NCBI RefSeq assembly: GCF_019216885.1
Contig: NZ_JAAQRC020000001.1
Location: 4,064,001 to 4,128,000, forward strand
DNA from: Methylobacterium sp. SyP6R
Lineage (GTDB): Bacteria; Pseudomonadota; Alphaproteobacteria; Rhizobiales; Beijerinckiaceae
DNA length: 64,000 bases
Direction: 5' to 3'
Part shown: in pieces, positions 1 to 64,000 of the stretch
How positions within the stretch are numbered: the first letter of the stretch is position 1
Layout of the letters: each line of letters begins with the position of its first letter
Position numbers and translations under genes: made by a program
The notes under the pieces: generated by a model
What the model saw: the letters and a program-made list of their open reading frames with translations, nothing else
Databases searched by the model: none
What the model was told of the DNA's origin: nothing

Positions 1-187
1 CGCAGGCGGGGAGAGGGCTGCGTCCCCGTTCAGGGGATGCAGCGAGCCCGCAGGGTGAGGGTGAGGGGGTCTCGACGAGTGAGCCTCCTCCGGAAACACC
101 CCCTCACCCTCGCTTCGGCTTTCGCCTCCGCTTCTTTCGTCCCCGACGAGGGGGACGAAAGCCTCTCCCCGCCCGCGGGGAGAGGGG
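1..187. repeat. Variable-hairpin palindromic element, copy A (cut by window edge)
   Basis: This is the same mosaic seen at 35714-35910 and 55934-56127. A GC-rich block resembling CTCCCCGCCCGCGGGGAG sits at each end (the left arm is cut off by the window edge), with a central CCCCCTCACCCTCGCT block and two copy-specific hairpins at 18-42 and 134-161. The hairpin arms differ from those of the other copies but still pair with each other. No gene is seen from 1 to 329. The element ends about 140 bp upstream of hisB. Confidence 0.8.
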
Positions 188-329
188 AAAGCCCGAGCCA
201 CTTCTTTTCTCGGCTAGCCCTGCGGCACCGGGGGGCAAGAGACGGGGACCCCGCCACGAACCCCCCTGGCGTTTCCGCGGGCTGCCTTTTAACAAGGCAG
301 CCCGTTTCCGTTGGCGACAGACTTCCGCG

Positions 330-932
330 ATGACCGATACTCCCCTCCGCGCCGGCCGCGTCGACCGCCGCACCGCCGAGACCGACGTCAGCGTCGCGCT
401 CACCCTCGACGGCACCGGCCGGGCCAGCATCGCGACGGGCGTCGGCTTCCTCGACCACATGCTGGAGCTGCTCGCCCGCCACGCCCTGTTCGACCTCGAC
501 GTCAAGGTGACGGGCGACCTCCATGTCGACCAGCACCACACCACCGAGGATTGCGGTATCGCACTCGGCCAGGCCTTCGCCCAGGCGCTGGGCGACAAGC
601 GCGGCATCCGCCGCTACGCCGACCTGCACCTGCCCATGGACGAGGCACTGACCCGCGTCGCGGTCGACATCTCGGGCCGGCCGTTCCTGGTGTTCCGCAC
701 CACCTTCGCCCGCGAGAAGATCGGTGCCTTCGACACCGAGCTGGTGCGCGAGTGGTTCCAGGCCTTCGCGATGAATGCCGGCATCACGCTGCACGTCGAG
801 ACCCTGTACGGCGACAACCAGCACCACATCGCCGAGAGCTGCTACAAGGGGCTGGCACGTGCCTTGCGGCACGCGGTCGAGGTCGATCCCCGCGAAGGGG
901 GCCGGGTGCCATCGACCAAAGGCTCGCTCTAG
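330..932 (+). CDS. hisB: Imidazoleglycerol-phosphate dehydratase HisB
   Basis: This enzyme dehydrates imidazole glycerol phosphate to imidazole acetol phosphate in cytoplasmic histidine biosynthesis. The 200-residue product is a typical monofunctional length. It shows the family's metal-binding histidine clusters: [13 protein letters not shown], then [14 protein letters not shown], then [12 protein letters not shown] near the C-terminus. The ATG at 330 fits the family N-terminus ([10 protein letters not shown] follows shortly). It opens a rightward histidine cluster and is followed after 39 bp by a DUF2628 membrane gene and then hisH. No histidine phosphatase domain is fused, unlike in enterobacteria. 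Confidence 0.97.
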
Positions 933-971
933 AGCCCTGTCGCCATCACGACGGATCCCGGGGGGAGCCGG

Positions 972-1463
972 ATGACCACCTATACCCTGCACGTTCCCGA
1001 CGAGGTCGATCCCGGCGAGCCGGAGGCCCTGGACCGCGCCAAGCTGGTGCCGGACGCCTTCGTGTGGCCGGCCTTCTGGTTTTCGGCCCTGTGGTTCTTC
1101 TGGCACCGGCTCTGGCTCGCCGGGCTCATGGTGCTGGCCGCTGAAATCGTCGTCTGGGCCGTCGGCCTCACCCTGGGATTGCACCCGGCGGTGGGGTTCG
1201 TGATCGCCGTGCTGCTGTCCTGGCTCATCGGGTTGGAGGCCTCGTCGCTGCGGCGCTGGACCTATGCCCGCACCGGCCGCCCGATCCGCGATGCGGTGAC
1301 GGCCTCGGACGTCCGGGAGGCCGAGGTGAAGGTCGTCGCCCGCTGGCTGCGTGAGGAGGGCACCCGCCTCGGGTCCGCCGCGCCCCGGCCGGCGACCCCG
1401 GCGAACATCCGCGCCGACAGCCCGGCGCTCGGCCTGTTCCCGGAGGCGCAGGGCCCCCGGTGA
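972..1463 (+). CDS. DUF2628-like membrane protein
   Basis: The 163-residue protein of unknown function lies between hisB and hisH in the same direction, a position I associate with DUF2628 proteins in Rhizobiales. After a short acidic N-terminus it shows a Trp/Phe-rich start to the membrane region ([18 protein letters not shown]) and two further hydrophobic segments at about residues 53-72 and 75-91. A soluble tail rich in Ala and Pro follows. The ATG at 972 follows a GGGGGAGCC ribosome-binding stretch. The family assignment rests on the motif and the neighbourhood. A link to histidine synthesis is only positional. Confidence 0.75.
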
Positions 1464-1506
1464 GCACCCTTTTCACCATCGCGACCGCGACCCGGGAGGA
1501 ACTCCG

Positions 1507-2166
1507 TTGAGCGCGGACACCGTCGCCATCATCGATTACGGCTCGGGCAACCTGCACTCGGCCGCCAAGGCCTTCGAGCGCGCCGCCCGCGAGACCGGAA
1601 CCGAGTCCCGCATCGTCGTCACCTCCGATCCCGCCGTGGTGGCCGCCGCCGACCGGGTCGTGCTGCCGGGCGTCGGCGCCTATGCCGATTGCCGGCGCGG
1701 CCTGGACGCGGTCTCCGGCATGGTCGAGGCGATGACCGAGGCGGCGCAGGGCCGCGGCCGGCCGTTCCTCGGCATCTGCGTCGGCATGCAGCTGCTGGCG
1801 AGCCGCGGCCTCGAATACGAGGTCACCCCCGGCCTCGGCTGGATCCCGGGCGACGTGGCGCCGATCACGCCGTCCGATCCCGGCCTGAAGGTGCCGCATA
1901 TGGGCTGGAACACCCTGGAGGTGCGCCACGCCCACCCGCTGCTCGACGGCATCCCGACCGGCGGCGAGGGCCTGCACGCCTATTTCGTGCACAGCTACGC
2001 GCTCGTGCCCGCGGAACCCGGCGACGTGGTCGCCACCGCCGATTACGGCGGCCCGGTCACCGCCATGGTGGCCCGCGGCACCGTCGCCGGCACCCAGTTC
2101 CATCCCGAGAAGAGCCAGACCCTCGGGCTGCGGCTGATCGGCAACTTCCTGCGCTGGCGCCCCTGA
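1507..2166 (+). CDS. hisH: Imidazole glycerol phosphate synthase subunit HisH
   Basis: This is the glutamine amidotransferase subunit that delivers ammonia to HisF for ring closure of imidazole glycerol phosphate. The class I amidotransferase triad is visible: the nucleophilic Cys in [13 protein letters not shown] and the His-x-Glu of QFHPEKSQ. The N-terminus [17 protein letters not shown] is typical. I chose the TTG at 1507 because GGGAGGA lies 6 bp upstream and the homologous region begins right after it; the open frame extends to 1351 only through sequence of the preceding gene. The product is 219 residues, normal for HisH. Confidence 0.95.
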
Positions 2167-2208
2167 CGGCGCTGCTTTCCCCATCCTCAAGCCTTGCGGT
2201 GACGACGC

Positions 2209-2961
2209 GTGATCCTGTTTCCGGCCATCGATCTCAAGGAAGGGCGCTGCGTCCGCCTCGTGCAGGGCGACATGGCGCAGGCCATCGTCTTCAGCGACGA
2301 TCCGGCGGCGCAAGCCGGGACGTTCCAGGAGCAGGGTTTCTCCTGGCTCCACGTGGTCGACCTCGACGGCGCCTTCGCGGGCGCGCCGATGAACGCGGCT
2401 GCGGTCGACGCGATCCTGGCCGCGGTCACGATTCCGGTGCAGCTCGGCGGCGGCATCCGTGAGATGCGCACCGTCGAGGGCTGGCTCGCCAAGGGCGTCA
2501 GCCGGGTCATCATCGGCACCGCCGCCGTGAAGGACCCGACCTTCGTGCGCGAGGCGGCCCGCCGCTTCCCCGGCAAGATCGCGGTCGGCATCGACGCCAA
2601 GGACGGGCGTGTCGCGGTCGAGGGCTGGGCCAAGACCTCGACGGTGACGGCGGAGGAGCTGGGCCGCCGCTTCGAGGATGCCGGCGTCGCCGCGATCATC
2701 TACACCGACATCGCCCGCGACGGCATCCTCAAGGGCCTCAACATCCCGATGACGCTGGCGCTGGCGCAAGCGGTGAAGATCCCGGTCATCGCCTCGGGCG
2801 GGCTGGCCTCGATCGAGGACGTGCACCGCATCCTGGAGCCCGATTGCGCGGGGCTCGCCGGCGCCATCACGGGCCGCGCCCTCTATGACGGCCGGATCGA
2901 CCCGAAGGAGGCACTGGCTGCCATCGCGCGGGCGAAGGCGGCGCAGGGCAAAGGCGCTTGA
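2209..2961 (+). CDS. hisA: Phosphoribosylformimino-AICAR-phosphate isomerase HisA
   Basis: This (beta/alpha)8-barrel isomerase catalyses the Amadori rearrangement of ProFAR to PRFAR. The start is GTG and the product is 250 residues. The two catalytic Asp positions are visible in [11 protein letters not shown] and [11 protein letters not shown], and the phosphate-binding repeats appear as LGGGIRE and ASGGLAS. It lies 42 bp after hisH. A degraded second copy of its last codons is found at about 3586-3655, described with the chimeric remnant. Confidence 0.97.
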
Positions 2962-3046
2962 GGACAAAGAGCCTGCCGGCTGCGTGAGGCGGATGGAGCC
3001 GGCTCGTGATAGGATCGGGACGGCTTATCCAGAGGCGTGAGACGAC

Positions 3047-3535
3047 GTGACCGCCGCGACCCGTAAACCCAAGCCGGCTCCTGCTCGGCCAGCTCCCCCG
3101 CTGCCGATGACCGCCTATGCCGACGATATCTACGGCTGGGCGATGGAGCAGGCCGCCGCTCTGCGCACCGGCAACCTGTCAGTGCTCGACCGTGAGAACC
3201 TGGCCGAGGAGATCGAGAGCTTGGGCCGCTCTGAGTTCAATCGCCTCGTCAGCTTCTACGCGCTGGTCCAGCTTCACATGCTCAAGTGGCACCATCAGCC
3301 GAGCCATCGCTGCGCGAGTTGGGCCGTCTCGATCTCGACACATCGCAAGCATGTGAGCCTGACGATCGCCGACAACCCGAGCTTGAAGTCGCGTCTCGAC
3401 GAAGCATTCGAGCGCGCCTATCTGCAGGCGCGGCACGATGCGATCCGTGAGACCGGCTTCGCTCCGGCAATATTTCCGATCGACTGTCCCTTCACGCGCG
3501 ACGAGGCGATGTCACTCCCCTTCCTCTACGAGTAG
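3047..3535 (+). CDS. DUF29 family protein, copy 1
   Basis: The 162-residue protein of unknown function has a GTG start. It carries the DUF29 signature: [17 protein letters not shown] near residue 25, then [12 protein letters not shown], a central HMLKW segment with SWAVSI, and a C-terminal RETGF...FPIDCPFTRDE. DUF29 proteins are common, often in many copies, in cyanobacteria and Methylobacterium. A second copy lies 180 bp downstream; the two agree at more than half of their residues, and their leaders and first codons also align. It interrupts the usual hisA-hisF adjacency. No catalytic motif is recognised. Confidence 0.88.
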   Translation: MTAATRKPKPAPARPAPPLPMTAYADDIYGWAMEQAAALRTGNLSVLDRENLAEEIESLGRSEFNRLVSFYALVQLHMLKWHHQPSHRCASWAVSISTHRKHVSLTIADNPSLKSRLDEAFERAYLQARHDAIRETGFAPAIFPIDCPFTRDEAMSLPFLYE

Positions 3536-3547
3536 AGCCAGCATCCC

Positions 3548-3655
3548 GTGCGCAAGACCCGCATCATCCCCTGCCTCGACGTCAAGGACGGCCGGATCGA
3601 CTCGATGCAGGCGCCGATCGCCATCGCGCGGACGGCAGGCGCCCGGGCAGGTTGA
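3548..3655 (+). pseudogene. Chimeric remnant: hisF 5' end fused to hisA 3' end
   Basis: From the GTG at 3548, 45 of the first 47 bases match the start of hisF at 4220-4266 (encoding [13 protein letters not shown]). At the shared block GACGGCCG the similarity switches to the end of hisA: GACGGCCGGATCGAC is identical to hisA, then IAIAR is followed by a TGA at a comparable position. The frame stays open through the junction for 35 codons. This is the novel joint expected from a tandem duplication of [hisA 3' end - DUF29 - hisF 5' end]. It cannot encode a working barrel enzyme. Confidence 0.85.
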
Positions 3656-3714
3656 GGCGGACGAGTTTGCCGCGTGATAGGATGGCGACGGCTTTCCGAA
3701 AGGCGTGTGACGAC

Positions 3715-4209
3715 GTGACAGCCGTGACCCGTAAATCCAAGCCGGAGCCGGCGCGATCGACCTTGTGCCCGGCAACGGCTTATGCCGACGACATCTACGG
3801 CTGGGCGATGGAGCAGGCCGCAGCCTTGCGCGCCGGTGACCTCTCCGCTCTCGACCGCGAGCATCTGGCGGAGGAGATCGAGAGCTTGGGGCGCTCCGAA
3901 CTGAGGAGCCTCGTCAGCGCCTGGCGGGTCGTATTGCTGCATATGCTGAAATTCGACCACCAGCCGGCGCGGCAGACGAGAAGCTGGGCACTGTCGATCC
4001 GCGACCAGCGCGACGAGGCGGCCGACATTCTCGCCGACAGCCCCGGCCTGAAAAGCCGGCTCGACGACGCGATGGCCCGCGCCTATCGCGGCGCGCGGGT
4101 CGATGCCGCGCGGGAGACCGGTCTCCCGCTGCGGACCTTTCCCGAGACATGTCCCTACACGCGCGCCGAGATGCTCACGCGCGACTTCCCCATCGACTCG
4201 AACTCCTGA
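3715..4209 (+). CDS. DUF29 family protein, copy 2
   Basis: This is a 164-residue paralogue of the gene at 3047. [29 protein letters not shown] and LKSRLDDAM are shared, while the middle ([17 protein letters not shown]) and the C-terminus have diverged. I placed the start at the GTG at 3715 because the same context (GACGACGTGAC) precedes copy 1. The frame is open further upstream but there it overlaps the chimeric remnant. It ends 10 bp before hisF, so it is probably cotranscribed with the histidine genes. The function is unknown. Confidence 0.87.
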
Positions 4210-4219
4210 AACGGCGCCC

Positions 4220-5002
4220 GTGCTCAAGACCCGCATCATCCCCTGCCTCGATGTCAAGGACGGCCGCGTCGTCAAGGGCGTCCAGTTCCTCGAACTGCGC
4301 GATGCCGGCGATCCGGTCGAGGCCGCCAAGGCCTATGACCGCGCAGGCGCCGACGAGCTCTGCTTCCTCGACATCACGGCGAGTCACGAGGCCCGCGGCA
4401 TCCTGCTCGACGCGGTGAGCCGCACGGCGGAGGCCTGCTTCATGCCGCTCACCGTCGGCGGCGGGGTGCGCAAGGTCGAGGACATCCGCACCCTGCTGCT
4501 CGCCGGGGCCGACAAGGTCTCGATCAACACCGCGGCGGTGAACGACCCGGACCTCGTGGCACGCGCGGCGGAAAAGTTCGGCGCGCAATGCATCGTGGTG
4601 GCGATCGACGCCAAGCGCGTCTCCGGCGAGGGTGAGCCCGCCCGCTGGGAGATCTTCACCCATGGCGGGCGCAAGCCCACCGGGATCGACGCGATCGACT
4701 TCGCCCGGCTCGTGGCCGGGAAGGGGGCGGGCGAATTGCTCGTCACCTCGATGGACCGGGACGGGATGCGCTCCGGCTACGATATCGGGCTCACCCGGGC
4801 GATCAGCGACGCGGTGAACGTGCCGGTGATCGCGTCGGGCGGCGTCGGCGGCCTCGACGACCTCGTGGCCGGCGTGCGCGACGGCGGGGCGAGCGCGGTG
4901 CTCGCCGCCTCGATCTTCCATTTCGGCCAGCACACCGTGGCGGAGGCCAAGGCCCACATGGCGGCGGCCGGCCTCGCCATGCGGCTCGATCCGACGCCCT
5001 GA
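4220..5002 (+). CDS. hisF: Imidazole glycerol phosphate synthase subunit HisF
   Basis: This is the cyclase subunit that joins PRFAR and ammonia from HisH to give imidazole glycerol phosphate and AICAR. The 260-residue barrel has both catalytic Asp residues ([14 protein letters not shown] and VAIDAKRV) and the phosphate-binding VGGGVRK and ASGGVGG loops. The GTG at 4220 gives the conserved [11 protein letters not shown] start; the open frame upstream is within DUF29 copy 2. A copy of its first 47 bases lies upstream at 3548. Confidence 0.97.
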
Positions 5003-5098
5003 TCGTCGGCAATCATCGCGGGACTTCGTCGGGCAAGCCGCTTGACCATCCGGCACGGCCGGCCCCAGGGTTCACCCGGAGACATCTATGGCAGCCGC

Positions 5099-5422
5099 AT
5101 GACCGCCTTCACCCTCGCCGACCTCGACCGCATCGTCCGCGAGCGCGCCGCGGCCGCGCCGGAGGAATCCTACACCGCCAAGCTCGTCGCCGGCGGGCCG
5201 GCCCGGCCGGCGAAGAAGCTCGGCGAGGAGGCGGTCGAGGCCGCGATCGCCGCGGTGCAGGGCGACCGCGACGGGCTGACGGCGGAGGCGGCGGACGTGC
5301 TCTACCACCTGCTGGTGGTTCTCAGGGCCGCCGAGGTGCCGCTGGAGGCGGTGATGGCGGAACTGGAGCGGCGCACGGCCCAGAGCGGCATCGCCGAGAA
5401 GGCGGCAAGGAGGCCGGCATGA
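5099..5422 (+). CDS. hisE: Phosphoribosyl-ATP diphosphatase HisE
   Basis: HisE hydrolyses phosphoribosyl-ATP to phosphoribosyl-AMP, an early step of histidine synthesis. The 107-residue product has the MazG-like metal-binding pattern [14 protein letters not shown] followed by [14 protein letters not shown] chose the ATG at 5099 because [13 protein letters not shown] is the expected N-terminus; the frame is open back to 5042 but without family resemblance. The stop overlaps the coaA start by four bases (ATGA). No hisI domain is fused and none is seen in the window. Confidence 0.95.
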
Positions 5423-6441
5423 ACGAGGCCGGCATCGACGGAGCCAGCATGCCCCCGACCCTCGGCGCGGCGGAACTGGCGGCGAGCCTCGACGAGGCGA
5501 CCGACCACCTCTCGCCCTACCGGGTCTTCGCCCGCGAGGAATGGGCGCATTTACGTGCCGACACGCCGCTCACCCTCACGGCCGACGACGTGATGCGGCT
5601 GCAATCGCTCAACGACCCGATCTCGCTGGAAGAGGTCATCGCGATCTACCTGCCGCTGTCGCGGCTGCTCTCGCTCTACGTCGCGGCGACGCAGGGGCTG
5701 TTCAAGGCGACCCAGCGCTTCCTCCTCGCCGAGCGCGAGGTGAAGGTGCCCTACATCATCGGGGTCGCCGGCTCGGTCGCGGTCGGCAAGTCGACCACCG
5801 CCCGGGTGCTGAAGGCTTTGCTCGCCCGCTGGCCCAACACCCCGAAGGTCGACCTCGTCACCACCGACGGGTTCCTGCTGCCCAATGCCGAGCTGAACCG
5901 CCTCGGCCTGATGGAGCGCAAGGGCTTTCCGGAGAGCTACGACTCCCCGAAGCTGTTGCGCTTCCTCGCCGACATCAAGGCCGGCAAGCGCCACGTCGCC
6001 GCGCCGCTCTATTCCCACCTCGTCTACGACGTGGTGCCGGGGGAGACCACGGTGGTCGACCGGCCCGACATCCTGATCGTCGAGGGGCTGAACGTGCTGC
6101 AGCCCGCGCGCCTGCCGCGCGACGGCACCGCGATCCCGTTCGTCTCGGACTTCTTCGACTTCTCGGTCTATCTCGACGCCCACGAGGAAGACCTGCACCG
6201 CTGGTACGTCAACCGCTTCCTGCGCCTGCGCCATACCGCCTTCCGCGATCCGCTGTCGTATTTCCGCAAGTATGCGGAGATCAGCGAGGAGGAGGCGCTG
6301 GTCATCGCCGACGGGTTGTGGAACCGCATCAACCTCCTGAACCTGCGCGACAACATCGTGCCGACGCGCCAGCGCGCCAGCCTGATCCTCGCCAAGGGCG
6401 CGAGCCATCGCATCGAGAGCGTGGCGTTGCGGCGGTTGTAG
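5419..6441 (+). CDS. coaA: Type I pantothenate kinase CoaA
   Basis: CoaA phosphorylates pantothenate, the first and usually rate-setting step of coenzyme A synthesis. The product is 340 residues; the P-loop is [12 protein letters not shown] at about residue 115, followed by [13 protein letters not shown] and [11 protein letters not shown], all typical of bacterial type I kinases. C-terminal [11 protein letters not shown] and [12 protein letters not shown] also match. Its ATG overlaps the hisE stop, which implies translational coupling at the end of the histidine cluster, an arrangement familiar in Rhizobiales. Confidence 0.96.
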
Positions 6442-6959
6442 GACGCGCCGCAGCACGTTTCATCGCCGTCGACCACAAATCTAGGCTTGTCCGGGACGCG
6501 GGCTCCCTTCCCCCTGCGGGCGGCCAAGGGCCACCCAGGCTTCGGCCGGTTTGCCGCGCCGGGCGTCGTTCGTCCTTTTCCCGGAACGGGAGGGACGGAT
6601 GGAAGGGGTCGGCGGCGGGAACGCATCCGCTCCTGGCTGCGGACGCGCAGGACGAGGCGGTGCTGACTCGAGATCGTGTCTCGACCGCCGAACTGCTCCG
6701 GAATCACCGCCGGCGCGGCAGGGCATGCATCCGGACCGAAATTCGACCCGGACAGCTCTGCCGCCCGCGGGGAGAGAGGATGTGCGGCGCCTCGTTCTTG
6801 TCCCGCCGAGCCTCGCTCCTGTCGCAGCAGGCCGGATTCGGGCGCTCCTCGAGGCCCTTGAGGTTGCCGCATCGCCCGCGACGAACCGGTCTCCACGTCG
6901 TCGGGAAAGGCTCCAGCCGCCTGCGCCGGCACCGCTTTTCCGGTCTCGCCCCGCCAGCG
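6442..6959. other. Intergenic region without a recognisable gene
   Basis: About 520 bp between coaA and the CtrA-type box. Open frames exist on both strands, but their products are Arg/Pro/Ala-rich and resemble no family I know, as expected by chance in GC-rich DNA. I see no terminator with a T-tract directly after coaA. Confidence 0.5.
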
Positions 6960-6974
6960 TTAACCATTTTTTAA
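6960..6974 (+). promoter_or_regulatory. CtrA-type box TTAA-N7-TTAA
   Basis: TTAACCATTTTTTAA is a perfect TTAA-N7-TTAA, the full binding motif of the cell-cycle regulator CtrA, and it also contains the half-motif TTAACCAT. It stands out in DNA of about 70% GC. It lies about 25-40 bp upstream of the candidate small RNA and about 320 bp upstream of rcdA. CtrA binding is inferred from the motif only. Confidence 0.6.
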
Positions 6975-6994
6975 GCCTTCCAGGCGATAACCAA

Positions 6995-7096
6995 GGCGGT
7001 CCAGCTTTCTGGATGTCGAGTGGTCTCTGTCCACTCTGTTTGATGCCTCCCTGTACGACTCTTTCAGCCGCCCCCCGTGGGCGGCTTTCTTTTTTC
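6995..7096 (+). ncRNA. Candidate small RNA with three stem-loops and intrinsic terminator
   Basis: Three consecutive hairpins are visible: TCCAG-CTTT-CTGGA (7000-7013), GAGTGG-TCTCTGT-CCACTC (7018-7036) and the terminator AGCCGCC-CCCCGTG-GGCGGCT (7066-7086) followed by TTCTTTTTT. An unpaired stretch with GCCTCCCTG, complementary to a Shine-Dalgarno sequence, lies between the second and third. There is no credible open frame. The CtrA-type box just upstream would suit a promoter. The 5' end is a guess; the 3' end follows the T-tract. Confidence 0.6.
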
Positions 7097-7168
7097 CGCT
7101 CCCTTGCCGCCGTTCTCCGCGATTTTCCCGCTTTCCCCGGGATCGTCCATCCCCTGCCCGCGTTGACG

Positions 7169-7189
7169 TTAAGGTTAATCAATCGTTGA
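7169..7189 (+). promoter_or_regulatory. CtrA-like half sites upstream of rcdA
   Basis: TTAAGGTTAATCAATCGTTGA contains two TTAA half-sites (7169, 7175), and from 7175 it reads TTAA-N7-TTGA, one base off the CtrA consensus. It lies about 110 bp before the rcdA ATG. Caulobacter rcdA was found as a CtrA-regulated gene, which makes the match plausible but not proven. Confidence 0.4.
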
Positions 7190-7297
7190 CGGCGCGCGAT
7201 CCGCGTCATGGCGCTATCGTTGCGCCAGACAGCCCGAGCGCACCGTGAATGTCCCGTAACGAAGCGGGACCGGCGTCGCGGTGGCACAGGAGGGATC

Positions 7298-7822
7298 ATG
7301 GGCGTGATGGACGTGATGTTTCGGGACGAGCAGCCCACCGTGCGGTTCGGCGAGACCTTCGTGGCCTCCGAGAGCTTCAAGATGCTGTTTCGCGAGGGAA
7401 TGACCCTGGTGGAGGAGACGGCGGCCTATCTCGACGGTCCCGGCCGCGACGAATCGCGCCTGCTCGCCCGCCACGCCGCCCTGACCTATGCCAGCGAGAG
7501 CATGCGGCTCACAACCCGGCTGATGCAGATCGCGTCCTGGCTCCTGGTGCAGCGCGCCGTGTCCGAGGGCGAGCTGAGCCTGAGCGAGGCCGCCGAGGAG
7601 AAGACCCGGGTTCGCCTTTCCACCACCGAGCCGAACGAGAGCGGCCCGGTCCTGATCGCCGAACTGCCGCTGTCGCTTCAGGCCCTGATCGCGCAGTCGA
7701 AGCGCCTGCATGCCCGCATCGTCCACCTCGATCGCTTGATCTCCGACGACCGCCCGACCCCGGAGCCTCGGGTGAGCCCGGTCTTCGCCCAGCACGACAT
7801 GCTGCGCGTGGCCTTCGGCTGA
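7298..7822 (+). CDS. rcdA: RcdA-like adaptor for CtrA proteolysis (DUF1465 family)
   Basis: RcdA is a small helical adaptor that works with CpdR and ClpXP to degrade the cell-cycle regulator CtrA in alphaproteobacteria. The 174-residue product carries the family core: FREGMTLVEETAAYLDGPGR, then LTYASESMRLTTRLMQIAS and WLLVQRAVSEGE. I chose the ATG at 7298 because AGGAGGG lies 3-9 bp upstream; the frame extends to 7208 without a site. Two CtrA-type sites lie upstream. The acidic, Pro-rich C-terminus is poorly conserved, as expected for this family. Confidence 0.88.
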   Translation: MGVMDVMFRDEQPTVRFGETFVASESFKMLFREGMTLVEETAAYLDGPGRDESRLLARHAALTYASESMRLTTRLMQIASWLLVQRAVSEGELSLSEAAEEKTRVRLSTTEPNESGPVLIAELPLSLQALIAQSKRLHARIVHLDRLISDDRPTPEPRVSPVFAQHDMLRVAFG

Positions 7823-7891
7823 AGGCCGGTGCAGGGGGGAGGGCGCGCCCCTCCCCGGTGCCCGGTGCGGCGAAAAACCCGGGAGATCCGG

Positions 7892-7935
7892 GCACGAAAA
7901 AAGCCCCGACCGCGAGGCCGGGGCTTTTTTCGTGC
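7892..7935. terminator. Bidirectional terminator between rcdA and rpmE
   Basis: A perfect 17-bp stem (GCACGAAAAAAGCCCCG and its complement) has a 10-base loop. The A/T runs inside the stem give a T-tract on either strand, so one hairpin can end both the rightward rcdA and the leftward rpmE transcripts. Confidence 0.9.
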
Positions 7936-7950
7936 GAACGATGCCGCTGC

Positions 7951-8256
7951 TTACTTCTTGGTGAACGAGATACCGGCGAAGCGCGAGTTGAAGCGGGACA
8001 GGCGACCGCCGCGGTCCAGCAGCTTCTGCTCGCCGCCGGTCCAAGCCGGGTGCGTGTTCGGGTCGATGTCGAGGTTGAGGGTGTCGCCCTCCTTACCGTA
8101 GGTGGAGCGCGTCATGAACGAGCTGCCGTCGGTCAGCACCACCTTGATGAAGTGGTAGTCCGGGTGCTCGGTCGCCGTGCGGGCCACCTTGGGGGTCGCG
8201 ACCGACTTGCCGGCGGGGACCGCCTGCTTGGCGGCGGGGGCTGCTTGCTTTGCCAT
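7951..8256 (-). CDS. rpmE: 50S ribosomal protein L31 with N-terminal extension
   Basis: L31 binds the large ribosomal subunit near the subunit interface. Residues 31-101 are the conserved alphaproteobacterial core ([14 protein letters not shown], then [19 protein letters not shown] and [15 protein letters not shown]) without the zinc-binding cysteines. The first 30 residues form an Ala/Lys/Pro-rich leader ([18 protein letters not shown]...) not usual for L31, which is normally about 70-75 residues. The ATG at 8256 is preceded by TAGGAATT. An internal GTG at about codon 24 would give a more ordinary length but has no visible ribosome-binding site. Confidence 0.93.
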
Positions 8257-8400
8257 GACGAATTCCTAGAGTGCGACCCGCGCCGAACGCTCCGCTTCGG
8301 GCCGCGGCCATTGATCGCGCGTAATCGGATGAGCGGCGGCCTATACCTCACCTCCGTGCGCCAAACAAGCGCCGGCACCCCGGACAGCACGACAGTTCAG

Positions 8401-10206
8401 ATGGCACGTAACGACACCGCCCGTCCCCGCGCCTCCCTCGGGGCCCTGAAGCCCCTCATTCCCTTCGCGGCGCGCTACAAGGGCCGGATCGGCGCCGCGA
8501 TCGTGGCGCTCGTCGCCGCCTCGGGCGCGACCCTGACGGTGCCGGTGGCGGTGCGCCGGGTGGTCGATCTCGGCTTCGCTCACGGCGAGGTCGGGATGAT
8601 CGACGCCTATTTCGGCGGCCTGATCGGGGTGGTGGCGGTCCTCGCCGTCGCCAGCGCCGCCCGCTACTACTGCGTCGTGACGCTCGGCGAGCGGGTGGTG
8701 GCGGATTTGCGCGCCGCCGTGTTCTCCCGCCTCACCACCCTCGATCCCGCCTTCTTCGACCGGGCGCGCAGCGGCGAGCTGGTCTCGCGCCTGACCGCGG
8801 ACGCCGCCCAGGTGAAGTCGGTCTTCGGGGTCTCGCTCTCGATCCTGCTGCGCAACCTGTTCCTGTTCGCCGGCGCGGTCGGGATGATGGTCTGGACCAG
8901 CCCCCGGCTCTCGGTGCTGGTGCTGGCGGCGATCCCGCTCATCGTCTTCCCGCTGATCCTGTCGGGCCGCGGCGTGCGACGCCGCTCGCGGGCCGCGCAG
9001 GACCGGCTCGCCGACGCCTCGGCCTTCGCCACCGAGGCGGTGGGGGCGGTGCGCACCATGCAGGCCTTCGGCATGGCGCCGGCCACCGCCGCCCGCTTCG
9101 CCGCGGCGTCCGAGGAGGCGTTCCTGGCCTCGCGCGGCTCGGCCCGGGCGCGGGCGCTGCTCACGGGCGTGGCGATCTTCCTGATCTCGGCCAGCGTCGT
9201 CGGCGTGCTGTGGTACGGCGCGCAAGGGGTGGCCGCCGGCACGATCTCGGCCGGGCAATTGTCGCAATTCGTGCTCTACGCGGTGTTCGGCGCGAGTGCG
9301 CTCGGCCAGCTCTCGGAGGTCTACGGCGAGTTGACGCTCGCCGCCGGTGCCGCCGAACGCCTGGGCGAGATCCTCGACACCGTGCCGGTCATCGCCGCGC
9401 CGGACCGGCCCCGCGCCCTGCCGGTGCCGCCGCGCGGCGAGATCGCCTTCGAGCATGTGCGCTTCCATTACCCGACCCGGCCCGAGCACGCGGCGCTCCA
9501 CGATCTCAGCTTCACGGCGGCGCCGGGCGAGCGCGTGGCCCTCGTCGGGCCGTCGGGCGCCGGCAAAAGCACGGTGCTGCAACTGCTCCTGCGCTTCTAC
9601 GATCCGGAATCCGGCGAGGTGCGGATCGACGGCGTGCCGGTCGACGCGGTCGAGCCCGAGGCCTTGCGCGCCCGCATGGCCCTGGTGCCGCAGGACCCGG
9701 TCGTGTTCAGCGGCAGCATCCTCGACAACATCCGCTACGGCCGGCCCGAGGCGGACCAGGCCGAGGTGGAGCGCGCAGCGACCCAGGCCCATGCCGACGG
9801 TTTCATCCGCGCCCTGCCGCAGGGTTACGCGACCCATGTCGGCGAGCGCGGCGTCACGCTCTCGGGCGGCCAGCGGCAGCGCATCGCCATCGCCCGGGCG
9901 ATCCTCAAGGATGCCCCGGTCCTGCTCCTCGACGAGGCGACCTCGGCGCTCGACGCCGAGAGCGAGCGGGCGGTCCAGGCCGCCCTCGACGTGCTGATGA
10001 AGGGCCGCACCACCCTGGTCATCGCCCATCGCCTCGCCACCATCCGGGCCGCCGACCGCATCCTGGTGCTGGAGGACGGCCGCATCGCCGAGGAGGGCAC
10101 CCACGACGCGCTACTGGCGCGTGGCGGGCTCTACGCCCAGCTGGCGGCATTGCAGTTCGGTGCCGGGGTCGACCTGGCGGGGGAGCGGCAGGTGGCGGAG
10201 GTGTGA
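8401..10206 (+). CDS. ABC exporter, fused membrane and ATPase domains (MsbA-like)
   Basis: This is a 601-residue half-transporter that should act as a homodimer in the inner membrane. Residues 1-310 hold the six-helix exporter domain; residues 340-590 hold the ATPase with Walker A (VGPSGAGKSTVLQ), signature (LSGGQRQRIAIARAI), Walker B (PVLLLDEATSALD) and the H-loop (VIAHRLATIR). I chose the ATG at 8401 because RASLGALKPLIPFAARYK follows as the usual start; the open frame runs far upstream only through rpmE antisense sequence. Substrate unknown; lipid or drug export is typical. Its TGA is part of a repeat hairpin. Confidence 0.9.
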   Translation: MARNDTARPRASLGALKPLIPFAARYKGRIGAAIVALVAASGATLTVPVAVRRVVDLGFAHGEVGMIDAYFGGLIGVVAVLAVASAARYYCVVTLGERVVADLRAAVFSRLTTLDPAFFDRARSGELVSRLTADAAQVKSVFGVSLSILLRNLFLFAGAVGMMVWTSPRLSVLVLAAIPLIVFPLILSGRGVRRRSRAAQDRLADASAFATEAVGAVRTMQAFGMAPATAARFAAASEEAFLASRGSARARALLTGVAIFLISASVVGVLWYGAQGVAAGTISAGQLSQFVLYAVFGASALGQLSEVYGELTLAAGAAERLGEILDTVPVIAAPDRPRALPVPPRGEIAFEHVRFHYPTRPEHAALHDLSFTAAPGERVALVGPSGAGKSTVLQLLLRFYDPESGEVRIDGVPVDAVEPEALRARMALVPQDPVVFSGSILDNIRYGRPEADQAEVERAATQAHADGFIRALPQGYATHVGERGVTLSGGQRQRIAIARAILKDAPVLLLDEATSALDAESERAVQAALDVLMKGRTTLVIAHRLATIRAADRILVLEDGRIAEEGTHDALLARGGLYAQLAALQFGAGVDLAGERQVAEV

Positions 10207-10436
10207 TACGAAATCCGGAAGAACACTTCCGGATTTCGTATCACCAGCCCGCGCGGCGCGTGAGCGAAGCCGATTTCCGCATCGCGAAGCGATCAGTCGG
10301 AAATCGTATGATACGGCTTCCGAAGATTCCTTCCGGACGCCGTATCACCAGGCCCGCGCGGTGAAGCCGTAGGCTTCACACGCCTGAGCGAAGCCGGTTT
10401 CCGCATCGCGAAGCGATCGATCGGAAGCCGTATGCG
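10204..10436. repeat. Two tandem copies of a two-hairpin dispersed repeat
   Basis: Copy 1 (10204-10308) and copy 2 (10309-10436) share the same layout. A first hairpin (TGATACGAAATCCGGAAG with its complement in copy 1; TGATACGGCTTCCGAAG-type in copy 2) is followed by CCAGCCCGCGCGG or a variant, then GAGCGAAGCCG and a second hairpin enclosing ATCGCGAAGCGAT. A third, inverted copy lies at 46905-47013. Stem bases differ between copies with matching changes on the other arm. The ABC exporter stop codon lies inside the first hairpin. Confidence 0.8.
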
Positions 10437-10476
10437 AGGCGCCTCGCCCGTTCCGGTAGGTCCTTCCCCCATCCCT

Positions 10477-10616
10477 CGACCTGATCCTGAGGTGTTGGCG
10501 ACCGGAGATCGCGCTCCATCGGAGATGGACTGATCTCGAAGGGGGCTCCAGTTAGCCCTGAGACTTCTGGATCCCTCCTTCGAGGCTCCTTTCAGTCGCA
10601 CCTCAGGATGAGGCCG
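10477..10616. repeat. Inverted-repeat element of the CTCATCCTGAG family, copy 1
   Basis: The ends are imperfect inverted repeats (CGACCTGATCCTGAGGTG against CACCTCAGGATGAGGCCG), and an inner block CCCTCCTTCGAGGCTCC is shared with the copy at 14702-14816. It is about 140 bp and non-coding. The rest of the gap up to 10791 shows nothing recognisable. Confidence 0.75.
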
Positions 10617-10791
10617 CGGATGGGAGGAGGATGCAGATCGCGTTGCAGCGTGAGCCGTAATACCAACGGCCCGAGATGCTGACGCCTCGGGCGTTTGGCC
10701 CATCTCGAATCTTCGACACCAAGCCGGAGGCTTGGCGAAAATCCGAGAACGGGACCAATGGTCGTTTTCAACGACCGTCGGGATAATCCTG

Positions 10792-11805
10792 TCACCGCTC
10801 CGTCAGCTTCATCTCGATCCGACGGTTGCGGGCATAGGCCTCCTCGCTCGTCCCGGTGTCGAGGGGCTGGAACTCGCCGAAGGCGCCGGCGAGCAGGCGC
10901 TGGGGCGGGATGCCCTTGCCCACGAGGTACTGCACCACCGCGATGGCGCGGGCCGCCGACAGCGCCCAGTTCGACGGGAATTGCGAGGAGTTGATCGGCC
11001 GCGCATCGGTATGGCCGTCGACCCGCAGCACCCACGGGATGTCGGCCGGGATCTGGCGGTTGAGCTCCAGGATGGCGCTGGCGATCCGGTCGATCTCCGG
11101 CCCGGCCTCGGGCTTGAGCACCGCCTGGCCGGCGGAGAACAGCACCTCGGATTGCAGCACGAAGCGGTCGCCGACGATGCGGATGTCGGGGCGGTTGCCG
11201 AGGATCTGGCGCAGGCGCCCGAAGAAGTCCGAGCGGTAGCGCGCCAGTTCCTGCACGCGCTGCGCCAAAGCCACGTTGAGGCGGCTGCCGAGATCGGCGA
11301 TGCGGGCCTGGCTCTCGCGGTCGCGGGTCTCGGACGCCGCGAGCGCATCCTCCAACGCTGCGAGCTGCTGGCGCATCGCGGAGATCTGCTGGTTCAGGAG
11401 ATCGACCTGGCTGAGGGCGCGGGTGGTGGCGCCCTTCTCGGCATCGAGCTGGCGGCCGAGTTCCGCCGCCTTGCCTTCCGCGCCCTGGCCGCCGGCGAGC
11501 AGATCCTGCAGCCGTCGGCGCTCGGCTTCCGACCCTTGCAGGTTCGCCCGAAGTCCCGCGGCGCTGTCCTCCAGCGCACGCTTGCCGGAGCGCTCCAGCG
11601 CCAGGAGGTCGGTCAGCTCGGAGATCTGGCGGTTCAGCCGTTCCAGCACCGTGTCGCGGCCCGACAATTCCTGCGACAGGAAGAACTGGCCGGTGACGAA
11701 GATGGTGAGCAGGAAGACGACCGAGAGCAGCAGCGTCGTCAGCGCATCGACGTAGCCGGGCCAGACATTGAGGGCGCGGTCGCGCCGGACGAGGCGGCCG
11801 GCCAT
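10792..11805 (-). CDS. MotB/OmpA-type peptidoglycan-binding membrane protein
   Basis: The 337-residue protein has a short cytoplasmic N-terminus, one membrane helix (TTLLLSVVFLLTIFVTGQFF, about residues 23-42), a long coiled coil (about 50-195, rich in Glu, Arg, Leu and Gln) and a C-terminal OmpA domain (VDGHTDARPI, NWALSAARAIAV, RNRRIEMKL). The N-terminal YVDALTTLLL resembles the MotB proton-channel helix, including an Asp at its start. It lies 25 bp after a MotA/ExbB-like gene, so the two probably form an ion-driven stator. No flagellar genes are nearby, so a motility role is not supported. Confidence 0.85.
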   Translation of the reverse strand: MAGRLVRRDRALNVWPGYVDALTTLLLSVVFLLTIFVTGQFFLSQELSGRDTVLERLNRQISELTDLLALERSGKRALEDSAAGLRANLQGSEAERRRLQDLLAGGQGAEGKAAELGRQLDAEKGATTRALSQVDLLNQQISAMRQQLAALEDALAASETRDRESQARIADLGSRLNVALAQRVQELARYRSDFFGRLRQILGNRPDIRIVGDRFVLQSEVLFSAGQAVLKPEAGPEIDRIASAILELNRQIPADIPWVLRVDGHTDARPINSSQFPSNWALSAARAIAVVQYLVGKGIPPQRLLAGAFGEFQPLDTGTSEEAYARNRRIEMKLTER

Positions 11806-11830
11806 CAGGGTCTCACTCCACCTTCGTCTC

Positions 11831-12871
11831 TCACTCGACCTTCTCCCGGGCGAGGCGGTCGAGCACCTGCTTCAGCTCGCGCTCGCGGTTGGCCTGCGCC
11901 TCGACCCAGTCGCGGATCATCTGCTGCTCGGCCCGCATGTGCTGGACGAGGCCCTGGATGCCCTCGGCGAGGTTCGCCATCGCCTGGGTGCTGGCGCGGC
12001 CATGCGCCGTGCTGTCGCCGACCAGGGTGCCGAGCCGCGTCATCGCGTCGGCGATGTCCTTCAGCACCGCGTCGCCCTTCGGGGCGGGCTCGGGTGGGCG
12101 CGGCGGGGCGCTAGCGAGCGCGGCCGATGCCGGCACCGTGACGGGGACCGGAACGGGCGCCGGCGCCGGGCCCGCGGCGGTGACGAGCCAGTCTTCGAGT
12201 TCGTTGTAGAACCGGTTGTGGGCCTGCCCCGCCTGGAGGTCGAGGAAGCCGATCACGAGGGAGCCGGCGAGGCCGAACAGCGAGGCCGAGAAGGCGAGGC
12301 CTATTCCCGACAACGGCACCGCGAGGCCGCTCTTCAATTCGTCGAACATCACCGCCGCGTCGCCGCCGCCCGCCCGCATCGAGCGGATCACGCCGCCGAC
12401 CGCCGAGAGCGTGTCGATCAGGCCCCAGAAGGTGCCCAAGAGGCCGAGCAGGATCAGGAGGCCGCCGATGTAGCGCAGGATCTCGCGCCCCTCGTCGAGC
12501 CGCGACGCCACGCTGTCGAGGAGCGGCTGGAACTGCCCTTGCGGGTGCGGCCGGCCGGCCCGCGCCTCCTGGAGCGCCGGCACCAGGGCGCCGAGCACCC
12601 GGGGGCTGCCGGGATCGGCGGCGCCGGTGGCGGTCCGGTTGGCGAAGCGCACCTCGCGGAAGAGGCGCTGCACCTGCCCGAACGCCATGATGATGGCGAT
12701 CGAGGTCGCGCCGAGGATCAGGCCGTTGAGGCCCGGATTGGCCATGAAGGCCGGCACGATCTGGCGATAGAGCACGAAGGCCAGGAAGCCGGCCAGCGTC
12801 AGGAACACCGCCATGCGGATGAGGTAGATCCGCGGCGATGTCAGGGGAGGGGACGCTGCGCTCGCCGCCAT
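11831..12871 (-). CDS. MotA/TolQ/ExbB-like proton-channel protein
   Basis: A 346-residue inner-membrane protein. Helices lie at about residues 17-37 and 47-66, and a MotA/ExbB-type core runs over about 134-230 (YIGGLLILLGLLGTFWGLID, then LSGIGLAFSASLFGLAGSLV). The C-terminus has a Pro/Ala-rich linker and a charged coiled coil. It is followed by the MotB-like gene and preceded by ymdB in the same direction. The pair resembles uncharacterised MotAB-like operons of Rhizobiales; the force-using partner is unknown. Zorya was considered and rejected. Confidence 0.82.
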   Translation of the reverse strand: MAASAASPPLTSPRIYLIRMAVFLTLAGFLAFVLYRQIVPAFMANPGLNGLILGATSIAIIMAFGQVQRLFREVRFANRTATGAADPGSPRVLGALVPALQEARAGRPHPQGQFQPLLDSVASRLDEGREILRYIGGLLILLGLLGTFWGLIDTLSAVGGVIRSMRAGGGDAAVMFDELKSGLAVPLSGIGLAFSASLFGLAGSLVIGFLDLQAGQAHNRFYNELEDWLVTAAGPAPAPVPVPVTVPASAALASAPPRPPEPAPKGDAVLKDIADAMTRLGTLVGDSTAHGRASTQAMANLAEGIQGLVQHMRAEQQMIRDWVEAQANRERELKQVLDRLAREKVE

Positions 12872-12989
12872 CGCGGGCCGTACTCACTGTCGCGGGGCCA
12901 TCCCCTGCCTCGCGTGGCGGGGGCCGCCGGCACTGTGCCGGGTGCGGCTTGGCCGATCAAGCCGGCCCGAGCCGGCGTCCCGGGGGTTT

Positions 12990-13811
12990 TCAATCCCAGT
13001 GCCGCGGCCAGGTTTCCTCGAGATGCGGCCCGAGGCGCACCGGGCTCACCCGCCGGGCGAGGCCGGTGGCATCGTCGGTCTCGACCGCGATGCCGCAGAG
13101 CGTGCCCTCGCCGGTCGCGGCTTCGAGCCGGCTGCCCGGGGTCTTCTGCAGGAAGCGGCGGACCGGCTCGTCCTTCTGCATGCCGAGGACCGAATCGTAG
13201 TCGCCGCACATGCCGACATCCGACATGTAGGCGGTGCCGCCCGGCAGGATGCGGTGGTCGGCGGTCGGGACGTGGGTGTGGGTGCCGACGACGAGGCTCG
13301 CACGCCCGTCGAGGAACCAGCCGAAGGCTTCCTTCTCGCTCGTCGCCTCGGCATGGACGTCGACGATCACCGCGTCGGCGGCGTCGCGCAACGGGCAGGC
13401 CGACAATTCGCGCTCGGCCGCCGCGAAGGGATCGTCGAGCGGATCGAGGAAGATCCGGCCCATCACGTTGACGACGAGGACCCGGGCGCCCGCCCGCGTC
13501 TCGACCACCGTGGCGCCGCGGCCCGGCGTGCCGGGCGGGTAGTTCGCCGGGCGCACCAGCCGGGGCTGGCGGGCGATGAACACCATCGCCTCGCGCTGGT
13601 CGAAGGAGTGGTTGCCGAGCGTCACCGCGTCGGCGCCGGCATTGATCAATTCGTCGCAGATGCTCTCGGTGATGCCGAAGCCGCCGGCGGCGTTCTCGCC
13701 GTTGATCACCACGCAATCGAGGCGCCAGCGCTCGCGCAAGGCCGGCAGGCGCTCGCTCACCGCCAGGCGGCCCGGCCTGCCGACGATGTCGCCGAGAAAG
13801 AGGAGGCGCAT
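12990..13811 (-). CDS. ymdB: YmdB-type metallophosphoesterase (TIGR00282 family)
   Basis: The 273-residue calcineurin-like phosphoesterase shows the family's metal-binding motifs in order: FLGDIVGRPGR, VINGENAAGGFGI, TLGNHSFDQRE, VVGTHTHVPTADHRI and SDVGMCGDYDSVLG. Bacillus YmdB hydrolyses 2',3'-cyclic AMP and affects biofilm and RNA turnover; the role here is by analogy only. The gene starts 8 bp after fau ends, which suggests an operon fau-ymdB. The ATG at 13811 gives the conserved MRLLFLGDIVG start. Confidence 0.9.
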   Translation of the reverse strand: MRLLFLGDIVGRPGRLAVSERLPALRERWRLDCVVINGENAAGGFGITESICDELINAGADAVTLGNHSFDQREAMVFIARQPRLVRPANYPPGTPGRGATVVETRAGARVLVVNVMGRIFLDPLDDPFAAAERELSACPLRDAADAVIVDVHAEATSEKEAFGWFLDGRASLVVGTHTHVPTADHRILPGGTAYMSDVGMCGDYDSVLGMQKDEPVRRFLQKTPGSRLEAATGEGTLCGIAVETDDATGLARRVSPVRLGPHLEETWPRHWD

Positions 13812-13819
13812 GGCGGGGT

Positions 13820-14410
13820 TCAGTCTCCGGTGGGGTGGATCAGGCCCGCCTCGGTCACGATGGCGTCGAGGGGCCGGTCGTGCGGGCCGTCCGGCACGAA
13901 GGGGGTTTCCTGGGCGGAAAACGCGATGCCGATGGCGAGCGCACGGACCGGCACGTCGAGGCGGGCCAGCGCCCGGTCGTAATAGCCCTTGCCGTAGCCG
14001 ATGCGGTGTCCGCGCCGGTCGAAGGCCGCGAGCGGCACCAGCAGCACGCGGGGATCGACGATCCGCGCATCGGGCCCGGGCTCGCTCAGGCCGAAACCGC
14101 CGGGGCTAAGCGCGTCGCCCTCGGCCGTGAGGCGGAACACCAGCCCGTCGGGCGTGACTTGCGGCAGGGCCACGGCCTGTCCGCGGGCGCGCAAACGCGC
14201 GATCAGCGGCCGCACGTCGACCTCGCTGCGGATCGGCCAATAGGCCGAGACCACGTCGGCCTGCGCGATCTCGGGGAGGGACAGGACCGTCTCGGCGATG
14301 CGGCGGGAGGCGTCCTCGCGGGCCTCGACCGCCAGCCCGTCCCGCCGCGCGAGGGCGGCGTTCCGCAACGCGGCCTTGTCCGGGGAGGCGGGGGAAACGT
14401 CCGTCGTCAT
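13820..14410 (-). CDS. fau: 5-formyltetrahydrofolate cyclo-ligase
   Basis: This enzyme converts 5-formyltetrahydrofolate to 5,10-methenyltetrahydrofolate with ATP, salvaging folate for one-carbon metabolism. Length is 196 residues from the ATG at 14410; the frame extends further upstream but through a probable 6S RNA gene. Family motifs: KAALRNAALARRDGL at the N-terminus, YWPIRSEVDVRPLI, LVPLAAFDRRGHRIGYGKGY and ALAIGIAFSAQE. The position downstream of a 6S RNA is typical of proteobacteria. Confidence 0.93.
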   Translation of the reverse strand: MTTDVSPASPDKAALRNAALARRDGLAVEAREDASRRIAETVLSLPEIAQADVVSAYWPIRSEVDVRPLIARLRARGQAVALPQVTPDGLVFRLTAEGDALSPGGFGLSEPGPDARIVDPRVLLVPLAAFDRRGHRIGYGKGYYDRALARLDVPVRALAIGIAFSAQETPFVPDGPHDRPLDAIVTEAGLIHPTGD

Positions 14411-14424
14411 GTCAGTCCAGCGCG

Positions 14425-14572
14425 GAGCCACGAGAGCCGTTGGAGAATCGATCCCGGGAAACCTACGAAGTAGGTGGGCGCCGTTATGCCCCGGTCCACG
14501 GACCAGGGCAGTGACAGCTCCCGAGGGAGTCGATAAGGCCCCGGGGATATTGTCTCCTGACGAGAACCGCAG
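14425..14572 (-). ncRNA. ssrS: Probable 6S RNA (ssrS)
   Basis: Read on the minus strand, the region directly upstream of fau can fold into a long rod. Outer pairings GGAGA/TCTCC and ATCGACTCCC/GGGATCGAT enclose a central part with the hairpin GGTCCGTGGACC in a CCCTGGTCC...CCGGGG context and the stem ACCTAC-TTC-GTAGGT. 6S RNA, which sequesters the housekeeping RNA polymerase, is commonly encoded just upstream of fau in proteobacteria. Position and fold support the call; the ends are approximate and the sequence was not compared with a model. Confidence 0.6.
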
Positions 14573-14701
14573 CCCCGCCGACCCCATGTAGCGTCGCCGG
14601 GGCGGTTGCGAAAGGGGGCGGATGGGGGGATTTGGGGCCGAGGGCTGAAGCGGAGAAGCGGGTGCATCCCGCACGGCCGCGGCGTCGAGAATGTCCCACC
14701 C

Positions 14702-14816
14702 GCGACCTCATCCTGAGATGCCGCGCAGCGGCCTCGGAGGAGGGCTCCAGACACCTCAGAGATCCCTGGAGCCCTCCTTCGAGGCTCCCTCCGGTCGCAC
14801 CTGAGGATGAGGTCGC
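14702..14816. repeat. Inverted-repeat element of the CTCATCCTGAG family, copy 2
   Basis: A 115-bp element with near-perfect terminal inverted repeats (GCGACCTCATCCTGAGATG and CACCTGAGGATGAGGTCGC). An inner stem pairs GGAGGAGGGCTCCAG with CTGGAGCCCTCCTTC. It shares the inner block and ends with 10477-10616. It has no coding capacity, so it is a MITE- or REP-like element. The rest of 14573-14899 shows no gene. Confidence 0.8.
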
Positions 14817-14899
14817 AAGTCGGGGTGTCTTTACCACGCGATCCGACGCAGGCCTCTCGAACAAAGATCGCAAACGCTCAACAAATCCCACAGGACCCC

Positions 14900-15319
14900 A
14901 TGAGCCCGAAAGCCGTTCTCGCCCCCGTCTTCGTCCAGGTCCTGCTGACCCTTCTCCTGCTGCTCTGGACCGGGCGGGCACGCTTTGCCGCGGCGCGGGC
15001 CGGCGCCGTGACGCTTAAGGACATCTCGCTCGGCGAGCGCACCTGGCCGGCGCCGGTGCAGCAGGTCTCGAACGCCTTCGCCAACCAGTTCGAATTGCCG
15101 GTGCTGTTCTACGTCCTGACCGGGTTCGCGCTCGCGACGGGCAAGGCCGATCACCTCTTCGTCGGCCTCGCCTGGCTGTTCGTGCTGACCCGGATCGTCC
15201 ATGCGGGGATCTACGTCACCGGCAACGTGGTGATCCGGCGCTTCCAGGCGTTTTTGGCCGGGGCGATCGTCCTGATGGCGATGTGGGGGATCTTCGCCGT
15301 CAGGATTCTCGTCGCTTGA
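14900..15319 (+). CDS. MAPEG family membrane protein
   Basis: The 139-residue protein has four predicted helices and matches the MAPEG family (membrane-associated proteins in eicosanoid and glutathione metabolism): LAPVFVQVLLTLLLLLWTG, then the conserved NQFELPVLFYVLTGFAL, then VGLAWLFVLTRIVHAGIY. Bacterial members are mostly uncharacterised. The ATG at 14900 starts just before the first helix; the open frame upstream lies in a repeat. It stands alone on the plus strand. Confidence 0.85.
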   Translation: MSPKAVLAPVFVQVLLTLLLLLWTGRARFAAARAGAVTLKDISLGERTWPAPVQQVSNAFANQFELPVLFYVLTGFALATGKADHLFVGLAWLFVLTRIVHAGIYVTGNVVIRRFQAFLAGAIVLMAMWGIFAVRILVA

Positions 15320-15444
15320 AGCCGGCTTCTCGCCATCCCGGCGCGAGGAGGGTAAGGGGGCCATCCGTGTCTTTCACGAAACTCCCGATCACCGTCGTCG
15401 CGCGCCGAGGCGGCGTCGGCGCGGCGGGAGTTTCGCGAGGGCAC

Positions 15445-15633
15445 TCAGTAGCGCGGGGCCCGCGGCGGCGGGCTGCCGTATTCGAGCTGCGTCTTGGCAT
15501 CGTAGGGCCGGGGCGGCGGCGGGGTGAGGTCGACGGCGGGCGCCGCCGGGGCGGTGGCGCAGGCGCCGGCCGCCAGGGCGATCAGGCCGGCGAGACTCAC
15601 GGCGAGGGCGGACGGGATGGGACGACGGATCAT
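15445..15633 (-). CDS. Small putative lipoprotein
   Basis: A 62-residue protein with a short basic start (MIRRPIPS), a hydrophobic stretch and a lipobox-like LAAGAC, after which the mature part is only about 38 residues, rich in Pro and Ala. It would be anchored in the envelope through the Cys. I do not recognise a family. The assignment rests on the signal sequence and the intact short frame. Confidence 0.5.
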   Translation of the reverse strand: MIRRPIPSALAVSLAGLIALAAGACATAPAAPAVDLTPPPPRPYDAKTQLEYGSPPPRAPRY

Positions 15634-15744
15634 GCGAGCGGAACTCCGGCTCTGCGGGTGGAACGGTCAAGGTGTCGGGACGCGCCTAGCCGAAAGCTTG
15701 GCCGGGATGAGCCGGTCCCGCGGCACAAGCGTGGCGGTTTCGCG

Positions 15745-17037
15745 ATGACCCCCGGCGCCCGTCTCTCCGCCGCCATCGAGGTCCTGGCCGATATCGCCGA
15801 GCGCCGCCGCCCGGTGGCCGATGCCCTGAAGGATTGGGGCCTCGCCCACCGCTTCGCCGGCTCCGGCGACCGGGCCACCATCGCCACCCTGGTCTACGAT
15901 GCCTTGCGCCGGCGCGCCTCCGCCGCCTGGATCATGGGCGAGGAGACGCCCCGCGCCGCGCTGATCGGCTCGCTGCGGCTCCAGCGCGGCCTCGCGGCCC
16001 AGACGGTCGCCGGTCTGTTCACCGGCGAGCGCTTCGCGCCCGCCCCCCTCACCGAGGCCGAGCGGACGAGGCTCGAGACCGGGACGCTCAATGACGCTCC
16101 GGTCCACGTCGCCGGCGACGTGCCCGAATGGGTGGTGCCGTCGCTGGCGGCAGCGCTCGGCGACGATCTCCTGCCCGAATTGCGAGCGCTCGCCCGCCGT
16201 GCACCCCTCGACATCCGGGTCAACACCCTGAAGGCGACCCGCCAGGGCACCGCCGAGGCGCTGGCCCATCTCGCGCCCGAGCCGACGCCGCTCTCGCCGG
16301 ACGGCCTGCGGGTGCCGCTGGGCGAGGACGGCCGCGGGCCGGCGCTCCACGTCGAGCCGGAATTCCTGGACGGCTGGTTCGAGATCCAGGACGAGGGCTC
16401 GCAGCTCGCCGCCCGCCTCTCCGGGGCGGATGCCGGCATGACCGTGATCGACCTCTGCGCCGGCGGCGGCGGAAAGACCCTGGCGCTCGCCGCCCTGATG
16501 AACAACGCGGGCCGGCTGATCGCCACCGACGGCGATCCGCGCCGCCTCGCGCCGATCCACGAGCGCCTGCGCCGGGCCGGCGCCACGGCCGAGATACGCA
16601 CGCCGCGCGGCGGAAAAGGGCGCCCGGACGTGCTGACCGACCTCGACGGCACCGCCGACCTCGTCCTCGTCGATGCGCCCTGCACCGGCTCGGGCACCTG
16701 GCGGCGCAACCCGGATGCCAAGTGGCGCCTGCGCCCCGGCAGCCTCGCGACGCGGGTCGCCGAGCAGGAAGCGGTCCTCGACCGCGCCGCGCGGCTGGTG
16801 CGGCCGGGCGGGCGGATCGTGTACATCACCTGCTCGCTCCTGCCGGAGGAGAACGACGCGGCCGTGGCCGGGCTCGCAGGCCGGCGCGACGACATCGCGC
16901 CCCGGCCCCTCGACCTGCCCGACGCGGTCGCCGCCAAGGTCCGCCGCACCGCCCACGGCATCCAGATGAGCCCGGAGCGGACCGGCACCGACGGCTTCTA
17001 CGTCGCGCTCCTGGAGCGCACCGGCGCTCACCCTTGA
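15745..17037 (+). CDS. RsmB/NOP-family RNA (cytosine-5) methyltransferase
   Basis: The 430-residue protein should methylate a cytosine in rRNA using S-adenosylmethionine. Residues 1-130 form an N-terminal RNA-binding/NusB-like helical part (RFAGSGDRATIATLVYDAL). The catalytic domain shows the SAM motif VIDLCAGGGGKTLALAAL and the two catalytic cysteines in VDAPCTGSGTWRRNPDAKW and VYITCSLLPEEND. FEIQDEGSQLAA also fits. I chose the ATG at 15745 because the open frame upstream overlaps the small lipoprotein gene and lacks family features. The target base is not known. Confidence 0.9.
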   Translation: MTPGARLSAAIEVLADIAERRRPVADALKDWGLAHRFAGSGDRATIATLVYDALRRRASAAWIMGEETPRAALIGSLRLQRGLAAQTVAGLFTGERFAPAPLTEAERTRLETGTLNDAPVHVAGDVPEWVVPSLAAALGDDLLPELRALARRAPLDIRVNTLKATRQGTAEALAHLAPEPTPLSPDGLRVPLGEDGRGPALHVEPEFLDGWFEIQDEGSQLAARLSGADAGMTVIDLCAGGGGKTLALAALMNNAGRLIATDGDPRRLAPIHERLRRAGATAEIRTPRGGKGRPDVLTDLDGTADLVLVDAPCTGSGTWRRNPDAKWRLRPGSLATRVAEQEAVLDRAARLVRPGGRIVYITCSLLPEENDAAVAGLAGRRDDIAPRPLDLPDAVAAKVRRTAHGIQMSPERTGTDGFYVALLERTGAHP

Positions 17038-17274
17038 GACGCGCACGGGCCGGATCATCCCTGAGACGGGCGCGTCGCATCGCCAGGGATCGTGTCCCAG
17101 GGCGTGCCCGGTACTTTTCGGCCCGGTACTTTTCCGCCGTGCATTATCGGCAGCTTGGCTTATGCAGGGTGGACGAGGGGTCGTCCCGCGGCCGGCGAGC
17201 CTTGGCCTCGCGCGCTTTGGGGCATGGGTCTTCGGGATAGGGGTCGGGTCCTTCGGGCGTATCGGACGGTCGGC

Positions 17275-18285
17275 ATGGCGCTGCATCGCAGGACGTTGCT
17301 CACGGGAACGGCCGCCCTCGCCCTCGCGCCCGCCGCCGCGCAGGAGCGGCCTGCGGGCCAGGACAAACCCCGGGAGACACCCTTGGGGCACGACGCACCG
17401 CCGGAGACCGCGCCCGGCGCCACCCTGGAGGTGATGCCGCTCTGGCCCGGCAGGCCGCCGGGGGGCGGCGGGCCCGGTCCGGACGGGCCGCGCTTCGACG
17501 AGAGCCGCGAGGGCGTGGTCACCGGCGTCGCCGAGCCCTGCCTGCTGGTGATGCGCCCGGCGCGGTCGACCGGGAGCGCGATGGTGATCGCCGCCGGCGG
17601 CGGCTACCGTCGCATCGATCTCGGCCACGAGGCGGTGCCGGTCGGGCGCTGGCTCAACAGCCTCGGCGTCACCGCCTTCGCGCTGGTCTACCGCCTGCCC
17701 GGCGAGGGCTGGGCGGCAGGGGCCGACGCGCCGATCCAGGACGCCCTGCGGGCGACGCGGCTGGTGCGGGCGCGGGCCCGGCGCTACGGCTACGAGCCGA
17801 ACCGCGTCGGGGTGATGGGCTTCTCCGCCGGCGGCCACCTCATGGGCGCGGCCAGCACCCGCTTCACCGCGCCGCTCTACAAGCCCGTGGACGAGGACGA
17901 TGCGGTCTCCGCCCGGCCCGACGTCGCGGCGCTGATCTACCCGGTCATCACCCTCAAACCCCCGTTCGACCGTACCTCGAGCCGCCGCGTCCTCGTCGGC
18001 GACAGCCCGACCCGGATCGCCACCGAGACCTACTCGGTCGAGACCCGCGTGCCGCCCGAGACCCCGCCGACCTTCCTGGCCCAGGCCGCCGACGATCCGA
18101 TCGCGGTCGTCGACAACTCCCTCCTGATGTTCTCGGCTTTGCGGGCCGTCGAGGTGCCGGTGGAGATGCACCTGTTCGAGCGCGGCGGCCACGGCTTCAA
18201 CCTCGGCGTGCCGGGGTCGCCCGCGGCGGCCTGGCCGGGCCTGTTCGCGACCTGGGCGAGGCGGCGCGGGTTCATCCGGCTGTGA
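17275..18285 (+). CDS. Exported alpha/beta-hydrolase (esterase-like)
   Basis: 336 residues from the ATG at 17275. The N-terminus HRRTLLTGTAALALAPAAA looks like a Tat-type signal peptide, so the enzyme is probably periplasmic. The hydrolase core has AAGGGYRRIDLGHEAVPVG (oxyanion region), the nucleophile elbow GVMGFSAGGHL, a late Asp in QAADDPIAVVDN and the catalytic His in FERGGHGFNLG. This pattern matches acetyl-xylan-esterase-like hydrolases (BD-FAE type). The substrate is unknown. The upstream 237 bp hold no gene. Confidence 0.82.
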   Translation: MALHRRTLLTGTAALALAPAAAQERPAGQDKPRETPLGHDAPPETAPGATLEVMPLWPGRPPGGGGPGPDGPRFDESREGVVTGVAEPCLLVMRPARSTGSAMVIAAGGGYRRIDLGHEAVPVGRWLNSLGVTAFALVYRLPGEGWAAGADAPIQDALRATRLVRARARRYGYEPNRVGVMGFSAGGHLMGAASTRFTAPLYKPVDEDDAVSARPDVAALIYPVITLKPPFDRTSSRRVLVGDSPTRIATETYSVETRVPPETPPTFLAQAADDPIAVVDNSLLMFSALRAVEVPVEMHLFERGGHGFNLGVPGSPAAAWPGLFATWARRRGFIRL

Positions 18286-18391
18286 GACACCGGATTTTCG
18301 AATGGAAGCGTCCATCAGACCAACCAAGGTCCATACTGGTTCTTCCAATCCCGATTGACACGGCGTCCGGCCGCGCCGCATCATCGCGGCC

Positions 18392-19327
18392 GTGACCGAC
18401 CAGCTGCCCCCCGACCCGAACCTCTCCGCCCCCCTCGGCCACCTGGAGGGCGAGTCTCCGCCGGCCCCCGACTGGTTCCGGGACGCCGTCGCCGCCGCCC
18501 CCGAGATCGGCCGCGTGACGGTGAAGGGCGCGCGCCTCGAGACCTTCGCATGGGGGGAACGCGGGCGACCGGGGCTGATGCTGCTGCACGGCAACGGGGC
18601 CCATGCGGGCTGGTGGCGCTTCATCGCGCCTTATCTCGCGGACGGCTACCGGGTCGCGGCCCTGTCCTGGTCGGGCATGGGCGGCTCGGACTGGCGCGAG
18701 ACGTACGACCTCGACACCTTCGCCGACGAGATCGAGGCGGTGGCGAAAGGCACCAGGCTGTTCGACGCCGGGATGCCGGTGATGGTGGGGCATTCCTTCG
18801 GCTGCTTCCCGATGCTGACCGAGGCGGGACGGGAATCCGGACGCTGGCGCGGCGCGGTGATCGTCGATCCGCCGATCTTCTCCCCCGAGCGCCGCACCGG
18901 CCGCCGGCGCGAGGACGGGCGCTACGCAGCCCATCGGATCTACCCGACCCTGGAGGCGGCTTTGGCGCGGTTCCGCTTCGCGCCGATGCAGCCCTGCGAC
19001 GCGCTCTACATCGCCGATCTGATCGCCCGGGAATCGCTGAAAGAGGTGGCGGGCGGCTGGACCTGGCGCTTCGACCCGTCGCTCTGGGCCCGCCTCGCCC
19101 TGCCGGACCGGGCCGCGATGGTGAAAGGAGCCCGCTGTCCGCTGGCGCTCGTCACCGGTGCCCGCTCGGACCTGATGCGGCCGGCCGATGCGGCCTACGT
19201 GCAGGGCCTGCTGCCGCCGGGCTCGCCCCGGATCGACCTGCCGGAGGCCTATCACCACGTGATGGTCGACCAGCCGCTCGCCTTCGTGGCGGCGCTCCGG
19301 ACGCTTCTGGCGCTCTGGCCGAACTGA
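18392..19327 (+). CDS. Cytoplasmic alpha/beta-hydrolase
   Basis: The 311-residue protein has a GTG start and no signal peptide. Motifs: LMLLHGNGAHAGWWR (oxyanion loop), LSWSGMGGSDWRETYD, nucleophile elbow MVGHSFGCFPM and C-terminal EAYHHVMVDQPLAF with the catalytic His. This is the classic fold of haloalkane-dehalogenase/epoxide-hydrolase-like enzymes; the reaction cannot be told from sequence. It lies 106 bp after the exported hydrolase and is followed by a terminator hairpin. Confidence 0.82.
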   Translation: MTDQLPPDPNLSAPLGHLEGESPPAPDWFRDAVAAAPEIGRVTVKGARLETFAWGERGRPGLMLLHGNGAHAGWWRFIAPYLADGYRVAALSWSGMGGSDWRETYDLDTFADEIEAVAKGTRLFDAGMPVMVGHSFGCFPMLTEAGRESGRWRGAVIVDPPIFSPERRTGRRREDGRYAAHRIYPTLEAALARFRFAPMQPCDALYIADLIARESLKEVAGGWTWRFDPSLWARLALPDRAAMVKGARCPLALVTGARSDLMRPADAAYVQGLLPPGSPRIDLPEAYHHVMVDQPLAFVAALRTLLALWPN

Positions 19328-19333
19328 AGAAGA

Positions 19334-19355
19334 GGGCGGCCCCGCGGGGCCGCCC
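19334..19355. terminator. GC-rich hairpin between convergent genes
   Basis: GGGCGGCCCCGC and its complement form a perfect 22-base palindrome directly after the hydrolase stop at 19327 and before the stop of the leftward gene at 19377. The flanking T-tract is weak, so termination efficiency is uncertain. Confidence 0.6.
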
Positions 19356-19376
19356 TTCCGCAATCTCAGGCGTGGC

Positions 19377-19613
19377 TCAGTAGCAGCGGCGCACCTTGCG
19401 CACCACCACCCGGCCGAAGGGCCCGCGGGTGCGGGTCACCTGGACCGTGCAGCGCGGGCCGCGGCGGACCACCCGGCGGGTGACGTACTGCGCCTGCTCG
19501 ATCGAGGCGACGGGCGCGACGCCGTGGCCGGGGGCGACCGGCATGGCCGAGGCCGGCGCGAGGCTGAGGCCCGTGGCGAGGGTGGCGGCGATCCCGAGGA
19601 CGATGGCTCGCAT
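19377..19613 (-). CDS. Small secreted basic protein
   Basis: 78 residues. The N-terminus MRAIVLGIAATLATGLSLAP is a clear signal peptide with a likely cut after ASA. The mature part is about 54 residues, very basic (YVTRRVVRRGPRCTVQ, then VVVRKVRRCY) with two Cys that could pair. I recognise no named family; similar short basic secreted proteins occur in Methylobacterium. It is convergent with the hydrolase gene and divergent from guaA. Confidence 0.7.
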   Translation of the reverse strand: MRAIVLGIAATLATGLSLAPASAMPVAPGHGVAPVASIEQAQYVTRRVVRRGPRCTVQVTRTRGPFGRVVVRKVRRCY

Positions 19614-19754
19614 GGCGAGGTTCCCTGTCTGGTGGGTTGGGGGCGCCTCACTCGCCGTTAGCGCCTGAACATCCGGTTAATGCCGTGGACGCACCATGGC
19701 CTTGCGGCTGCGGCGCGTTGCGCGGAGCTTGAGCCTCGTCTAACTCATCGTTCC

Positions 19755-21311
19755 ATGACGACCGAGCACGACAAGATCCTCATCATCGATTTCGGCAGCC
19801 AGGTGACCCAGCTCATCGCCCGGAGGGTGCGTGAGGAGGGCGTCTATTCCGAGATTGTCCCGTTCCAGGCGGCCGAGGCGGCCTTCGCGGCGATGAAGCC
19901 GCGGGCGGTGATCCTGTCGGGCGGGCCGGAATCGGTCACGGTCGATTCCTCGCCGCGGGCGCCGCAAGCGGTGTTCGAGGCCGGCGTGCCGGTGCTCGGC
20001 ATCTGCTACGGCGAGCAGACCATGGCGGCGCAGCTCGGCGGCGAGGTCGAGGGCGGCCACCATGCCGAGTTCGGCCGGGCCGAGGTCGAGATCATCGCCG
20101 ACAGCGCGCTGTTCCGCGGCGTCTGGCATGTCGGCGAGAAGTATCCCGTCTGGATGAGCCACGGCGACCGGGTGACGAAGCTGCCCGACGGCTTCACCAC
20201 CGTGGCGATCTCGCCCAACGCCCCCTTCGCGGCGGTGGCGGACGAGGATCGGAAATTCTACGCGGTGCAGTTCCACCCCGAGGTGGCCCACACCCCCCAC
20301 GGCGCGCTGCTGATTCGCAACTTCGTGCGCGACATCGCCGGCTGCACCGGCGACTGGTCGATGGCCGCCTTCCGCGAGGAGGCGATCGAGCGGATCCGCG
20401 CCCAGGTCGGCGGCGCGAAGGTGCTGTGCGGCCTCTCCGGCGGCGTCGATTCGGCGGTGGCCGCGGTGCTGATCCACGAGGCGATCGGCGAGCAGCTGAC
20501 CTGCGTCTTCGTCGATCACGGCCTCCTGCGCCAGGGCGAGGCCGAGGAGGTGGTGCGGCTGTTCCGCGACCACTACAACATCCCGCTGGTCCACGTCGAA
20601 GCCTCCGACCTGTTCCTCGGCGAGCTTTCCGGGGTCACCGACCCGGAGGTCAAGCGCAAGACGATCGGCCGCCTGTTCATCGACGTGTTCGAGGCCGAGG
20701 CGAAGAAGATCGGCGGGGCCGACTTCCTGGCGCAAGGAACCCTCTATCCCGACGTGATCGAGAGCGTATCCTTCACCGGCGGTCCGTCGGTCACGATCAA
20801 GAGCCACCACAATGTCGGCGGCTTGCCCGCCCGCATGAACATGAAGCTCGTCGAGCCCCTGCGCGAGCTGTTCAAGGACGAGGTCCGGGTGCTCGGCCGC
20901 GAGCTCGGCCTGCCCGAGGCCTTCGTCGGCCGCCACCCCTTCCCGGGGCCGGGCCTCGCCATCCGCTGCCCCGGCGAGATCACGGCCGAGAAGCTCGATG
21001 CCCTGCGCAAGGCCGACGCGATCTATCTCGAAGAAATCCGCAAGGCCGGGCTCTACGACACGATCTGGCAGGCCTTCGCGGTGATCCTGCCGGTCAAGAC
21101 CGTCGGCGTGATGGGCGACGGGCGCACCTACGACCACGTCTGTGCGCTTCGCGCCGTCACCTCGGTCGACGGCATGACCGCGGATTTCTACCCCTTCGAC
21201 ATGGCGTTCCTGGGCCGGGTCGCGACCCGGATCATCAACGAGGTCAAGGGCATCAACCGGGTCACCTACGACATCACCTCCAAGCCTCCCGGCACGATCG
21301 AGTGGGAGTAG
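19755..21311 (+). CDS. guaA: GMP synthase (glutamine-hydrolysing)
   Basis: GuaA aminates XMP to GMP with glutamine and ATP. 518 residues in three parts: glutamine amidotransferase (nucleophile in [13 protein letters not shown], His-Glu in QFHPEVAHT), the ATP-pyrophosphatase domain with the P-loop [14 protein letters not shown] at about residue 227, and a C-terminal dimerisation domain ([16 protein letters not shown]). I chose the ATG at 19755, which gives [19 protein letters not shown] as expected. The stop is followed directly by a perfect hairpin. Confidence 0.97.
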
Positions 21312-21346
21312 ATCGGTTTCCGAACGATTCGTTCGGAAACCGAATC
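21312..21346. repeat. Palindromic hairpin after guaA
   Basis: TCGGTTTCCGAAC and GTTCGGAAACCGA pair perfectly around a short loop (about 21314-21343). The shape and TTCCGAA core resemble the first hairpin of the repeat at 10204 and may be a solitary half copy. It may also serve as a weak terminator for guaA. The following 135 bp contain the palindrome GCCTCGAACGAGGC. Confidence 0.6.
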
Positions 21347-21483
21347 AGAGGGGCTGACGCCACACCGAACCCCGCGCCGGGGCATAGGCCGAGAATGCGA
21401 CTCAACCTCCGGCAACAAATCGCATAGCGTACGCCTCGAACGAGGCGCGCACGCGGAAGCGGCCCGCGGCGCGATGGGGCTTT

Positions 21484-23532
21484 GTGGTGATGCGGAGTGA
21501 AGCGATCGCGGTCCGCGCGGAGGAACCTGATGCGGGCTCCGCCCTTCACGATGCCTGTTGCCGCCTCGTCTGGACCGCGACCGACCTGGCCTTCTGCCTC
21601 CTCGATCCGGCCGGGCGGGTCGTGGCCTGGAATCCGGGCGCCGAGCGCCTGACCGGCTTGCCCGGAGCCGAGGTGATCGGCCGCGCCTTCGCGTATGGCG
21701 AGACGCCCGAGGAATCGGCCGCCGCCCGCACGGCGGCGCTCGAGGCCGGACGCTACGAGACGGAAGGATGGTGGCCGCGGCGCGACGGCAGCCGGTTCCG
21801 CGCCCGCACCGTCATCGCGGCGGTGCGCGACGGCGACACCCTCGTCGGCTTCGCCCAGGTCATCCGCGACGCGACTCCGCAGGGGGAGGAGGGCGGCCAG
21901 TTCGAGGCGGTGGCCCTGATCCTCGACCTCGCCCTCTCGACCATGTCGCAGGGCCTGTGCCTGTTCGACGCCGACGGCAAGGTGCGGCTCCTCAACCAGC
22001 GCTTCTTCACGATGTTCGCCGTGGCAGGCGGGCGCGACCTCGTCGGGATGCCGATCGAGGCATTGTGGGCCCTCGCCTTCGCGAGGCCGGATGCCGGGGA
22101 GGGCGCGGGCGTCGCCCTGCTCGCCGGGCACGAGGCCTCGCTCGCCCGCGGCGAGACGGTCGTGGTGCCGACGCCGGACGGCCGCGCGATCGCGGTCGTG
22201 CGCCGGGGCGTCCCGGGCGGGGCATTCGTCGTCACCTTCGAGGACGTCACACGCCAGCGCGAGGCCGAGCTGGAGATCAGCCGGCTCGCCCACCACGACG
22301 CGCTCACCGGTCTGGCCAACCGGGCGATGCTGTGGCGGTGCCTGCGCGAGAGTGCCGAGGGCGAATCGCTGCCGGCCGGCACCGCGCTGCTGTTCCTCGA
22401 CCTCGACGGCTTCAAGGCCGTCAACGATGATCTCGGGCACCAGGCGGGCGACGCGCTCCTCCAGCAGGTGGCCGAGCGCCTGCGCCGGGCCATGCCGCAG
22501 GCCGGACTCGCCGCCCGGTTCGGCGGCGACGAGTTCGCCCTGCTGCTTCCGGGGGCGGCCGGCCAACTTGCGGTGTCCCTCGCCGAGGGGCTCCTGATCG
22601 AGCTCGCCCGGCCCTACGCGATCGAGGGCCAGCGGCCGCGCCACGTCACGGCCAGCATCGGCATCGCCTTCGCGGAGGACGCGACCACCCCCGATGCGAT
22701 CCTGCATCAGGCCGATTGTGCGCTCTACGCCGCCAAGGGCGCCGGCAAGGCCGCCTGGCGCCCCTTCACTCCGGAGCTGGAGACCGAGCGCAGCGACGAG
22801 GAGCGTCTCGAGCAGGACCTGCGGCATGCCATTGCGGCCGGCCAGCTCGGCGTCGCCTATCAGCCGCTCATCGGCCTCGCGCACGGCGCGGTCACCGCCC
22901 GGGAGGCGTTGCTGCGCTGGACCCATCCGGGTCGCGGCCCGGTCCCGCCGCGAAAGTTCATCCCGCTCGCCGAGAAGTCGGACCTGATCCGGACGCTCGG
23001 CCTGTGGGTGCTCGACCGCGCCTGCCGCGACGCTGCCGCCTGGCCCGACCAGGCCCGGATCTGCGTCAACGTCTCGGTGCGCCAGCTCGGCGACGGCAGC
23101 CTGCCGCGGGCGGTGCAGGAAATCCTGGCGCGGACCGGCCTGGTTCCCCGGCGCCTCGAACTCGAGATCACCGAGACGGTGCTGAGCAACACCGCCGAAG
23201 GCATCGTCGACGACCTGCAGCTCCTGCACGCCATGGGCGTGCGCATCTCGCTGGACGATTTCGGCGTCGGCTCCTCGTCCCTCAGCCGCCTGCGCGCGTT
23301 TCCGTTCGATCGCATCAAGCTCGACGCCTCGTTCGTGCGCGACGCCGTCGAGCGGCCGGATTGCCGGGCGATCGTCGGCGTCGTGGCCGAGCTCGGCCGG
23401 CGCCTCGGGATCGAGACGGTGGCGGAGGGCATCGAGACGCCGGCCCAGCTCGCCGTGGTGCACGAGGAGGGGTTTACGGAAGGGCAGGGCTACCTGTTCG
23501 GCCGCGCCATCATCACGGCCCCGGCGGCGTGA
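21484..23532 (+). CDS. PAS-PAS-GGDEF-EAL cyclic-di-GMP signalling protein
   Basis: A 682-residue cytoplasmic sensor. The first PAS domain covers about residues 25-135 (FCLLDPAGRVVAWNPGAERL), the second about 150-255 (LCLFDADGKVRLLNQRFF). The GGDEF domain is intact (RFGGDEFALLLPG) and the allosteric RxxD site is not seen. The EAL domain keeps its metal- and substrate-binding residues: REALLRW, NVSVRQL, LEITET, SLDDFGVGSSSL, KLDAS and AEGIET. It could therefore make and degrade c-di-GMP. There is no membrane segment. The start at 21484 or the ATG at 21490 is possible. Confidence 0.9.
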   Translation: MVMRSEAIAVRAEEPDAGSALHDACCRLVWTATDLAFCLLDPAGRVVAWNPGAERLTGLPGAEVIGRAFAYGETPEESAAARTAALEAGRYETEGWWPRRDGSRFRARTVIAAVRDGDTLVGFAQVIRDATPQGEEGGQFEAVALILDLALSTMSQGLCLFDADGKVRLLNQRFFTMFAVAGGRDLVGMPIEALWALAFARPDAGEGAGVALLAGHEASLARGETVVVPTPDGRAIAVVRRGVPGGAFVVTFEDVTRQREAELEISRLAHHDALTGLANRAMLWRCLRESAEGESLPAGTALLFLDLDGFKAVNDDLGHQAGDALLQQVAERLRRAMPQAGLAARFGGDEFALLLPGAAGQLAVSLAEGLLIELARPYAIEGQRPRHVTASIGIAFAEDATTPDAILHQADCALYAAKGAGKAAWRPFTPELETERSDEERLEQDLRHAIAAGQLGVAYQPLIGLAHGAVTAREALLRWTHPGRGPVPPRKFIPLAEKSDLIRTLGLWVLDRACRDAAAWPDQARICVNVSVRQLGDGSLPRAVQEILARTGLVPRRLELEITETVLSNTAEGIVDDLQLLHAMGVRISLDDFGVGSSSLSRLRAFPFDRIKLDASFVRDAVERPDCRAIVGVVAELGRRLGIETVAEGIETPAQLAVVHEEGFTEGQGYLFGRAIITAPAA

Positions 23533-23569
23533 GTCGCCGGGCGCCGCTCATATCGAACGTGCCCTTGGA

Positions 23570-24589
23570 TCAGGCGATCTGGCCGGTATGCTTCTCGAGC
23601 AGCGCCCAGGCGTCGTCGCCGAACTTGCCCTTCCATTCCTTGTAGAAGCCGGCCGATTGCAGCTTGGCCTGGAACGCCTTGGTGTCGACGTCGCGGATGT
23701 CGAGGCCGCGGGTCTTCAGGTCCTGCTCGGTCGTGCCCGCGCGCTGGGCCATGTCCGCACGCTGCGCCACGGCTTGCGTGTTGAAGTGCTTGGCGATCAC
23801 GGTCTTCACGTCCTGCGGCAGGCCGCGCCAGATCTTGCCGTTCGACAGGAGCCAGAAGCCGTCCCACATGTGGTTGGTCTTCGAGAGGTACTTCTGCACC
23901 TCGTAGAGCTTGGCGGTGTCGATCAGCGTCAGCGGGTTCTCCTGGCCCTCGGCGATCTTGGTCTGCAGCGCCGAATATACCTCCGCGAAGTTGATCGTCA
24001 TCGGGGCGGCGTCGAAGGCCTTGAACATCGATGTCCACATCGGGCTCGGCGGGACCCGGATCTTGAAGCCCTTGAAGTCCTCCGGCTTCAGGATCGGCCG
24101 GGTCGACGAGGTGGTCTGGCGGAAGCCGTTCTCCCAGATGCGGTCGAAGGCGTAGAGGCCCGACTTCTCGATCTGCGCCCGCACATGGGCGCCGAGATCG
24201 CCGTCCATCGCCGGCCACAGCTTGTCGTAGGAATTCCAGGCGAAGCCGACGCCGCTGATCGAGGCCGCCGGAACCAGGGTGGCGAGGATCAGGGGCGAGA
24301 GGGTGAAGAATTCCAGCGCGCCGGAGCGCAGCTGGCTCAGCATGTCGGTGTCGCCGCCGAGCTGGTTGTTGGGAAACAGCTTGATGTCGACCTTGCCGCC
24401 GGTCTCCTCGCGGATCCCGTCCGCGGCCTTGGTCATGTAGACCGTGAGGGGGTGGCTGATCGGGGTGTTGTTGGCGGCCTTCAGGCTGAACTCGGCCGCG
24501 TGCGCCCGGGTGATGCGCAGCACCGCCGGGCCCGCGACGGCGCCGGCGACGGCGAGATGGAGCGCGCGGCGGCGCGTGAGCGTGGTCAT
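23570..24589 (-). CDS. TRAP transporter solute-binding protein (DctP family)
   Basis: 339 residues, with a Tat-like signal peptide (TRRRALHLAVAGAVAGPAVL) and a cut near AHA. The mature part has DctP-family features: KVDIKLFPNNQLGGDTDMLS, the conserved Arg region GFKIRVPPSPMW, and INFAEVYSALQTKIAEGQEN. It should capture an organic acid in the periplasm. I chose the ATG at 24589, preceded by GGAGGA on the minus strand. No DctQ or DctM membrane gene lies within the window next to it, so its transporter partner is elsewhere or missing. Confidence 0.9.
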   Translation of the reverse strand: MTTLTRRRALHLAVAGAVAGPAVLRITRAHAAEFSLKAANNTPISHPLTVYMTKAADGIREETGGKVDIKLFPNNQLGGDTDMLSQLRSGALEFFTLSPLILATLVPAASISGVGFAWNSYDKLWPAMDGDLGAHVRAQIEKSGLYAFDRIWENGFRQTTSSTRPILKPEDFKGFKIRVPPSPMWTSMFKAFDAAPMTINFAEVYSALQTKIAEGQENPLTLIDTAKLYEVQKYLSKTNHMWDGFWLLSNGKIWRGLPQDVKTVIAKHFNTQAVAQRADMAQRAGTTEQDLKTRGLDIRDVDTKAFQAKLQSAGFYKEWKGKFGDDAWALLEKHTGQIA

Positions 24590-24872
24590 GGCTTCCTCCG
24601 TGGAAGGCCCGGTCGTCCGGGCCGGCAGTTTTCCCGCATCTCTCGCGCGGGTCCGTCGTGGCTTAAAGCACGTTTTTTGCGCTCCGACATCCGCCGCGCG
24701 GACCCCGCCGCGCCGTTTGTCCGGCCGCACCGTTGACCCGGTGCGCGCCGCTGGCAATCGCCGTTACGCGGGCGCCGAAATGCTCTAAGGAGGGCACCTC
24801 CCCGTCACGCGGGCGGCGCGCGATCTTCTCGCGGGATCGGCGCCGGCCCGGAAGGTTCGCTTTTCCCCCGTC

Positions 24873-25616
24873 ATGCCGCTCGTCCGCTCGATCCTGTTCA
24901 CCGTCGCCTTCTATCTCGTCACCACGGCCTTCCTGATCGGCGGCCTGCCGACCCTGGCAAGCCGGCGCAGCGTGGTGTGGCTCGCCCAGACCTGGGGCCG
25001 CGTGACCCTCGCGCTGCTCGAGGCCATCGTCGGCCTGCGGGTCGAGTTCCGCGGGCTGGAGCATCGGCCGGCCGGCGGGGTGCTGGTCGCCGCCAAGCAC
25101 CAGTCCGCCCTCGAGACCCTGGCCCTCGTCACGGTGCTCGACGACTTCACCTACATCCTCAAGCGCGAGCTGATGTGGCTGCCGCTCTTCGGCTGGTACC
25201 TCGCCCGCAGCGAGATGGTGGCGATCGACCGCTCGAAGGGCTCGCGGGCGCTGGCGCTGATGAACGAGGAGGCCGCCGCCGCCATGGCCGACGGCCGCCG
25301 CCTGATCATCTTCCCCGAAGGCACGCGCCGGGCGGTCGGCGCCCCCCCGGCCTACAAGTACGGGGTCGTGCACATGTACGACCGTCTCGGCGTGCCGTGC
25401 CTGCCGGTGGCCCTCAATACCGGGGTGTTCTGGGGCCGGCGCCGCCTGACCTACCGGCCCGGCACGGCGGTGATCGAGTTCCTTCCCGTGATCCCGCCGG
25501 GCCTGCCGCGGGACGCGTTCCATGCCGAGTTGCAGGAGCGGATCGAGACCGCCTCGGACGCCCTGGTGCGTGAGGCGGAGGGGGCCGGTGCGGCGCGCGA
25601 CGCGGTCCGGCGCTAG
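24873..25616 (+). CDS. plsC: 1-acyl-sn-glycerol-3-phosphate acyltransferase (PlsC family)
   Basis: The 247-residue membrane-associated enzyme adds an acyl chain to lysophosphatidic acid in phospholipid synthesis. An N-terminal hydrophobic helix (ILFTVAFYLVTTAFLIGGL) is followed by the active-site motif AAKHQSALETLAL, where the usual HX4D reads HX4E, a variant also seen in other alphaproteobacterial members. The substrate motif IIFPEGTRR and VPCLPVALNTGVFW are intact. The ATG at 24873 gives a normal N-terminus. Confidence 0.88.
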   Translation: MPLVRSILFTVAFYLVTTAFLIGGLPTLASRRSVVWLAQTWGRVTLALLEAIVGLRVEFRGLEHRPAGGVLVAAKHQSALETLALVTVLDDFTYILKRELMWLPLFGWYLARSEMVAIDRSKGSRALALMNEEAAAAMADGRRLIIFPEGTRRAVGAPPAYKYGVVHMYDRLGVPCLPVALNTGVFWGRRRLTYRPGTAVIEFLPVIPPGLPRDAFHAELQERIETASDALVREAEGAGAARDAVRR

Positions 25617-25823
25617 GGGACACGGCGTCGTTGCTCGGATGAGGCCGGTCTTCCGAGGGTGAAGCCGGCGACCATACGGGCCGGTCTCTCCAGCCTCCGT
25701 GCGGTATCGAACGAAGCGCAAGCACAGCCGTAGACGGGCTGTGCGCACCGAACATGAACTCTTCGTAACCTCGAAACGATTTCCCCATCTCGTGCATTTC
25801 ATGGGCCTCACGAACAGGAGGCC

Positions 25824-26201
25824 ATGATGCGTTGGACAATGGCTGCAGGCGCCGCGATCCTGTCTCTCGGCGCCCTGGCGGGCACGGCGACGACCGCGGA
25901 AGCGCGGGACGGCTGCGGTCCCGGATTCCATCGGAACTGGCGCGGCTGGTGCCGCCCGAACGTCTGGGGCCCCCGGGTCTATTACGCCCCGGTCGTCGGC
26001 TACCGGACGGTCGTCGTCGGCCCGCGCTGGGGCTACGGCTGGCGCCGTGCCGGCTGGCATCGGCCTTGGGGCTACCGGCCTTGGGGCTATGGCGGCTGGC
26101 ACCGGGCCGGCTGGCACCGTCCCTGGGGCTATGGCGGCGGCTGGCACCGTGCCGGTTGGGGTGGCGGCTGGGGCCATCACGGCTGGCACCACCGCTGGTG
26201 A
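25824..26201 (+). CDS. Secreted GCG_CRPN-type Gly/Trp/His-rich repeat protein
   Basis: 125 residues. A signal peptide (MMRWTMAAGAAILSLGALAG) with a cut near AEA is followed by the prefix DGCGPGFHRNWRGWCRPN, which matches the GCG...CRPN prefix found before low-complexity repeats in Methylobacterium and Bradyrhizobium. After that come near-perfect repeats built on RPWGYGGWHRAGW. CAGGAGGCC stands just before the ATG. Function unknown; a surface or metal-binding role would be a guess. Confidence 0.82.
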   Translation: MMRWTMAAGAAILSLGALAGTATTAEARDGCGPGFHRNWRGWCRPNVWGPRVYYAPVVGYRTVVVGPRWGYGWRRAGWHRPWGYRPWGYGGWHRAGWHRPWGYGGGWHRAGWGGGWGHHGWHHRW

Positions 26202-26207
26202 ATGAGC

Positions 26208-26237
26208 GTGCGGCGGCCGGGTTCTCGGCCGCCGCAC
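26208..26237 (+). terminator. Strong hairpin after the GCG_CRPN gene
   Basis: GTGCGGCGGCCG and CGGCCGCCGCAC form a 12-bp perfect stem with a 6-base loop, 7 bp after the stop codon. Only a few T residues follow, so it may end transcription weakly or protect the 3' end. Confidence 0.6.
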
Positions 26238-26357
26238 CCCGTTCTCCTGCCGCGGGACGGACCCGGCCCTTGAACCCCGCTCAGCCCTCGCCAGATCTCG
26301 TGCACTGCGATCGTTCGCGCTTGACGGACGTCTGGAATCGGAACTAGGCTGGAACAA

Positions 26358-26786
26358 ATGGCGAACAAGCGAGCCCTGTCCTGGTCGGTGGCGATGCGGG
26401 ACATCCAGAACGACCGCGCGAGGAGAATGGACGTGCGTGAGGAGCGCCTGAGAACGACCACGGGTCTGCGCGGCACCCCGGCCCTGCCGCTGAGCGCCTG
26501 GCGCGGCCGTTCCGGCCGCCGCTACGTGGTGGGGATCCATGCCCTCGACGACGATCCGGCGGCGGTCGGCGATGCGGTGGTGATCGCGGTGCGCCGGGGC
26601 GGCGACGGTACCGCGGAACTGGTGGCGGTGGCCGCGGCCGGCGAGACCCCGCGCGAGCGCCTCGCCCGCGGCTGGCTCACCCGCGCCCGGGCTCGCGGCG
26701 CGACCGAGATGCACGTCCACCGCCTGGCCGAGGATGCCGCGGCGCGCCGTGCCGTGGTGGCGGATCTCGGCGGCGCGTCGGCGTGA
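26358..26786 (+). CDS. Hypothetical protein, 142 residues
   Basis: I recognise no family. The middle part has a regular alternating hydrophobic pattern (RYVVGIHALDDDPAAVGDAV, then VVIAVRRGGDGTAELVAVA) that looks like a small folded beta domain, followed by RERLARGWLTRARARGATEM. No signal or membrane segment. Either the ATG at 26358 or that at 26427 could be the start. It is convergent with the extensin-like gene, their stops only 7 bp apart. The good fit in the gap supports a real gene. Confidence 0.55.
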   Translation: MANKRALSWSVAMRDIQNDRARRMDVREERLRTTTGLRGTPALPLSAWRGRSGRRYVVGIHALDDDPAAVGDAVVIAVRRGGDGTAELVAVAAAGETPRERLARGWLTRARARGATEMHVHRLAEDAAARRAVVADLGGASA

Positions 26787-26793
26787 GGCGTCG

Positions 26794-27801
26794 TCAGTAG
26801 ATCGGCCCCGACGACCAGGTCGGGCTCGAGAGCGGCAGCGGCTCCGGCAGGGCTCGCGGCTCGGCGGCGAGGGCCGGCCGCGAAGGCGGCGGGGCGTAGG
26901 CGTGGACCGGCGCGAGGTTCGGCGCAAGGTTCGGCGAAGGGGAGGGCGATCTCGCGACCCTGGTCCCGGTCTCCCGGGCGCTCGTCGGCGACAGGCCGTA
27001 GGGATCGTCCTGCTCGACGTCGATCGGCGCCGGATCGGGGGCAGGCTGCCAGGCCGGCGGCTTCTTGCGGATCGGGGAGAGCGGCGTGCCGGGCGGCGGC
27101 AGCCGCGATTCGTACTTGATCAGCGGCTTGCAGATCCGGCGCAAGCCCCGGGGGTCGTGCCGCGCCAGATCGAGATGGATGTGGTCGTAGTGGTAGACGT
27201 TCGACCCCGGCGCCAGCACGGTCGTGAAGTGGTTGCACGCCCCCAGGAACACCTCGCGCAGGAAGCCCTGCTCGGCTTCCGTGCCGCGCCAGCCGCCCTT
27301 CACCGTCACCACGTAGCCGTCGGCGAAGCGGAAGGACATCACGTCGACGGCGTTGCCGAACGAGTGCTCCGACAGCTTGGCGCCGACCTGGTTGTTGCGG
27401 CCGCGGCAGGAATACGAGCCGGAATTGATCTCGACCACCGGCTGGCCGAAATAGATCTCGGCGGCCGGCTGCACCGTTCCGGCGAGCCAGGCCTCGACCT
27501 CCGGGATGATCGGGCAGGCGAGCGTCATGCGCTGCTTGAGCGCCACGGTGCCGCCGGCGAGCCGCGTGACCCGGAACGGATGCACCATCCCGCACACGCC
27601 CGGCCCGTCGATCTCCTTGACGGGCTGGATATCCTCGCTCGGACGAACGAGTTTCTGGGCGAGGCAGACCTCTTCGGCCTGATTCCGCCAGGGTTCGCGC
27701 TGCTCAAACCGATTGAGCGCGCATCCGGTAAGCCCCAGGCCGAAAAGCGTGAAGGCTGAGAACGCTACGATGCCATTACGCATGGTGCGGAGAATGCGCA
27801 C
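26794..27801 (-). CDS. Extensin-like C-terminal domain lipoprotein
   Basis: 335 residues. The N-terminus has a lipoprotein signal (FSAFTLFGLGLTGC), so it should sit in the envelope. The central domain (about residues 50-225) is the extensin-like C-terminal family of Rhizobiales, related to D-Ala-D-Ala peptidases: GPGVCGMVHPFRV, SYSCRGRNN, SEHSFGNAVDVMSF and NHFTTVL...YHYDHIHLDL carry the expected Cys and His-Asp-His residues. A Pro-rich disordered tail of about 100 residues follows. A role in cell-wall hydrolysis is inferred from the family. Confidence 0.87.
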   Translation of the reverse strand: MRILRTMRNGIVAFSAFTLFGLGLTGCALNRFEQREPWRNQAEEVCLAQKLVRPSEDIQPVKEIDGPGVCGMVHPFRVTRLAGGTVALKQRMTLACPIIPEVEAWLAGTVQPAAEIYFGQPVVEINSGSYSCRGRNNQVGAKLSEHSFGNAVDVMSFRFADGYVVTVKGGWRGTEAEQGFLREVFLGACNHFTTVLAPGSNVYHYDHIHLDLARHDPRGLRRICKPLIKYESRLPPPGTPLSPIRKKPPAWQPAPDPAPIDVEQDDPYGLSPTSARETGTRVARSPSPSPNLAPNLAPVHAYAPPPSRPALAAEPRALPEPLPLSSPTWSSGPIY

Positions 27802-27854
27802 GATGCCGTAAACACCGCGTCAACCTCGGCCGTTAGCGTCTGGCCCAGGATGGG

Positions 27855-27947
27855 GCGGTCCGCTCACGCGAACCACATGCTTGTTGCGACGGTCCGCTTA
27901 TGCGAACCACATTCTTGGTGGGACGGTTCGCTCACGCGAACCTTTTG
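27855..27947. repeat. Three tandem hairpin repeats of about 34-37 bp
   Basis: GGTCCGCTCACGCGAACC, GGTCCGCTTATGCGAACC and GGTTCGCTCACGCGAACC occur in direct order, the first two followed by CACAT- and CACATT-type spacers. Each can form a 6-bp hairpin; the third is perfect and contains the stop codon of the leftward EamA gene. They lie between that gene and the promoter side of the extensin-like gene. Confidence 0.7.
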
Positions 27948-28792
27948 GCCCCCGCCACGCACAGGACGACCAGCCCCGTCACGGCGATCATCGACGGGGC
28001 GACCGGCTCGCCGAGCAGCAGGCCGGCGAGCGCCAGGCCGAGGAAGGGCTGGAGCAGTTGCAGCTGGCCCACCCCGGCGATGCCGCCCCGGGCCAGGCCG
28101 CGATACCAGAACACGAAGCCGACCAGCATGCTGAACACCGAGACATAGGCGAGGCCGAGCCAGGCCGGCCCGCCGACCTGCGCCACGCCCGCCGGCCGGG
28201 TCGCGAGCGCGAGGACCAGCATCGCCGGCAGGGCCAGAACCAGGGCCCAGGAGATCACCTGCCAGCCGCCCAACCGGCGCGACAGGGCCGCTCCTTCCGC
28301 GTAGCCGAGTCCGCAGAGCAGGATGGCGGCGAGCATCAGGAGGTCGCCGGCGAACGACCCCGCCCCACCCTGGACGAGGGCGAAGCCCGCCACCGCCGCA
28401 CTGCCGATCAGCGAGAACAGCCAGAATGCCGGCCGTGGCCGCTCACCCCCGCGCAGCACCCCGAACAGGGCGGTGGCGAGCGGCAAGAGGCCGATGAACA
28501 CGATCGAATGGGCCGAGGTGACGTGCTGGAGCGCGAGCGCGGTCAGGAGCGGGAAGCCCAGCACCACGCCGAACGCCACGATGGCGAGCGACATCAGGTC
28601 CGACCGCGCCGGTCGCGCCTGCCGCAATCCCCATAGGAGAGCCGCCGCGAGGGCGGCTGCGATCACCGCCCGGGCCGAGGTGAGGAAGAGCGGCGAGAAG
28701 CCCCCCACCGCCACCCGCGTCGCCGGCAGCGAGCCGCTGAAGATGACCACCCCGAGGAGACCGCTGCCCCATCCGTCCGCCGACCGTCGCAT
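27932..28792 (-). CDS. EamA/DMT-family inner-membrane transporter
   Basis: 286 residues with about ten hydrophobic helices arranged as two EamA halves. FSGSLPATRVAVGGFSPLFL opens the first half and VFSMLVGFVFWYRGLARGGI with LLQPFLGLALAGLLLGEPV marks the second, as in drug/metabolite exporters. It is transcribed away from a MocR regulator across a 144-bp gap, the usual arrangement when the regulator controls the transporter. The substrate is unknown, perhaps an amino acid or pyridoxal-related compound given the regulator. Confidence 0.88.
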   Translation of the reverse strand: MRRSADGWGSGLLGVVIFSGSLPATRVAVGGFSPLFLTSARAVIAAALAAALLWGLRQARPARSDLMSLAIVAFGVVLGFPLLTALALQHVTSAHSIVFIGLLPLATALFGVLRGGERPRPAFWLFSLIGSAAVAGFALVQGGAGSFAGDLLMLAAILLCGLGYAEGAALSRRLGGWQVISWALVLALPAMLVLALATRPAGVAQVGGPAWLGLAYVSVFSMLVGFVFWYRGLARGGIAGVGQLQLLQPFLGLALAGLLLGEPVAPSMIAVTGLVVLCVAGAKRFA

Positions 28793-28936
28793 CGCTCACG
28801 TCTCTTTTCGCAGCGGGACGCTCCGTGCATCCGGCGGGAGAGATACCGCGGCACGGGCTATCCCCCGAAGGCACGGTCCCATACGGCATTGTCGAACTGT
28901 ACGGGTGACCCCACCCACACTGTCGGGGATGAGGCG
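28793..28936. promoter_or_regulatory. Divergent control region between EamA and MocR genes
   Basis: The short gap must hold both promoters. Two direct TACGG repeats, each following ATA- or TG-type bases (28882 and 28900), lie 18 bp apart on the MocR side; MocR regulators typically bind direct repeats of this kind. The operator assignment is tentative. Confidence 0.35.
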
Positions 28937-30379
28937 ATGGCGGAAGGCGGCCGCACGGCGGCGGTGATGGCGGCGATCCGGGGGCGGATCGCCGCGCGGG
29001 GGCTGGCGCCGGGCGAGCGGCTGCCGTCGATCCGCGGGCTCGCCGCCGCCATGGGGGTCTCGCCCTCGACGGTGGTCGAGGCCTATGAGCGCCTGGCCGC
29101 GGAGGGGGCGGTGCGCTCGCGGCCCGGCTCCGGTTTCTACGCCGCGGCGCCGGGCCCGCTGCCGGCGTTCGCCGAGACCGGCCCGCGCCTCGACCGGGCG
29201 GTGGACCCGCTCTGGGTCTCGCGACAATCCCTCGACGCCGAGCCGGAAATCCCGAAGCCCGGCTGCGGCTGGCTGCCGCCGGCCTGGATGCCGGTGGCGG
29301 CGCTCCGTCGCGCCGCCCGCGGCCTCGCGCGGGCCGAGGATGCGGTGCTCACCGATTACGGCGCCACGCGGGGACCGCTCCCGTTGCGCCGCCTGTTGGC
29401 GCGGCAATGCGCCGGGGAGGGACTGGCGATCGGTCCCGACCAGGTCCTGCTCACCGGCTCGGGCACGCAGGCGATCGACCTGATCTGCCGCCTGCTGGTG
29501 CGCCCCGGTGACACGGTGCTGGTCGACGATCCCTGCTACTTCAACTTCCAGGCGCTGCTGCGCGCCCACCGGGCCGATGTGGTCGGCGTCCCCATGATCG
29601 AGGCGGGACCGGATCCGGAGCGTTTCGCGCAGGCCGCCGCCGCGCACCGGCCGCGGCTCTACGTCACCAATGCGGCGCTCCACAACCCGACCGGCGCGAC
29701 GCTCTCGCCCGCAATTGCCCACCGGCTCCTGAATGCCGCCGCCGCCCACGACATCACGATCGTGGAGGACGACATCTTCGCGCCCTTCGAGCCCGAGCCG
29801 TCGCCGCGGCTGGCCGCCCTCGACGGGCTCTCGCGGGTGATCCGGATCGGCAGCTTCTCCAAGACCCTCTCGGCCTCGATCCGCTGCGGCTACGTCGTGG
29901 CGAAGGCGGAGTGGATCGAGGCGTTGATCGACCTCCAGGTCGCGACGAGCTTCGGCGGGGTCAGCCCGGTCGCGGCGGAGCTGGTGGCGGGCGTGCTCGG
30001 CGACGGGCAGTACCGCAAGCACCTCGACTCCTTGCGCCGCCGCCTCGACCGGGCCCGGCGCGAGGCCGCCGACCGGCTGGCTCCGCTCGGCATCCGGCCC
30101 TGGCTGATGCCGCGGGGCGGGTTCTATCTCTGGTGCAGCCTGCCGGAGGGGCGCGACGCCGCCGATGTGGCCCGGGCCGCGCTCCGCGAGGGCGTGGTGC
30201 TGGCGCCGGGCGACGTGTTCAGCGTCTCGCGCACGGCGGGATCGCGCATGCGCTTCAACGTGGCGCAGATGGGGGATGCGCGGGTGATGCCGGTGCTGGA
30301 GCGGGCGCTGGCCGCGCCGGTAGAGGAGCCGAGCAACAGGGTGGTGCGGGCGGTCGGACTCGAACCGACATATCCGTGA
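28937..30379 (+). CDS. MocR-type regulator (GntR DNA-binding plus aminotransferase fold)
   Basis: 480 residues from the ATG at 28937. Residues 1-70 are a winged helix of GntR type (LAPGERLPSIRGLAAAMGVS, then STVVEAYERLAAEG). Residues 110-460 are a fold-type I aminotransferase domain with PLP-site features YGATRGPLPLRRLLA, VDDPCYFNF, NPTGAT and the lysine in GSFSKTLSASIR. The last 18 residues (ending VVRAVGLEPTYP) are encoded by spacer plus the 3' part of an antisense tRNA-Leu gene and are not family sequence. It likely controls the divergent EamA transporter. Confidence 0.9.
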   Translation: MAEGGRTAAVMAAIRGRIAARGLAPGERLPSIRGLAAAMGVSPSTVVEAYERLAAEGAVRSRPGSGFYAAAPGPLPAFAETGPRLDRAVDPLWVSRQSLDAEPEIPKPGCGWLPPAWMPVAALRRAARGLARAEDAVLTDYGATRGPLPLRRLLARQCAGEGLAIGPDQVLLTGSGTQAIDLICRLLVRPGDTVLVDDPCYFNFQALLRAHRADVVGVPMIEAGPDPERFAQAAAAHRPRLYVTNAALHNPTGATLSPAIAHRLLNAAAAHDITIVEDDIFAPFEPEPSPRLAALDGLSRVIRIGSFSKTLSASIRCGYVVAKAEWIEALIDLQVATSFGGVSPVAAELVAGVLGDGQYRKHLDSLRRRLDRARREAADRLAPLGIRPWLMPRGGFYLWCSLPEGRDAADVARAALREGVVLAPGDVFSVSRTAGSRMRFNVAQMGDARVMPVLERALAAPVEEPSNRVVRAVGLEPTYP

Positions 30380-30428
30380 GGACGGCGGATTTTGAGTCCG
30401 CTGCGTCTACCAATTCCGCCACGCCCGC
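30342..30428 (-). tRNA. tRNA-Leu (anticodon CAA)
   Basis: On the minus strand an 87-base cloverleaf runs from GCGGGCG to CCGCCCGCACCA. The acceptor stem GCGGGCG pairs with CGCCCGC, the anticodon loop is CTCAAAA (CAA), a long variable arm CGTCCTCACGGATAT-like is present as in leucine tRNAs, and the T-loop reads GGTTCGAGTCC. CCA is encoded. Its 3' 38 bases overlap the end of the MocR frame on the other strand. Confidence 0.96.
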
Positions 30429-30472
30429 GCGCGGTGAAGCCCCTCTCCTGTGCCGTGCGAAGCGGGAGCGTG

Positions 30473-31663
30473 TCAATCCCGTGCGGTGCGGCCGGTGCCC
30501 GGATTGCGGTGGGAGCCGCGCTGCTCCTTGCCCTGACCGTCCCTGCCCTGACCGTCCTTGGCACTCTCCGGTGCCGCGTTGATGCCGGGTGCGATGCCCG
30601 GGGCGATCTCGTCGGCGCTCGGGCCCGCCTTCGGGTCGGGCGCCGGCAGGGTCGAGACCTCGTGCGGACCCTTGACGGTGGTGGTGATTCCCGCCGGCGA
30701 CACGGCGGCGCCGTCCGGCCGCCGAGGGCCGAGGCGGTCGACGAAGGCGCTGAACACGTCGCGCAGGCGGTCGCCGGGCTCGGCATAGGCGCCGACCGAG
30801 ACCGTGGCGGTCATCCCGGCGACGAGGGCGATGCCGGGCGGCACCGCGTCGATGCGGATGCGCACGGGCACGCGCTGGGCGAGGCGGACCCAGGTATAGA
30901 CCGGATCGACGCTGGGGAGCCCCTGCGTGCTCGCCGCGGCGTTCGGCGTGCTGATGCCCCGGGTGATGCTGTCGACCCGGCCGCGGATCGGCGCGGCATA
31001 ACCCATCAGGGCGGCGGTCGCCGGGTCGCCGACCCGGATATGATCCATCTTGGTCTCTTCGAAGTAGCCGTCGATCCAGTACGAATCGGCGTCGATGACC
31101 GAGATGTTGGAGGTGCCGGACGCGGCGTAGTCGCCGACCCGCAGGAGCAGGTTGGTGACGTAGCCGTTGACCGGGCTCCGTACCTCCGTGCGCTTCAGGT
31201 TGATCTCAGCCTGGGCGACCTGGGCCTGGGCCGAGGCGAAGGCGGCCTCCGCCTGCTTGGCGGTGCCGGCGAATTGCTGCTTCTCCTCGATCGAGGTCGA
31301 GACCGTGGTCAGCGCCTCGCGCCGCGCGGCCTGCGCCCGCTTGACCTGGAGGTCGGCGGCGCGGTTCTCGACCTCGGCTTTCGCCGAATCGAGCGCGACC
31401 TTGAAGTCGAACGGATCGATCACGTAGAGCACGTCGCCCTTGCGGACGAGCTGGTTGTCGATCACCCGCAATTCGGTGATCTGGCCCGAGACCTGGGGGG
31501 CGATGCGCGCCACCTGCACCCGCACCCGCCCGTCCCGCGTCCATGGCGCGGTGACGTAATATTGCCAGACGATGAGCGCGGCGAATGCGGCGAGCGCCAG
31601 CACCACGAGGGTCGCCAGGATCCGCATCAGCCGCCGGCCCCGGGTCGTCCGCTTCACCGCCAC
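30473..31663 (-). CDS. HlyD-family membrane fusion protein (AaeA-like)
   Basis: The 396-residue periplasmic adaptor is anchored by one helix (residues 15-35, LATLVVLALAAFAALIVW). The lipoyl-like halves are APQVSGQITELRVIDNQLVR and EVRSPVNGYVTNLLLRVGDY, with a helical hairpin between them. The C-terminal 80 residues are a Pro/Asp/Gly-rich tail. It is third in a leftward operon after a FUSC protein and a DUF1656 protein, the usual composition of aromatic-acid efflux systems. It ends 44 bp before tRNA-Leu. Confidence 0.9.
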   Translation of the reverse strand: MAVKRTTRGRRLMRILATLVVLALAAFAALIVWQYYVTAPWTRDGRVRVQVARIAPQVSGQITELRVIDNQLVRKGDVLYVIDPFDFKVALDSAKAEVENRAADLQVKRAQAARREALTTVSTSIEEKQQFAGTAKQAEAAFASAQAQVAQAEINLKRTEVRSPVNGYVTNLLLRVGDYAASGTSNISVIDADSYWIDGYFEETKMDHIRVGDPATAALMGYAAPIRGRVDSITRGISTPNAAASTQGLPSVDPVYTWVRLAQRVPVRIRIDAVPPGIALVAGMTATVSVGAYAEPGDRLRDVFSAFVDRLGPRRPDGAAVSPAGITTTVKGPHEVSTLPAPDPKAGPSADEIAPGIAPGINAAPESAKDGQGRDGQGKEQRGSHRNPGTGRTARD

Positions 31664-31673
31664 CCCACTCTCC

Positions 31674-31868
31674 TCAGACCAGCACGATCAGCAGCGCCAG
31701 GATGCACAGGTAGATCCCCGCCTCGGCGAGCGGCGGGTTCGCGAAGACGCGCTCGAACCGCATCAGGCGCAGGAGCGGCCGCACGGCCAGCAGGATCGCC
31801 AGCGCGAGGGCCGCGTAGACGACGAAGGGGGAGACCAGGACCCCGCCGATCGTCAGCTCGTGGAACAT
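31674..31868 (-). CDS. DUF1656 small membrane protein (AaeX-like)
   Basis: 64 residues with two hydrophobic helices (LVSPFVVYAALALAILLAV and GIYLCILALLIVLV) and the family start FHELTIGGV. It is a small subunit that accompanies FUSC/HlyD efflux pumps. It lies 3 bp after the FUSC gene and 10 bp before the HlyD gene, so the three are almost certainly one operon. Confidence 0.9.
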   Translation of the reverse strand: MFHELTIGGVLVSPFVVYAALALAILLAVRPLLRLMRFERVFANPPLAEAGIYLCILALLIVLV

Positions 31869-31871
31869 GGC

Positions 31872-33860
31872 CTAGCGGGTCCCCCACAGCTTGAGGCGCC
31901 GCAGCACCCGGCCCTGCCCCTCGACGACATAGGACGCGGTAGCGAGGTCGGCCACGATCCGCGTTGCGATGCGGCGCGATTCCGCCGGGGCCTCGCGGGC
32001 CGCAGCGAGGAGGGCGGCGCCCGCCTCTCGCAAGGGCCCGGCTTCGGCCCGCCGCAGCGCGCTCCTCGCTTCCCGCACCCCGCCGTCATAGGCCGGTATC
32101 CCGGCGAGCCGGTTCAGCCCGCTTTGCGCGCCCGCGGCGGCGGTGTCGAGGGCGGCGAGCGCGAAGGCGTGCTGCAGGGTGGCCCGGCGCACCGCGCCCG
32201 CGGTACCGGCCCAGCCGGCGAACTGCACCACCCGGTCGGCGTCAAGATTGACCCGCTCGTCGGCCTCCTGCGGCTCGCCCGACAGCGCCTCGATCACGTC
32301 GGCCCGGGCGGCCCGGAGCGACCAGCGTCGGCGCTGGGCGTTGGTGGTCGGCAACACGATCCGGATCACCAGGAACAGGATCAGCCCGGAGACGCAGAAC
32401 AGCACGCTCGCGTTGATGTAGGATTCCGGGTTGTAGGGCTGGGGGTTGGCCGGCGACAGCACGACGGGGAAGAACACCAGCAGGATGAAGCCGAGGCTCG
32501 CGGTCGCCGGCCGCAGGCTAAGCAGGCAGGCGGTGACGATCACCGGCGCCATCGCGATGGCGAGCAGCGGGAAGCCCTGGCCTCCGTCGAGCAGGATGAA
32601 CTCGACCAATCCGGCGCAGATTGCGGCCAGCGGCATGCCCCAGAGCGCGCCCGTCGCGAAGGCGACGGGGTTGGGGTTGATGGAAGCGAGCGCCGCGAAG
32701 GCCGAGACCTGGAGCAGGGCCGCGGAGGTCGCCGGCCAGCCGCTCAGCACGAAGAGCGCGGCGCTGATCGCCACCGTGATGACGACCCGGGCGGCGTTGC
32801 GCAGGGCATCCGGAAAATCGCGGTGCACCGGCAGGCGCATGTCGCGCAGAGGTTCGCAGCCGGTCTCCAAAGCCGCGATCCCGTCCTCGGCGAGGCGATC
32901 CTGACGCAGGATGTCGATGGCACGCCGGTGCCGCAGCACCGCATCGGGATCGGCCCCGCCGCTTGCCGCGAGCGCATCGAGGCGGGCCACCAGGTCGGGC
33001 AGGGCCTCGCGGTCGCCGTCGAGGCCGGCCAGCACGCGGGCGCGCAAATCTTGCGGGTCGTCGGAGCGCGAGACCGCCAGCGCGAAGGAGCGGGCCGCCG
33101 CCACCGAGGCGAACAGGGCCGCCACCGCGCTGCGAGCGCCGGCCGCCCGGTTCTCGCCGTCGTGGAACTCGGTCGCGACGACGCCGATCGCATCGCGGGG
33201 GGCGGCCACCAGGCGCATCGCGTCGGCGGCGTCCTCCGGGCCCGGATCGCCGTCCCGGATCGCCCGGCGGACGAAGTCGCGCACCGTGTCGCGGGCCTTT
33301 CCCATGCCGGCGCTGAGATCGGGGAACACATAGGGCGCGCCGAGCGCGTCGTTGATGAAGGTGATCGATACGATGCCGAGCATGATCGCGGCGACGCGGG
33401 CAATGCCCGATTCGAACACCGATTGCGGCGCGTCGATGTTGTTGATGGCGATGATCGCCACCGTGTAGCCCGACAGCATGGCGCCGTAGGCCTTGGTGCC
33501 CTGGAGGTAGTTGGCGACGAAGACGCAACATCCCATCCAGGTCGCGAAGGCGACCAGCAACTCGACCCGGTCCTGTCCGAAGAGAGCCGTGAACAGGATC
33601 GCCACCGCGAAGCCGATCACCGTGCCGAGGAAGCGGTAGGCCGCCTTCGACAGGGCCTGCCCGCGCCGGGGCTGGGCCAGGATCGCCACCGTGACGGCGG
33701 CCGAGGAGGCGCTTTCGAGCTGGAGCCAGAACCCTGCATACAGCGCCAGCATCATGGCGAGCCAGATCCGCAGGGCATAGGCCCAGGCGGAGACGGGCGG
33801 CGGCTCGATCCGGTCGAGGACGGCGTCGATCCAGCCGCGGTCCCGCATCGCCTCAGCCAT
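31872..33860 (-). CDS. FUSC-family efflux protein (AaeB-like)
   Basis: About 662 residues. An N-terminal bundle of helices begins at WAYALRIWLAMMLALYAGFW, a cytoplasmic region of about 170 residues follows, and a second bundle (ALFVLSGWPATSAALLQVSA, CLLSLRPATASLGFILLVFF) precedes a C-terminal soluble part. FUSC proteins export aromatic acids such as p-hydroxybenzoate or fusaric acid. I chose the ATG at 33860 (MAEAMRDRGW); an ATG at 33899 in the same frame is possible. It is divergent from a zinc dehydrogenase. Confidence 0.88.
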   Translation of the reverse strand: MAEAMRDRGWIDAVLDRIEPPPVSAWAYALRIWLAMMLALYAGFWLQLESASSAAVTVAILAQPRRGQALSKAAYRFLGTVIGFAVAILFTALFGQDRVELLVAFATWMGCCVFVANYLQGTKAYGAMLSGYTVAIIAINNIDAPQSVFESGIARVAAIMLGIVSITFINDALGAPYVFPDLSAGMGKARDTVRDFVRRAIRDGDPGPEDAADAMRLVAAPRDAIGVVATEFHDGENRAAGARSAVAALFASVAAARSFALAVSRSDDPQDLRARVLAGLDGDREALPDLVARLDALAASGGADPDAVLRHRRAIDILRQDRLAEDGIAALETGCEPLRDMRLPVHRDFPDALRNAARVVITVAISAALFVLSGWPATSAALLQVSAFAALASINPNPVAFATGALWGMPLAAICAGLVEFILLDGGQGFPLLAIAMAPVIVTACLLSLRPATASLGFILLVFFPVVLSPANPQPYNPESYINASVLFCVSGLILFLVIRIVLPTTNAQRRRWSLRAARADVIEALSGEPQEADERVNLDADRVVQFAGWAGTAGAVRRATLQHAFALAALDTAAAGAQSGLNRLAGIPAYDGGVREARSALRRAEAGPLREAGAALLAAAREAPAESRRIATRIVADLATASYVVEGQGRVLRRLKLWGTR

Positions 33861-33991
33861 GCTGCCCCCGGAGATCGATCGCGCCCGATTGGGATGCACG
33901 ATTCGAATTCGATGGTAGGCTAGGGGTGGCCGGGCAGAGAACCGGCTCGCGGCCGCGCGCCGCGCCAGAACAGCCAGCCGAGGAAGCGCCG

Positions 33992-35149
33992 ATGAGCAAG
34001 CCAGAGATCCGCGTCGCCACGTTCGCGGGCCCCGGGGCGGAACCCGTCATCCAATCGGTGCCCTGGCCGAAGGTTCCGCGCAAGGCCGCGCTAATCAAGG
34101 TCGGCGCCTGCGGCGTCTGCGGCACCGACCAGCACATCCTCAAGGGCCATTGGCCGAAGCCCCTGCCGTGGCCGTTCACCCTCGGCCACGAGATCGGCGG
34201 CGTCATCGTCGAGAAGGGCGACGAGTTCACCGCCGACTTCATGGAGAAGCCGCTCCAGGTCGGATCGAAGGTGATGATCCCGCCGCTGATGCCGTGCGGG
34301 CACTGCTATTACTGCGTCCATTATCCGGAGCAGGCCAACAAGTGCCTGACCCCGGTCTATTACGGGCGCTATCTCGGCTTCGACAAGGCGCCGCACCTGT
34401 GGGGCGGCTGGGCCGAATACGTCTATGTCGATCTCGAGATGCTGCCGGGCACCAAGGTCTACAAGCTTCCCGACGACATGTCGCTGCGCCTCGGTGCTCT
34501 GTCCGAGCCGCTCACCTCCTGCATCCGCGCCTTCAACCGGGCGACCCGGGCCGGCGGTTTCAAGTGGGGCGACACGGTGGTGATCCAGGGCTCCGGGCCG
34601 ATCGGCATCCTGGCGGTGGCCGCCGCCCAGGAGATGGGGGCGGGCCGGGTGATCTGCGTCGGTGCGCCGGAGGAGCCGCGTCTCGCCCTCGCCCGCAGGT
34701 TCGGCGCCGAGGCCACGATCGACATCACCAAGGTCACGAGCCCCGAGGCCCGCATCGCCGCGGTGCGCGAGATCGTCGGCGGCTTCGGCGCCGACCTGGT
34801 GATGGACTGCTCGGGCCACCCGAGTGCGGGGCCAGAGGGGATCGAGTTCCTGCGCGACGGCGGCACCTATGTCGAGATGGGCCAGTTCACCGATGCGGGG
34901 AAGATCGAGACCTCCTGGCACCGGATCTGCTCCAAGGACCTGAACGTGCTGGGCTCCTGGGCCTTCACCGGCAACGACCTGCCGCTCGGCGTCGACATGC
35001 TCTACCGCGCCCGGCACAAATATCCGTGGCTGGAGATGCAGACGGTCTATCCCTTCACCCAGGAGGGCGTGTCGCAGGCGGTGAAAGACGCGATGGCGAT
35101 GAAGACGGTGAAATCCACCATCGTGCCGTTCCCGGACCTCGTCGCCTGA
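33992..35149 (+). CDS. Zinc-dependent medium-chain dehydrogenase
   Basis: 385 residues. The catalytic zinc motif is GACGVCGTDQHILKGH with GHEIGG, and the structural zinc cysteines appear in CGHCYYCVHYPEQANKC. The nucleotide-binding fold reads VVIQGSGPIGILAVAAAQ. This is the threonine/sorbitol-dehydrogenase-like branch; the substrate is not clear. I chose the ATG at 33992 after GAGGAAGCGCC; the frame upstream is Ala/Pro-rich and not conserved. It is divergent from the efflux operon, which would fit a shared inducer, but that is speculation. Confidence 0.88.
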   Translation: MSKPEIRVATFAGPGAEPVIQSVPWPKVPRKAALIKVGACGVCGTDQHILKGHWPKPLPWPFTLGHEIGGVIVEKGDEFTADFMEKPLQVGSKVMIPPLMPCGHCYYCVHYPEQANKCLTPVYYGRYLGFDKAPHLWGGWAEYVYVDLEMLPGTKVYKLPDDMSLRLGALSEPLTSCIRAFNRATRAGGFKWGDTVVIQGSGPIGILAVAAAQEMGAGRVICVGAPEEPRLALARRFGAEATIDITKVTSPEARIAAVREIVGGFGADLVMDCSGHPSAGPEGIEFLRDGGTYVEMGQFTDAGKIETSWHRICSKDLNVLGSWAFTGNDLPLGVDMLYRARHKYPWLEMQTVYPFTQEGVSQAVKDAMAMKTVKSTIVPFPDLVA

Positions 35150-35220
35150 ATGCATGGCGGCGCGAGCGCGAAGGCGCTAGGCCGGGGGCTCGCCGATTCG
35201 CTCACCGGGAGCCCCCGCCG

Positions 35221-35634
35221 TTGCGTCCGACCGTTCTCGCCGCCCTGTTCCTCGCCTGCGCACCGGCGCTCGCCCATGCGCAGGCGGGCCCCCAGCCCGC
35301 CGGCACCTGGCTCACCCCCGGGGGAGATTCGCAGATCCGCATCAGCCGCTGCGGCGCCGGCTATTGCGGCACCATCGCCAAGGTGATGGCCGGCGAGACC
35401 AAGGACGTGAACAATCCCGATGCTTCCTTGCGCGGTCGCAGCCTCATCGGCGTCGCTCTTACCCGCGACATGCGGCCGGCCGGGGAGGGCTGGGAGGGCT
35501 CGCTCTACAATTTTCGCGATGGGAAGACCTATTCGGGCAAGCTCGCTATGAAGGGACCGAACGTACTCGAACTGTCGGGCTGCGTGCTCGGCGGGCTGAT
35601 CTGCAAGAAGCAGATGTGGACGCGGGTGGATTGA
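35221..35634 (+). CDS. DUF2147 secreted protein
   Basis: 137 residues from a TTG start at 35221, placed directly before a signal peptide (PTVLAALFLACAPALAHA) and 7 bp after GGGAGCC. The mature part matches DUF2147: GTWLTPGGDSQIRISRCG, YCGTIAKV, then FRDGKTYSGKLAMKG and ELSGCVLGGLICKKQMWTRV. Members are small periplasmic beta-barrel proteins of unknown role. The frame is open far upstream but in the shadow of the dehydrogenase gene. Confidence 0.83.
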   Translation: MRPTVLAALFLACAPALAHAQAGPQPAGTWLTPGGDSQIRISRCGAGYCGTIAKVMAGETKDVNNPDASLRGRSLIGVALTRDMRPAGEGWEGSLYNFRDGKTYSGKLAMKGPNVLELSGCVLGGLICKKQMWTRVD

Positions 35635-35713
35635 GAGACGCGCCGACCCCTCAACCCTCCTCTGCGGCAGGGCTGTGCGGGGAAACTTTCGAGACGAGAA
35701 GAGCGCGGGTTTC

Positions 35714-35910
35714 CCCCTCTCCCCGCGGGCGGGGAGAGGACTTCATCGACCTTGCCGTCGATGAAGTGAGCCCGCAGGGCGAGGATGAGGGGGCGCTGCC
35801 GGAGGAGCCTTACGCGTCGAGCCCCCCTCACCCTCGCTCCGGCTTTCGCCTCCGCTTGCCGACGACGCGACAAGGTGTCGTCGGCCCTCTCCCCGCCCGC
35901 GGGGAGAGGG
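35714..35910. repeat. Variable-hairpin palindromic element, copy B
   Basis: About 197 bp, framed by CCCCTCTCCCCGCGGGCGG on the left and CCCCGCCCGCGGGGAGAGGG on the right. Copy-specific hairpins sit at 35740-35767 (ACTTCATCGAC and GTCGATGAAGT) and 35858-35885 (GCCGACGAC and GTCGTCGGC). Between them lie the conserved blocks AGCCCGCAGGGCGAGG and CCCCTCACCCTCGCTCCGGC. It fills most of the gap 35635-35977, which contains no gene. Confidence 0.82.
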
Positions 35911-35977
35911 GAAGCCCGCGCCTTTTCTTTTCCCCGGACAGCCCTGCGCAGAGGGGGGAAGGGTCAGGGCGTCGCTC

Positions 35978-36385
35978 TCACAGCACCTCCGCCCCCGCCC
36001 GGCTCGCTACCCGGATCTGCCACAGGCAGAGCAGCGGCGTGACCACCAGTTCCATGCCCAGCGCCGCCAGCATGGTGAGCGAGGGCACCCCGGTGAGCCA
36101 CAGGCCGAGGAGCCGGCTCAACCCGCCCAGGACCACGACCATCGTCAGGAAGCGGAACAGAGACGTCTTGGTCTCGATACCCGGAATCGTCGACCAGAAC
36201 AAAAGGCCGATCCCGAGCAGAAGACCCGACAGGTAGCGGAAGTGGCTGTCTGTCGAGACGTCGAAGGCGCCCCCGCCGAGGCCGGCCTGGCCGAACAGCA
36301 CGCCGTAGAGCCCGCCCAGAACCGGCACGAGCCCCGCCACCGCCACCACCCGCTGCAACGCCCGCCGCTCCGTCTCGTAGGTCAT
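35978..36385 (-). CDS. DUF4345-like membrane protein
   Basis: 135 residues with four hydrophobic segments: VVAVAGLVPVLGGLYGVLFG, YLSGLLLGIGLLFWSTI, FLTMVVVLGGLSRLLGLWL and AALGMELVVTPLLCLWQ. The SHFRYLSGLLLGIGLLFW segment is characteristic of DUF4345. I chose the ATG at 36385 (MTYETERRALQR); the frame extends to 36442. It lies about 65 bp after the MaoC gene in the same direction. Function unknown. Confidence 0.78.
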   Translation of the reverse strand: MTYETERRALQRVVAVAGLVPVLGGLYGVLFGQAGLGGGAFDVSTDSHFRYLSGLLLGIGLLFWSTIPGIETKTSLFRFLTMVVVLGGLSRLLGLWLTGVPSLTMLAALGMELVVTPLLCLWQIRVASRAGAEVL

Positions 36386-36451
36386 CCTTACGGCCTCGCT
36401 GCTTGTCCCCGACAATCCGTCAGGAGGCGCAAGGTTCACCATCGGCCCCGG

Positions 36452-36910
36452 TCACCAGTGGTGCAGCACCACCGCGTCGGCGAGGCAGGCCGGCTTCTCG
36501 GCGCCCTCGATCTCGACCGTCACCCCGTAGGTGGTGCGCAGGCCCCGGGGCGGCACGTCGAGGGCCGCGGCCACCCGTACCCGGCCGCGCAGGCGCGCAT
36601 TCACCACCACGGGGGCGGGGAAGCGCACCCGGTCGAGGCCGTAATTCAGGCTCAGCCGCAGGCCCTCCAGCCGGCGGACCCCGGCGATGAAGCGCGGCAC
36701 GAGCGACAGGGTCAGGTAGCCATGCGCCACCGTGGCGCCGTAGGGCGATTCGCGCGCCGCCCGCTCGGGATCGACGTGGATCCACTGGTGATCGTCCGTG
36801 GCCTCGGCGAAGCGGTCGATCATCGCCTGGTCGACGGTGACCCACTCGCCGACGCCGATCTCCTGCCCGATCGCCGCCTTCAGGGCCTCCGGCCCGTCGA
36901 AAATCTCCAT
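36452..36910 (-). CDS. MaoC-family (R)-specific enoyl-CoA hydratase-like protein
   Basis: 152 residues with a hot-dog fold. The hydratase motif is visible: IDRFAEATDDHQWIHVDPE with the catalytic Asp and His, then GATVAHGYLTLSLVP. This matches NodN/MaoC hydratases that act on (R)-hydroxyacyl-CoA or enoyl-CoA. I chose the ATG at 36910 (MEIFDGPEALKAA), preceded by GGGGGAGA on the minus strand. The real substrate cannot be told. Confidence 0.87.
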   Translation of the reverse strand: MEIFDGPEALKAAIGQEIGVGEWVTVDQAMIDRFAEATDDHQWIHVDPERAARESPYGATVAHGYLTLSLVPRFIAGVRRLEGLRLSLNYGLDRVRFPAPVVVNARLRGRVRVAAALDVPPRGLRTTYGVTVEIEGAEKPACLADAVVLHHW

Positions 36911-37069
36911 GCGGTCTCCCCCGTTCCCCGCCATCATCTTGCCCGCGCACCTTACGACCGGTTCGCCGGCACGGCCACGGTCGATCGGGGATCAGTACTC
37001 CTGAGGAGTGTTCTGCTCAGCCCGGGAGAGCTTCCGTTCGAGGGCGTATCGCCGGTGGGCCGGACGAGC
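36911..37069. other. Gap before the inositol-phosphate synthase remnant
   Basis: No gene seen. A small hairpin GTACTCCTGAGGAGTGT lies near 36994, and the stretch 37020-37069 could be the leader of the broken gene that follows. Confidence 0.4.
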
Positions 37070-37315
37070 GTGCGGGTCGCGATCGCGGGCGTCGGCCATT
37101 GCGCCTCCTCCGTCCGTGCAGGGCCTGATCCATGACCGGGAGGCCGGCCCCGGCACGCCAGTGCCAGGCCTGATGAGCCCGGATCTCGGGGGGCTACCGG
37201 GTGCGGGACGTGACGGCGGCGGCGGCCTTCGACCTGGCGCAGGCCAAGGTCGGCCGCGACGCGGTCCCGCCCGCCCTCAACCAGACGATCCTCGTCGTGC
37301 CGTCCCGCGCGCCAG
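37070..37315 (+). pseudogene. Frameshifted, truncated inositol-3-phosphate synthase remnant
   Basis: Three frames together spell the N-terminal region of a bacterial myo-inositol-phosphate synthase. Frame 1 from 37070 gives VRVAIAGVGHCASS (Rossmann glycine motif), a second frame gives SVQGLIHDREA and TPVPGLMSPDLGG, and a third from 37195 gives YRVRDVTAAAAFDLAQAKVG then RDAVPPALNQTI. Two frameshifts separate them, and the remaining roughly 270 residues of the enzyme are absent. The gap from 37316 to 37557 has no recognisable coding sequence. Confidence 0.7.
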
Positions 37316-37557
37316 ATTCTGCCTGCCCTTGAGGCAGGCGGTCGGTCGGAAGTTCCGGCAGGCCTTCATGCGCAGCTGGCACGAGATCTGCAAATCCACC
37401 AGCAGGCTGGCCTCACGGCCCGCGGGGCAAAGACGCCCGAGCCTTGGACACGGAAGTCCGACAGACGGGAGAGCGTGACCGGGATGCCCCGGGCCGCGAT
37501 CCTCACCCTGAAGCGCGTCGAAGACCCCCCGCGGGGGCTGTGCGTGAGGCTCCGAAT

Positions 37558-38823
37558 ATGGCCAGTTTCAAGACCGTCATGAAGTCGGGTCATCCCCCGA
37601 CCCTGTTCGCCGCGTTCCTGTATTTCGATTTCTGCTTCGCGATCTGGGTGCTCAACGGCGCCATGGGGCCGTTCATCACCGAGCATTACAAGCTCTCGCC
37701 GGCCGAGACCGGCTTCATGATCTCGCTGCCGATCCTCGCCGGCGCGATCATGCGCTTTCCCCTCGGCGTGCTCGCCCAGTATATCGGGCGCAAGAACGCC
37801 GCCATCACCGAGATGTCGCTGATCGTCCTGGCGATGGCCTACGGCTTCTTCCTGGTGCACAACTTCACCGACGTGCTCGCCATGGGCGTGCTGCTCGGCA
37901 TCGCCGGCGCCTCGTTCGGCGTGGCGCTCTCCCTCGGCTCGGGCTGGTTCCCGGCGGAGCACAAGGGCCTGGCGATGGGCATCGCCGGCGCCGGCAATTC
38001 GGGCACCGTGCTGGCGGTGCTGTTCGCGCCGCCGCTCGCCCAGGCCTATGGCTGGCAGGCGGTCTACGGCTTTGCCGGATTGTTCATGCTGATCCCGCTC
38101 GCGGTGATGATCGTCTTCGCCGAGGAGCCGCCGGACCGCGAGCACCAGAGCTTCAAGCAGCACGTCTCGTGCCTGTTCGAGAAGGACGGCTGGGCCTTCA
38201 ACCTGGTCTACGTCATCACCTTCGGCGGCTTCATCGGCCTGTCGAACTTCCTGCCGACCTTCTTCTACGAGCAGTTCGCCGTCACCAAGATCGAGGCCGG
38301 GCGGCTGACCATGCTGGCCGCCCTGATGGGATCGGGCATCCGCGTCCTCGGCGGCTACTTCGCCGACCGGATCGGCGGCATCCTGGTGCTGACCGTGGTT
38401 CTGCTCGCCGCCGTCGGCTCGTTCCTGATGCTCACCGCCGCGCCGACCTTGTTCGTCACCACGCTGCTGTTCATGTTCTGCTTCGCGGCGCTCGGCGCCG
38501 GCAACGGCGCCCTGTTCCAGCTCGTCCCCTTGCGCTGGCCGACCAACACCGCGGTGGCGGGCTCGATGATCGGCGAGGTCGGGGCGCTCGGCGGCGCCAT
38601 CCTGCCCAACGCCATGGGCCTGTCGAAGCAGTATACCGGCGGCTTCGCGGCGGGCTTCCTGTTCTACGCCGCCTTCACGGCGGTCGTGCTCGGTTGCCTC
38701 GCCCTGTGGTCGCGCAAGTGGGTCGGCGTCTGGGTGGGTCCGCGCGGCAAGGTGCTGGCCCAGGCCGGAGCCGAGGCGCCGGCCCAGCAGGAGACCCCCA
38801 TCGGCGGCGTGCAGCGCGCCTGA
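37558..38823 (+). CDS. NarK/NNP-family MFS transporter (nitrate/nitrite-like)
   Basis: 421 residues with about twelve helices. The first half has LYFDFCFAIWVLNGAMGPFI and RFPLGVLAQYIGRKNAA; the nitrate-signature-like motif is GIAGAGNSGTVLAVLFAP in the first half and ALGAGNGALFQLVP in the second. This is the typical pattern of nitrate/nitrite porters. The ATG at 37558 gives the expected N-terminus; the frame runs upstream through non-conserved sequence. No nitrate reductase gene is in the window, so the actual substrate is uncertain. Confidence 0.85.
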   Translation: MASFKTVMKSGHPPTLFAAFLYFDFCFAIWVLNGAMGPFITEHYKLSPAETGFMISLPILAGAIMRFPLGVLAQYIGRKNAAITEMSLIVLAMAYGFFLVHNFTDVLAMGVLLGIAGASFGVALSLGSGWFPAEHKGLAMGIAGAGNSGTVLAVLFAPPLAQAYGWQAVYGFAGLFMLIPLAVMIVFAEEPPDREHQSFKQHVSCLFEKDGWAFNLVYVITFGGFIGLSNFLPTFFYEQFAVTKIEAGRLTMLAALMGSGIRVLGGYFADRIGGILVLTVVLLAAVGSFLMLTAAPTLFVTTLLFMFCFAALGAGNGALFQLVPLRWPTNTAVAGSMIGEVGALGGAILPNAMGLSKQYTGGFAAGFLFYAAFTAVVLGCLALWSRKWVGVWVGPRGKVLAQAGAEAPAQQETPIGGVQRA

Positions 38824-38827
38824 GCCG

Positions 38828-38930
38828 GAGCATTTTCCGACGAAGTGGATGCCGGTTCGCCGTAGAAAATGCGGCAAAATCAAAGGCCCAGAGAGCTTCG
38901 CGTTTGCAGCGCGATCGTGAAGTGCTCTAG
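38828..38930. repeat. Rhizobiales-type GAGCATTTTC dispersed repeat
   Basis: It begins GAGCATTTTCCGACGAAGTG, followed by GATGCCGGTTCGCC and GAAAATGCGGCAAAAT, a sequence well known as an intergenic repeat across Rhizobiales. It ends GAAGTGCTCTAG, where the last bases overlap the stop codon of the leftward comF gene. Non-coding. Confidence 0.8.
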
Positions 38931-39757
38931 ATCACGTCGCGCCCGTCGCTCACCACGCGGGCGAAGACCAGCACGTCGACCGCCGCCGCCCCGCCGCGCA
39001 GGAGCGCCCGGGCGGCGGCGTTCGCCGTCGCGCCCGTGGTCAGCACGTCGTCGACGAGGAGGACCCGCTTGCCCAGGAGAAGCGGCCGCGCCGCCTCCGG
39101 CACCCGGAAGGCGCCCTGCAGGTTCTCCGCCCGGGCGGCGCGGCTCAGGCCGACCTGCTGGCGGGTGCGCCGCACCCGGGCGAGCAGCTTGGGTGCGACG
39201 GGAACGTCGCTGCCGCGCGTGGCCGTCCGGGCGAGCAGGGCGGCCTGGTTGAAGCGCCGCCACCACAGCCGCCAGCGCCAGAGCGGCATCGGCACCGCCA
39301 CGTCGGCCTCCGCCAGCAACTCGGCCCCCGCCCGCGCCATCATCGCCCCGAGGGCGCCCGCGAGATCGAGGCGGTCCTCGTATTTCAGGCGCTGCACCAG
39401 CCGCCGCGCGGTCGCATCGTAGCGCGCCACCGCCCGGGCGCGCTGATAGACCGGCGGGTCGGAGAGGGCGGCCGGCGAGAGCAGGCCGGGTGAACCGAGA
39501 TCGACCGCGAACGGCGTGCCGAGCCGTTCGCAATAGGGCCGCTCGATGAAGCGCATCTCGTTCCAGCAGGCCGCGCAGAGGGCGTGCGGCACCGCCGTGG
39601 CGGCCCCGCAGGCGATGCAACTCGGCGGATAGACCAGCCCGACGACGCCGCGGAGCGCGAGGCCGGGCAGCCCGGCCAAGCGGTGCAGCCCGGTCACGGC
39701 CGCCGCTCTCCCCGCCCTCGGCCTCCGGCTCCGTGTGGCAGGCATGCCGTGCGGCAT
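38927..39757 (-). CDS. comF: ComF-family phosphoribosyltransferase-like protein
   Basis: 276 residues. The N-terminal zinc-finger-like part is YPPSCIACG followed by CAACWNEMRFIERPYCERLG. The C-terminal phosphoribosyltransferase domain has PMPLWRWRLWWRRFNQAALLA, the RTRQQVGLSRAARAENLQGA loop and the PRPP motif VLLVDDVLTTGATAN. ComF proteins are tied to DNA uptake in naturally competent bacteria, but the family is widespread and the role here is unknown. The start could lie about 20 codons further in. Its stop codon falls in a dispersed repeat. Confidence 0.9.
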   Translation of the reverse strand: MPHGMPATRSRRPRAGRAAAVTGLHRLAGLPGLALRGVVGLVYPPSCIACGAATAVPHALCAACWNEMRFIERPYCERLGTPFAVDLGSPGLLSPAALSDPPVYQRARAVARYDATARRLVQRLKYEDRLDLAGALGAMMARAGAELLAEADVAVPMPLWRWRLWWRRFNQAALLARTATRGSDVPVAPKLLARVRRTRQQVGLSRAARAENLQGAFRVPEAARPLLLGKRVLLVDDVLTTGATANAAARALLRGGAAAVDVLVFARVVSDGRDVI

Positions 39758-39917
39758 GGCATGAATCCGGTGCTCATCGGACGGACCTACTGTGTTCGCG
39801 TGGGGACAGGTCGCGATAAACGCTTAGCCGTGACCATTTCTCGTGCGAAGGGCATTGCAACGCGGCAGTGGCCGGCGCAAGAATAAGCACAACAAGAGCA
39901 ACGAGGAGGAAATGATC

Positions 39918-40124
39918 ATGACGCTGGCCCCGATTCAGCCTCTGACCATGGCCCGGTCGCATGCCATGGTCGATGGCGCGAAGCAGGATGCGCTCGCTGC
40001 GCCCAACCCGGTCGAGGGAGCCGAGGCCGCCGATCGCCCTGCCGTCGTGGCGCTCGAGGATCAGCGCGAGCGCGCCCAGCAGGAATTCAAGCGGATCTGG
40101 AATCTCTGCACGTTGATGCAATAG
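39918..40124 (+). CDS. Small conserved-looking hypothetical protein
   Basis: 68 residues from the ATG at 39918, which sits 7 bp after a strong GAGGAGGA site; an ATG at 39912 is too close to it. Sequence begins MTLAPIQPLTMARSHAMVDG and ends with a charged helix RERAQQEFKRIWNLCTLMQ. No signal or membrane segment, and no family recognised. The good ribosome-binding site and lack of a competing frame support a real small gene. Confidence 0.6.
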   Translation: MTLAPIQPLTMARSHAMVDGAKQDALAAPNPVEGAEAADRPAVVALEDQRERAQQEFKRIWNLCTLMQ

Positions 40125-40163
40125 AGCCGGGTCGGGCACGCGGCCTCGCCGGGCCATGCCGGT

Positions 40164-40928
40164 TCAGCGCGGCCGTCCCGGCCGCGCGCCCAGGGCGGCG
40201 AGCGCGTCGTGATGCAGCAGCAGCACGTCGGTCGCCGCCGCCAGCTTGCGGGCCGCCGGCGTGAAGCCGGCATTCGAGACCACGGCGGCGCGGTCGGCGC
40301 CCCAGTAGCTGCGGGCCGCCACCACCTCCTGCACCGCGCCGTTGCCGACCGGCTTCGCGTAGCGCTTGCACTGCACCACCAGCCGCACCCCGTCCCGCTC
40401 CGCCACCACGTCGGCACCCTGGTCGCCGGCGGCCTTCGTCGTGCGCGCCTCCCAGCCGGCCTGTTCGAGCAGGGCGGCGCAGTAGCGCTCGTAGGCGATC
40501 CCGTCCTCCGGCAGATCCTCGGCCTCGTCCGGCGCCGCGACGCTCAACGAGGCCGCCTCGACGATGTCCAGGATTTCGTCCCAGCGCGGCTCGATCAGGT
40601 CGCCGTAGCCCTCGGCCTCCAGCCGCGGCAGCAATGTGCGCTCCGCGAAGTAGCGGCGCTCACGCAGCCAGCCGTCCAGGATCTCGTTGCCGTAGGGGTC
40701 GACGTAGCTTTCCTGCCGCCGGCGCAGGGCCAGGGTCTCGCGGTGCCGCCGGGCGATCGCCCGGACCCGGCGCCGGAAGCGGCCGCCGCGCCCGAGCCGA
40801 TGCACGACCAGCGCCAGCGCCACCAGGCCGGCGACGGCGAGAGCCTTCGGGCCGAACCACAGGCTCGCCGCACCCCCGGCCACGATGGGCCAGAACAGGC
40901 GGTCGGCGAGGCTGGAGGTGCGGCGCAT
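40164..40928 (-). CDS. Membrane-anchored Mrr-like restriction endonuclease
   Basis: 254 residues from the ATG at 40928. An N-terminal hydrophobic hairpin (about residues 11-42, LFWPIVAGGAASLWFGPKAL then VAGLVALALVVHRLG) should anchor it. The C-terminal Mrr-type PD-(D/E)XK domain has YERYCAALLEQAGWEARTTK, then GDQGADVVAERDG and VVQCKRYAKPVG carrying the Asp and Gln-x-Lys active-site residues. Mrr enzymes cut modified foreign DNA, but membrane-anchored versions are little studied. No methyltransferase is next to it. Confidence 0.82.
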   Translation of the reverse strand: MRRTSSLADRLFWPIVAGGAASLWFGPKALAVAGLVALALVVHRLGRGGRFRRRVRAIARRHRETLALRRRQESYVDPYGNEILDGWLRERRYFAERTLLPRLEAEGYGDLIEPRWDEILDIVEAASLSVAAPDEAEDLPEDGIAYERYCAALLEQAGWEARTTKAAGDQGADVVAERDGVRLVVQCKRYAKPVGNGAVQEVVAARSYWGADRAAVVSNAGFTPAARKLAAATDVLLLHHDALAALGARPGRPR

Positions 40929-41211
40929 CGGCGGGTCTCTCGTGAACGAATCCGGCGCCGCGCGGCGGGGCCGGATCGGTCCGGATTGTCGGCGGGACGG
41001 CGTTGTCCCCAGCCTAAGACGCCACCTTTCCCCGGCTTCATCCACAGCAGAACGCGTCGCGCTCCGCGGCGGCGGCAGGCGGCTCGGGAGATGCGGCCTC
41101 ACGCGAGCGTGTCAGGCCAAGGCCTTCGCGGCGCTTGCATTCGGGCCGGCGGGCATCCGATCCTGGCCCTTCGCCGGAGCCTCGCACGGGCCGGCGCAGG
41201 GGAGTCCCCGG

Positions 41212-42009
41212 ATGAGATCACGCGTCGTCGCGCTTCTCGCCTGCCTGCTCGTGGCCGGCGCGGCCGGGCCCCCGGTCCGGGCGGGGGGCGACCCGGTCGA
41301 GGTCGATGTCGCCCTGGTGCTCGCCGTCGACGTCTCCCTGTCGATGACCGGCGACGAGCAGGCGGTGCAGCGGGAGGGCTACGTCGAGGCGTTCCGCAAT
41401 CCGGCGGTCCACCAGGCGATCCGCCAGGGCATGGTCGGGCGCATCGCCGTCACCTATGTCGAGTGGGCCGGTGTCGGCAACCAGCGGGTCGTGGTGCCCT
41501 GGACGCTGATCGCCGGGCCCGAGGAGGCGGCCGGCTTCGCCGACCGGCTGGGCCAGAGCCCGCCCCGGCGCTCGACCTGGACCTCGATCGCCAGCGCCAT
41601 CGACTTCTCCGCCGGCCTCCTGGCCGGCAGCGGCTTCGAGGCGACGCGGCGGGTGATCGACGTCTCGGGCGACGGCCCGAACAACCAGGGCCGCTCCGTC
41701 ACCAAGGCGCGGGACGACGCCGTCGGGCAGGGCATCGTCATCAACGGCTTGCCGCTGATGATCCGCGAGCCCAGCGGTCCCTGGGACATCAAGGACCTCG
41801 ACCTCTATTATCGCGACTGCGTCATCGGCGGCAGCGGCAGCTTCATGGTGCCTGTCCGCGAGCGCGACCAGTTCGCGGCGGCGATCCGCACCAAGATCAT
41901 CCGCGAGGTGGCGGGCCGGGAGACGGCCGGGCCGCTCGTGCGGCCGGCCCAGGGCGAGCCCAGGGCCAACTGCCTCATCGGCGAACGTCCCAATCCCGAC
42001 TGGGATTAG
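41212..42009 (+). CDS. DUF1194 secreted von Willebrand-like protein
   Basis: 265 residues with a signal peptide (VVALLACLLVAGAAGPPVRA). The mature part is a von Willebrand-type domain with the metal-ion site DVSLSM in ALVLAVDVSLSMTGDEQ, the YVEWAGVGNQRVVVPW strand, and RVIDVSGDGPNNQGRS. This matches DUF1194 of Rhizobiales. The ATG at 41212 is directly before the signal peptide; the frame upstream is not conserved. Function unknown. It is divergent from the Mrr-like gene across 283 bp. Confidence 0.87.
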   Translation: MRSRVVALLACLLVAGAAGPPVRAGGDPVEVDVALVLAVDVSLSMTGDEQAVQREGYVEAFRNPAVHQAIRQGMVGRIAVTYVEWAGVGNQRVVVPWTLIAGPEEAAGFADRLGQSPPRRSTWTSIASAIDFSAGLLAGSGFEATRRVIDVSGDGPNNQGRSVTKARDDAVGQGIVINGLPLMIREPSGPWDIKDLDLYYRDCVIGGSGSFMVPVRERDQFAAAIRTKIIREVAGRETAGPLVRPAQGEPRANCLIGERPNPDWD

Positions 42010-42069
42010 GGCGCCCGGGATTTGCAACCTGAGCGTGTTTAGATCGGGCGGGTACGGCCGCCGGGCCGG

Positions 42070-42531
42070 TCAGTCCTCGACGTCCAGGTCGTGCCCGTTA
42101 CCCGTGCCGCCGCGCAGGGACTTGCGCCGCTGCTGCCCAAGGCCCATGGTCTTCGCCAGTTCCGAACGAGCCGCCGCATAGTTCGGTGCCACCATCGGAT
42201 AGTCGGGCGAAAGATTCCAGCGTGCCCGGTAATCCTCGGGCGACAGGCCGTATCGCGTGCGCAGGTGGCGTTTCAGCGACTTGAACTTCTTGCCGTCTTC
42301 CAAACAGACGAGATAATCCGGCATGATCGACTTCTTGATCGGAACCGCCGGGGTCAGGGGCTCGGCCTGTTCGGCCGCGACGCCGCGACCGAGGCCGCCC
42401 AGGGCGGAATGAACCGAAACGATCAGGCTCGGCAGATCGGCGGCCGGGACCGAATTGTTGCTCACGAAAGCCGCCACGATATCCGCCGCGAGCCCGATAT
42501 GGTTCGTCGACGCCTCACTCTCACTCATCAC
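42070..42531 (-). CDS. mucR: MucR/Ros-family zinc-finger regulator
   Basis: 153 residues. The Ros/MucR zinc finger spans CLEDGKKFKSLKRHLRTRYG followed by LSPEDYRARWNL, with the Cys, Asp and two His that bind zinc. N-terminal LAADIVAAFVSNNSV and LIVSVHSALGGLG match the oligomerisation region. In Rhizobiales these proteins silence or tune surface, motility and virulence genes. The start is MMSE at 42531 or the next Met. The upstream gap of about 720 bp contains an FNR-type box. Confidence 0.92.
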   Translation of the reverse strand: MMSESEASTNHIGLAADIVAAFVSNNSVPAADLPSLIVSVHSALGGLGRGVAAEQAEPLTPAVPIKKSIMPDYLVCLEDGKKFKSLKRHLRTRYGLSPEDYRARWNLSPDYPMVAPNYAAARSELAKTMGLGQQRRKSLRGGTGNGHDLDVED

Positions 42532-42943
42532 GTCGGCCCTCTTCTCAGGGTAGATCCTGCAAGACGCTTAGACATTCCGCCCTCAGTCCCCCGATGCCGC
42601 GGGGCAGGTCTGTCTTTGCTTACCCGTGCAACTATGATGGCATGACGGCAATCGCAAGAGGAAAAAGAAGCGGCTCTCGCCTTCGGTCAAGCGTTCGCCG
42701 AAATTCTTGTTGAAGCCGGTTGCAGGGTAAGGTTGTGCTGCGTTCACCGTTGGCGTCCTGCCATCCAACTCGGCGGAGGGTGGGACACCGGCTCTATCCT
42801 CTTCGGCTTATGTCCGAGGAGCCGGGACAGCACCTTTCGGATGAAAGGAAGAACACATATTGGTCGTTGATGGTGCCCGGCAGAAGGGGGCGCCGCGACC
42901 GCAGCAACCGTGGGATGCCGGCAGGTTCAATAAGTGTTAACCG
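42532..42943. other. Long leader region upstream of mucR
   Basis: About 410 bp without a convincing gene. Short frames occur but have no ribosome-binding site or family match. A small hairpin CCTTTCATCCGAAAGG appears near 42830-42856 on the minus strand. It may hold the mucR promoter and a long 5' leader. Confidence 0.4.
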
Positions 42944-42957
42944 TTGATCGACATCAA
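42944..42957. promoter_or_regulatory. Perfect FNR/FixK-type box TTGAT-N4-ATCAA
   Basis: TTGATCGACATCAA matches the oxygen-responsive FNR/Anr/FixK consensus at all ten fixed positions. GTTAAC lies 4 bp to its left. It sits about 410 bp from the mucR start and is not close to any other gene start: the cyclase gene to the right points away with its 3' end. The controlled transcript is unknown. Confidence 0.55.
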
Positions 42958-43255
42958 CGCAATTCCATCACGCGCGAACAGATCAGCCGTGAATCGGGCG
43001 CCGCGCCCGGGTCGAACACGCGGTCGCGATCCGCCGGCCCGGTCTTCGATAAACAAATGTTGGAATCGATGTCCGAGGGCAACCGGACGTGGACGCCTTC
43101 CGGACAGACGATCGCCCATGGCTGCGACAGGGCCGGCCGACTTATGCTGGACGGGAGCGGACCGGATCGCGACCGTGGCGAAACCCGGCATGGTGCCGCC
43201 ATATCGGAGGCGCGTACGGTCTTTGCGTCTCGCCGTCCGGCCGTGCCTCCCGCGT
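42958..43255. other. Gap between FNR-type box and cyclase 3' end
   Basis: About 300 bp without a recognised gene. Frames are open on both strands but the products have no family resemblance. Confidence 0.4.
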
Positions 43256-44446
43256 TCAGGCGGCCGCGCGGACAGGGCGCGGGGCGGGCTCCAGGGCGGC
43301 GACCGCCAGGACCTGGTCGCGCCCGCGCACGGCGTGCTCGCCGAGCGGCCGGGCCCGCACCCCGTCGGGCAGGCGGGGCAGCTTGCCCAGGAGGTCGCCG
43401 GAGATCAGCACCGGCGCGTCGAGGGTCCGGCACAGGGCCTCGAGCCGGGCCGTGACGTTCACCGCATCGCCGAAATACGCGATCTTGTGCCGGTCGACCC
43501 CGACCTCGGCGGTGACGACCGGCCCGCCATGCAGGGCGGCCCGGATGCGCGGCACGGCACCGAACCGCTCCTCCCAGGCCGCCGCGTCCCGGGTCAGGCT
43601 CTCCTGGATCGCCAGCACGCAGGCGACGCAGCGCGCATCCTGCAGGCCGCGGGCCATCGGCCAGGTGATCATCGCCATGTCGCCGATGAAGTCGTCGGTC
43701 GAGCCCTGGCAGCGCCGCACCGGCTCGGCCAAAGTCGCGAAGACCGCGCCGAGGAAGGCCTGGGTCTTGAGGGCGCCGTGGGTCTCCGCGTAGGCCGTCG
43801 AGCCGACGACGTCGACGAACAGGAAGATCCGCTCCTCTTCCACCGGCCGGTGATAGCGCCCGACCAGCAGGTTGACGAAGACCTCGGCGCCGATGAGGTC
43901 GCGCATCCGCACCACGAAGACGAGGAGCGCCGAGACGGCGAGCGCGTAGACCAGGACCCGGAGCGAGGGCACCACCGCCACCGCGAAGGGCTCGGGCGTC
44001 AGCCCGGTGACCCAGACGATCACGCCGCCCGTGGCATGACCCAGCGTGATCATGCCGACATAGGCGAGCTCGGCGATCGGCACGTAGAGGAAGGTCGGAA
44101 GGCGGCGAAGCCGCGCCTGCAGCCGCGGCAGCAGGGTGCCGCGCTCCATCAGCAGCGCGCAGGCGCCGATGAAGAAGCCGTGGATCGCCGCCACCAACGG
44201 GATGCCGTTCTGGAACAATGCGTCGTAGAGCAGGCCGGCCCCGGCGCTGAGCAGCAGGATGCCGATCCAGAACCAGGCATGCTGCGGGATCGGCAGCCCG
44301 GCCACGCGCCAGGCCTGCGCCAGGCGTGCCGGAAGGCCGGCTTGCTCCGCCTCTCCCGATGAGCTGCGGTCGACGGGGCCGGCTGCGGGCACGGTGGTGG
44401 TCTCCTGGCGCGGGGCCCAGCGGTCCGGCCCGCGGCTCTGCGGCAA
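43256..44446 (-). CDS. Membrane adenylate/guanylate cyclase (class III)
   Basis: 396 residues. Residues 50-190 hold about five helices (FWIGILLLSAGAGLLYDALF, IHGFFIGACALLM, LAYVGMITLGHATGGVIVWV, LVYALAVSALLVFVV). The class III catalytic domain follows with the metal-binding IFLFVDVVGSTAYAE, DDFIGDMAMITWP and the DAVNVTARLEAL helix containing the transition-state Arg region. Such proteins make cAMP in response to an unknown membrane or cytoplasmic signal. It stands alone on the minus strand. Confidence 0.88.
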   Translation of the reverse strand: MPQSRGPDRWAPRQETTTVPAAGPVDRSSSGEAEQAGLPARLAQAWRVAGLPIPQHAWFWIGILLLSAGAGLLYDALFQNGIPLVAAIHGFFIGACALLMERGTLLPRLQARLRRLPTFLYVPIAELAYVGMITLGHATGGVIVWVTGLTPEPFAVAVVPSLRVLVYALAVSALLVFVVRMRDLIGAEVFVNLLVGRYHRPVEEERIFLFVDVVGSTAYAETHGALKTQAFLGAVFATLAEPVRRCQGSTDDFIGDMAMITWPMARGLQDARCVACVLAIQESLTRDAAAWEERFGAVPRIRAALHGGPVVTAEVGVDRHKIAYFGDAVNVTARLEALCRTLDAPVLISGDLLGKLPRLPDGVRARPLGEHAVRGRDQVLAVAALEPAPRPVRAAA

Positions 44447-44619
44447 TTCAACCGCGATTCACGCCGTTTTGAGGGCATCCGCAAGGCGCAAAACGCCCAA
44501 GGCCGGCACATCGCCCGGATCGCCGCCCGACGCTTCGTGAGACTGTGTGAAAACTAAGGAACCGTCGGCTTGACTATGGCGTTTGCAGCACGATTCGACG
44601 CTCAAGCCTGGAGATCGGC

Positions 44620-44853
44620 ATGTCCTTCCGCCTCGTCACCCTCGCGGCCCTCGGCGCCCTCGTCACGGTTCCGGCCCTTGCCGAGGACGTGACGGTGATC
44701 CGCCGCGATTCCGCGCCGGTGGAGCGCAGCACCGTGATCGAGAAGCGCTCGGTCGAGTCCACCGGCTCCGTCGGCGGCTGCGAGACCAAGACCGTGAAGA
44801 AGACCAACGAGTACGGCGACAGCAAGACCGTGCACAGCGAGCGCTGCGACTGA
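44620..44853 (+). CDS. Small secreted protein
   Basis: 77 residues. Signal peptide MSFRLVTLAALGALVTVPAL with a cut after LA before EDVTV. The mature part is about 56 residues, charged, with two Cys (GGCETKTVKKTNEYGD and HSERCD) that could pair. No named family. CTGGAG stands upstream of the ATG. A terminator hairpin shared with the convergent gene follows. Confidence 0.7.
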   Translation: MSFRLVTLAALGALVTVPALAEDVTVIRRDSAPVERSTVIEKRSVESTGSVGGCETKTVKKTNEYGDSKTVHSERCD

Positions 44854-44865
44854 TCAGGGAAGTGT

Positions 44866-44890
44866 GGGGCGGCCCGCCAGGGGCCGCCCC
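44866..44890. terminator. Convergent-gene terminator hairpin
   Basis: GGGGCGGCCC and GGGCCGCCCC form a 10-bp perfect stem with loop GCCAG between the small secreted protein gene and the leftward EF-hand gene. T-tracts are poor on both sides. Confidence 0.65.
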
Positions 44891-44902
44891 GCCTCACAGT
44901 CC

Positions 44903-45310
44903 TTACTTCAGCAGGCGCGCCAGGGCCTTGCCGGCCGGGGTGCGCATTTCCTTGGCGTCGAGGGTGCCGTCGTTGTCCGGGTCGGCCAGCTTGAAGCGGG
45001 CCTCGACCAGGGCGAGGTACTCGTTCTTGTCCAGGGTGCCGTCATTGTCCGGATCGGCCTGCTTCATGTCCTTGCGGCTGACGCGGCCCTGCAGCTCCTT
45101 GGTGTCGAGGGTGCCGTCGGCATCCTTCTCGAGCTTGTCGAACACCGCGCCGGCGGCGGCCTTGGCCTCGGCGAGGTCGATCGTGCCGTCCGAATCGGTG
45201 TCGACGGCCGCGATGGTGCGGTCGGTCTTCGGCTTGGCCTCGGCCGAGACGGGCAGGGCGAGCGGCGCGGCCAGGAGGGCGGCGAGCAGAAGCGTCCGGT
45301 TGAGGGTCAT
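44903..45310 (-). CDS. Lanmodulin-like four-EF-hand periplasmic protein
   Basis: 135 residues, with a signal peptide (LLLAALLAAPLALPVSAEA). Four 12-residue EF loops follow: residues 37-48 DTDSDGTIDLAE, 61-72 EKDADGTLDTKE, 86-97 DPDNDGTLDKNE and 110-121 DPDNDGTLDAKE. Spacing, length and linkers (AVFDKL, KELQGRVS, the C-terminal PAGKAL) resemble lanmodulin, the lanthanide-binding protein of Methylobacterium. Lanmodulin has Pro at loop position 2 in all four hands; here only hands 3 and 4 keep it, and hand 2 begins with Glu. CAGGAG precedes the ATG. Metal preference is unknown. Confidence 0.85.
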   Translation of the reverse strand: MTLNRTLLLAALLAAPLALPVSAEAKPKTDRTIAAVDTDSDGTIDLAEAKAAAGAVFDKLEKDADGTLDTKELQGRVSRKDMKQADPDNDGTLDKNEYLALVEARFKLADPDNDGTLDAKEMRTPAGKALARLLK

Positions 45311-45437
45311 GAGTGTAGAACTCCTGAGTTGAAAGCCGGGCGCCTGCCTCGTCTGCGGAGGCGCCCAGGATAATCTGGCAATCGGATACCTAACCGCACG
45401 GCGACGGTTTGCAACCCCGATTCACCCTGGGGAAGGT

Positions 45438-46760
45438 TCAGGCCTGCATCTTTTCGGCCAGGATCTTGTCGACCCGGCGTCCGTCCATGTCGACGACCTC
45501 GAAGCGCCAGCCGTTGCGCTCGAACCCGTCGCCGGCGGTGGGAATGCGGCCGAGCTGGAAGATCACGAAGCCGGCGAGCGTCGAGAAGTCGTCGCTGTCG
45601 GGCCGCTCGGTGAGGCCGAGGCGCTCGAAGGCCTCGACCGCCGGCATCATGCCGTCGATGAGCAGCGAGCCGTCCTGGCGCTCGACCACCATCGGCTCGT
45701 CGTCGTCGGTCTCCGGGATGTCGCCGGCGATCGCCTCGAGGAGGTCGGTCTGGGTGACGATGCCCTCGAGGTCGCCGTACTCGTCGACGACGATCGCCAT
45801 CCGGACGGGCTTGGCCTTGAAGGTCTCGAGCACCCGCAGGATCGGCATGCCCTCGTGGACGACGATCGGCTCGCGAATGATCGCGTCCAGCGTGATCGGC
45901 GCCCCGTCGAGGAGCTGGTTGAGAACGTCCTGCTTGCGCAGCACGCCGACGATCTCGTGGATCTCGCCCCGGCTCGCCACCAGCTGCTCGTGGCGGCAGG
46001 CGCGGATCGTCTCCAGCACCGCCTCGCGCGGGTCCTCGACGTCGATCCAGTCGACCTCGTGGCGCGGGGTCATGATGTCCCGCACCCGGCGCTCGCCGAT
46101 GCCGAAGATGCGCTGCACCGCCGCCTGCTGCGATTCCTGGATCAGGCCGGCCTCCTGGCTCGCCGCCACCAGCAGCGACAACTCGGCGGTAGAGTGCAGC
46201 GAGCCCTCGCCGGAGCCCGGCTGCAGCCCGCACAGACGCAGCACGCCGTTGCCGAGCCCGTTGAGGAACGAGATCGCCGGGCGGAAGACGAGCAGGAACA
46301 CCCGCAGCGGCCGCACGATGGCGAGCGCCGTGCGCTCGCTGCGCTGGAGCGCCAGGCTCTTAGGGGCCAGCTCGCCCAGCACGATGTGCAGCGAGGTGAT
46401 GACCACGAAGGAGAACACCACCGCGATGGCGTGGGCGCCGGCGGTGCTCGTGCCCTGCGGCAGGAAGGCGAGCAGCGGCTCGATCAGATGGGCCAGGGCG
46501 GGCTCGCCGACCCAGCCCAGCGCCAGCGACGAGATGGTGATGCCGAGCTGCGTGGCCGCCAGATGAGAATCCAGGCTGTCGACCGCCCGCTGCAGGGCAC
46601 CCGCATTGGCCCGCTTCTCGGCTACGAGCTCCTGGACCCGGCTGCGCCGGACCGCCACCAGGGCGAACTCGGCCGCGACGAAGAACCCGTTCGCGAAGAC
46701 CAGGAACACGATGGCGAACAGGCCGAGGCCCGTTCCCCAGGGACTGTCGGAGAAAATCAC
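45438..46760 (-). CDS. CNNM/CorC-type membrane protein with CBS domains
   Basis: 440 residues. An N-terminal CNNM-type transmembrane domain (about 1-190) begins AIVFLVFANGFFVAAEFALV and contains QLGITISSLALGWVGEPALA and LGELAPKSLALQRSE. Two CBS domains (about 215-340, MTPRHEVDWIDVED) and a C-terminal CorC_HlyC domain (SLLIDGMMPAVEAFERLGL) follow. Relatives take part in magnesium or cobalt homeostasis; the name hemolysin is historical. It is transcribed toward the lanmodulin-like gene, 127 bp away, with the hairpin GGGCGCCT...GAGGCGCCC (45338-45366) between. Confidence 0.9.
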   Translation of the reverse strand: MIFSDSPWGTGLGLFAIVFLVFANGFFVAAEFALVAVRRSRVQELVAEKRANAGALQRAVDSLDSHLAATQLGITISSLALGWVGEPALAHLIEPLLAFLPQGTSTAGAHAIAVVFSFVVITSLHIVLGELAPKSLALQRSERTALAIVRPLRVFLLVFRPAISFLNGLGNGVLRLCGLQPGSGEGSLHSTAELSLLVAASQEAGLIQESQQAAVQRIFGIGERRVRDIMTPRHEVDWIDVEDPREAVLETIRACRHEQLVASRGEIHEIVGVLRKQDVLNQLLDGAPITLDAIIREPIVVHEGMPILRVLETFKAKPVRMAIVVDEYGDLEGIVTQTDLLEAIAGDIPETDDDEPMVVERQDGSLLIDGMMPAVEAFERLGLTERPDSDDFSTLAGFVIFQLGRIPTAGDGFERNGWRFEVVDMDGRRVDKILAEKMQA

Positions 46761-46904
46761 CGCCTCCCGTGGCGCGACCGGCCGCGTCCGGGGTCGGACG
46801 CGGCCGGCCCCCTCATAGCAAGTCTGTCCCCCGGAGCCTATCCGTCAGACGGCCCGGGCGCGCGCTCCTCCACGGCCGATGCCGCCGAGTAAGATGCGCG
46901 GCGC

Positions 46905-47013
46905 CTCGTACGCTTGCCGATCCATCGCTTCGCGATACGGCAAGCAGCTTCGCTCAAGTGCCGCGCCGGCTTGTGATGCGCTGTCCGGAAGAAGGCTTCC
47001 GGACAGCGCATCA
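46905..47013. repeat. Two-hairpin dispersed repeat, inverted copy
   Basis: This is the reverse-orientation copy of the element at 10204-10436. The second hairpin (46912-46945) pairs GCTTGCCG with CGGCAAGC around the shared ATCGC/GCGAT core, and the first hairpin (46974-47013) pairs TGATGCGCTGTCCGGAAG with its complement. The conserved link GAGCGAAGC / GCCGGCGCGGC lies between. It lies in the 376-bp gap before purH, where no other gene is seen. Confidence 0.8.
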
Positions 47014-47136
47014 CACCGTTTTGCGGCGCAACATCTGGCCTCGACCCGCGGTTTCTGCTAGGCGCGCCGGAAATTCCTGTGCCGGCTCGGGGTTTTCCGC
47101 GGGCCGGCGCCTACGACCGAAAGACCCGGTGTCATC

Positions 47137-48738
47137 ATGGCGAGCGACCTGTCCCGCATCTCCCGCGCGCTCCTCTCCGTCTCGGACAAGACCGGGCTGG
47201 TCGAGTTCGCCCGTGCGCTCGCCGCCCGCGGCGTCACGCTGGTCTCCACCGGCGGCACCCACCGGGCCCTCACCGATGCCGGGCTGACCGTCACGGAAGT
47301 CTCCGACCTGACCGGCTTCCCGGAGATGATGGACGGGCGGGTCAAGACCCTGCATCCGGGCGTGCATGGCGGGCTGCTCGCGGTCCGCGACAACCCGGAG
47401 CACCAGGCCGCCATGCTGGCCCACGGCATCGCGGCGATCGATCTCCTCGTCGTCAACCTCTATCCCTTCGAGGCGACGTTGGCCGCGGGCAAGCCTGCTT
47501 CCGAGTGCATCGAGAACATCGACATCGGCGGCCCGGCGATGATCCGCGCGGCGGCGAAGAACCACAAGGACGTCGCGGTCGTGGTCGACGTAGCGGATTA
47601 CGCCGCGGTGCTCGCCGACCTCGACGCCCATGACGGCGCGGTCACGTTCGCGACCCGCCGGCGCCTCGCCCAGAAGGCCTATGCGCGCACCGCCTCCTAC
47701 GACGCCGCGATCTCGACCTGGCTCGCCGGCGAGATCGCGGCCGCGCCGGAGGCCCAGACCTTCCGGGCGCTGGGCGGCACGCTGGCGCAAGGCCTGCGCT
47801 ACGGCGAGAATCCGCACATGAAGGCCGCGTTCTACCGCACCGCCGGCGCCCCGCGCCCGGGCGTGGCGACCGCGCGCCAGCTCCAGGGCAAGGAACTCTC
47901 CTACAACAACATCAACGACACCGATGCCGCCTTCGAGGCGGTGAGCGAGTTCGATCCCACCCGGACCGCCGCGGTGGTCATCGTCAAGCACGCCAATCCC
48001 TGCGGCGTCGCGGAAGGCGCCGACCTGATCGAGGCCTACGAGCGGGCGCTTCGCTGCGATCCGGTCTCGGCCTTCGGCGGCATCGTCGCGCTCAACCGCA
48101 CGCTGGACGCGGAAGCCGCGAAGAAGATCGTCGAGGTCTTCACCGAGGTGATCATCGCGCCCGACGCCACCGAGGAGGCGGTCGCGATCGTCGCCGCCAA
48201 GAAGAACCTGCGCCTCCTCACCACCGGCGGCGTCGCCGATCCCCGTAGCCCCGGCCAGGCCTGGCGCACGGTGGCCGGCGGCTTCCTGGTGCAGGACCGC
48301 GACAACGCCGTCGTCGACGACATGCCGCTCAAGGTCGTCACCAAGCGCGCGCCGACCGAGGCCGAATTGTCGGATTTGCGCTTCGCCTTCCGGGTCGCCA
48401 AGCACGTGAAGTCGAACGCCATCGTCTATGCCAAGGACGGCGCCACGGTCGGCATCGGCGCCGGGCAGATGTCGCGGGTCGATTCCTCGCGCATCGCCGC
48501 CTGGAAGGCGGCGGAAGCCGCCAAGGCCGCCGGCCTGCCCGAGAGCCTCGCCCGCGGGGCGGTGGTGGCCTCCGACGCGTTCTTCCCCTTCGCCGACGGC
48601 CTCTTGGCGGCGGCCGAGGCGGGCGCTACGGCGGTGATCCAGCCCGGCGGCTCGATGCGCGACGACGACGTGATCCGTGCCGCCGACGAGGCGGGCTTGG
48701 CCATGGTGCTGACCGGCCACCGCCACTTCCGGCACTGA
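47137..48738 (+). CDS. purH: Bifunctional AICAR transformylase/IMP cyclohydrolase
   Basis: PurH carries out the last two steps of IMP synthesis. 533 residues: the N-terminal cyclohydrolase ([47 protein letters not shown]) and the C-terminal transformylase ([28 protein letters not shown], the Lys-His pair in [14 protein letters not shown] and [16 protein letters not shown]). The ATG at 47137 follows a GTGTCATC context. The C-terminus RHFRH is normal. A duplicated hairpin follows the stop. Confidence 0.97.
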
Positions 48739-48750
48739 GGAACCCCGGTC

Positions 48751-48818
48751 GGCCCGTTGACCGACGGGCCGGCCTCGGCCAACCGGCCCGTTGACCGACG
48801 GGCCGGCCTCGGCCAAGC
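48751..48818. repeat. 34-bp tandem duplication of a hairpin after purH
   Basis: The unit GGCCCGTTGACCGACGGGCC followed by GGCCTCGGCCAA occurs twice head to tail with one or two differences. Each unit can form a stem GGCCCGT/ACGGGCC. It lies between the purH stop and the DUF3422 start and could act as a terminator. Confidence 0.8.
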
Positions 48819-48848
48819 CTCACGGCGACGTGAGGAGAGGCGGACGCG

Positions 48849-50132
48849 ATGCGGCTGGACGAACACCCCCTGCGGGCGCGGGTGCTGGCGGAGGTCCATG
48901 CCCGGCCGTTCACCCCGGTCAAGACGCCCCGCCGCTTCCTGCACTACGCCTTCCTGACCGACGGCGACGCCGCGGCGGCCGATCGCGACGCGCTGGAGGC
49001 CTATTGCACGGGCTTAGGGCATCCGGGCCCGGCGCCGGGGGCCAAGCAGCACCGGGTGGTGTTTTCCGGCGCGATCCTGCGCTGGGAGAGCCACAGCGAG
49101 TTCACCACCTATACTTGGGAGTTCGGCGACCCCCAGGGCCACGCCTTCCAGCCTCAGCCCGACGCTCTCGACGGCGCGATGGGGGAGGTGGCCCAGCCCG
49201 GCCCGCTCCTCGTCGCGGTCGACCTGCACCTCGTGCCGGCGGTCAATGACGGCTTGCCGTCCGACGCGGTCTCGGGATTCAACGCCGCCTCCCTGGCCAT
49301 GGCGGAGGCGGAAGGGGGCGCGGCGGTGATCGCCACCGACTTCCAGCCCGATCCGCACGGCTATGTCCGCATCGTGGTCGCCGACCGGCGCCTGAGCCGC
49401 CTCGGCGCCGGCACCCTGGTGCAGCGCCTGCTCGAGATCGAGACCTACCGGACGCTCGCCCTCCTCGGCCTGCCGGAGGCGCAAGGCCTCGGGCCGACGA
49501 TCCGGCGGATCGAGACCGCCCTGCCGCCCCTGATGGAGGCGATGCGCTCCAGCGAGGGGTTTTCGGAGAACCACGCCCTCCTCGACGAGCTGATCGGGCT
49601 CGCGGCGGAGCTGGAGGCCGGCGCGTCCCGGGCGATGTACCGGTTCGGGGCGACGCGGGCCTATGACGAACTGGTGCGTCTGCGCCTCTCCTCCGCGGGC
49701 GAGCACGCGCTGCCGGGGCAGACGAGCTGGTCGGTCTTCCTCGCCCGGCGCTACAACCCGGCGATCCGCACCTGCACGACGATCGCCGAGCGGCAGGACC
49801 TGCTCTCGCGCAAGCTCGCCCGGGCGGCGCAGATGCTGCGGACCCGGGTCGATATCGACCTGGAGCGCCAGAACCAGGCCCAGCTCCAATCGATGAACGA
49901 CCGGGTGCGGCTGCAATTGCGGCTGCAGCAGACCGTCGAGGGCCTCTCGGTCGCGGCGATCACCTACTACGTCGCCAGCCTCGTCCACCATGTGCTGGAG
50001 GGCGTCCACCATGCCGGTGTCCCGGTCGATGCGACGGTCGGGACGGCGATATCGGTGCCGCTGGTGCTGGTGGGGGTGTGGTGGACGGTGCGGCGGATCC
50101 GGCGGGCGCATGCGGAGCCGGGGGGGCATTGA
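48849..50132 (+). CDS. DUF3422 family membrane protein
   Basis: 427 residues, starting [20 protein letters not shown], the typical DUF3422 N-terminus. The middle is soluble ([20 protein letters not shown]); the C-terminal part has a coiled coil ([19 protein letters not shown]) and two hydrophobic segments ([19 protein letters not shown] and [17 protein letters not shown]). The family is found in alpha- and betaproteobacteria and has no known function. AGGAGAGGC precedes the ATG. Confidence 0.88.
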
Positions 50133-50163
50133 GGAAACCGGCCGATGCCCACGCCGGCGTGCA

Positions 50164-50673
50164 TCACCTCCGAGAGGCAGTGAACGAAGCGGCGATATCG
50201 GCGATCGAACGGACGAGTTCGTATTCGCTGTTCCGCGTGGCGACGAATCCCCATCGCTGCCAGAATGCCACGGCCTCTTCGTCCACCGCATGAACCATGA
50301 CCGCACGTCCGCCGACGAGCGCCGCCGCCTTCACACAGCGGGTCAGCGCGTGATTGAGCAAGCCTTTACCGATTCCGCGCCCTGCCCAACCGACATCTGT
50401 CGCAAGCTGGCCTAGCAGCAGGCACGGCACCGGATCGGGTGGCTGCCCGGTTCGGATCGCGCGCGGCAGAATGTTCGGAACGACGGCCGTTGGCGCCAGT
50501 CCATAATAACCGACCACCCGGCAGGCCTCGTGCACGACCATCACTGCCGTGAAGCCTTTCTCCTGGTTGGACAGGGCTCGTGTCTTGAGCCACCGATCGA
50601 GAACCAGCTTGCCGCACGAGAACGCCGCTGTCTCGTGCGACGCGCAGAGCGGTTCGGGCGCGGACAGGCCCAC
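50164..50673 (-). CDS. GNAT-family acetyltransferase toxin (TacT/AtaT-like)
   Basis: 169 residues with a GTG start. N-terminal AAFSCGKLVLDRWLKTRAL, central VVGYYGLAPTAVVP and acetyl-CoA binding QLATDVGWAGRGIGKGLL match toxins that acetylate aminoacyl-tRNA, with GRAVMVHAVDEEAVAFWQRW near the end. It is 3 bp downstream of a DUF1778 antitoxin gene, the standard order of this type II toxin-antitoxin family. The tRNA target is unknown. Confidence 0.88.
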   Translation of the reverse strand: MGLSAPEPLCASHETAAFSCGKLVLDRWLKTRALSNQEKGFTAVMVVHEACRVVGYYGLAPTAVVPNILPRAIRTGQPPDPVPCLLLGQLATDVGWAGRGIGKGLLNHALTRCVKAAALVGGRAVMVHAVDEEAVAFWQRWGFVATRNSEYELVRSIADIAASFTASRR

Positions 50674-50676
50674 GTA

Positions 50677-50970
50677 TCAGCCTTCGTCGTCTCGGTTGTC
50701 CCAAGGCGCGCGGTGTCTGGCGATCTCGACGATTTCAGGCACCACAGTGGCGGGCGCCGAAATGATGCTCATAAATTCCGCGAATGCTTCGGGATCGAGG
50801 CGAATCAGCCGCTGGTCCATCAGCACTTCTTCAGCCGTGAGAACGGCGGCCTCGCGGACGAAGTCGGTGCGGGACCTGCCGCGCAATCTCGCGGCCCGGT
50901 CGATCAATGCCAGGTCAGACTCCGGCAGGCGCATCGAGATCGGGTGATCCTTCCGGGCATTGGCGGGCAT
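50677..50970 (-). CDS. DUF1778 antitoxin (ribbon-helix-helix)
   Basis: 97 residues. The N-terminal ribbon-helix-helix is ISMRLPESDLALIDRAARLR and SRTDFVREAAVLTAEEVL, as in TacA/AtaR antitoxins that neutralise GNAT toxins and repress their own promoter. The C-terminus (DPEAFAEFMSIIS onward) would wrap the toxin. GGAGAGG precedes the ATG at 50970. An imperfect inverted repeat TGCATTCTGCA lies about 40 bp upstream and may be the operator. Confidence 0.9.
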   Translation of the reverse strand: MPANARKDHPISMRLPESDLALIDRAARLRGRSRTDFVREAAVLTAEEVLMDQRLIRLDPEAFAEFMSIISAPATVVPEIVEIARHRAPWDNRDDEG

Positions 50971-51074
50971 GACACCTCTCCTCCACGAGAAGGTAAGGGA
51001 GCGTCATGCATTCTGCAATACAATCCGGATCGCCTGAGGGGCGGCGCCCAATGGCTGCCGCCCCCCTCATCCCA

Positions 51075-52766
51075 TCAATGCGCGTGCGCGCCGGCCGCCC
51101 CGATGCCGGTCTCGGAGCGCACGAACTGCGCCTCGAAGGCCGCCCGCTCGCGCTTGGCCCGGGCGCTGTTGTCGATCTTCGACACGATCCAAATCCCCAG
51201 GAACGCGATCGGCATCGAGAACAGGGCCGGGTTGTCGTAGGGGAAGAGCGCCGCGGGATGGCCGAAGGTGGTGACCCACACCGCCTTCGACAGCACCACC
51301 ATCACGACCGCCGCGACGAGGCCGGCGAGGCCGCCGACGAGGGCGCCGAGCGTCGTGGTGCCCTTCCACAGGATCGACATCGCGAGGACCGGGAAGTTGC
51401 AGCTCGCCGCCACCGAGAAGGCGAGGCCGACCATGAAGGCGACGTTCTGGTTCTCGAACACGTAGCCGAGATAGATCGCCACCAGGCCGATCACCACGGC
51501 CGCGCCCTTGGACAGGTTGACCTCGGTGCGCTCGGTGGTGCGGCCGCGGGCGAAGACCTGGGCGTAGAGGTCGTGGCTCACCGCCGAGGCGCCGGCCAGC
51601 GTCAGGCCGGCCACCACCGCCAGGATCGTCGCGAAGGCCACCGCCGAGATGAAGCCGAGGAAGTACGGGCCGGCCACCGCGTTGGCGAGGTTCACCGCCA
51701 CCATGTTGGTCGAGCCGTTCATGCCGGCGAGCTTGTCGTAGGTGCCGTCCGCGGCGAGCTTGAAGTAGCTCGGATCCGACATCAGCAGGGCGATGCCGCC
51801 GAAGCCGATGATGAAGGTGAGGATGTAGAAATAGCCGATCAGGCCGGTGGCGTAGAACACCGACTTGCGGGCCGCCTGCGCGTCCGAGACGGTGAAGAAG
51901 CGCATCAGGATGTGCGGCAGGCCGGCGGTGCCGAACATCAGGCCGATGCCGAGCGAGATGGTGTCGATCGGGTTCGCCACCGGGCTTTTCGGATTTCCGC
52001 TCGGGCCCATGATCGCGTCGCCGTTGGGGTGGACGCTGGTGGCGGCGGCAAACAGCTTCTCGGGGCTGAAGCCGTACTTGTAGAGCACGGCGCCGGCCAT
52101 GAAGGTCGCGCCGAACAGCAGCAGGCAGGCCTTGATCACCTGGACCCAGGTCGTCGCCTTCATGCCGCCGAAGGCGACGTAGACGATCATCAGCAGGCCG
52201 ACGATGATGACGGCGTAGAGGTAGGGCAGGCCGAACAGCAGCTGGATCAGCTTGCCGGCCCCGACCATCTGGGCGATCAGGTAGAACGCCACCACCACGA
52301 GCGTGCCGGTCGCCGACAGGATGCGGATCCGGGTCTGGTCGAGGCGGAAGCTCGCCACGTCGGCGAAGGTGAACTTGCCGAGATTGCGCAGGCGCTCGGC
52401 GATCAGGAACAGCACGATCGGCCAGCCGACGAGGAACCCGGTCGAGTAGATCAGCCCGTCGAAGCCGAAGCTGTAGACCATGCCGGAGATGCCGAGGAAC
52501 GAGGCCGCCGACATGTAGTCGCCGGCGATCGCCAGCGCATTGGTGCCGGCCGAGATGCCGCCGCCGGCGGCGTAGAAGTCGGCGGCCGATTTCGAGCCCT
52601 TGGCCGCCTTGTAGGTGATGCCGAGGGTGAACAGCACGAAGAACAGGAACATGCCGATCGCCGGCCAGTTCGTCGCCTGCTGCTGCACGGCGCCGAGGTC
52701 GGGACCCGCCGCGAGGGCGGCCGTGGGGGCGAGGAGCGCCAGGGCGCTGAAGGCGAGGCTTTTCAT
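51075..52766 (-). CDS. actP: Cation/acetate symporter ActP
   Basis: 563 residues, a sodium:solute symporter with about thirteen helices after a signal-like N-terminus ([16 protein letters not shown]). Motifs: [57 protein letters not shown] and [17 protein letters not shown] all match ActP. It imports acetate, glyoxylate or similar acids with a cation. Its ATG overlaps the stop of the DUF485 gene (ATGA), as usual for this pair, and acs lies just upstream. Confidence 0.94.
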
Positions 52767-53071
52767 CGGGCGAGGTCCCGGTTCAGGTCGCGGGTCAGGT
52801 CGTCGAAGCGGCCATTGGCGCGGAAGACGTAGATCCCGGTGAGCAGGAAGGCGGCGAGGATCACGCCCACGCCGAGCACCAGGCCGAGCGAGGCGGTGCC
52901 ACCGAAAACCTTCGTCGACATCAGGCCGTGCGCGAAGGCGATGAGCAGGATGAAGACGAGGTAGATCGCCAGCATCAACCCGGAGAGGATCCAGGCGAAG
53001 CGGGTGCGCTCGTGCACCAACTGGCGGAATGTCGGGTTCACCAGAACCCGTGCGGTGTCTGCCTCTGCCAT
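52763..53071 (-). CDS. DUF485 membrane protein (YjcH-like)
   Basis: 102 residues with two helices: [20 protein letters not shown] and [39 protein letters not shown] is the family N-terminus. DUF485 proteins accompany ActP and probably help its assembly or activity. I chose the ATG at 53071; the frame runs upstream but without family sequence. The 295-bp gap to acs holds the acs terminator and presumably the promoter of this pair. Confidence 0.9.
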
Positions 53072-53332
53072 CGGCGGGCCTCCCCTATGTTTCTCTTCTG
53101 TAGCCGGACACGGCTCCGCCGCGCGCCGCGAGCGGCACGGCACGATGAAACCGGTGCGTCGATCCGTCTGTTGCCTGGTCTCGACAGGCTTGAGCTTGCG
53201 CCGACTGTCCGTGCTGCGGCGCAATAATCCCGATGACGCGATTCTCTAGCGAATGCCAGCGCAAAGGGACTGAAAACATCCGCGATGCGACGAAGGTCTG
53301 ATAAGCGCGGCCGTCTCGTGCGGGATTAAAAA

Positions 53333-53360
53333 GGCCGGGGCCCCGAGCGGGGCCCCGGCC
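53333..53360 (-). terminator. acs terminator
   Basis: On the minus strand GGCCGGGGCCCC and GGGGCCCCGGCC form a 12-bp stem with a 4-base loop, followed by TTTTTAAT. It lies directly after the acs stop at 53367. Confidence 0.9.
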
Positions 53361-53366
53361 TCACGA

Positions 53367-55316
<1,950 letters not shown>

Positions 55317-55464
55317 GGCGCTCCTCCCCTGTATGCCCTGCCCGGTCGAGGACCGGTTGGTTGCAGCCGGTTTAGGCGCCGGCTCGCCGCGCCCGCAACC
55401 GCTCATTCCGTCTAATGCAGACCGGATTAATGCGCCCGGGTCGACGTAACGGTGACGCGCCCCT

Positions 55465-55725
55465 CTACTCGGTGCAACCGGTGCAGATGCCGGTGTCGAT
55501 GTGGCGCTGGATCGCGCGGTCGCGCTCGCGCAGTTCCGGGGTCAGGCCGGCATCGGGGCCCAGCGCCGCGCCCGGCGGCTTGGTCTGGCCGACGCCGGTG
55601 GTCTCGCGCGGGGCGATGGAGCCGGTGACGGCCGGATCGCGCACGCGCGCCTCGGCCTGCGCCAGCAGCGGCAAGGGGGCGAGGGACACCGTCAGCAGGG
55701 CGGCGACGAGATGCGACTGACGCAT
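55465..55725 (-). CDS. Small secreted protein
   Basis: 86 residues. Signal peptide [20 protein letters not shown] with a cut near AQA or AEA. The mature part is about 62 residues and ends in [10 protein letters not shown] with a CxxC, which could bind metal or form a disulfide. The AGGCCTCC context and the ATG at 55725 fit. No family recognised. Confidence 0.65.
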
Positions 55726-55933
55726 GGAGGCCTCCTTCGAAAGTCCGAAGTGCCCGGAAATCGCCTCCGGGTCTCTCGTAAGGACAACGTAAGGGCATCG
55801 CCCCGGTTCACGATTGATATGTGCGCCCGAGCACTTGCCTGTCGGTACGGCAGCGGGTGCTCCTCCGCCTCATGAATTCGGGGCGATCGCGCGAGGCGCA
55901 AGGCTGTCCCGGATCGAGAAATGGCGCTGGATT

Positions 55934-56127
55934 CCCCTCTCCCCGCGGGCGGGGAGAGGGCTGCTGACCCCTTGTAGGGTCAGCAGCGAGCCCGCAGGGC
56001 GAAGGTGAGGGGGTGTTTCCGGAAGAGCCTCATCCGGAAACACCCCCTCACCCTCGCTCCGGCTTCGCCTCCGCTTGCCGTGTCTCCTGAACGTCGACAC
56101 GGCCCTCTCCCCGCCCGCGGGGAGAGG
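55934..56127. repeat. Variable-hairpin palindromic element, copy C
   Basis: About 194 bp. The outer blocks are CCCCTCTCCCCGCGGGCGG and CCCCGCCCGCGGGGAGAGG. Copy-specific hairpins: CTGCTGACCC/GGGTCAGCAG at 55961-55986, GTGTTTCCGGA/TCCGGAAACAC in the centre, and GCCGTGTC/GACACGGC at 56077-56103. It fills most of the gap 55726-56191, where there is no gene. Confidence 0.85.
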
Positions 56128-56191
56128 AGATGTCCCGCCCCATTTCTTTTGCCCGGACAGCCCTGCCCAAAGCGGGAAGGCCGTTGCCCGC

Positions 56192-57082
56192 TCAATACGT
56201 CCAGCGCTGCGCCTTCGCGACGAGGAAATCCCGAAAAGCCTGGACGCGGGCGACCGTCCGCATCTCCTCGGCATAGACGAGGTAGCTCTCGAGGTTCGGC
56301 ATCTCGTAGTCGCGCAGCACCTGAACCAGCTGCTCGTTTCCATCCGCCACGTAGTCCGGCAGGATGCCGATCCCGGCGCCGGTCTCGACCGCGAGCTGCA
56401 AAGCCGAGATGTTGTTGACCGTGAAGTGGATGGTGCGGTGCTCGCGCCCCTCGCGGCCGACGGTGGCGAGCCAGTGGGTCGCCATCAGGTAGGAGGGCTG
56501 ATCGCCGCCGAACGAGACCAGGCGGTGCTTGTCGAGATCGTCGATCGTCTTCGGCTCGCCGAACCGCTTCACGTATTCGAGCGAAGCGAAGACATGGTAA
56601 TGTACGGTGAAAAGCCGACGCTGGATCAGGTCGGGCTGGGCCGGGCGGCGCAGGCGGATCGCCACGTCGGCCTCGCGCATCGCGAGGTCCAGTTCCTCGT
56701 TGGTGAGGATCAGCTCGACGCGCACATCCGGGTGCAGGTCGAGGAATTCGGCGACCCGCTGGGCGAGCCAGGCGGTGCCCAAGCCCACCGTCGTCGTCAC
56801 CTTGAGGTCGCCCGAGGGGCGCTCGCTGGTCTCGACGAGGCGCGCCCGCGTGGTCTCCAGCCGCATCTTCATGTCCCGGGCGGCCCGGAACAGGAGATCG
56901 CCCTGCTCGGTCAGGATCAGCCCGCGGGCGTGGCGGTGGAACAGCGGCGCCTTCAGTTCCCGTTCGAGGGCGCTGATCTGGCGGCTGACCGCCGACTGGC
57001 TGAGCCCGATATCGTCGCCCGCCTTGGTGAAGCTGCCGGCTTCGGCGACGTTGAGGAAAATCCGGATCTTGTCCCAGTCCAC
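56192..57082 (-). CDS. lsrB: LysR-family regulator of LsrB/VtlR type
   Basis: 296 residues from a GTG at 57080-57082 giving (M)DWDKIRIFLNVAEAGSF. The winged helix is LSQSAVSRQISALERELKAP, with FHRHARGLILTEQGDLLF after it. The effector domain shares LKVTTTVGLGTAWL and DLIQRRLFTVHYHVFA with LsrB of Sinorhizobium and VtlR of Agrobacterium/Brucella, which control envelope and stress genes and small RNAs. The adjacent trxB is the conserved neighbour. Our protein contains no Cys, although redox-active Cys are reported for Sinorhizobium LsrB. Confidence 0.85.
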   Translation of the reverse strand: MDWDKIRIFLNVAEAGSFTKAGDDIGLSQSAVSRQISALERELKAPLFHRHARGLILTEQGDLLFRAARDMKMRLETTRARLVETSERPSGDLKVTTTVGLGTAWLAQRVAEFLDLHPDVRVELILTNEELDLAMREADVAIRLRRPAQPDLIQRRLFTVHYHVFASLEYVKRFGEPKTIDDLDKHRLVSFGGDQPSYLMATHWLATVGREGREHRTIHFTVNNISALQLAVETGAGIGILPDYVADGNEQLVQVLRDYEMPNLESYLVYAEEMRTVARVQAFRDFLVAKAQRWTY

Positions 57083-57194
57083 GGCCGTCAAACCCCTCGC
57101 CAGAGCCCCGGCCGGCTGGTTTCGAGCCGGTGAGTTCAGAGCGAACGCCACAAGGCCGGAACCGGGGCTCATCCCCGGCCCCGGTACAATTCTC

Positions 57195-58187
57195 CTACTC
57201 GGCCGCGGCCTGGCGCGGCGCTTCGCCGATCGCCAGGTTGGCCAGGTACTTCTCCGCCTCGAGAGCGGCCATGCAGCCCATCCCGGCGGCGGTGATCGCC
57301 TGCCGGTAGACGTCGTCGGTCACGTCGCCGGCGGCGAACACCCCGGGGATCGCCGTCATGGCGGTGCCGGGCGTGACTTCCAGGTAGCCGCCGGCCCGGA
57401 AGGGCAACTGCCCCTCGAACACGGCCGTGGCCGGCTGGTGGCCGATGGCGACGAACACGCCGTCGGCCTTGCGCTCGGTGATCGCGCCGCCGACCGTGTC
57501 GCGCAGACGGACATGGGTGACCGAGGGGGCCGGCTTGTCCTGGCCGCAGATCTCCTCGATCGCGTGATTCCACACCACCTCGACGTTCGGATGCTTGAAC
57601 AGGCGCTCCTGCAGGATGCGTTCGGCCCTGAACGTGTCGCGGCGGTGGACCACCGTGACCTTGGAGGCGAGATTGGCGAGGTAGAGCGCTTCCTCGACCG
57701 CGGTGTTGCCGCCGCCGACGACCACGACCTCCTTGCCCCGGAAGAAGAACCCGTCGCAGGTGGCGCAGGCCGAGACGCCGAAGCCCTGGAACTTCGCCTC
57801 GGAGGGCAGGCCGAGCCACTTCGCCTGGGCGCCGGTGGCGATGATGAGCGCGTCGCAGGTGAAGACGGCACCCGAATCCGCCTCGAGCCGGAACGGCCTT
57901 TGCGAGAGATCGACCTTGGCGATGTATTCCGAGACGATCCGCGTGCCGACATGCTCGGCCTGGAGGCGCATCTGCTCCATCAGCCACGGGCCCTGGATCG
58001 CCTCGGCGAAGCCCGGATAGTTCTCGACGTCGGTGGTGATCATCAGCTGGCCGCCGGGCTGGAAGCCCGAGATCAGCAGCGGCTCGACCATGGCGCGGGC
58101 GGCGTAGATCGCGGCGGTGTATCCGGCCGGGCCGGAGCCGACGATCACGAGCTTCTCGTGCTGGGGAGCCTGCTTGGTCGTGGACAT
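57195..58187 (-). CDS. trxB: Thioredoxin-disulfide reductase
   Basis: 330 residues. TrxB reduces thioredoxin with NADPH. FAD-binding [34 protein letters not shown], the redox CATC in [13 protein letters not shown], the NADPH-binding [20 protein letters not shown] and the C-terminal [20 protein letters not shown] are all present. I chose the ATG at 58187 ([17 protein letters not shown]). The lsrB-like gene follows in the same direction about 110 bp downstream. Confidence 0.96.
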
Positions 58188-58218
58188 AAGGATCTCCGGG
58201 GCTGCCGCCGAGCGGGCC

Positions 58219-59301
58219 TCAGGAGGCCGTCCGGCGGGCGAGCGCGTCGCGATGCCCGATATAGGCATTCGCCACAGCCTGCGCGATCGCGAGTGTCATG
58301 TCTAAGGGCTTGGACCGTAACGGTTCAACCCGTCCCGTGAAAGGATGCACAGGTCCGTGCCGTTTCAGCGCGTCGTACAGCGTGTGATGGCGTTGATAGA
58401 GGTTGTGCGGCTCGAACAACCGGACCGGGACGCCGGCGGCACAGGCCTCCGTCACCATGTTGGCCGAGTCGGCCGTCGCCACGATCGTGTCGGCGAGGGC
58501 CAGGAGGGCGAGATAGGGGTTCTCGCCGCTGCCGTCCCAGAAGAAGCCGCCATGCCGGCGGGCGAGATCCGCAAGCGCCGCCCGTAAGCGGTCCGGCGTG
58601 CGCCGCGACGTGGTGATCATCAGGCTCGCCTCGCCGGCCAGGCGCTCCAGCCCGGCGAGAAGGTTTCGCGCGTCCTCGTTAGAGAAGCGCCCGTGCCGGC
58701 TGTCACCGCCGACCAGCACCGCGGCGCGGGGGCGGGGGAGGGCGGCGAGCCGCGGATCGGGATGGTGTCGCGCGGCGGCGAGGCGGTCGGGCGAGACCGG
58801 GTGCGGGCCGGTCTCGGTCACGATCACGTTCGCACCGCGCAAGGAATCGTGTGCCGGCACCCAGATCAGGTCGGCGGCCCGGGGGCCGATGCGCGGATCG
58901 CGCAGGAAGACCGTGAAGGTTTCGTTCCTCGAACGACGCTTGACCGCGCGGAGCGCCGGCACCGCCCGGCGGCCGGTGGCGATGGCGAGATCGGGCAAGG
59001 GCGGCGTCAGCGCCCGCTCGCGCGGATCCGCTGGGCCGCGGGGCGCGAGCCAGGAGAAGGGCGGGCGCGGCGCGACAACCCGCTCCTGCGCCACCACGCC
59101 CAACGCCGCGGCGAGGCCACGGCAGGGCGCGAGGTCGCCGGCCTTGCCGTCGGTGATCAGCCAGGCCGTGGTGCCGGCCGGCAGAAGGGGAGAGGGGGAG
59201 GCCACGATGCGGCGATGTGGCGGCGGGGCAAGCGCTGTCAAGGCTCGGGCGAAGGCGGACCGGGAATTCCGGGGCAGGCAGCGGGCAGGACGCTCGACCA
59301 T
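58219..59301 (-). CDS. ELM1-family protein (mitochondrial fission ELM1-like, DUF1022)
   Basis: About 360 residues. [20 protein letters not shown] is the family start; [31 protein letters not shown] and [20 protein letters not shown] with [19 protein letters not shown] are the conserved core, which resembles a glycosyltransferase-like fold. Plant ELM1 works in mitochondrial fission, but the role of bacterial members is unknown. The start is uncertain: ATG at 59301 or GTG at 59205. It is about 30 bp upstream of trxB on the same strand. Confidence 0.83.
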
Positions 59302-59457
59302 CGATCAGCGCCGCCCGCCCCGCCAAGTCCCGCGGGTGCCGCAGGCTTGAGCTTGACGCGCCGAATCGGCTGGGCCACCCTCTCTCAGGTCAAGCACTCG
59401 ACAGGCTCCTCGCGGCCCCCGCGGGGAGCCTTCTCCGTTGAAGGACGGCGCGTCCGC

Positions 59458-60708
<1,251 letters not shown>

Positions 60709-60742
60709 CATCGCCCGATGGCGCCGCCAAACACCCCTGGAG

Positions 60743-61978
60743 ATGCCCGTGCCTGAGTTTTCGACCGCCCGCAGCCTGCTCTCGGCTCGCGCAGTGCGCG
60801 CCCGCGCCGAGACCCTGCTCAAGGCCGGACTCGACGGGCAGCTCGACCATTTCGTCGTCGATCTCGATCGCCTGGGGGCTTGCGCCGACGCGGTGGTCGA
60901 GACCATCCGCGAGGCCTATCCCGACCTCGCCATCCCGTATCACGCCCGCTGGCGCCATTTCTCGGTCGGCGGATTCGAGCGCTGGGGCTCCCTCGTCCAC
61001 GCAGCCCCCTTCGAGGACCCGGCCGAGCAGGCCCGGGCCGCCTTCGACCTCGTGGTGGTGAGCGTGCTGCTGGATGCCGGCGCCGGCCCGACCTGGCGCT
61101 ACGAGGAGGGCCGCACCGGCGAGACCTATGCCCGCTCCGAGGGGCTGGCGGTGGCGAGCTTCGACATGTTCGTGTCGGGCCTGTTCTCCTCAGCGCCCGA
61201 GGATCCGTTCCGGGCCGATGCCCGCGCGCTCGCGACCCTGACCGAGGCGGAGCTCGCCGACGGCTTCCAGGTCTCGCCGACCAACCCGCTCGTCGGCCTG
61301 TCCGGCCGCACCGCGCTCCTCAACCGCCTCGGCCAGGTCGCGGCGGCCGACCCGGAGGGCTTCGGGCCGGATGCCCGCCCCGGCTTCCTGTTCGACCGGA
61401 TCAAGGCCAAGGCTCATGATAGCGCCGTCTCGGCCGAGGCGGTGCTGGAGGTGCTGCTGACCCATCTCGGACCGATCTGGCCCGGCCGCATCGTCCTCGA
61501 TGGGGTCGACCTCGGCGACACCTGGCGGCACCCGCTCGCCGGCGGCACCGGTCCGACGGAGGGGCTGGTCCCGTTCCACAAGCTGTCGCAGTGGCTGGCC
61601 TATTCGCTGCTGGAGCCGCTGGAGGAGGCGGGCCTGACCGTCACCGGCCTCGACGCCCTGACCGGCCTGCCCGAATACCGCAATGGCGGCCTGTTCCTCG
61701 ATACCGGGGTGCTGGCCCTGCGCCGGCCCGAGGAGGCGAAGGTGGCGCACCCGGTCGAGTCGCGCCTCGTCGTCGAGTGGCGGGCGCTCACCGTGGCGCT
61801 TCTCGACCGGCTGGCGCCGCTGGTGCGCCAGAGGCTGGAGATCGAGGACCCGGCCGACCTGCCGCTCGCCAAGGTGCTGGAGGGCGGCACCTGGGCCACC
61901 GGCCGGCGGCTCGCCAAATCCCTGCGGCCGGAGGGTGCGCCGCCTCTCGCCATCGCGAGCGACGGCACCGTATTCTGA
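60743..61978 (+). CDS. URC4/Urg3 family protein (DUF1688)
   Basis: 411 residues. [20 protein letters not shown] and the segments [51 protein letters not shown] and [16 protein letters not shown] belong to DUF1688, known as URC4 in Lachancea kluyveri and Urg3 in fission yeast. It is required for uracil catabolism, but its reaction is unknown. CTGGAG precedes the ATG at 60743, 34 bp after the cyclohydrolase-like gene. Confidence 0.9.
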
Positions 61979-62013
61979 AAGACTTGAGCGTGATCGTGAA
62001 CGGGGAGACGGCG

Positions 62014-62676
62014 ATGCAGGGTGCGGGTGCGCGCGGGGAGACGGGGGTGGCGCCGGTCACGGTGGTCGATCACCCGCTGGTGCAGCACAAGCTGACCCTG
62101 ATGCGGGACAAGGCCCGCTCGACCAAGGGCTTCCGCCAGCTCCTGAACGAGGTCGGGATGCTGCTGGCCTACGAGGTCACCCGCGACCTGCCGCTGGAGC
62201 CGGTCGAGATCGAGACCCCGCTGGTGACGATGCAGGGCGCGCAGATCGCCGGCAAGAAGCTCGTCCTGGCGCCGATCCTGCGCGCCGGTGTCGGCTTCCT
62301 CGACGGGATGCTGTCGCTCCTGCCCTCCGCCCGCGTCGCCCATATCGGCCTCTACCGCGATCCGGATTCGCTGGAGGCGGTGGAATACTACTTCAAGGCC
62401 CCGTCCGACCTCGCCGACCGCACCGTGCTGGTCCTCGACCCGATGCTGGCGACGGCGAACTCGGCGGTGGCCGCGGTCGACCGGCTGAAGGAGCGCGGCG
62501 CCCGCGACCTGCGCTTCGTCTGCCTGCTCGCCGCGCCGGAGGGGCTGGCCAAGTTCCAGGGTTCGCATCCCGACGTGCCGGTCTGGACCGCCTCGATCGA
62601 CAGCCACCTCAACGAGCACGGCTACATCTTGCCGGGCCTCGGCGATGCCGGCGACCGGATGTACGGGACGCGCTGA
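62014..62676 (+). CDS. upp: Uracil phosphoribosyltransferase (URC6-type context)
   Basis: 220 residues. It joins uracil and PRPP to [39 protein letters not shown], the uracil-binding [18 protein letters not shown] end and the PRPP loop [14 protein letters not shown] are visible; the loop usually reads ATGGS, so two positions differ. I chose the ATG at 62014, 6 bp after GGGGAG, although TTG at 61984 and GTG at 61990 are in frame. It ends the three-gene URC-like operon. Confidence 0.9.
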
Positions 62677-62742
62677 CCCCTTGCCGCTGGCGTACCGGCG
62701 CGGCAGGTAAGGGCGCACATCCCGTCAATGCGGAGCCGCCCC

Positions 62743-63750
62743 ATGCCGTCGATCCCCGCCACCATGCGCCAGGTCCGCTTCAACGGGGCCGGCGGTCCGG
62801 AGGTGATCGGGATCGAGACCGTGCCGGTGCCCCGCCCGGGCCCGAACCAGGTGCTGGTCGAGGTCGTGGCGGCGGGCGTGAACCGGCCCGATTGCCAGCA
62901 GCGTGCCGGCAAGTATCCGCCGCCGCCCGGGGCCACCGAGGTGCCGGGGCTGGAGATCGCCGGACGCGTCGTCGCGCTCGGTGAAGGCGTCACCGGTCTT
63001 GCCGAGGGCCAGGAGGTCTGTGCGCTGACGATCAGCGGCGGCTATGCCGAATATTGCGTGGCGGAAGCCGCGCTCTGCCTGCCGAAGCCCGGCCCGCTCT
63101 CGCTCGTCGAGGCGGCGGGCCTGCCGGAGAATTACTGGACGGTCTGGACCAACGTGTTCGAGCGCGGCCGCCTGCACAAGGGCGAGCGCTTCCTGGTCCA
63201 TGGCGGGTCGAGCGGCATCGGCTCGACGGCGATCCAGCTCGCCAAGCGGTTCGGCGCCGAGGTCTTCGCCACCGCCGGCTCGGCCGAGAAATGCGCCTTC
63301 TGCGAATCGCTCGGCGCCGACCACGCGATCAATTACCGCGAGGCGGATTTCGCCGCGGAGGTGAAGCGGCTCACCGACGGCAAGGGGGTCGACGTGATCC
63401 TCGACATGGTCGGCGCCGCCTATCTGGAGCGCAACCTGAAGTCCCTGGCCCTCGAAGGCCGGCTCGTCATCATCGCCTTCCTGCAGGGCTTCCAGGCCGA
63501 GAACCTCAACCTGACGCCGATCATGATCCGGCGCCTGACCGTCACCGGCTCGACCTTGCGCCCCCGCACCGTGGCGCAGAAGGCCGCGATCGCCGAGGGC
63601 TTGCGCAAGGAGGTCTGGCCGCTGCTGGAATCCGGCACCGTGAAGCCGGTGATCCACGCCACCTTCCCGCTCGACGAGGCGCGGGCGGCGCACGAACTGA
63701 TGGAATCGAGCGCCCATCTCGGCAAGATCATGCTGCTGACCGGCAAGTAG
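62743..63750 (+). CDS. NAD(P)H:quinone oxidoreductase, PIG3 family
   Basis: 335 residues of the zinc-free medium-chain dehydrogenase type. The N-terminus MRQVRFNGAGGPEVIGIETV and AGVNRPDCQQRAGKYPPPPG are characteristic of the PIG3 quinone oxidoreductase subfamily. The cofactor fold is FLVHGGSSGIGSTAIQLAK with FATAGSAEKC. No zinc ligands are present. ATG at 62728 is an alternative start; GCGGAG favours 62743. It follows upp by 66 bp and might be cotranscribed, but a link to uracil breakdown is not shown. Confidence 0.9.
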   Translation: MPSIPATMRQVRFNGAGGPEVIGIETVPVPRPGPNQVLVEVVAAGVNRPDCQQRAGKYPPPPGATEVPGLEIAGRVVALGEGVTGLAEGQEVCALTISGGYAEYCVAEAALCLPKPGPLSLVEAAGLPENYWTVWTNVFERGRLHKGERFLVHGGSSGIGSTAIQLAKRFGAEVFATAGSAEKCAFCESLGADHAINYREADFAAEVKRLTDGKGVDVILDMVGAAYLERNLKSLALEGRLVIIAFLQGFQAENLNLTPIMIRRLTVTGSTLRPRTVAQKAAIAEGLRKEVWPLLESGTVKPVIHATFPLDEARAAHELMESSAHLGKIMLLTGK

Positions 63751-63890
63751 AGCGAGGGGCCAAGCGGCGCGCGCGGCATCCGGGCGCGCCGGAAGCCCGA
63801 CCCAGGAACCTCGGCCGATCGGTGACGTTGCCCGACACACCGTTCATCGCTCGGCGCCACGCCCGCCGTGCTTCAAGCCCGAGGTTCCCC

Positions 63891-64000
63891 ATGGACAACA
63901 ACCGCACCGTCGAGACCCCGACCGCGGCCCGCCAGGGCGCGAAGGGACGCCCCGTCCTCTACGTGCTTCTCGGAAGCCTCGCCCTCCTGGCGGTCGCCAT
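63891..64000 (+). CDS. Partial gene: N-terminus of a membrane or exported protein
   Basis: Only the first 36 codons are in the window. After a polar start (MDNNRTVETPTAARQGAKG) a hydrophobic segment VLYVLLGSLALLAVA begins, so it is probably a single-pass or exported protein. No family can be named from this piece. CGAGG lies upstream. Confidence 0.5.
   Translation, partial: MDNNRTVETPTAARQGAKGRPVLYVLLGSLALLAVA

Follow-up and report, generated by a model that had tools for sequence, protein, structure and literature searches.

The lanmodulin of Methylorubrum extorquens AM1 (Mex-LanM; PDB 6mi5 and 8fns) is commonly treated as the type lanmodulin. All four of its EF loops carry proline at position 2, with aspartate at position 1 of loop 2 and asparagine at position 1 of loop 4. 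Lanmodulins, the study of which is motivated by rare-earth separation, are characterised as proteins of fewer than 200 residues with four EF hands, a spacing of 12–13 residues, and proline at position 2 of at least one loop (PMC10232371). Hans-LanM of Hansschlegelia quercus (PDB 8dq2), which is reported to dimerise with light lanthanides, has asparagine at position 1 and glutamate at position 9 of its loops 1 to 3 (PMC10232371).

A lanmodulin with another set of loops was described from M. aquaticum 22A (Maq22A_c02050; PMC9260416). In place of the position 2 proline, its loop 1 has threonine and its loop 2 lysine, and its possession of two of the four prolines is restated in PMC12603986. Its gene was reported to be induced 10.3-fold by lanthanum (by qPCR), and the protein to be periplasmic and to become more compact with lanthanum; with calcium, the His-tagged protein showed a slight shift, from 28.1 to 25.1 kDa (PMC9260416). 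It held 3.65 La per protein at 1.7 mM La and 43 µM protein (PMC9260416), and because of this large excess of lanthanum the figure gives a capacity and not an affinity. A strain with the gene deleted kept its growth on methanol with altered lanthanum handling, seen as lanthanum deposition, aggregation and membrane effects (PMC9260416). In the published account, the gene lies among genes for purine biosynthesis, a hemolysin, a hypothetical protein, an adenylate cyclase and MucR, a neighbourhood also present in related strains, and in strain AM1 lanM is part of the lut cluster (PMC9260416).

The window, that is, the whole stretch of 64,000 nucleotides analysed here from Methylobacterium sp. SyP6R, carries an open reading frame for 135 amino acids that runs from ATG to stop on the minus strand (positions 44903–45310). 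The plus-strand frame across the same positions gives a different translation. We call the product, a lanmodulin precursor, window LanM. Its N-terminus, MTLNRTLLLAALLAAPLALPVSAEA, reads by eye as a likely signal peptide of about residues 1–25 (45236–45310, minus strand). The first 30 residues have low pLDDT in the structure model described below, and in 22A LanM cleavage was predicted at E23 or K25 (PMC9260416). Four EF loops of 12 residues each begin at residues 37, 61, 86 and 110 and are separated by linkers of 12, 13 and 12 residues. By loop alignment, and all on the minus strand, they are loop 1, DTDSDGTIDLAE (45167–45202), with threonine at position 2; loop 2, EKDADGTLDTKE (45095–45130), with glutamate at position 1 and lysine at position 2; loop 3, DPDNDGTLDKNE (45020–45055); and loop 4, DPDNDGTLDAKE (44948–44983), with aspartate at position 1 where Mex-LanM has asparagine. 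Position 1 is thus D, E, D and D in loops 1 to 4, and position 2 is T, K, P and P. Aspartate occupies position 9 in all four. The earlier note had placed a gene here without giving a strand, and had described four closely set EF loops in 135 residues, with threonine in loop 1, a Glu-Lys start of loop 2 and proline in loops 3 and 4. The gene is real and each of these details was correct.

The protein family could be assigned by several searches, with scores well above what chance would give. Pfam EF-hand_1 matched four stretches of the protein (E = 3.6e-19), and the NCBIfam equivalog model for lanmodulin, NF053806, matched residues 7–135 with 176.9 bits against a cut-off of 135 (E = 1.8e-52). 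In a sequence search of the PDB, the top four matches were two entries of Mex-LanM (6mi5, E = 8.4e-40), one lanthanum-bound protein of Ancylobacter and Hans-LanM. All four ranked above the calmodulins, the best of which had E = 9.3e-07. An AlphaFold model made from a 47-row alignment (mean pLDDT 84.4) superposed on neodymium-bound Mex-LanM (8fns) with an rmsd of 1.0 Å and a TM score of 0.94 by target over 103 columns, at 68% identity, so that the predicted structure has the three-helix-bundle fold of lanmodulins. Only four matches in the fold search fell below E = 0.001 and all four were lanmodulins; chains of the calmodulin type came at E = 0.009 or worse.

The protein also has the general features of lanmodulins: 135 residues, four EF loops, a spacing of 12, 13 and 12 residues, and proline at position 2 of loops 3 and 4. 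Passages of PMC12828617 and PMC11845868 restate these features and bring nothing contrary to this identity. The four prolines of the Mex type are not all present, as position 2 reads T, K, P, P. The spacing of about 25 residues and the fold of calmodulin are likewise absent, given the linkers of 12–13 residues and the lanmodulin fold match. Mex-LanM and window LanM have in common the predicted fold, the loop spacing and aspartate at position 9 of every loop, with 66–68% identity in structural alignments; they differ in position 2 of loops 1 and 2 and in position 1 of loops 2 and 4. The likeness to Hans-LanM is more distant (TM 0.87 by target, 34% identity). The compact four-loop layout is common to both, and the Asn1 and Glu9 of loops 1 to 3 of Hans-LanM are absent from window LanM.

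The relationships were analysed with a rapidly built maximum-likelihood tree (154 rows, 104 columns), for which positions 1 and 2 of every loop were masked. Support was low overall (81 of 151 inner branches were below 80). Window LanM nevertheless fell within a clade of 17 rows with SH-aLRT 95, and all 17 rows carry T-K-P-P at position 2 of the four loops. On this weakly resolved tree, proline at loop 1 changes five times and is absent from the three betaproteobacterial outgroup rows, from which we infer that proline at loop 1 is derived.

These results bear on whether the protein might be a calcium-binding EF-hand protein that merely looks like a lanmodulin and has no lanthanide function. The D-T start of loop 1 and the E-K start of loop 2 do resemble calmodulin, and many source names among the matches listed are generic EF-hand or calcium-binding names. 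Such a protein would hardly be expected to score above the lanmodulin cut-off, to have the 12–13 residue spacing, to find lanmodulins as its best fold matches and to sit among lanmodulins in the tree; its 22A relative, moreover, is described as lanthanum-induced and lanthanum-binding (PMC9260416). We therefore reject this explanation as scarcely credible. The "lanmodulin-like" of the earlier note was firmly right, and the tree nests the protein among lanmodulins; its alternative of a calcium relative was not supported, with the calmodulins scoring far below.

The closest described system is 22A LanM. It is described as 134 amino acids long, against 135 for window LanM, and as having the same threonine in loop 1 and lysine in loop 2 at position 2 (PMC9260416). 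The orthologue in the type strain, M. aquaticum DSM 16371 (locus L010), is 93% identical to window LanM. It differs from it at position 1 of loop 4, which is asparagine in the type strain and aspartate in window LanM; the 3.65 La per protein of 22A LanM can therefore not be attributed to an aspartate there. We are highly confident that the window protein is a lanmodulin of a Methylobacterium near M. aquaticum, very probably orthologous to 22A LanM.

The gene neighbourhood is the one published for 22A (PMC9260416). On one side of lanM lie a gene for a TlyC/CorC-type protein with CNNM, CBS and CorC_HlyC domains (45438–46760, minus strand) and purH, with AICARFT/IMPCHase (47137–48738, plus strand). 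On the other side lie a gene for an exported-looking protein of 77 amino acids with no Pfam match (44620–44853, plus strand), a gene for a class III nucleotide cyclase (PF00211; 43256–44446, minus strand) and a gene for a MucR-family regulator (PF05443; 42070–42531, minus strand). The N-terminal half of the cyclase appears by eye to be membrane-spanning. Locus comparison identified all five as conserved neighbours. The order purH-tlyC-lanM-77 aa-cyclase-MucR was found in 10 named Methylobacterium loci (L008–L016 and L032). The 77-residue protein was present in nine of these, at 89–96% identity, and the tenth (L010) ends at a contig edge. The M. nonmethylotrophicum locus (L012) encodes the same LanM type as the window. 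Despite the species name, a strain of M. nonmethylotrophicum is reported to be a methylotroph that depends on lanthanides (PMC8561711).

For a count across the genus, we used the 134 loci with wide flanks among the 149 rows of the best-scoring set other than the window; 15 of the first 30 loci, with flanks of about 1.5 kb, were excluded. At least two of the neighbours were found in 16 of the 134 loci, all 16 with T-K-P-P loops, and all six genes sought were found in 10 of the 16. These 16 loci and the window make up exactly the 17-row clade of the tree. The 16 genus loci and the 10 named loci overlap in their genomes.

The window lanM, in contrast to that of AM1, sits outside any lut cluster. 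In another locus (L191), a TonB receptor gene adjoins lanM; we take its product, which carried no such name, to be LutH from its position. With this receptor as query, the host genome had one match, only 38% identical, and the open reading frames around this match, read by eye, included no recognisable lut genes. The result agrees with the published distribution, in which only clade B and two strains of clade A have LutH of more than 50% identity (PMC8561711). In 23 of the 134 wide-flank loci, lanM was adjoined by a gene for a TonB receptor akin to this presumed LutH. Proline at loop 1 was present in all 23 of these and in 12 of the other 111 (raw counts). On the tree, however, there are at most four well-supported independent pairs, with which a sign test cannot attain significance. 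Because there are so few independent pairs, and because of shared descent, we do not claim a link between proline at loop 1 and the receptor.

Are the loops of window LanM unusual? A search of 111 Methylobacterium genomes with the lanmodulin model gave a match above the cut-off in 110, and we aligned the best-scoring 150 rows, the window included; further, lower-scoring matches exist. Among these best 150 rows, position 2 of loop 1 was threonine in 105 and proline in 44. In loop 2, 107 of the 150 had glutamate at position 1 and 77 had lysine at position 2. The commonest pattern at position 2 of the four loops was T-K-P-P, that of window LanM (65 of 150), and four prolines were found in 37. At position 1 of loop 4, aspartate was present in 144 of the 150, and the asparagine of Mex-LanM was rarer. 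The earlier note had called loops 1 and 2 non-canonical, which is apt against Mex-LanM and its four-proline relatives and does not describe the genus, where threonine in loop 1 (105 of the best 150 rows) and glutamate in loop 2 (107) are usual. Its statement that all four loops of lanmodulin carry proline is true of Mex-LanM and of the 37 rows, and not of lanmodulins in general. The counts suggest that T-K-P-P with aspartate at position 1 of loop 4 is the usual form in the genus, and that the Mex-LanM form is less common. They caution against the use of Mex-LanM as the standard and supply ready-made natural variants. Specialists will not be surprised, as the loop difference of 22A LanM has been in print since 2022; nor do we claim that no such genus-wide count has been published, as natural lanmodulins may have been screened on a larger scale.

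Window LanM is thus an unexceptional lanmodulin that belongs to a known subtype. By analogy with 22A LanM, it would be exported to the periplasm and would become more compact on binding about four lanthanide ions; its gene would be induced by lanthanide, and the protein may help to manage lanthanide in the periplasm of an XoxF-using cell. As for selectivity, changing proline to alanine in Mex-LanM is reported to lower the selectivity over calcium and to keep lanthanide affinity (PMC12603986). Threonine and lysine in place of proline in loops 1 and 2 would, on this comparison, probably keep high lanthanide affinity with calcium rejection weaker than in Mex-LanM, and a changed lanthanide/calcium selectivity of window LanM is plausible. 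In loop 4 of Mex-LanM, the change N108D is reported to raise the gadolinium per protein from about 2.2 to 3.8 (PMC11561317). As window LanM has the same aspartate naturally, its loop 4 probably binds lanthanides better than that of Mex-LanM.

A stronger form of the selectivity change would be a drift of loops 1 and 2 towards calcium, which would leave two calcium or mixed sites and two lanthanide sites. The proline-to-alanine result points in this direction, lysine and threonine are among the common position 2 residues of calmodulin-type loops (PMC12603986), and 22A LanM does shift slightly with calcium. That shift was seen at 3.4 mM CaCl2, the only calcium concentration given for the His-tagged protein in that part of the description, and was smaller than the shift with lanthanum (PMC9260416). 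All four loops of the window protein keep the position 9 aspartate of Mex-LanM, and 22A LanM holds close to four lanthanum ions, although at excess lanthanum. We consider a drift of this kind unlikely. A similarly doubtful idea, which we put forward only tentatively, is that this clade has a LanM of natural mixed-loop, four-ion design, with two proline-free loops, one of them starting with Glu-Lys, and a fully acidic loop 4. Compared with Mex-LanM, it would have a different preference along the lanthanide series and would reject calcium less strongly, and it would serve lanthanide storage or export rather than LutH-side delivery. On this view, the four-proline form would have arisen later, as a specialisation of the lineage in which lanM is linked to lutH.

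The earlier note had also raised the presence of a second, canonical lanM and of xoxF genes elsewhere in the genome. No second lanM was found in the host genome, either in a search to E = 10 or with the lanmodulin model. Genes of the xoxF type are present, and so are genes of the mxaF type. Five PQQ-dependent alcohol dehydrogenases scored above the family cut-off. In such enzymes, aspartate in the motif WDYDG marks the lanthanide type and alanine in WDYAG the calcium type. One of the five has WDYDG and is followed downstream by a gene for a c-type cytochrome, and we read the pair as xoxF1 and xoxG. A second one also carries WDYDG and shares 73% identity with the xoxF1 candidate. A dehydrogenase with WDYAG is encoded on contig C2 (742,825 bases) amid an mxa-like gene cluster; here we use the names mxaF and mxa on the assumption that motif and gene order, as generally known, identify them. 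This cluster may represent plasmid-borne genes of a calcium methanol dehydrogenase. The Asp301/Ala301 distinction in PMC8561711 is consistent with the lanthanide and calcium dehydrogenase types. The mxaF-like cluster (L203; contig C2 of the host genome G000, 104000–123000) is separate from the WDYDG genes, which are on the 6.4-Mb contig.

We searched 110 of the 111 genomes for XoxF (G050 was left out), and 105 of them had a match to the host XoxF at E = 1e-250. The XoxF of G031 is 97% identical to that of the host. No match at this threshold was found in G005, G022, G033, G067 and G100. Three of these, G022, G033 and G100, had a full-length hit to the family model with 785–802 bits (778 for the host XoxF), and G067 had only partial hits below the cut-off. 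G005 had four family-model hits above the cut-off and two more members in overlapping pieces. The split genes in G005, home of L140, which is among the closest LanM rows, are at C1:5642342-5643960 and C1:221215-222503. As each is in two overlapping pieces, these genes look broken or mis-assembled. No clear case of LanM without XoxF emerged among the five genomes.

One genome of the 111, G040, had no LanM match at E = 0.001, and at E = 10 only a single one (E = 0.279, 30% identity). Two of its PQQ alcohol dehydrogenases score above the family cut-off, and one of these shares 86% identity with the host XoxF. A genome with an XoxF-like gene and without LanM, together with the dispensability of 22A lanM for growth on methanol, implies that LanM is not essential. 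These same two facts, the one missing LanM in 111 genomes and the methanol growth of the 22A deletion (PMC9260416), might be explained by lanM being a relic that is still encoded and no longer active. A relic would hardly be kept in 110 of 111 genomes with its loops, spacing and neighbours conserved across the clade, and the consequences of the deletion for lanthanum deposition, aggregation and the membrane in 22A (PMC9260416) also count against it; we judge a relic highly improbable.

A lanmodulin of M. fujisawaense (P0030) carries the name "histidine kinase" in the public record. The same misnaming was remarked for the 22A gene (PMC9260416).
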